Assembly (NCBI GenBank): GCA_025435555.1
Contig: JAIWWG010000176.1
Location: forward strand, 1-27,848
Origin: Chytriomyces cf. hyalinus JEL632
Taxonomy: Eukaryota; Chytridiomycota; Chytridiomycetes; Chytridiales; Chytriomycetaceae
Direction: 5' to 3'
DNA length: 27,848 nt
The notes below the pieces were generated by a model. The model searched no databases. It was not told the origin of the DNA and was given only the letters and a program-made list of their open reading frames with translations. The translations under genes and the position numbers were made by a program. This document shows positions 1 through 27,848 of the stretch, one piece after another. The first letter of the stretch is position 1, and the number at the start of each line of letters is the position of its first letter.

Positions 1-3000
1 CGTTGGTAGCTGTAGCCAGTGTGAGTCCAATGTTACAAGGTACTACTGTTGCATCCTTAAGAGGTTTCTGTTGCTCAATGACCCAGTAGTCAGCAACAGG
101 GCGTGCAAAAGGGTTGAATGGATTTTGAGGGTGGTGGTGGTATTTGTGATGGTGCTTCTTCATCCAGGCTGCAGTATAAACGTTTGCCATCTTTTTGAAC
201 CAAAATTGGACTGATTCCAGTCAGACCATCCTAAATCATAGTTAGCTGTTGTTGTTCTCAGGTGCTATGTTAGTAATATCTACTTTAACTCCTGCAGGCA
301 TTCCCATTCGACATCGGTGCATTCCAGCTTTTCCTTTTGAACAAGTCAAATTGTGTGGGTTGGTCTGGTGTATGTTGCGTGATGCAACTGTTGCATACAA
401 TCTGGCCAACTGTGGCGGATAAGCAGGCAAAAGCTCATTAATCTCTGGCACATGAGGGTAAGTTGCACTCATATCAACAGAACATGGGATTGGCATTAAA
501 GCTGTAAAAATAAGGTAGTTGGTACATGGTTGGACAGAAGAAATCTAACATGCAGTTACCAAGACGAGGTATACTGAGGCGAAGTGTCTCATTGTGGAGC
601 ATTGCATGGACATCTTCTGGAAGCGTAGTAATGACAATGGAATTCAAAATCTTCCCTATAGCTGCTTCTATTTTCTGAGATGTACGTGCCTGGAATGAAA
701 ACGGTGAATTTGTGATATTGTTCAATGTTAAGAAAGCACTTACACGACTGAGGATTGAAGGCAACAAAGAACCCCAATATAACATATGAATATGCTCATT
801 GTTTCCACCACTTTCATGTACAGCAATGGCAGCTCTTGTTGTAGTTGCAATGCCCTTTGGACGTAACTGCACAGGCACAGTTTTTCGTTCTGCGTTACTC
901 CATTTAATACCAAGGAGCTGTTCTGATATTGCATGTAGCATCTTTGTACACACTTTGGCTGCAGTTCCAGGATGATCGGCCACAATTTTTCTCCTTGCAT
1001 CAAGGGATGGAATGTCTATTCTGAATTCTTCTTGAAGATCCTTCAGCATCACTGATGTGTTCCGTTGGTTACACATGTTTAGCATAAGCATGCTATCCAT
1101 GAAGGAAAAAGAGAACGTAATGAAGTCTGTTTGCGGTTCAAAGAACTGAGTATATGCCTTGGCTTTGGAAAGAATAGAGCGTCTAGCTGCTGTTGAATAT
1201 GGAACAGCACGTTGCGATACAAGTACAACTTGTGAAATTTTTTCTTCTAGGGATTTTGACTCAGGTGCAGTAGGATCATCCATAGCATCCTGAATTTGCT
1301 GTTTAAAGTTTCTCTGTCGGACAATGCTAGAAATAGTACTTTTAGTAATTAGATGCAAAATATAATATGCTGTAAATAGTACCTGTTGAACTCAGCAAAA
1401 TGGTTACTGTTTGATTTAGCCAAGATAGAACACTGCTGGATACCGATATGCCTTTTCGTGACATTGCAAGTGTAAGCAATGAAGTCAATGTCATTTTCAA
1501 TGAGAGCATGCGGTTGATGACAGATGTGGGACATGTTTGGTTTCCAGATACGTGATGATGTTCCTGAAGCAGTAAGCTCAACTCCTTCTGCGAATAAGAA
1601 TTTGAAGGGCATGAGACCATATATGATCATGTGCATATCTTCAAATTCATTCATGAGAGAATTTCCTGTTGATATCTGAACTTGTGGCAGCTTTCCAATT
1701 GAAGGGATTTTTGCAGAAGGAGATGAAGGCGTTCCAGTAATATCCAATATGTCATCAAGTCTTGCTTTCTTAGGTGGCTTTGCAGCATTATCCTCTTCCT
1801 CGTCGCTGGAATCCAACCATTCACCTTCACCTTCATTACTATCTTCAATTGGCCCATGCTTGAACATTGCTCCCATGACATCTTGCATATTTGCGGGTAT
1901 AGCATCATTCAGATTTGACACTAATGCTGACGTCAAGGTAGCTCCATCTTCATCTGATTTAACTTGCTCGTCAGTAACGTCGTTCAAATCTGCAGCATGT
2001 GCATCAATAGCTGCTGTGATAGCTGCAGACTCTTCACTGATAATGGCACTGTTGATGATATCTTGTACCGCGCTGTCCAGTTTGTCTTGAGTTGTTTCAT
2101 TTGCTTTGTCCAGAAACTTGCTGTCAAAGGTAGGGTCAAAATAACTTTTTATCTTGAGTAGTATCCTCAGCTTGGTGATATCTGCTTGGAGATGCAAGTA
2201 CTTCTTTTCCTTCAAAAGTGTCTTGTATATTGCCCACTGCTGAATCTTTCCCTCAAATGAGATCATCACACGCTTTGACAAGTCCAAATCAAAGCAAGCG
2301 TCTGTAAGTTTGACTTTTTTGCTGTCAATTTTGGTAGCAATGATGTGGCCACTCAGTCTTTGGACAGATGATGTTAAACCAGACGGTGTTAACTTGATGA
2401 TGCGATAGAACAGGATCACATTTTGACAAAGGAGATGCTCTATGAGAGAGATGCTTTCAATACCAGCGGACTGAAGCAATGCAGGTAGGTTGCCAAAGTC
2501 GTAGCCATTTGCCACAGCGTATTTGTATGTCCGTCCTTTCCGATGAGCTTCATGGCAAGAAGTACAAAAGCGAGCATACACTTTGTTATCGTTTGTATCT
2601 AAGTGAGTACAGTGTGCATGCAAATTGTACAATTTTTCTTGGTAATCATTCCCAATAAGGTCTGCATGTAAAAAGATGTTAGATTAGATTTTTTATATTA
2701 AATATGAAACAAATAAACCTGTATCAAAAGTGATATCCATTTCATCTTCTGGCTTGTAGATCGATGTAGAAGCATGCTCTTTTGAAGGTGTTGATGGAGT
2801 ATTTATATCCCTGTTTGGTTCCTTATAACATGTGAATCCCGCTTGATACTCAACGGGAGTTTTCTTGAACAGAGTATAACGATCGGTGGAGAATTTGTAA
2901 AGACTCAACAGATAATCTGTTAACTCGACAACAATGAATGACTTCAGTCTAGGTGTGGTCTTGGTTTCATTTGCTTGTGCCGAGGTAATGATATGGTCAG

Positions 3001-4461
3001 CATGTATCTCAATGTCGGTGAAACCACAAGCAGCACAAGACATCAAAGATCCACCTGCATTTAGTGCCTAATTGATGCAATTAGTTTAGCTGACATGTGC
3101 AAATCATATCTTACATTATCGTAGTTTTTCAAACAAGTATCTAAACTTTTGTCTGTTTGAATGACAGATTCTAATTCTTTGGCTAAAACGTCATCAGACA
3201 AGGCAGTGTGTCCCGTTCCTGCCATATTAAGCCACAACGCAAATGCCAGATTTGGATGTTGAAAAGCCTCCAACAAAAGTTTTGGCTCAATAGGATCAGC
3301 AGATGAGAAAACAGTATCATCTGCAGATTGGCACTCTGATTTTTTGGATGTTGCTTTTGCAGCAATTACAGCTTGTTTGCGGGCATAAATTTTCTTGTGA
3401 TCCCTTTTTGGGTTGTTGCGAAGATTTTGAATGGGATTGGTAGTTGGGTGGTTGATAGGGTTGTTGATGGAGTTGTTGATGGGGTTGTTCGCTGCATTGG
3501 AGATTTTGTTACGTTCTTGCTTGGTCTTTGTTACTTTCAGACTGACCAATCCAGGAGTTGAGCTAATTATTTGTATGAGATTGTTTTTGGACATGATTTC
3601 TGCAGAAAGAGACGGCTGAAGCAAAGTCACTAAGTCAGACTTTTTCATACGGTGCAGTTGCGACTTGGAAATTGGTTCTTTAAGTTGAGACGGAATCACT
3701 TTCAAAGAGGCTTGATGCTGCAGTATCATCATTTTGCTTATTGCTTTTGTCCAACCCGATGAATTGTATCCAAGAGAAGTTGCAAGTGTCTGCAATGCAG
3801 AAGATGACATTCTTGCTAGTTGAGTCTTTGTAGGAATCACACCTTTTTTTGATGAAAGAATTTGCTCAGTTCACCAAAATAGAAAGTAACTATTATTTAC
3901 AAACCTTGTGTTTTGTCGCTAGTATTTGTATTGTTGAGTTCACCTGCATTTTGGTCAGGAGTGCTTGACGAGTTGTTCATTGCTTTATCTAATGATAGCA
4001 TTCAGTAAGTATATTTCCTTCAAAACTCCAAAAGAAGATAACAAACCAGCGAGCAAATTTGTCTGTGCAACATCTACATTATTGCTTTGACTGTTCTCCC
4101 ATTCAAAACCAAATTCTTCACCATATGATAGAGGGCCTGTGTTACTTTGTTACCATTGGAATATATGCAGGCGCAACATGTCATTTCACCTTGATTCCAA
4201 GTTATTTGCAAGTTGGCACTTAATGGACTTGCTTCTTTTGGCGCACTGACTACGGTGCTGCTCCCTGCACTAGCACTTGCATTTTGGTCTTCATTTGCTT
4301 GTGGATGAGAACTTTCATTTTCATGTGTACTATTTCCAAAATGCACATGTGGGTCTGCTTGAATCATACAATAACAGGTTAAAAGATGATACAAAGGTGT
4401 GATTGAGATATCAACACTCACGATTTCCAGTGCTGTGCTCATTTTCTTTATCTCCATTCAT
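1..4461 (-). CDS. Helitron transposon protein, N-terminal part (SAP-like, DUF6570-like, HUH Rep), partial at window edge
   Basis: I can splice eleven exons with frame-consistent GT-AG junctions: 4461-4422, 4357-4190, 4136-4047, 3988-3905, 3842-3115, 3067-2719, 2661-1383, 1311-744, 689-560, 501-284 and 230 onward. The start at 4461 (MNGDKENEHSTG) is chosen because only its frame joins exon 2. Exon 5 has two SAP-like helical motifs (TKTQLARMSSSALQTL; SKSQLHRMKKSDLVTL) and an Asn-Pro-rich repeat. Exon 6 has a CAACGFTDIEIH putative zinc knuckle. Exon 7 begins with a Cys/His cluster (FCTSCHEAHRKGR) like the DUF6570 region of Helitron proteins, followed by an acidic linker. Exons 8-10 match the Helitron_like_N Rep domain: an FITFSFSFMDS strand, the HUH motif (EHIHMLYWG), then NPHNLTCSKGKAG and CRMGMP. 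The family nicks and religates single strands for rolling-circle transposition. The catalytic Tyr region and helicase are not in the window. The last joint (possible 52-nt intron in exon 11) is uncertain. Confidence 0.82.
3411..3505 (-). repeat. Imperfect minisatellite coding an Asn-Pro-Ile repeat in the Helitron gene
   Basis: The + strand carries degenerate GGTTGTTGATGG-type units. On the coding strand these read as repeated NNPI/NNSI/NHPT units in exon 5 of the Helitron gene. The repeat keeps the frame and probably forms a flexible linker between the SAP-like part and the zinc-knuckle part. Confidence 0.6.
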
Positions 4462-5928
4462 TTTGATCTAAGATGTTTTTAGCAAAAAATATGTCAAAAA
4501 CTTAATTTGAACTTCACATAAACAATAAACAGATATGTATGAGAGAGAGTGTGCCAACAAAGATACAGAAAGAAGAAAGGCAACATGTGATGGATGGATC
4601 AACACAGAATGAAAAGCAGAGAGGCAAAGAGGACAGATGGCAATTCAAAAGCTGCACTGTTCTTCTTCATGAGCAGCGCAGCCTCTGCAGCTGTGTAATG
4701 GAAAGAGAGAAAGAAAGCATTTATTTTCTGCTAACTTGTTGAGCACCGGGGATACTGCTTGGTTTGGTTCTGATCTGCTTTGGATGGACACTTGGTCTGA
4801 TTTAAAGAAGGATGAAAAAAACAAAATGGGAGGGACGCTGCCTTTTTATACACGTTTTGGCCAAAAATTTTAACTTAAAAATATATATTTACTTCACCAC
4901 TCAAACAGCAACGCGGAGGCAGAGAGACTGCACGAATGCAAGAATAAAAGTGGATGTAAGAGTCTCTGAAGGAAGCAAGGTATTTATTTCAACAGCGCTG
5001 TGGAGAAAGTTGAACAAGAGAATGCATAGAATGAAATAGATGAAAATAGAAGAACATGTAATAACGGCATGTGGGATTGTCAGCACACGCACTTGCTTGT
5101 ATAGAAGTTCACGGGATCATGCAATGAACATGGAATACTGCATATTCAAGTGTGTGTGTTGCGGCAACAGCAAATGACAGCAGATTTGGTATGTGAGAAC
5201 AAAGAGACGGACACACAGTATATCAGTATAATTCGAGCTGACCGTTGTGCATAGGGGATGGTTACGCAGTGGCAGAAGTGTCAAGTGCAGCCACAGAATC
5301 GAGTCATCGGCAATATGAGCAGCACGCAGATGAGCAAGATGGCAGGGCGCACAGAATTAATGTTCGACTTCGATGCAACAAGATGTAGAATGTCGTTTGA
5401 TGACATCATTAAAAAACAACAGCGTGGAGACGTGAAATAAAGCGATAATGCAGAACGCTGCCAAGAGTGATTTTATTACAATTACACGCAGGTGGATTGA
5501 TGATATGACGGCACTGAGGTGAATTTCGACGGCGGTGACAATGACTTTGAAACGGGGACTGATTGCGAATGAACTGCTCAAGGGTCGCTGAAGGATGCAA
5601 TTGATGCGTTTGCCGCGGAGAGACTGTCAAATGAAGAATACGTTGACAGAGATGGAGCGGGAGGCGCTGCTCATTAGTTCCTCCCGGGTTGATGTATGAT
5701 GCGTGTCTTTGAATAAACCATGTGCTTGTGTTTCGATTTGATGGCAGATACGCTGTGGCGGATAAGTTGCTGGCTGAAGTCGAAAACGGGATGTTGATGT
5801 CGGCTGATTCGAGAGATGTGCCGCGAGTGATGTGCCGCTGTGACCTTTTCATAAACTTCTTCATTCAGCACAGCGAAAACAGGCACACATCTTTATTCGA
5901 AGAAGCAGCGACACACAACAGCTTAAAT
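4462..5928. other. Stretch without a supported gene
   Basis: This stretch of about 1.5 kb lies between the Helitron gene start and the 3' end of the orphan gene at 5929-7152. It holds the TATA candidate at 4841-4850. The short open frames on both strands have no recognisable domain and no convincing splice partners. It should contain the Helitron 5' terminus (which usually starts with TC), but I could not fix that end. Confidence 0.5.
4841..4850 (-). promoter_or_regulatory. TATA box candidate upstream of the Helitron gene
   Basis: On the minus strand this reads TATAAAAAGG, a consensus-like TATA element, about 380 nt upstream of the ATG at 4461. The distance implies a long 5' leader or an unseen 5' non-coding exon. 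This is inference from the motif alone. Confidence 0.35.
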
Positions 5929-7152
5929 TTAATCAGACAAATACCCATCAGTTTCACATCTTCCGATTTTGCAAGCAGTCTGCAAGAGAAACTGAATTTT
6001 TCCCAGGTACTTTGTGTCAATCTTGAAGGTGACATCCGCAAGGTCCCCTGGTTGCAACTCAGTCGTAGCATGTGGAAAATTTGGGATTTCCTTTGGTCTG
6101 TAAGTCTCTGTGGCACAAGTAGCATCCAAGAATGGGACTGGTTCATCTCCCAGCTTTGCGAGTTGAATTCCACCATCAGCATGGTGTATAGCAAGGGCTG
6201 TCTCTGTCAGGTAACCTCCAAAAAAATCGACCAGCCTATCCCGTCCCATCAGAGAGGGGAGGATAAACCTGCCAACTGCCAAGTACTTGTTGAATGGCCT
6301 TCCATATTTGGAAACTCCAGATATCAGGGCCGTCAGATGGGATTGCCCAGTAATTTTGACAATGGCAGCAAATGCCAGGCCATCTGCAGCGGTTGGTCTT
6401 GGCAAATTCCAGCCATGTCGTCCAGCTGCATTTCCTCTTGACTCCAACAGGTGTTCCACAAACCTGAAATAGTGAGGCTTAGCAACAATAAGTTGAAGCA
6501 TCTTCAAATCTGTACATACATGATTTGAGGGGTTTGTATGTCCTGGAGCAGAAGAACTGGAAACTCGTGGGTCAGTTGTGAAACTGGAGGTGCAAATGCC
6601 TGGATGGGGTGAGGAAAACTGCACCGGAACTTTCCAAAAGAATTCACAAATTACCTGAGCCACAGTAGTAACTTCCAAAAGCTCTGTGACCTGTTGTGGA
6701 GGAGCAGTGATGGCTGTTGATGGCAGGATCTGTCCATGTGTGAGGTAGAGTCATGCACCGGAACTTTTCAAAAAAAAGTCGCAAATTACCTGAGGCCCAG
6801 GAGCAGCATCCAATGTCTCCGTGACCAGTTGTGGAGGGCCAGTGATGGCTTTGGAGAGCTGGATCTGTTGATGAAGGGGTTGCAGTAAGAAAAAGAAAAA
6901 TGGCACCGGAACTTTTTAAAAAAGAAGACACCAGGTTACCTCAGGCTCATCAAACATGGTCTGCAAATGAAATTCCTCTGGGAGCATATCAGATGCTGGT
7001 CTCTCATTCTATTGGCAGTGACAGGCAGTTGTTAGCAGTGTGTGGGAATAAAAGGGGTAATTTTTCTGTGTCACCTGCTCCGCCATGCGCGATCTCTTGG
7101 ACGGGGTTGTCTCCGGGGTTTGAAGCTGGTTCTTTCTCAAGTTGCGGCTCAT
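5929..7152 (-). CDS. Hypothetical six-exon protein of 303 aa with internally duplicated exons
   Basis: The exons are 7152-7075, 7008-6940, 6864-6790, 6729-6655, 6599-6520 and 6463-5929. All five introns (55-75 nt) are GT-AG and the phases agree throughout; the stop is TAA at 5929-5931. The N-terminus is basic (MSRNLRKNQLQTPETTPSKR). Exons 3 and 4 are both exactly 75 nt and encode related 25-residue segments (IQLSKAITGPPQLVTETL; ILPSTAITAPPQQVTELL). The large last exon encodes a compact domain of about 180 residues with GMARGs absent but segments such as GRPFNKYLAVGRFILPSL and PGDLADVTFKI. I do not recognise the family. The gene could be a host orphan or an accessory gene of a mobile element. 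No signal peptide or transmembrane helix is obvious. Confidence 0.7.
6600..6939 (-). repeat. Tandemly duplicated exon-intron unit
   Basis: Three introns of the orphan gene (6939-6865, 6789-6730, 6654-6600) share the internal block AAAGTTCCGGTGC at a similar distance from the donor. Two of them share the donor GTAATTTG. The intervening exons (6864-6790 and 6729-6655) are both 75 nt and alignable. The pattern shows that exon plus intron was copied as a unit. Confidence 0.8.
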
Positions 7153-7399
7153 TTTGAAAATGAAAATAGAAAAAACATGAAACGACAAGTTTATATAGAC
7201 ATCGCATGATTAAAAACGTGTATTTTGTGTAAAATCTGCTTTTTCTTTCGGAAAGGTTTTACGTTTACAGTCACTTCGTTCAATCCTCGAGGATAAAAAT
7301 GCAGTTTCAGAATTGCGCGCCTTTTCACTCACTCAGACAATGAGAAGTCAGTTTGGCCCGTGCGTCCGCTTCTTGAAGTTCACAGGAGCATTTCATTGC

Positions 7400-7619
<220 letters not shown>

Positions 7620-7622
7620 CCA

Positions 7623-8456
7623 ATGCTGACCTGGAGCGACATTCCGTACGAGATCAAAGAGTTTATTCTTCAGCGCCTCGGCTTTGCCCGAGACATCCTA
7701 AACGCTGGCTTAGCAAGCAAAGATACCTGCGCAATCCTGACCGACGACGTATTCTGGCAGCACACAATCGAAAGACGCTTCGGAACAGTTCAGTTACCCC
7801 CCACAATCCCATTCCCCTAAACTCCCCACTAAAACAAAACAAAAACACAGAACAGCCTCCCACCCGAAGACACCTCCGCCAAAAAAACATATTCAACTCT
7901 CGCACTCCGAGCAGTACAAGCACATTCCCAAGACCTATCAGGCGCATGGACAACCAACATCCAATACTTCCAACCACGCTCGATCCAACATTCCATCAGC
8001 AACAAAGTACTCGCCCTAAACTCTGTATGGTGGTTCGAAGTGAATGCATCCTTCAGCGTTCCGAGTGGCCGATACAGACCCTACTTTCGCGTGGCATACG
8101 ATTTCCATCATTACACCGACAACTTTCGCGCATTGAATCTCGAGCATTTGAAATTCCAAGTCCAGTTTGGCGAGGAAGGCAGTGATGAACGGTCAGCGAC
8201 ACTGACACAGTTTGACGAGACCTGTTCATTGCCACGGTGCACATGGGTGCGGCTGTACTTGCCCCAGATTGTTGTCATTCCTGCGCACGCGTTTGAAGAA
8301 ATCAAATGCTCAATCACTGACACGGCCAGCACGCTCAAGCGACAGTTTTGTGTGGATGTGATTGGACTTGAGCGGGTCTTTGAATTTGAGGTGGACGGTG
8401 AGAGTAACAGGGATGTAGTGTTGGTGAAAGTGGAGGAGGAGTTTCATCCGCTGTGA
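7623..8456 (+). CDS. F-box protein with PP2 (phloem protein 2)-like C-terminal domain
   Basis: There are two exons (7623-7787 and 7851-8456) with a 63-nt phase-0 intron, GTTCAG...ACACAG, giving 256 aa. Residues 1-50 are F-box-like (LTWSDIPYEIKEFILQRL, then FWQHTIERRFG). Exon 2 has the PP2-type signature: AWTTNIQYFQPRSI, then VWWFEVNASFSVPSGRYRPY, followed by beta-strand-rich sequence to the C-terminus. F-box proteins bind SKP1 and bring substrates to SCF ubiquitin ligases; PP2 domains are best known from plant F-box/lectin proteins that bind glycans. A glycoprotein-recognising SCF receptor is therefore a reasonable inference. The non-canonical donor (GTTCAG) is the weakest part of the model. 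The leader is almost entirely CA repeat. Confidence 0.7.
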
Positions 8457-8524
8457 ATGTCAAAAAATAAAAAGCAGGCACGAGCTCCCACACTGCCCAG
8501 GCGCCTAATTCTCGGACATACCAG

Positions 8525-9486
8525 ATGCTCTCCCCGCTCACAATAGCATCAATCGCAGCAGCAGCGGCGGCATGTACAGCAGCAATCTATTCCGCCGTCG
8601 TTCCAAGCGAAACTGTAACCCTCGAACCACTCTCCTCATCCAAGATCCGCGCAAAAAAACGAGCCACCGTCGCTTCACTATACCCACCCCCCGAACCCGG
8701 CGCACTCGCTCGATTATCTGCAGGAACCACGTGTTTCTCAATCACAGGCAGCGAGTCCGGAAAAAGGATTATCCTCGTCCACGGCATATCCGGTAAACGC
8801 AACCCCTTCGCAATCCAACTCCCATAACGAATAAGCAAGCAAACAGGCACATGGGCATCAATGCCACACATCGTATCCTCACTCTCCCAACACGGATTCC
8901 GCGTCCTCGCATACGATCTATACGGCCGCGGCCACTCCTCCTCCCCGGGCATCCGATACACTGCCTCAGATTACACACTACAAATGAAAGACTTGATGGA
9001 CCACGTGGGTTGGGATCGTGCAAATGTGTTGGGATACAGTCTCGGCGGTGGGATTGCAACGAGTTTTGCAGATGTGTGTCCGGAGAGGGTTGAGAAGTTG
9101 GTGTTGATTGCTCCAGCGGGGTTGAGCAAGGTTTTGATTCTCATTTGTTCATGGATTGTTTGTTGTGGGGGTTGACAACTTGAATTTTAGGATATCCCGC
9201 TGGGCGGTCGATTGTTGCTCCTCCCCATCATTGGCCCTCTCATCACGTACACGGCAGGCCGCAGAATCCTCTCTTTCCTATCCCGAAGAAACCATAACGC
9301 GTTATACATCAAACAACCACACATGGTAAACTCATTCCAACCGCTCTCATATTCTCAACTCACACACACCCGCCACAGCAACACTTTTTCAACGTGCAAG
9401 ACTTGAATATCCGAATCCATCCCGGATTCATGCGTGCATATATCGGCACCGTTCGAAACGGACCTCTTCTTTCAGTCATGGGATGA
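8525..9486 (+). pseudogene. Alpha/beta hydrolase paralog 1, 3' end lost at a transposon-derived junction
   Basis: Exons 8525-8792, 8847-9130, 9191-9325 and 9379 onward splice in frame. The N-terminus is a hydrophobic Ala-rich anchor. The oxyanion motif (ILVHGISG) and nucleophile elbow (LGYSLGGG) are intact. Exon 4 matches paralog 2 only as far as TVRNGP. At 9469 the sequence switches to an inverted piece of transposase, which adds a few foreign residues and a TGA at 9484-9486. The last part of exon 4 and the final exon are missing, so the catalytic Asp and His are gone and cannot be found downstream. The upstream part has no other lesion, so the damage may be recent. Confidence 0.85.
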
Positions 9487-10336
9487 TGATGTTTTGGCAA
9501 ACATGAGGCCTTACATCACCACAGAATTTCCATTTGTCTTCAGTCACCGCTCTGGAATTGCAAAAACCATCGTCTCAAGTCTTGTGGATGATGTTCTCAC
9601 AGGCAAAGGACTGAAAGCATCTCGAGATGCTGTTGAGCAGAAGCATATCACACGTTTCAAGGAGTTGGAACGAGCATTCATTGCTCACCAAAATGACTAC
9701 TGTGATCATCAGTTAACAGCAGTTGGAAGTGCATCAAGCAGGCTCTTTCAAGCAAGCTCTCTTGGCACTTTCAAAGACAAAAGCAAATACTCTGGATTTG
9801 TACCATTAGCCAAATACTTTTCCTCAGTCTTTTTCAAGTATTTTGAAACACCAGTCTTTTCCATTCAGTCATTGCCCTTGACATGGTCCTCAGAACTGAA
9901 AGAAAAAGGTGCAAAGCTGACACGTGAGCTCTATCTGCACCGGCGCATGCAAATGATGGATGGAAATATATGGTCCATGGATGCAACATTCAAAGTAGCA
10001 AATCTTGTTATCATCAGAAATGCCAATGGAACATCCTCTCATCCAGTCAACTCAATATTCATAATCATGAATGAGTACGAGCAGGTCATATTTGCAAAAG
10101 CACTGGTTACAAATTCTTCAGAGGAGTTGAAGGGGCACTTGTACAAGCTCTTGTTGCATCGTTATCGAGCTCGGAAATTCAAAATGCCAATGCTGATTCA
10201 CACAGACAATTGCTGTGCAGACCGAGAAACGCTAAATCAAGTCTTGGAAAGCCTCTCTGATTGCGACAGCCAATTTTCGTCACGACTTGCAGATTTATCG
10301 CCAAACACAATTGCACCACTTCCAGAGCTAGAACTT
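9469..10336 (+). mobile_element. Inverted 868-bp copy of the transposase gene (internal fragment)
   Basis: This block is the reverse complement of 14062-14929 without any indel. I noticed about four substitutions, two of which change the protein (L/P and K/E). It codes for residues from FQSWDDDVLANM through the first two catalytic Asp residues to LPELEL. It has no terminus, no start and no splice sites of its own. It abuts hydrolase exon 4 on the left. On the right it stops 7 nt before the transposon's left terminal repeat. Confidence 0.95.
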
Positions 10337-10343
10337 TGGAGCC

Positions 10344-10384
10344 ACAACGCGGGGCTCCACATTCATGTCCGTGGGGCCGAATTT
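10344..10384 (+). repeat. Left terminal inverted repeat
   Basis: The repeat starts ACAACGCGGG and contains CGTGGGGCCGAATTT. Its first bases also lie in a small hairpin, GGAGCC...GGCTCC (10339-10357), which spans the element boundary. Its partner is 15944-15981. Confidence 0.7.
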
Positions 10385-10782
10385 AATTCAATTTAATTCA
10401 AAAGAAGAAAAGGGAAGAAAGAAGAGAAGATAATTAGCACTAACCGGCTTATTGACTGTTTGTAATGTCAAAGCAGCTTTTTGGGTCCGATTCCGTTGGA
10501 CCTGGCTGTTTTGATGCTGCTGGAATTGTCGCGTGTTGAAAATCTTTTTGTGCTGTTTTTGATCCGCTAACTGCGCTGATTGTGTCAAAAGCAATATCAG
10601 ATCGAAGATAGGAATGTTTTATTGTGCCTTGGAGGAAACGGGAGGAGAAAACACTGAGATTTGCATGAATCAGGGCAGACGTCTCTGATTGGTCAGTGGT
10701 CTGAAACCAATCAGCAGTTTCCTTCTCTCAGTAAATAAAATCAAGAAAATGTGGAAGTGAAAAAACCAACTTAAAAAGCGCC
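10385..10782. other. Transposon left subterminal region with inverted CCAAT pair; no confident gene
   Basis: This is the sequence between the left terminal repeat and the transposase stop codon. It starts with a 10-bp direct repeat (AATTTAATTC twice). A minus-strand open stretch at 10388-10594 lacks an ATG, is Gln/Asn-rich (FNTRQFQQHQNSQVQRN) and ends at a possible splice donor; it could be an exon remnant. At 10685-10714 a perfect inverted repeat, CTGATTGGT...ACCAATCAG, places two CCAAT boxes back to back, which might be a promoter or a transposase-binding site. Confidence 0.5.
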
Positions 10783-13700
10783 TCAACTGCCACTGTTTTC
10801 GCGCATGTACTTGGCGCATTTCTCGCAGTCACACGTATGAACGTGGGGTTTGTTGCGAAGTGTGCAGCGTGGCACCTTGCAGGATCCAGGTGTTTCAGTG
10901 CGTCGCCTCAGTGTTACAGGTACGGTGCATTCTGTTGATTTGCTTCCGCCGTGGTTCACCTCGTAATCTCCGACAAGTTTCAGATGGCCACATGTGAGGC
11001 AATGAGCCGGCCTCTGCATGCGCTTGCGATTCATGGTCAAGCTGGATACTCGCTGTTGGACTCCCCAACCTTGCGCAGCAAAATTTACCGCACCACCACT
11101 TGTCCCACTGCCGCTGCCTAATGTTGCCGTTCCCGGAAATTGCGCAGGATTTGCCGCGCCACCGCTTGTCCCACTGCCACTGCCTGATGTCGCCATTCTG
11201 ACCAGCTGCTGTCGAAAACTTGGACGAATATTTGCGAATTGTATCTGGGGTGCAGCCAACGAGGCGAGAGACTGGGCAGAAATTAGCATCCCCTGCCGCG
11301 TATTTTCGATGTTGGGAAGGACTTGGTTCTCTGTGTTCATGTGTGCAACAATGCTGGGAATCTCACTGTCGGAACTGGACATGCCTTGAGCAAATTCAGG
11401 ACGAATATCATGCAGTTGATTTGCTGGACAGATTGCAATTGTGCAATGCATTGTTTCATGTGGTTGGTTCACTGGACAAATTGCAATTGTGCGAGGCATT
11501 CTTGGTGCTGCCAGTGGAGGAAGTATGGTATGATTTGGAATGCGGAGTTGGTGACGAATCTGTAAGTGTAGCTCCTTCTGCAATCCCATGGTATTCCGTG
11601 CATTCACTGCTGACAGCACCAACTTGTGATAGGCTCGTATGTGCGCAGCAGTCTTTCGTCGTAAATTCTGAACAGAGCTGTTGCTGTGGTTTTCCAAAAG
11701 CCGATTCCATTCTTCAGCAAAGTCATTGTAGACATGTTCCATGTCGCATCCAGGCACAATGAATCGAGGAACAAGCTCCCAAAATCGATCTTTTTCCTCT
11801 TTCGTAACTATGGCCGTGATTGGAGTCTGGAATTCCTGCAGTTGAGCGTATTGTAGGGCCGACTTGGTCAAGTTGAAGTCGGGACTCTTGATTTCATCAT
11901 CATCAACATCCAGTTCGCTTAAATCATCAAACTCATCTTGATTTGGAGCTGCGAAATCTGCAACTGAACGGCGCAAACCCATCCTCTCGCCATTGTCTTC
12001 ATAGTCAAATATGCTTCCCCATGCTGCATATGGTACAATGTCAACCCGCGGCTCCAGCAGAAAATTGATTTCTTCAAGCACGTGCTGGTTGTAGAAACCC
12101 CCTATTTCTGGATCAAGGCCTCGATTCTTAATTGCCATGCGCAGATTCCATCGATATGTGAACTCAAGCAGCACTAAGTGAAGGAGGTACGGGGATCCAG
12201 AGTACATGTGCAGAACGTTGCGAAGGTGGCGATGGAATCCTTCATTTGAGTTTGTCCCCCGGCAACAGCGATATCTTGGAAGCCCGTCTTTTGTGTGACC
12301 ATCAACGAAATAAAGCGAAAGATCAGGAACATCACTGATGCAGCCATTTCGAATATGCTTTGCAAGATTTTTGATTTGTTTTCTTGTGACGCTTCTGAAC
12401 AACTGATCCCCTGTGAACATAATGTTTAGCAAAGAATAAAAATGCACAGAGATCTGACCTGTTTTTGCATCTTTCATGTCTGAGAATGCGTCAACAACAC
12501 ATTGGAACCGTGCCAGTAAAACGGCTTTTGGTGGGCAGACCTTGCGGCAGTGTCTCAAAAAGAAGGCCCAGTCTTGATTTTTCAATTCTCGAATGTCCAT
12601 GTCTGATTTGCCGGTTGCTTTCAGTACATTGCACACTTGTTCCAAATCATCTTTGCACACGAGAAAAAACGCGTCTTGGAGGCGAGACATAAATGCGTGA
12701 TATGCTCCATGAGAACTCAACACTGTGCGTGATATTCTTTGCATAGCATGAAAAATATCCAATCGGACATGGACTTTTTCCCCTGCAGTGAACATGCAGT
12801 TAGTGAAGGGCAGAAAAAAAAAAATAAGCAGCAAAGAAGTACCATTGATTGCAACTGTCACATCGTTTTCATCATCAATACACCTATCTGCAGCATTAAC
12901 ATCCTGCATCGAAGCAGCCTCAGTTCCTTCAGAGAGAAGGTTCCATTCCCCATTTTGAAGTACATGAATCCCATTTGCTGGTGTATCCAAGTCCATTTGT
13001 TCATCGTCTTGATAATCCATAACAGGAAGAGTCTCCACAATGTCCGAAACTGCAGGGAAAAAGTTTTCTTCATCTGAAGGTGTGGTAAAGTTGGCTGCAG
13101 AAAGGTCTGAAAATGATGAAGGCCCAGGGAGAACATTTTCAAACTCATGCTTTTGTCGGTACCACTCCACTGATTCAGGAGTTTCCAAACGAATATGCTT
13201 GTGGCTCCAAAGTATTTCATCGCCTGGCTTGTAAACTTGAAGTGACTCGTTTGGGACTTTTGGAAATGGCACTGTTGCTCCAGACAGATCCACTGATTCA
13301 AGCTTCACAACAACTCGAGTCTCTGCTTTAGCAGAAAGCTTGTAACGACCCCATGTGCCACCCAAGAAGCTGCTGACATGGCCAGTTGCAAGGTAATCAC
13401 CACTGAATTTTGGAAACAGCATCACTTTTGTTCCAGCAACAAGAGATTCCAAGGCTGGAGGTGCAGCATAGCGAGGATTCTCAATTGACTCCATCTTTTC
13501 AAAGATCAGCGCTGAGGAATACGTGTCAAGTGCACCGTAGCTAATTTGCTCTTCAGAAAGACGGCCCTCCCAGTTTGAAATACGAACACCCCCTTTTGGT
13601 AAATGATTTTTCAAAAACAGGCGGCATAGAAACGCAAGGCCTTTTTCTCGTAGTTGGATTCCGCGGGAGATTGCATGTTGGGCCAAATCAAGCCATTGAA

Positions 13701-15838
13701 CTTTGCTTGAGTCCAAATGGTAGTGCTTTTGCAGTCGCGTCAGATCAGCTTGTATGTAGTTTCCAACAAAATGATGCCGTCCATCATAAAGAAGCTCTTG
13801 CACTTCTTTTGGAAGCTTGGATATTGGCCGACCCTTTCGAAAAAGTGACAGTACATACGCATGCCCTTTGAATGTTCCAAGCTGCAGGGTTGCTGGAGGT
13901 CGCCCCTTTTCTCCGTACTGCGAAATATTGTACTCGATGTCAAGAGCAATTGCTCCACGCTTCCCAGCATTTCTCCTCAGCACTTCACAAACCATTTTGA
14001 GACCATCATCACTTCCCTCAAGTGAGAACTTGGTGATGTTATGGACAAGAGCCATGTCTGGAAGTTCCAGCTCTGGAAGTGGTGCAATTGTGTTTGGCGA
14101 TAAATCTGCAAGTCGTGACGAAAATTGGCTGTCACAATCAGAGAGGCTTTCCAAGACTTGATTTAGCGTTTCTCGGTCTGCACAGCAATTGTCTGTGTGA
14201 ATCAGCATTGGCATTTTGAATTTCCGAGCTCGATAACGATGCAACAAGAGCTTGTACAAGTGCCCCTTCAACTCCTCTGAAGAATTTGTAACCAGTGCTT
14301 TTGCAAATATGACCTGCTCGTACTCATTCATGATTATGAATATTGAGTTGACTGGATGAGAGGATGTTCCATTGGCATTTCTGATGATAACAAGATTTGC
14401 TACTTTGAATGTTGCATCCATGGACCATATATTTCCATCCATCATTTGCATGCGCCGGTGCAGATAGAGCTCACGTGTCAGCTTTGCACCTTTTTCTTTC
14501 AGTTCTGAGGACCATGTCAAGGGCAATGACTGAATGGAAAAGACTGGTGTTTCAAAATACTTGAAAAAGACTGAGGAAAAGTATTCGGCTAATGGTACAA
14601 ATCCAGAGTATTTGCTTTTGTCTTTGAAAGTGCCAAGAGAGCTTGCTTGAAAGGGCCTGCTTGATGCACTTCCAACTGCTGTTAACTGATGATCACAGTA
14701 GTCATTTTGGTGAGCAATGAATGCTCGTTCCAACTCCTTGAAACGCGTGATATGCTTCTGCTCAACAGCATCTCGAGATGCTTTCAGTCCTTTGCCTGTG
14801 AGAACATCATCCACAAGACTTGAGACGATGGTTTTTGCAATTCCAGAGCGGTGACTGAAGACAAATGGAAATTCTGTGGTGATGTAAGGCCTCATGTTTG
14901 CCAAAACATCATCATCCCATGACTGAAAGGTCCCATCCACAGTTTTGAGTGCCGCACTATCTCCAGCATCTTTCAGCTTGTTTTTTTCTTGCTGTGCTTT
15001 CACCTTAGCAGAACAGTCCAGGCACTTGTATCGTCGACCAAGGATTCTGACACTGTTGTACTCATCAATTGCATCACGCCATACATATCCGTGTCCATGG
15101 ATATGATTTCCATTACAATCTGGACATGGTGGATGCTTCATCTCGCCTGCATACAAATGTGGCCAGAGTAGTTCAGGAACCCAAATAAATGTCGGTTTTA
15201 CAAAGCATTTATTGATCTATGTTGCAGGTGAAACTTGGTTACAATGGCAACTGTTTAAAAATATGACTCAACAAACCAGTGATTCATGACACGCAAATGG
15301 TCTTGGCCCTGTCACCCACGGCCATTTTGCAGTTTGAATATGTGTTCGAATGCTCTGCGGCACAGTTTGAAGCATCGCGTTTTTTTTCGAGAGATCTGGA
15401 GATGTTTTTGATTTGACAACGTCTACGACAATTGCTTCCCACGTCTCATGCGTCCATTCCTCCCAGAATTTCGTTGTGGATGATTTCGGAATATTTGCGA
15501 GCAGTACAGTTGATGGTGGCTGATTTGCTGCAGGTAGCTGGGGAGGCAGTTGCACTGGCAACAACGTTTGCGTGCTTGAAAGTGGAGGAGCAGCAGCGAA
15601 TTCAGCAGCCTATTGACAAATGGATAGCAGGCTAAATGTGCGAAGGTGCTAATTGGGACAATGCTTCTAATAAACTCACCCGAATGGGGCTGATTGCAGT
15701 TCCACGACTCTGCACTGTTTTTTTGGGTTTCGGACCAGGGCGCTGGCTTCCAGCGGGATTCGTAGTGCCTTTCTTTCGACCACGGCCGGATGTTTTGGGT
15801 TCGTTTGGGGCATTTGTTGCGTTTGTTGCAGCTTGCAT
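10783..15838 (-). CDS. DUF6729-like DDE transposase with inserted DEDDy 3'-5' exonuclease domain
   Basis: Exons are 15838-15680, 15609-15277, 15216-12843, 12782-12459 and 12410-10783, giving about 1,600 aa. The last two introns (60 and 48 nt) are multiples of 3 and could be mistaken for coding sequence. Order of parts: an AT-hook-like basic stretch (TSGRGRKKG); the DUF6729-like start (FIWVPELLWPHL) with CPDC...CLDC zinc ligands; the first DDE parts (WSMDATFK and HTDNCCAD); a complete DEDDy exonuclease (ALDIEYN, GNYIQADLTRL, ISYGALDTY); a possible SH3/Tudor-like module; an acidic linker; LDIFHAMQRIS; and the putative catalytic Glu in GTNSNEGFHRHLR. The C-terminus has repeated TIAICP-NQ and SGSGTSGGA units and a Cys cluster. 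DDE folds cut and join DNA ends; DEDD exonucleases trim 3' ends. No lesion is seen, so the gene may be active. The domain assignments come from motif recognition, not a search. Confidence 0.85.
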
Positions 15839-15928
15839 CGTTGCTGTGCGTCGACGCTCCGATTTTTTGGGGCTTGTTTTTTCTTCGATCCCGATTCGTC
15901 AGAGGTTTCAGACGTCTGAGACTGCTGG

Positions 15929-15933
15929 CCAAT
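15929..15933 (+). promoter_or_regulatory. CCAAT box between divergent transposase and hydrolase 2 genes
   Basis: GGCCAATCAGAAG lies in the 210-bp gap between the transposase start (15838, leftward) and the hydrolase 2 start (16049, rightward). It is about 90 nt upstream of the transposase ATG. No clear TATA box accompanies it. Confidence 0.35.
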
Positions 15934-15943
15934 CAGAAGTCAG

Positions 15944-15981
15944 AAATCGGCCCACGAGAATGAAAGTGTTGCCCGCGTTGT
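15944..15981 (-). repeat. Right terminal inverted repeat
   Basis: Read on the minus strand it starts ACAACGCGGG and contains TTCATTCTCGTGGGCCGATTT. It pairs with 10344-10384. It ends 68 nt before the hydrolase 2 start codon, so the element edge forms part of that gene's upstream region. Confidence 0.7.
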
Positions 15982-16048
15982 CGACTTTCTCAAACTTTGA
16001 ACATGCATCAAAAAAATTAAAAACTGGTTGAACATTTCATAAACACAA

Positions 16049-17353
16049 ATGAACAACACCCTCACTGCCGGGCTCTCACTCTCAGCAGCCACCATCGCAC
16101 TCCTTCTCTCACACCTGTTCCTTGTCCCGAACCCAAGAACGGATCTAGGATCGTTTACAACCGCAACAGCAACCAACGCAACAGCAAAAGCCGACATTGA
16201 CGCAGTGTACCCACTCCACAGCGAATCGCAATTTGCCCGCTTATCCGCTGGAGAAACGCATTTCTATCTAAAAGGGCCTGTAGAAGGGAAAAGGATCGTG
16301 CTTATCCATGGCATCACAGGTATGCCATCACCTAATCGACCAAAGCGATCGTTCAATCTCATTCAAAATCAATACCCCCCCACGCAAGGAACATGGGCAG
16401 CCGCACCCGAATTCCTCACCCTCCTCACCCAAAAAGGATTCCGAATCCTCGTTTTCGATCTCTACGCACGCGGGTACTCGTCATCCCCTGGAATCCAATA
16501 CACCGCAACAGATTACGCCACGCAAGTAAAAGATTTACTCGACCATGTTGGGTGGGAAACTGCCAGTGTGTTGGGGTATAGTCTTGGTGGAGGGATTGCG
16601 GTTGCGTTTGCGGATTTGTTTCGCGAGAGGGTGGATGATTTGGTGCTGATTGCGCCAGCAGGGTTGTTGAAGGTATATAATGCTTTATTTTTCAAATTCG
16701 AGTGAGCATGGTTTTGTTGTGTTGTTAATGTGAAGGTGGGGTTTTGCAGGATCTTCCGGTTGAAGCCAAGATTGTTTTGATTCCATTTTTGGGAACGATC
16801 CTCGCATACGCCGTCGGACACGCGCTCCTGCTCAAAAACATTTCAGACAGCGTTGACCCGCAACTCAAACATGACCCACGAATGGTGAACCAAGCCAGTC
16901 TGTCTTATTAATTATAACGATACGCACACTACTCAAAACCCCCGCTTTCGATGAAAACAGAAACACATGATGCAAACAGCAACAGCAAACGTCAAATACA
17001 ATCCCGGTCTTTTGCGCGGATTCCTCGAAACATTACGAAACGGGCCTGTTCGGCGTATGGAGCAAGCGTATGGGCGGGTTGGAGACACGCTTCATGATCG
17101 CGTCTTGTGTATCTGGGTAAACTTATTTCTTACATGTTCTCCAAGTTCATGATGGTTGATTAGGCTGGTTCAGGGTGCTTGCGACACTGTTGTTGAATTT
17201 GAGGCGCTGTCGCCCGTGTTTCGGAAATTGGTACCGGCTGGGACTTTGGTTGAATTGAAAGAGGCAACACATAACGTGGTGGTGGAGACGCCTGAGCGCG
17301 TAGTTGAGCCCATTGCTCTGTTTCTGAATAGGAAGGCAACACAAAGACAATAA
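16049..17353 (+). CDS. Alpha/beta hydrolase, membrane-anchored, paralog 2 (intact)
   Basis: Five exons (16049-16319, 16389-16672, 16750-16884, 16961-17116, 17174-17353) give 341 aa, and every phase agrees. The first intron is a multiple of 3 (69 nt), so an unspliced reading stays open. A hydrophobic segment near residues 8-27 suggests a signal anchor. The fold markers are IVLIHGITG (oxyanion region), LGYSLGGG (nucleophile Ser), LCIWGACDTVVEF (catalytic Asp) and ATHNVVVETPE (catalytic His). The triad is complete, as in serine hydrolases of the lipase/epoxide-hydrolase-like fold; the substrate cannot be told. Paralog 1 lies upstream across the transposon and paralog 3 at 21254-22459. Confidence 0.9.
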
Positions 17354-17420
17354 ACGTATACAAGTGCCATATTGAATATTTATTAATACAGATTGCAGAG
17401 GTCACAAACCTTTACGTTGC

Positions 17421-18832
17421 CTAATGATGTCGGATGAACACGACATTCCCACGAATCTCCACATCCTCCTCCTCCAACCCAACATCAGCTAAAGATAACA
17501 CGCCTCCATCATACTCAAACCGAATCTCTTCACGACAAAGATGACAACGCAAACGCGAGTGGGGTGGCACATTTCTGCCAGATGCCGAATTTGCTGACGC
17601 TGCTGCTGCAGCCGACAATCGTAACGCTGCAATGCAGTCGGAACAGCATGAGTGGGAACACGACGTAAAAGTCACATTACATGTGTTCTCAAAGCAGATG
17701 CAACATTCCTTTCGACCAACATCTTTACCCTTCAACGAGTGCGAAATCGAATCCACTTGAGTGAGCAGTGACTCCTTCCAGGCTTTGATGGCCGTGACAT
17801 CCTTGTCATACAGTTGGAACCAAGGGTATCCATTGCGCGCGTATTGTGCAAAACTCGCCACCGGCTCGCGAATGCCGCCTGCGTCAATTGATTGCCCCTT
17901 TGCGAAATCCACCACGTTGAGAAGAGTGATCCTGGAGGTGAGCGACAGCGGGTGGAACCGGGAGACATCACCGTCCGTGTCCTTGTAAATGTTTTGCTTG
18001 ATGAGACCTCCCATCAAAAGAGCATACTCACGTGGGTTAGAAGGGCCGCCGCCGCGTAAACGGAGAACTAGGTGCAGCACAGACTCTGTTCGGATGTTGT
18101 AGTCGGGGTTCGATCGTCTTCCAATTGCTTTCCGGCAAATATGAGTCGTTGCTGGTCCACAGGGATGCCCTCCTTGTCCTGGATAAGTGCCTTGATCGTC
18201 TTGATGGTGTCACTCGGGTTTACACTCAACATAAAGGTCTTTTCCGTCAGAGTCTTGATGTTGATGGGAAATCCAGACCAGAATTCCAAGTGGGCAAACC
18301 GTCCGATTTCTGCAAGATGGAAGCATCGAAACAAGTCGGTGACTGTTGCAGTGGTTGAATTAGCAAAAAAGACGGTGTCGCCGGGAGCAAGGCCAAGAGA
18401 GCGAAACGACATTTTAAGCTCCGTTGGCTCGAAAAAGCGCATGTGCTTCGCGGACCAGACGGCATTGACAGTGGGATACGCTCGGAAAACTTCGAAAGAC
18501 AGGCCGCCCGTTGCCTTTGCGATCAAACCCTTCTTTAACAGCTGCCCTTCGATACCGTCTTCGAAGGCCCCGGCGACAAACTGCCGAACAGAACCGCCAG
18601 CGACCATGACACCGTCGAGCCATGGTTGTTGTCGGACAATGTAATTTTGCGGGTTTACAGTGAGGACGCCCGGTTCATCTTCCAAACCCGTGATGACGTT
18701 GACTGAGCCAGCCAAAATCTTGACGGCAACGTCATCGACTCCAAACGTGAAATTCATCCACATTGCTTCCGATTGGTAGAGGGGCAGGCAAATGGAATGA
18801 TTTTCCTTGTCGCTGTCGTCACTTGTGTCCAT
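17421..18832 (-). CDS. Ubiquitin-RING fusion protein, with a frameshift inside the ubiquitin domain
   Basis: The 5' frame runs from ATG at 18832 to about 18113; the 3' frame runs on to the stop at 17421. The N-terminal part (about 150 residues) holds [20 protein letters not shown], a conserved segment I recall from uncharacterised fungal and bacterial proteins. A ubiquitin domain follows: [28 protein letters not shown], then in the other frame DYNI and [10 protein letters not shown]. After GG comes about 110 residues including [11 protein letters not shown], then a RING finger ([24 protein letters not shown]). At the junction (about 18111-18116) only 2 nt stand where 6 are expected, so 4 nt are missing. 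RING proteins are usually E3 ligases. The Gly-Gly could be a deubiquitinase site that releases the two halves. Confidence 0.8.
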
Positions 18833-19016
18833 AGGAGAGGGAGGGAGCCTAGCGAGGGAGGTAAAGGTCTCTGTTTGCCGTCATCAGGGAGGCGCAGCGT
18901 GGCTTGAAAGCTAACGGAGAAGGCTGAGCCAAACGCGACGGTGTGATGACTGCTGTAGTGATGCTGGCCGGAGAGTGAGGGAGCGTCTGCCGCTAGTCCA
19001 TGGCTTGAAGGAAGGC

Positions 19017-19442
19017 TCAATGTGCGCCTTCAGCATCTTTAGGGGGAGAGAGTTCCAGATGAACCTCCTGCATGGTGAGTTTGGTAAAAGAATCCGCAGA
19101 GTTTGCCAACTTGCCCATGTTGATGACGGCAGCAACAGAGTAAGATTGTTCATTGCCAGAAATGACGTTGCAGGTCACATGTTTGACGAGTGGTTGCGTC
19201 TCTGGATCAGAGGCTGCTGGGTGAGATTCTTGTTGTTGATGTTGAGAGGCTTGTTGAACAGTTTGAAAGGCTTGGGCAATAGTTGTGACGTTGATGCGAC
19301 TGGACCTGACGGTTGCACCGTCATTCACCAGGGAAACTTTCAAAGGAGTAACGGTTGGGCTTTCGAGGGTGTTGTCAGGGGAGCACTGTCTTTCGCCACT
19401 CGTTTGCTGCACGCGCATTTTTGAATCTAAAAGTACAGCCAT
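19017..19442 (-). CDS. Hypothetical protein, 141 aa
   Basis: This single open frame runs from ATG at 19442 to the stop at 19017. The middle is Gln-rich (FQTVQQASQHQQQESHP) and the C-terminal half looks globular (VKHVTCNVISGNEQSYSVAA). I recognise no family. An antisense frame of about the same length exists, but its composition (Arg/Leu-rich) is less protein-like. The gene could extend by splicing into 18840-19010, but no good junction was found. Confidence 0.45.
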   Translation of the reverse strand: MAVLLDSKMRVQQTSGERQCSPDNTLESPTVTPLKVSLVNDGATVRSSRINVTTIAQAFQTVQQASQHQQQESHPAASDPETQPLVKHVTCNVISGNEQSYSVAAVINMGKLANSADSFTKLTMQEVHLELSPPKDAEGAH

Positions 19443-19739
19443 CAAACACGCCCTAAGAAACCCGCACGAGATGAATGAGAAAGCACAGATTCAAAATTCT
19501 TGCTGCCTTTTATTTGACTGAACTTGCACAGGCCAAATTTCCGCATTTTTATTTTGCTGCATGCACTCGGTGTAAACCCCGCTGATTCTTGTGACTTGCG
19601 GGGCGTCATGCGGTAACTGCCTCCTTCAAAACGCGCAATACAATATAGTGGAAATATCCCAAACCATGTGCTCATTGATTTGTATTAATGCAGATTGCAG
19701 AGGTATATTTTAAAAGATGTGCATGCAGGTGAATCACAA

Positions 19740-20854
19740 TCATGCAGTGGAAGCTTCTCCCCTCGATTGATGCACGCTGGACTCAACAACAACATCCACC
19801 CTACTCTCCTCAACAACATCCACATCCACCCGCGTCGTCTCCTCCCTCATCTCCAAAAGTTCCTCAGAACCAACAACCAACGTGACTTTCAAATCGCTCA
19901 TGACTCCAAAAGTAGGATGCACAGCAATATCGTCAAACACGCGCAAAAAGTAATTTGAGCAAAACGGCAGCACAAACACCAATTCAGGCAAAATGCTCAG
20001 ATAGTACCAATACTTTTCCTCCTTCAATTCGTCCGGGTTCCAGTTCCGGTACGTAATGTAAATGAATTTGAGGAGCATGAGCGAGCTTTGAAACAAGACA
20101 ACCGCCATAGCAACAGTGACGGGTCTCACAAATTCCGCAGCAATATGCGTCTTGCGTTGCGCGTAGACAAGGTTCCGGATGGCCGCAAAGAACGTGTACA
20201 CCACAATCGCAAGGAGCCCATTGAACCCAATCTCGCGAAATACGACATCCGACGTGTAATCCAGCGGCTTACTTCCAAACGGCTTATTTACGGTAAAGTC
20301 ATAGACATACCACAGAATCGCGAGGCACAAAACTTGCAAAAAGAATCTTGACAAAAATGTTGAGTCTTGATCTGGACAGCGGCGTTAATTTGAACACGAT
20401 GGTAGTTCCTGCCAAAACGTTTGCAGCACAGACTTCAGCGAGTGGCATGAACCCGACGCTAATGATGACTTGGGCCCATTTGTACGTGTCCAGGTCTCGT
20501 CCGTTGGTTCCCGTGAGGGCATGGCCGCGCATTGCGAATGCAATCAGACGGAAGGATTCCCCAGAAGATGAGGTACGCGTAGATGATGCGTGTGTGTAGT
20601 GACCGGGATCGGTACAGGTTCCAAGCCATGCACAGTGTCATGGCGGCAACGATTCCCATGACTCCGTAAGCGAGACCCTCAGAGTCCCATCCAGCGAGGA
20701 GGGCGTAGTTGGGGATGTATCCAGGAGGAAACTGTCCTGGCTGCAGTTTCGGTCGGGCAGTGGGCATGGGTGAGTTGGTGCTGGTGGTGCTGGAGGCAAG
20801 AGAAGCGATGGATGTGGCAATGGATGTAGCGGTGGTTGCAAGGGTGTCGCTCAT
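19740..20854 (-). CDS. Seven-transmembrane protein (RTA1-like topology), one frameshift
   Basis: Exon 1 is 20854-20430; a 58-nt intron (20429-20372, donor GTGCTG) joins it to exon 2, 20371-19740. About 351 aa result if the extra G in the GGGG run at 20559-20562 (minus strand) is ignored. With one G fewer the helix reads AYLIFWESFRLIAFAMRG without a break. The N-terminus is Ser/Thr-rich and probably outside or lumenal. Seven hydrophobic segments follow, for example GVMGIVAAMTLCMAW, FFLQVLCLAILWYVYDF and LSILPELVFVLPFCSNYF. The C-terminal tail is charged. The topology and length fit fungal RTA1-like or other 7-TM families. No diagnostic motif lets me decide, and a GPCR-like protein is also possible. 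Confidence 0.65.
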
Positions 20855-21253
20855 GTGAAAGTGTGTTTCTTGTTTTGGGGAATCTGGGATGATGGGGATG
20901 GGCAGAGTGCCCTTTATATAACCCTGCTTTGAATAAATTTTTGTTGATCAGGTGATTTATCAGCAATTTACACATGGGTTTGTTTGTTTATTTTTGTTTT
21001 GGGAATTTGAACTTGTCACTCACTCACTCTCTCTCTTCCCTCATGAGGCACAGATGCTTGTCTGGATTTGAACTAGTAGGAGTAGCAGGAACCTCCTCTT
21101 GATTCCTGCCATCCATTTCCGTTGATGTCTTCTTAACAAGCGTCTCTTATCGCGTGCGTCACTTTGGCATTTGAACCCACGCAATCCGCCCCATTATAAA
21201 TCCATATAAACAAACATGAGACCCATCTTTTATATGCAAACATGCAAAGTAAT
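20855..21253. other. Intergenic stretch, nothing recognised
   Basis: About 400 bp separate the 5' end of the 7-TM gene from the 3' end of hydrolase 3. It contains a short CTCA/CTCT-rich tract near 21018-21040. Two GTTCAAAT-like words on the minus strand recall tRNA B boxes but have no matching A box or stems. Confidence 0.5.
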
Positions 21254-22459
21254 TCAAACACAAAAGTCACGAATCGCGTCAACGGCTTCAACTCCTTCCG
21301 CAAGAATCGTATGTCGCCCTTCCAACTCCAAAAACTGCGCATCAGGCATCAGGTTTCGAAACACGGGCGATTCTTCAGAAAACACTGCTGTCGTGTCTTG
21401 TCGGCCCTATCGATGCTTTTGTTTTTAGATTACAAACAGATTTCTGGGAACAGGCAGGTTTACCCATATACACAGTACTCGATTCCCCAGCTTCTTGCCC
21501 ACGCTTTCATACAAAGGTTCCATGAATCGCATAGGCCCGTTTCGAATGATTTGATAATATGTCCGCAGAAATCCCGGATGCGCGTAAATATTCAATCGCT
21601 GCATCGCAATAAACACCGACTTTTTCAATCAAGTTAAAAAAAACAAAGTTGCATTCGCGCACAAAAACGACTCACTTTATACGGCTCCGCAATCAACCCC
21701 TTCTCATGCTTCCTGGTCCGTGCCCCCAAAACCCTCCTTCCAACCAAATAAAACAACACCTCCCCAATCGATGGAACTTCAAATATCCGTGCAGCCCCAG
21801 GAACACCCTTCTTTAACCCTGCCGGTGCAACCAACACAAGTTTTTCGACCTAATTCCGGGTGAACTTGAGCAAACTGGATTGCAATGGCTACCGCCCAGT
21901 GAGAATCCGAGGGAAATTGATTTTGTCCAACCAACGTGGTTCAGAATGTCGCGAAGCTGAAGTGCATAGGTTTCGGCCGTGTATGGGATGCCTGTTTTTT
22001 GAAGTCATGTCAGAAAACGGGTTCAAGCTTTTTTCGGATGAATTGCACCTGGAGAACTCGAGTGACCCATCCCGTATAGATCGTAACTGAGAACATAAAA
22101 TCCACGTTCAGCCAAGCGTGTAATGACTTGAGGAAAGCTTGCTGCTGTGACTTAAATTTCCCAATGTCACACTCACATCAACTGTCAAACATTCAAGTAA
22201 TACCAGTTATTCCATGGATAAGAACAATGCGCTTCCCATCGACTGGACCAGTGAGAAAGAAGTGTGTCAATCCATGTGTCAGAGCAGCCATGTTTTGTTT
22301 GAGTGGGATTGGATATGTGTTCTGGATGAGGTTCATTGTGCGTGGATCGGAGACTGTCGACAGAGACCCCAAGTCCGCATTGTTGCTCGGCACAAGCAGG
22401 TAGTACCATCCAACCAGGCCCAGCACAGCCAGGATCGATACTTCAGTCATTGACAGCAT
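21254..22459 (-). pseudogene. Alpha/beta hydrolase paralog 3, two 1-nt frameshifts
   Basis: Five exons (22459-22204, 22150-22049, 21991-21676, 21619-21464, 21406-21254) rebuild a full hydrolase. It has a hydrophobic anchor at the N-terminus, IVLIHGITG, YDLYGMGHSSSPG, the elbow LGFSLGG, the catalytic Asp in GRQDTTAVF and His in EGRHTIL. Exon 3 is out of frame by a net +2. One surplus base is near 21890, right after the elbow, and another near 21849-21850, before LVLVAPAGL. All other exons keep frame, so the gene is either a very young pseudogene or contains assembly errors. It has an extra intron after SSSPG and lacks the intron that paralogs 1 and 2 carry after APAGL-K. Confidence 0.8.
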
Positions 22460-22614
22460 CGTTCGAGTGCTGGTTTGCTTGCTTGCACGTGGATTTAAAT
22501 AAAGATAAGTAAATATTAATAATAAATATATATTGACAAGCAATTATTAATAAAATGTGATTATGTAATCCCTCTCTTTGGTACAGGATTCCAACAAACA
22601 CGCGTCATTGTGAG

Positions 22615-22636
22615 TCCAATCCATCCATCCATCCAT
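22615..22636. repeat. Short (CCAT)n tract
   Basis: About four CCAT units directly follow the stop codon of the F-box gene on the minus strand. This is a small simple repeat in the 3' untranslated region. Confidence 0.7.
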
Positions 22637-23712
22637 CAACACTGTCGATACGCAAAACACCATTTGTTGTCAGCAGCACGGCCTTTCATGTGCCAACCGT
22701 GTCTGAGAAACTCGGATGAGATGGGTTCCAACACCTCCGAGTCCTGGTACGGTCTATTGCACCACACTTTCTGAATACGCGATCCTTTGATCCGCCGCAG
22801 AATGCAACCCACCCAATCTGACCTTGGTGCTCGCACGAATGAAATCTCTGTCAAGTTTAAGCACCGTGACAGGCCGTTGTTTTCATGCAGGTCAGTTGGA
22901 TCGTCCACTTCAAGGTAAGACAGTCCTGAAATAAACGGAAGCGCTTCCTGAACTTTGTCTGGCAGATTATATCTCACAATAAGTGACCGTATTCGCAGCC
23001 GTGTCAGTTGCTTCGCAGCCTGAGTCCAATCTTTGTCCGAATGGTCTGAGCTTTTTGTAAAAGGTGCTTTTCCGGTGTAATAAAACCGTGTAAGCACACA
23101 AGTTCGGATGCGTTTGTTTGCATCCGCAAGCTCACATAGGAACTTGGCCCAAACTGAGCACGAGCGGCTGTCACCGGGATAAACCGACAGCACGTCAGGA
23201 AGAGCCCCAATGTATTTTGGTAGATTCATGGAAGAATGAATACTCACAGTCCCGCCATACTTCACAACAATGCGTAAATACGCTTTAGCGGCGCGGAGTT
23301 GTTGAATTGGGAAGTCGATCACTGCCGACTCGTCGAAATCCACGTCAGGCCATAGTGAGCGATACCATTCGTTTGGGAATTGCTTCCCAAACTCGAACAT
23401 GGCTGCGGATATGTATTTATAGTATGGCACTGCATGGCACAACGACACAATCGATTCGACGTCAACATACTGGATGATTCGATCAAGGACTTCAGGTGGC
23501 ATTGTTTCAATGGCAGCAGAGCGAGTGATAGATCCCAGGAAAGGGGCAGGTTGGGCTTTGGCATCGTCTGTATATAATTTGTACATGCTGGTCAATGGTT
23601 CCATTCGGAGTAGTTTGCGGTACATGTTAATCTCGTCGAGTGCTCTTTGCTGCAGCGAGTGGGCGTGTACTGCGTGCTTTTGACAGCATGCGCAGTGTGA
23701 GGTGCAGAGCAT
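22636..23712 (-). CDS. F-box protein, 358 aa (single exon), paralog A
   Basis: This is one uninterrupted frame. The N-terminus has a Cys/His-rich start (MLCTSHCACCQKHAVHAH) followed by a helical segment (ALDEINMYRKLLRMEPL). An F-box-like motif lies at about residues 70-105 (ETMPPEVLDRIIQYV, then SLCHAVPYYKYIS). The C-terminal part has irregular Leu-rich stretches (LRIRSLIVRYNLPD; ISGLSYLEVDDPTDL), typical of chytrid F-box/LRR-like proteins. It probably serves as an SCF substrate receptor. Its closest relative in the window is the divergent gene at 24363-25481. Confidence 0.85.
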   Translation of the reverse strand: MLCTSHCACCQKHAVHAHSLQQRALDEINMYRKLLRMEPLTSMYKLYTDDAKAQPAPFLGSITRSAAIETMPPEVLDRIIQYVDVESIVSLCHAVPYYKYISAAMFEFGKQFPNEWYRSLWPDVDFDESAVIDFPIQQLRAAKAYLRIVVKYGGTVSIHSSMNLPKYIGALPDVLSVYPGDSRSCSVWAKFLCELADANKRIRTCVLTRFYYTGKAPFTKSSDHSDKDWTQAAKQLTRLRIRSLIVRYNLPDKVQEALPFISGLSYLEVDDPTDLHENNGLSRCLNLTEISFVRAPRSDWVGCILRRIKGSRIQKVWCNRPYQDSEVLEPISSEFLRHGWHMKGRAADNKWCFAYRQC

Positions 23713-24362
23713 CGTCAGTGTTTTTATTTTTATTTACGGCGCGTCTCCCCACATCCGTTTCTGTCATTCTCTTACCCCAGCACGAGTCACCCAACTTATG
23801 CACAATTAAGCTAATCTGTTTCACCCACAACAAAGACATACACGCAATTGTTTTCATTGTCCGCGTCTTTGTTTTGAACGTACCGTGTCACTTGACAACG
23901 AAAGAAGAAGCCCGGTATTGACACGGAACGGAACATGTATTTATTCGCATGGCCTGGCCTGTAGTCGCGTCAAAAGTCTGGGATGGTGTGCATCCATACT
24001 TGTGACTGTGGAGGCTTGACCGCGTGTCCATTCTCTCCCGTCAAACCCTCAACCACATCCAGTGCAGATTAAGAGGAGACCAGCTGTCAATAAAGAATAG
24101 TCTCTGAAGCGTGTCTGAACACTAAAGAAGTGGTTGCTTCAATTCCATCGTTCAAATCGCCACTCAAACACCACCATTCGTAGCAGGATCAGGACTGTGG
24201 AGCGGGCAAACGCGCAACGTCAGTAACAGCTTAATAAGCTTATTTTAAACATCAGCATATACTGTTCCTGTCAAGCGCGAATTGGTCAGAGGTGTTCCAG
24301 GCATTCGGACACGTCCGTTTCCCCCACAATAGTGAAAAAACATAAAAAAAACATTGCAAAAA
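23713..24362. promoter_or_regulatory. Intergenic region between divergent F-box paralogs
   Basis: The two F-box genes point away from each other across 650 bp, so this region must carry both promoters. I see no clear TATA box or long repeat and no coding exon with recognisable content. Confidence 0.5.
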
Positions 24363-25481
24363 ATGACTTGCTCGCCAGAATGCTCCTGCTGCCAGGCACA
24401 CGAGCAAAGGATTCAGTGGCTTCACGATAAAGTGCTGGATGAAATCAACGTCTACCGCAAGATACTTCGCATGAACGCCTTGAAGAGTCTGGACACCTTC
24501 TCCCAGCGCGAATATAAACGCCGCCATTCTCAGCACTTAATCCCCTCGACAACCTCCATTCAATCCATGCCGCCAGAAGTGTTGGACCGTATTGCTTCGT
24601 ACGTCCAAGGCGAGAACCTTCTGCAGTTGTGCAGTTCCGTCCCATATTACAAGTACATATCCAAGGCGATATTAAACCTTCGCTTCGATTCTGCTACGGC
24701 GCGTTCGCCACGTAAAACGTATTTAAGCTCTGTTGAAAAGGTTTGGCCGAATTTTGTCTGGCCAAACGAGACTCGCAAAAGAAACGGGCAATCGTACCAA
24801 CGAGCGGCACTCCCGATCCACAAATTACACGCAGCGGCAGTGTATTAACATATTCTTTCAAAACACGGAGGATCCGCACGCATTGACAACTGGGAAGGCA
24901 TTGAAAACGTATTTGGTGCGCTTCCCGCCATTCTCACGGTCTCGACCCATCACGTGTATTCGTGGGATGAGCTGGATACATTTCTCTCCTTGATTAAGAA
25001 TTCAAAGAAAACGGTTCGCGAACTTCAACTAAACTTTGGCAACCTTCAAGCGGCAGGCCATGACACGACATCTCAGACTCGGGCTGTAAAGCTGTTGAAG
25101 AGTATTCCAGTCAGGACACTTGGAATAACAGCCAGGGTGCCAGTTAAAATCAAACAAGCTGTCCATCTTTTTCCGAAGCTGTCTTACCTAGAATTGAGCA
25201 GCCCTGAAGACTGCAACGGAATCTTACTGTCTCAATGTATGCACCTGCAAGAAATTGTCGTCGAAAATTTGTATTCCTCCAATGCGCTTTTGTGGAAGAC
25301 ACCAATGCTTCAACTCCTCGATGCCGTGAAAGAGTCTCGCGTTCGAAAGCTGACTCTGTTGAATTGGATGATTCACGGCCAGCTGACAAGGCTGGAAGGA
25401 ATCTCGCTGTTCTTTCTTCAACAAGGATGGCACGTTCAAAGCGCCGCAGGTCATACTGTGACGTTTGTATTCAAGGAATAA
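24363..25481 (+). pseudogene. F-box protein paralog B with one in-frame stop codon
   Basis: The frame runs from ATG at 24363 to the stop at 25479-25481 and is broken only by TAA at 24846-24848. The flanking sequence stays in the same frame and aligns with paralog A: HAAAVY-stop-HILSKHGG against RAAKAYLRIVVKYGG, so Leu (TTA) to stop (TAA) is the simplest change. It shares the Cys-rich start (CSPECSCCQAHEQ), the helix (VLDEINVYRKILRMNAL) and the F-box (SMPPEVLDRIASYV). The last 210 codons show no other lesion. Readthrough, recent pseudogenisation or a base error are all possible. Confidence 0.8.
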
Positions 25482-25747
25482 TAATATGAATATGAGAATA
25501 ACCAAGATTACTGCCGACTCAAAATGCGTTATTTTCCAGTCTGGTTTCTTGCATCGCCCATTCAGTAAAGAGTCCTGGCGGAACCGATTTCATCGTTTGT
25601 ACGCAATTGCAGTATCACGTCTTTCCCCCAATAACACCATGCCGATTCACACCGACATCACCCTCCTTCAACCGGTCCGGCTTCGCACCGCCAGCAATCT
25701 TGGCATCACACAACCCATCCCACTCACAGTCACATTTGACCTCCTCT

Positions 25748-26970
25748 TCACGAATTCGTATCTCCTCGAAACGTCAATGAAACCCGCAACACTCGCTCCA
25801 CCCTTGTGCAATTCACGACATCTGCTTTTCGTGCACGAATGCCGTGTTCCCAACCGAACCGGGAAGCGCCGGCCATGAAACAGATGGAGCGAGGTGGGAG
25901 TTGGACGTGTAGTGTTTTGTGTGTTGGTTGAAGTTGTGGTATTGTGTTTGTGGCTGGAGAAGTTGGATCGGAGTAGTACAGGGTGCGAAATTCCATTTGA
26001 ACTGGGGAGAGTAGCGAGACGGATGTGATTGGCGAGTCGAAGCGAGTGTGAGTGTCGACATGTGGTGAGATGCCTTCGCAAAAGTAATAAAGCAAATTAA
26101 GGGTCAAGAACGCGCATTGGACGATAAAGAATTTACCTGAACCAGGCGGATACCGATTCAAAGTCAGCTGGTTAAACCCTCGATAATCAAAATCATGTGG
26201 ATATTGAAGCATCAAATCCCTCAGGGTATCATCCATGCGCTGCACCAGAAACTGACACCAGGCCGGCAACTGCCCAGGATCTTTCGAAAAGTCGATATGG
26301 TTGCTATCATAATCAAACACGAACCCATGATGCTGCACTTGTCTCTCAGAAAGACTGATCCACGGATGTTGTTCCATACCATCGAGAAGTCGCGCTTCTT
26401 CTTCTTCCGAGATAAAGTCATGGACAATATGGAGTCCAGGAATCGCAGCTAAGATTTCAGACGGTTTTGTGAGCGTGTCCGAGTCCGAGAATGGAATGCG
26501 TTTTGCTTTGAAGGCATGGATGATTCTGCCAGTTGGATGCTGAGATTTGACAGCGGCGGACACGAGATGATGCGAAAACAGAATGTCTGAGGCATCTACG
26601 GATGTATCACTTGTTGCAGCGAAGAAAGCATTGTCCAGATGCATGAGTGCAGTTTGTGCATCAAGCGGGGATGCAAACACGGCGAACGAGTAGCTTTTGC
26701 CTCGAGCCACCTGTGGGAGTAGTCAGACATCATATGCAGGTTCGTGCAGATCAAAAGCATTACTTTTAGGGCCTGGAATCCGCCCAAGCCTGCCAGCACA
26801 GTGAGGATGCTCGACACGTCAAACGGATTGGGCTCGTTGCCCACATTCGCCAAACATACAGCGCAGGCGTGATCAGCATCGTCTGATGGATCCAAGTACA
26901 GGAGTGATTCGATCGGAACGTCCTCCTTCCGCTGGATCGAGGCAAGCAGTTTCGCAATCTTTTTTGACAT
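25748..26970 (-). CDS. ALKBH8: ALKBH8-like RRM plus AlkB 2-oxoglutarate/Fe(II) dioxygenase
   Basis: Exons 26970-26764, 26710-26137 and 26073-25748 give 368 aa with matching phases; the second intron (63 nt) is a multiple of 3. Residues about 35-100 form an RRM (HACAVCLANVG, then KSYSFAVFASPLDAQTAL). The AlkB domain follows: GLHIVHDFISEEEEARLL, LNRYPPGSG, the iron ligands HVD (in ISPHVDTHTRF) and His (FGWEHGI), and the 2-oxoglutarate Arg region (RVSLTFRG). The domain order RRM-AlkB is that of ALKBH8, which hydroxylates wobble-uridine modifications in tRNA. The methyltransferase domain of animal ALKBH8 is absent. A role in tRNA modification is inferred by homology. The start is 157 nt from the divergent BRCT gene. 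Confidence 0.85.
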
Positions 26971-27126
26971 TTAATAAATATTTATTATCGCTATTATTTT
27001 ACATTCTTCATTTAGTTCTATTTACTTTCTGCTCGTGTCCGATTTCTCCTCCATTGTTTCTGAAGTGCAAAACCGGACAAGTTGAGCCAAGCATTTAAAT
27101 AATTTCGTTCGATAAATATTTACAAA
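26971..27126. promoter_or_regulatory. Short bidirectional promoter region
   Basis: The starts of the ALKBH8-like gene and the BRCT gene are only 156 bp apart and divergent. The sequence is AT-rich with ATAAATATTTA-type words at both edges, near each start codon. No single binding site stands out. Confidence 0.5.
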
Positions 27127-27848
27127 ATGAGCCTTCGCAGCATACGCGTTGGCTTCTCTGGAGAAGGGAATAAAGAATGGGTTGAGCGGGCCGTGACGGG
27201 TTTTGGAGCCACCTTCTGCGCAAGTGGCAAGGCATCCCCGGCTTCAAAGTTGACCCATCTTATCAGCCAGTATAACACAAACAAAGCAAAGGTGAACTCT
27301 TCTTGCAACCTCAGCACCATTCAAGCCTAATGAGTTATTCGGTGTCGTCAGACCGCCCGCGGCAGGGGTGCTGCCGTTGTCACTCTTCAGTGGCTCAAAG
27401 AGTGCCTCGCAACGAAACGCTTGACGTTGGAGAAGATAGATGAGGTTTGAATAGCCCCCTTTGCTGTAGTTCATACTATGCCTCTGAGACCTTGTTTCCC
27501 CTCACAGATTACACAAAAACACCTGTTGGTTCCAGTGGAAAAGAAAGAAAACTTGCGAATAGAAGAACCTGTCAACACATATCCAGCACCACCCATGCTC
27601 ACAGAACAAGACTCTGCACAAGAGCCTGTTATATCGCTGAATTCATTGCCATCATCAACAGCAACAGCATCAGTCTCTTTACCCATGCCAGTCACTTCAC
27701 CCACTATGGACACAGGTCTCAGCAACCTTGAACATTGTCCGCCCTTCGCCGTCTTTGCACTTCTTCGCGGAGGATCTCTCGCGCACGTCGTACAGCTCGT
27801 CGCACCAGCGACACCAGGCGCACCGAAGCAGTTTTCGTCACCATTCCA
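27127..27848 (+). CDS. BRCT-domain protein, N-terminal part (runs off window)
   Basis: Exons 27127-27291, 27352-27444 and 27508 onward join in frame with 60- and 63-nt introns. Residues 3-85 form a BRCT domain: SIRVGFSGEGNKEWVERAV, FGATF, KLTHLISQY, then the core VVTLQWLKECLATKRL. A Pro/Ser/Thr-rich low-complexity linker follows and is open to the window end. BRCT domains bind phosphopeptides in DNA replication and repair proteins (for example the Dpb11/TopBP1 group). The exact orthology cannot be told from this part. Confidence 0.8.

Follow-up and report, generated by a model that had tools for sequence, protein, structure and literature searches.

The locus raises the question of whether a transposase gene that encloses a complete exonuclease belongs to a mobile element and, if so, on which DNA ends the exonuclease would act. 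It lies in the window, the whole stretch of 27,848 nucleotides from Chytriomyces cf. hyalinus JEL632 (contig JAIWWG010000176.1) that was analyzed. One frame, 10783–15156 (−), is open for 1,457 codons, and D247 and D322, named as catalytic candidates in the original prediction, stand in it where they were placed; the positions proposed for E972 and for the Asp of LDIFH near residue 800 hold once two in-frame introns (60 and 48 nt) are counted. With these introns removed and two upstream exons added, the predicted gene has five exons and 1,583 residues (Table 1), a model supported by the relative C17, in which the match is seen by eye to break near the same introns.

The protein has the motif order D-D-[exonuclease]-DxxH-E, together with CCCC and CCHC motifs. 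The exonuclease is a complete DEDDy domain, as had been claimed: PF01612 (DNA_pol_A_exo1) is the sole Pfam domain above the cut-off (residues 386–557 of the open frame; 27.3 bits, cut-off 23.6), the same family is matched in C17 at 41.4 bits, and a two-sequence profile of the window copy and C17 run against the PDB retrieves EXD2 (E = 1.9e-5), a WRN homologue (2.8e-5), a mut-7 homologue (8.7e-5), and human WRN (1.1e-4). After splicing, the exonuclease residues are D568, E570, D633, Y702, and D706. Neither the open frame nor the spliced N-terminal 502 residues match a Pfam transposase family at E ≤ 10, and two single-sequence AlphaFold2 predictions have mean pLDDT values of 40.9 and 34.7, too low for the models to be used. 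The likeness to DUF6729 that had been proposed was rejected, as the same two queries give no match to it in Pfam-A at E ≤ 10 (assuming that the model is in the library); the word DUF6729 was not found in the open-licence literature searched.

Table 1. Positions in the window of the transposon, its gene and its insertion site, with the basis of each assignment
Feature	Position	Strand	Basis
Partial copy in inverted orientation, its 868-bp internal piece fused to 7 bp of gene-3′ terminus	9469..10343	+	99.4% identity to 14062-14929; terminal TGGAGCC
ACAACGCGG, left copy of duplication, flipped between two inverted element ends	10344..10352	+	reverse complement of CCGCGTTGT (C plus duplication); flip inferred
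Whole transposon	10353..15973	-	identity with C195:35-5655 starts and stops here, 9 differences
Gene-3′-side terminus, GGCTCCAC...	10353..10380	+	pattern at 9 genome places, reversed control 0; 7 sequences compared
Exon 5: triad Glu and C-terminal zinc motif	10783..12410	-	spliced model
C-terminal CCHC zinc motif (C1512, C1515, H1528, C1536), CX2C-X12-H-X7-C	10927..11001	-	by eye
Catalytic Glu E1098 (= E972)	12241..12243	-	candidate, sequence
Exon 4: DxxH	12459..12782	-	spliced model
DxxH motif DIFH, D942xxH945, between second Asp and Glu	12748..12759	-	sequence
Exon 3: zinc motif, first DDE half, exonuclease	12843..15146	-	spliced model
DEDDy exonuclease (PF01612)	13486..14004	-	Pfam and PDB profile matches
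Second catalytic Asp D484 (= D322 of open frame)	14191..14193	-	candidate, sequence
First catalytic Asp D409 (= D247 of open frame)	14416..14418	-	candidate, sequence
N-terminal CCCC zinc motif (C173, C176, C207, C210), CX2C-X30-CX2C	15013..15126	-	by eye
Exon 2	15273..15609	-	spliced model
Exon 1, basic, stretches GRGRKKG and PGPKPKK	15680..15838	-	spliced model
Gene-5′-side terminus, GGCAACAC...	15947..15973	-	pattern at 5 genome places, reversed control 0; imperfect inverted repeat of other end
Target duplication CGCGTTGT, right copy	15974..15981	+	once in empty relatives C97, C106

The gene, on the minus strand, sits within a 5,621-bp DNA transposon. A second copy, C195, differs from the window copy at 9 of 5,621 positions (99.84% identity) and has different flanks, which indicates that the element moved recently. 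Six of these differences fall in coding exons and four alter an amino acid; one of the substitutions, S574W, is inside the exonuclease. At least eight further protein-level matches were found in the 37.8-Mb genome assembly searched (a partial copy in the window, C17, C199, C49, C221, C172, C181, and C76), all of them partial or decayed and their count a lower bound. In C17 the frame changes twice, near residues 684 and 1039, and introns explain neither change, so that only the window copy and C195 look intact. C199 has stops in frame and one recognizable end, and in the decayed copy C49 residues 393 and 741 stand about 32 bp apart, so that the exonuclease is missing there. C175 is a nonautonomous copy of 1,313 bp.

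All transposase and exonuclease residues are kept in the window copy, C195, and C17, which are also the three of the four copies covering the exonuclease domain that have the five DEDDy residues. In the fourth, C199, the exonuclease acids are kept, His replaces the Tyr, and Asn replaces the Asp of DxxH. C221, C49, and C181 extend over no more of these sites than DxxH and the Glu, and both are kept. The window copy compared with C17 gives dN values of 0.279 for the exonuclease and 0.288 for the first DDE part, against 0.401 for the N-terminal zinc part and 0.538 for the sequence that follows the exonuclease, figures that come from one pair only and speak of past, not present, need; the dN/dS ratio was dropped because dS is saturated. 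Scans for relatives in IMG/VR (59 pattern matches) and in prokaryote genomes (83) yielded none that was confirmed; each used two short peptides from the N-terminal 683 residues and is therefore weak evidence, and neither speaks of eukaryotes.

The ends of the transposon are imperfect inverted repeats over 27–28 bp. Their alignment score of 34 is reached by 0 of 2,000 shuffles (best 31), for a length that was picked after the ends were seen. The 5′ ends of C49, C221, C181, C172, and C76 gave no match to the gene-5′ pattern, C221 reaching the contig end. Target duplications of 8 bp are present at three of the four copies having both ends, namely C195, C175, and, by way of empty sites, the window copy. 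C195 is flanked by an exact repeat, ATATATTC, and C175 by CAGTTTTG and CACTTTTG, which are alike at 7 of 8 positions and correspond to a site that stands once in the unoccupied form of a mariner-like terminal repeat. A duplication was searched for at C17, where both ends are present, and at C199, and none was found.

At the window copy, the empty relatives C97 and C106 (98% and 99% identity over 200 bp) read GGACCGCGTTGT, followed by TGAC and CGAC, respectively. These empty sites indicate that the duplication is 8 bp long and that the 9-bp stretch separating the inverted copies was later flipped, for which recombination between those copies would be the simplest explanation. Termini, duplications, and empty sites together strongly suggest cut and paste with an 8-bp stagger. 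The low copy number and the partial or decayed state of most relatives would suit a transposase gene that has died or been domesticated, and not a mobile element, but we regard this as very improbable in view of the near-identical copy with other flanks, the conserved termini, and the duplications; as regards recent mobility, the empty sites already contradict it. The multicopy element with matching ends that the original prediction called for is thus present (C195, at least eight further matches, conserved termini, 8-bp duplications), and its suggestion of recent activity agrees with the near-identical C195 and the empty sites. The sequence gives good support to its interpretation of a recently moved element whose DDE-type transposase encloses a complete DEDDy exonuclease, and none to the comparison with DUF6729.

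The reading that we prefer, at a probability of about 0.65, takes the element to be an autonomous cut-and-paste DNA transposon, either of Dada type or of a sister lineage, in which cutting would be of the DDE type, the stagger 8 bp, and the exonuclease directed to donor or joining 3′ ends rather than to the tips. One protein would bind the transposon ends through its zinc motifs and basic stretches, and a putative RNase H-like DDE site of the DxxH class would cut them; the element would be inserted with an 8-bp stagger. The nested WRN/EXD2-like 3′–5′ exonuclease would most likely act on 3′ ends that are exposed where the donor is broken or in the intermediate of joining, and the two activities may serve one reaction. 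This substrate is favored because the same outermost bases, GGC/GCC, are kept and abut the duplication at three insertions (C195, C175, and the window copy). The exonuclease might instead trim the transposon's own 3′ ends before insertion in a cut-and-trim reaction, and one end of C175 does read GGCCAC instead of GGCTCCAC. The constant terminal bases at the insertions with duplications make such trimming less likely, and we think it improbable; the end searches demanded the outermost bases, or nearly, so that ragged ends may have escaped them. In favor of the preferred reading stand the motif order, which equals that published for exonuclease-bearing Dada, the Pfam and PDB matches of the exonuclease, the similar dN of the exonuclease and the first DDE part, the near-identical copy with other flanks, the conserved ends, and the duplications with their empty sites. 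The points that weigh against the preferred reading of a Dada-kind element acting on donor or joining ends are its differing duplication length, repeats, and targets, the missing match to a Pfam transposase family, the unusable AlphaFold2 models, C17 without a duplication and with its two frame changes, the single pair behind the dN values, S574W, and the decayed C49 without an exonuclease. The element looks intact, its ends are mapped, and it comes with a second, near-identical copy, a nonautonomous relative, and empty sites, so that a mobility assay could address the role of the exonuclease.

In terms of insertion surroundings, the window copy lies in a gene, a few codons short of its end; the empty site C106 reads ...KVVDRVVDFL there. 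By eye, the interrupted stretch is the end of an alpha/beta hydrolase, and the neighbor at 16049 matches Abhydrolase_1; a piece at 8525–8827 gave no domain match at E ≤ 0.01. C195 lies where a mariner-like end has its tip (a flank of 34 bp; an exact 14-base match, the remainder by eye), and C175 lies about 14–22 bp inside the tip of a mariner-like terminal repeat, in an element with a DDE_3 match of 66.7 bits for which the name mariner is our own label. Two of the three insertions with duplications are no more than about 25 bp away from the tip of a single mariner-like family, which hints at, but does not establish, a preference for the ends of other transposons. When nine flanks were searched in the genome, five had other matches and four matched only themselves.

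An Rfam scan, which RNA genes outside the described families would escape, returned one tRNA only over the window and nine loci (in L042, with the nearest protein match about 2.1 kb away), one sub-threshold GAIT match over L058–L060, and nothing at the C199 end. The flanks of C175 and C199 have a tRNA-like look by eye that is supported by neither ARAGORN nor Rfam.

A Dada DDE transposase with an exonuclease was already described in 2013 by Kojima and Jurka (PMC3706591), whose text states it for Laccaria bicolor and Ectocarpus siliculosus and proposes a role in the processing of cleaved ends for the exonuclease that some Dada transposons carry. In common with those elements, as they are described there, the element reported here has a DDE triad with DxxH (read from sequence), a DEDDy exonuclease placed after the second D and before DxxH, a CCCC motif toward the N terminus and a CCHC motif toward the C terminus (both recognized by eye), and introns; the conserved-looking Asp that the original prediction had noticed in LDIFH is that of the DxxH motif of the Dada group. 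Set beside the positions given for Dada-U6_DR in PMC3706591, the zinc motifs are CX2C-X30-CX2C here versus CX4C-X34-CX2C for CCCC, and CX2C-X12-H-X7-C versus CX2C-X9-H-X8-C for CCHC. The spacings of the transposase residues are close: 75 versus 68 residues from D to D, and 156 residues here from DxxH to E, a distance that fits inside the 176 residues separating D2 and E in Dada-U6_DR.

Dada-U6, Dada-U1, and the tRNA-targeting Dada families share the DDE triad with DxxH and the zinc motifs (PMC3706591; PMC8869645), but, unlike the element here, they are described in the available text of these papers with 6–7-bp duplications, small-RNA gene targets, and no mention of an exonuclease, and Dada-U6 and Dada-U1 with no terminal inverted repeats, versus the imperfect repeats here. 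Small-RNA gene insertion was attributed to all described Dada families with clear termini in 2013 (PMC3706591) and to "many" in 2022 (PMC8869645); one medaka Dada copy lies in a hAT element (PMC8869645). The ends and targets of the Laccaria and Ectocarpus families are not described in the text of PMC3706591, whereas 8-bp duplications and imperfect terminal inverted repeats are features of the element here, and no report of a Dada element with inverted termini and 8-bp duplications was found in the portions of the open-licence literature available. As duplication length, terminal repeats, and insertion outside small-RNA genes depart from Dada and the likeness is one of description, the element is filed as a Dada-like variant, a probable membership judged from published descriptions rather than from an alignment with a Dada protein.

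Two other placements were weighed. The element may belong to another or an undescribed DxxH-class superfamily that, independently of Dada, gained a WRN-like exonuclease in the corresponding position, and for which 8-bp duplications and inverted termini would be normal. These two features are indeed unlike the Dada description, to which the likeness is by description alone, but published Dada has the exonuclease in a matching position with respect to D2 and DxxH and has both zinc motifs as well, and it is less economical to suppose that an exonuclease was inserted at this point twice independently, which leaves this origin doubtful. It is likewise unlikely, in our estimate, that a separate lineage stands beside Dada, with inverted termini, an 8-bp stagger, no RNA-gene targeting, an exonuclease that would remove 3′ ends from the broken donor or from the intermediate formed during joining, and possibly a liking for the ends of other transposons.

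Among more distant systems, WRN and EXD2 have the DEDDy motifs in common with the element here, in which these motifs are embedded between transposase motifs. Terminons of bdelloid rotifers (PMC6431247) are also mobile elements that carry DEDDy 3′-exonucleases; they are retroelements, and the available text does not place their exonuclease inside a DDE transposase, unlike here. Zisupton/KDZ shares the 8-bp duplication (PMC12730594) and was set apart by description, the word exonuclease being absent from the main text of that paper, rather than by protein alignment. In the literature searched, so far as its available text goes, an exonuclease inside a DDE transposase is reported only in PMC3706591 and not in PMC8869645, PMC12730594, PMC3985635, or PMC6431247. 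The architecture of a DDE transposase with a nested exonuclease is therefore not new; the ends and landing sites are different here, and the 8-bp duplications and inverted termini suggest that exonuclease-bearing relatives of Dada need not share the RNA-gene targeting of animal Dada.

Immediately adjoining the Dada-like transposon in the window lies an inverted 868-bp piece of the same element, which is fused to seven terminal bases and is adjoined by a 9-bp target stretch in flipped orientation. The arrangement looks like the outcome of an internal deletion followed by recombination of inverted copies with each other. Elsewhere in the window, remains of a Helitron-like element are spread over neighboring frames, where DUF6570 scores above its cut-off and Helitron_like_N stays sub-threshold (20.8 bits against a cut-off of 28.9). 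The long CA-repeat arrays carry an interruption, CAGCTGCAAAAAG, that recurs where each array starts, and a ubiquitin-like stretch is visible by eye in the frame adjoining the RING-type match.

Features in the window and at loci on other contigs of the genome
Feature	Location	Strand	Profile match
Helitron-like remains	window 474-2632	-	DUF6570, 36.7 bits
CA-repeat arrays	window 7409-7618		
Inverted transposon piece	window 9469-10352		
RING-type match	window 17421-18832	-	zf-C3HC4_3, 24.0 bits, just below cut-off 27
2OG-Fe(II) oxygenase	window 25748-26710	-	2OG-FeII_Oxy_2, 50.8 bits
Repeated flank of C17 copy	L010 8277-8337 (C17)		
Decayed copy	L013 5001-4968 (C49)		
Facing termini	L048 ~1510-1545 (C175, near 21108)		
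Mariner-like family	L061 (C178:103900-106530)		DDE_3

In terms of insertion sites, the ends of a family that we label mariner-like host two of the insertions of the Dada-like transposon. This family encodes a DDE_3 transposase between TTGTGCGTCCA ends, and the genome holds four inverted pairs of its end motif with members about 2.5 kb apart.

Among the related copies, the one on contig C49 is decayed and lacks the entire exonuclease between residues 393 and 741. For the C17 copy, the 61 bp that border on its gene-3′ end are repeated at many genomic places; the flank at its opposite, gene-5′ end, compared with the genome, matches only itself. On contig C175, a gene-3′ terminus faces a gene-5′-like terminus across 6 bp (TTTGTC), a spacer whose length does not agree with the 8-bp duplication of the transposon. 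These facing termini are placed as they would be in a tandem or a circle-type junction.
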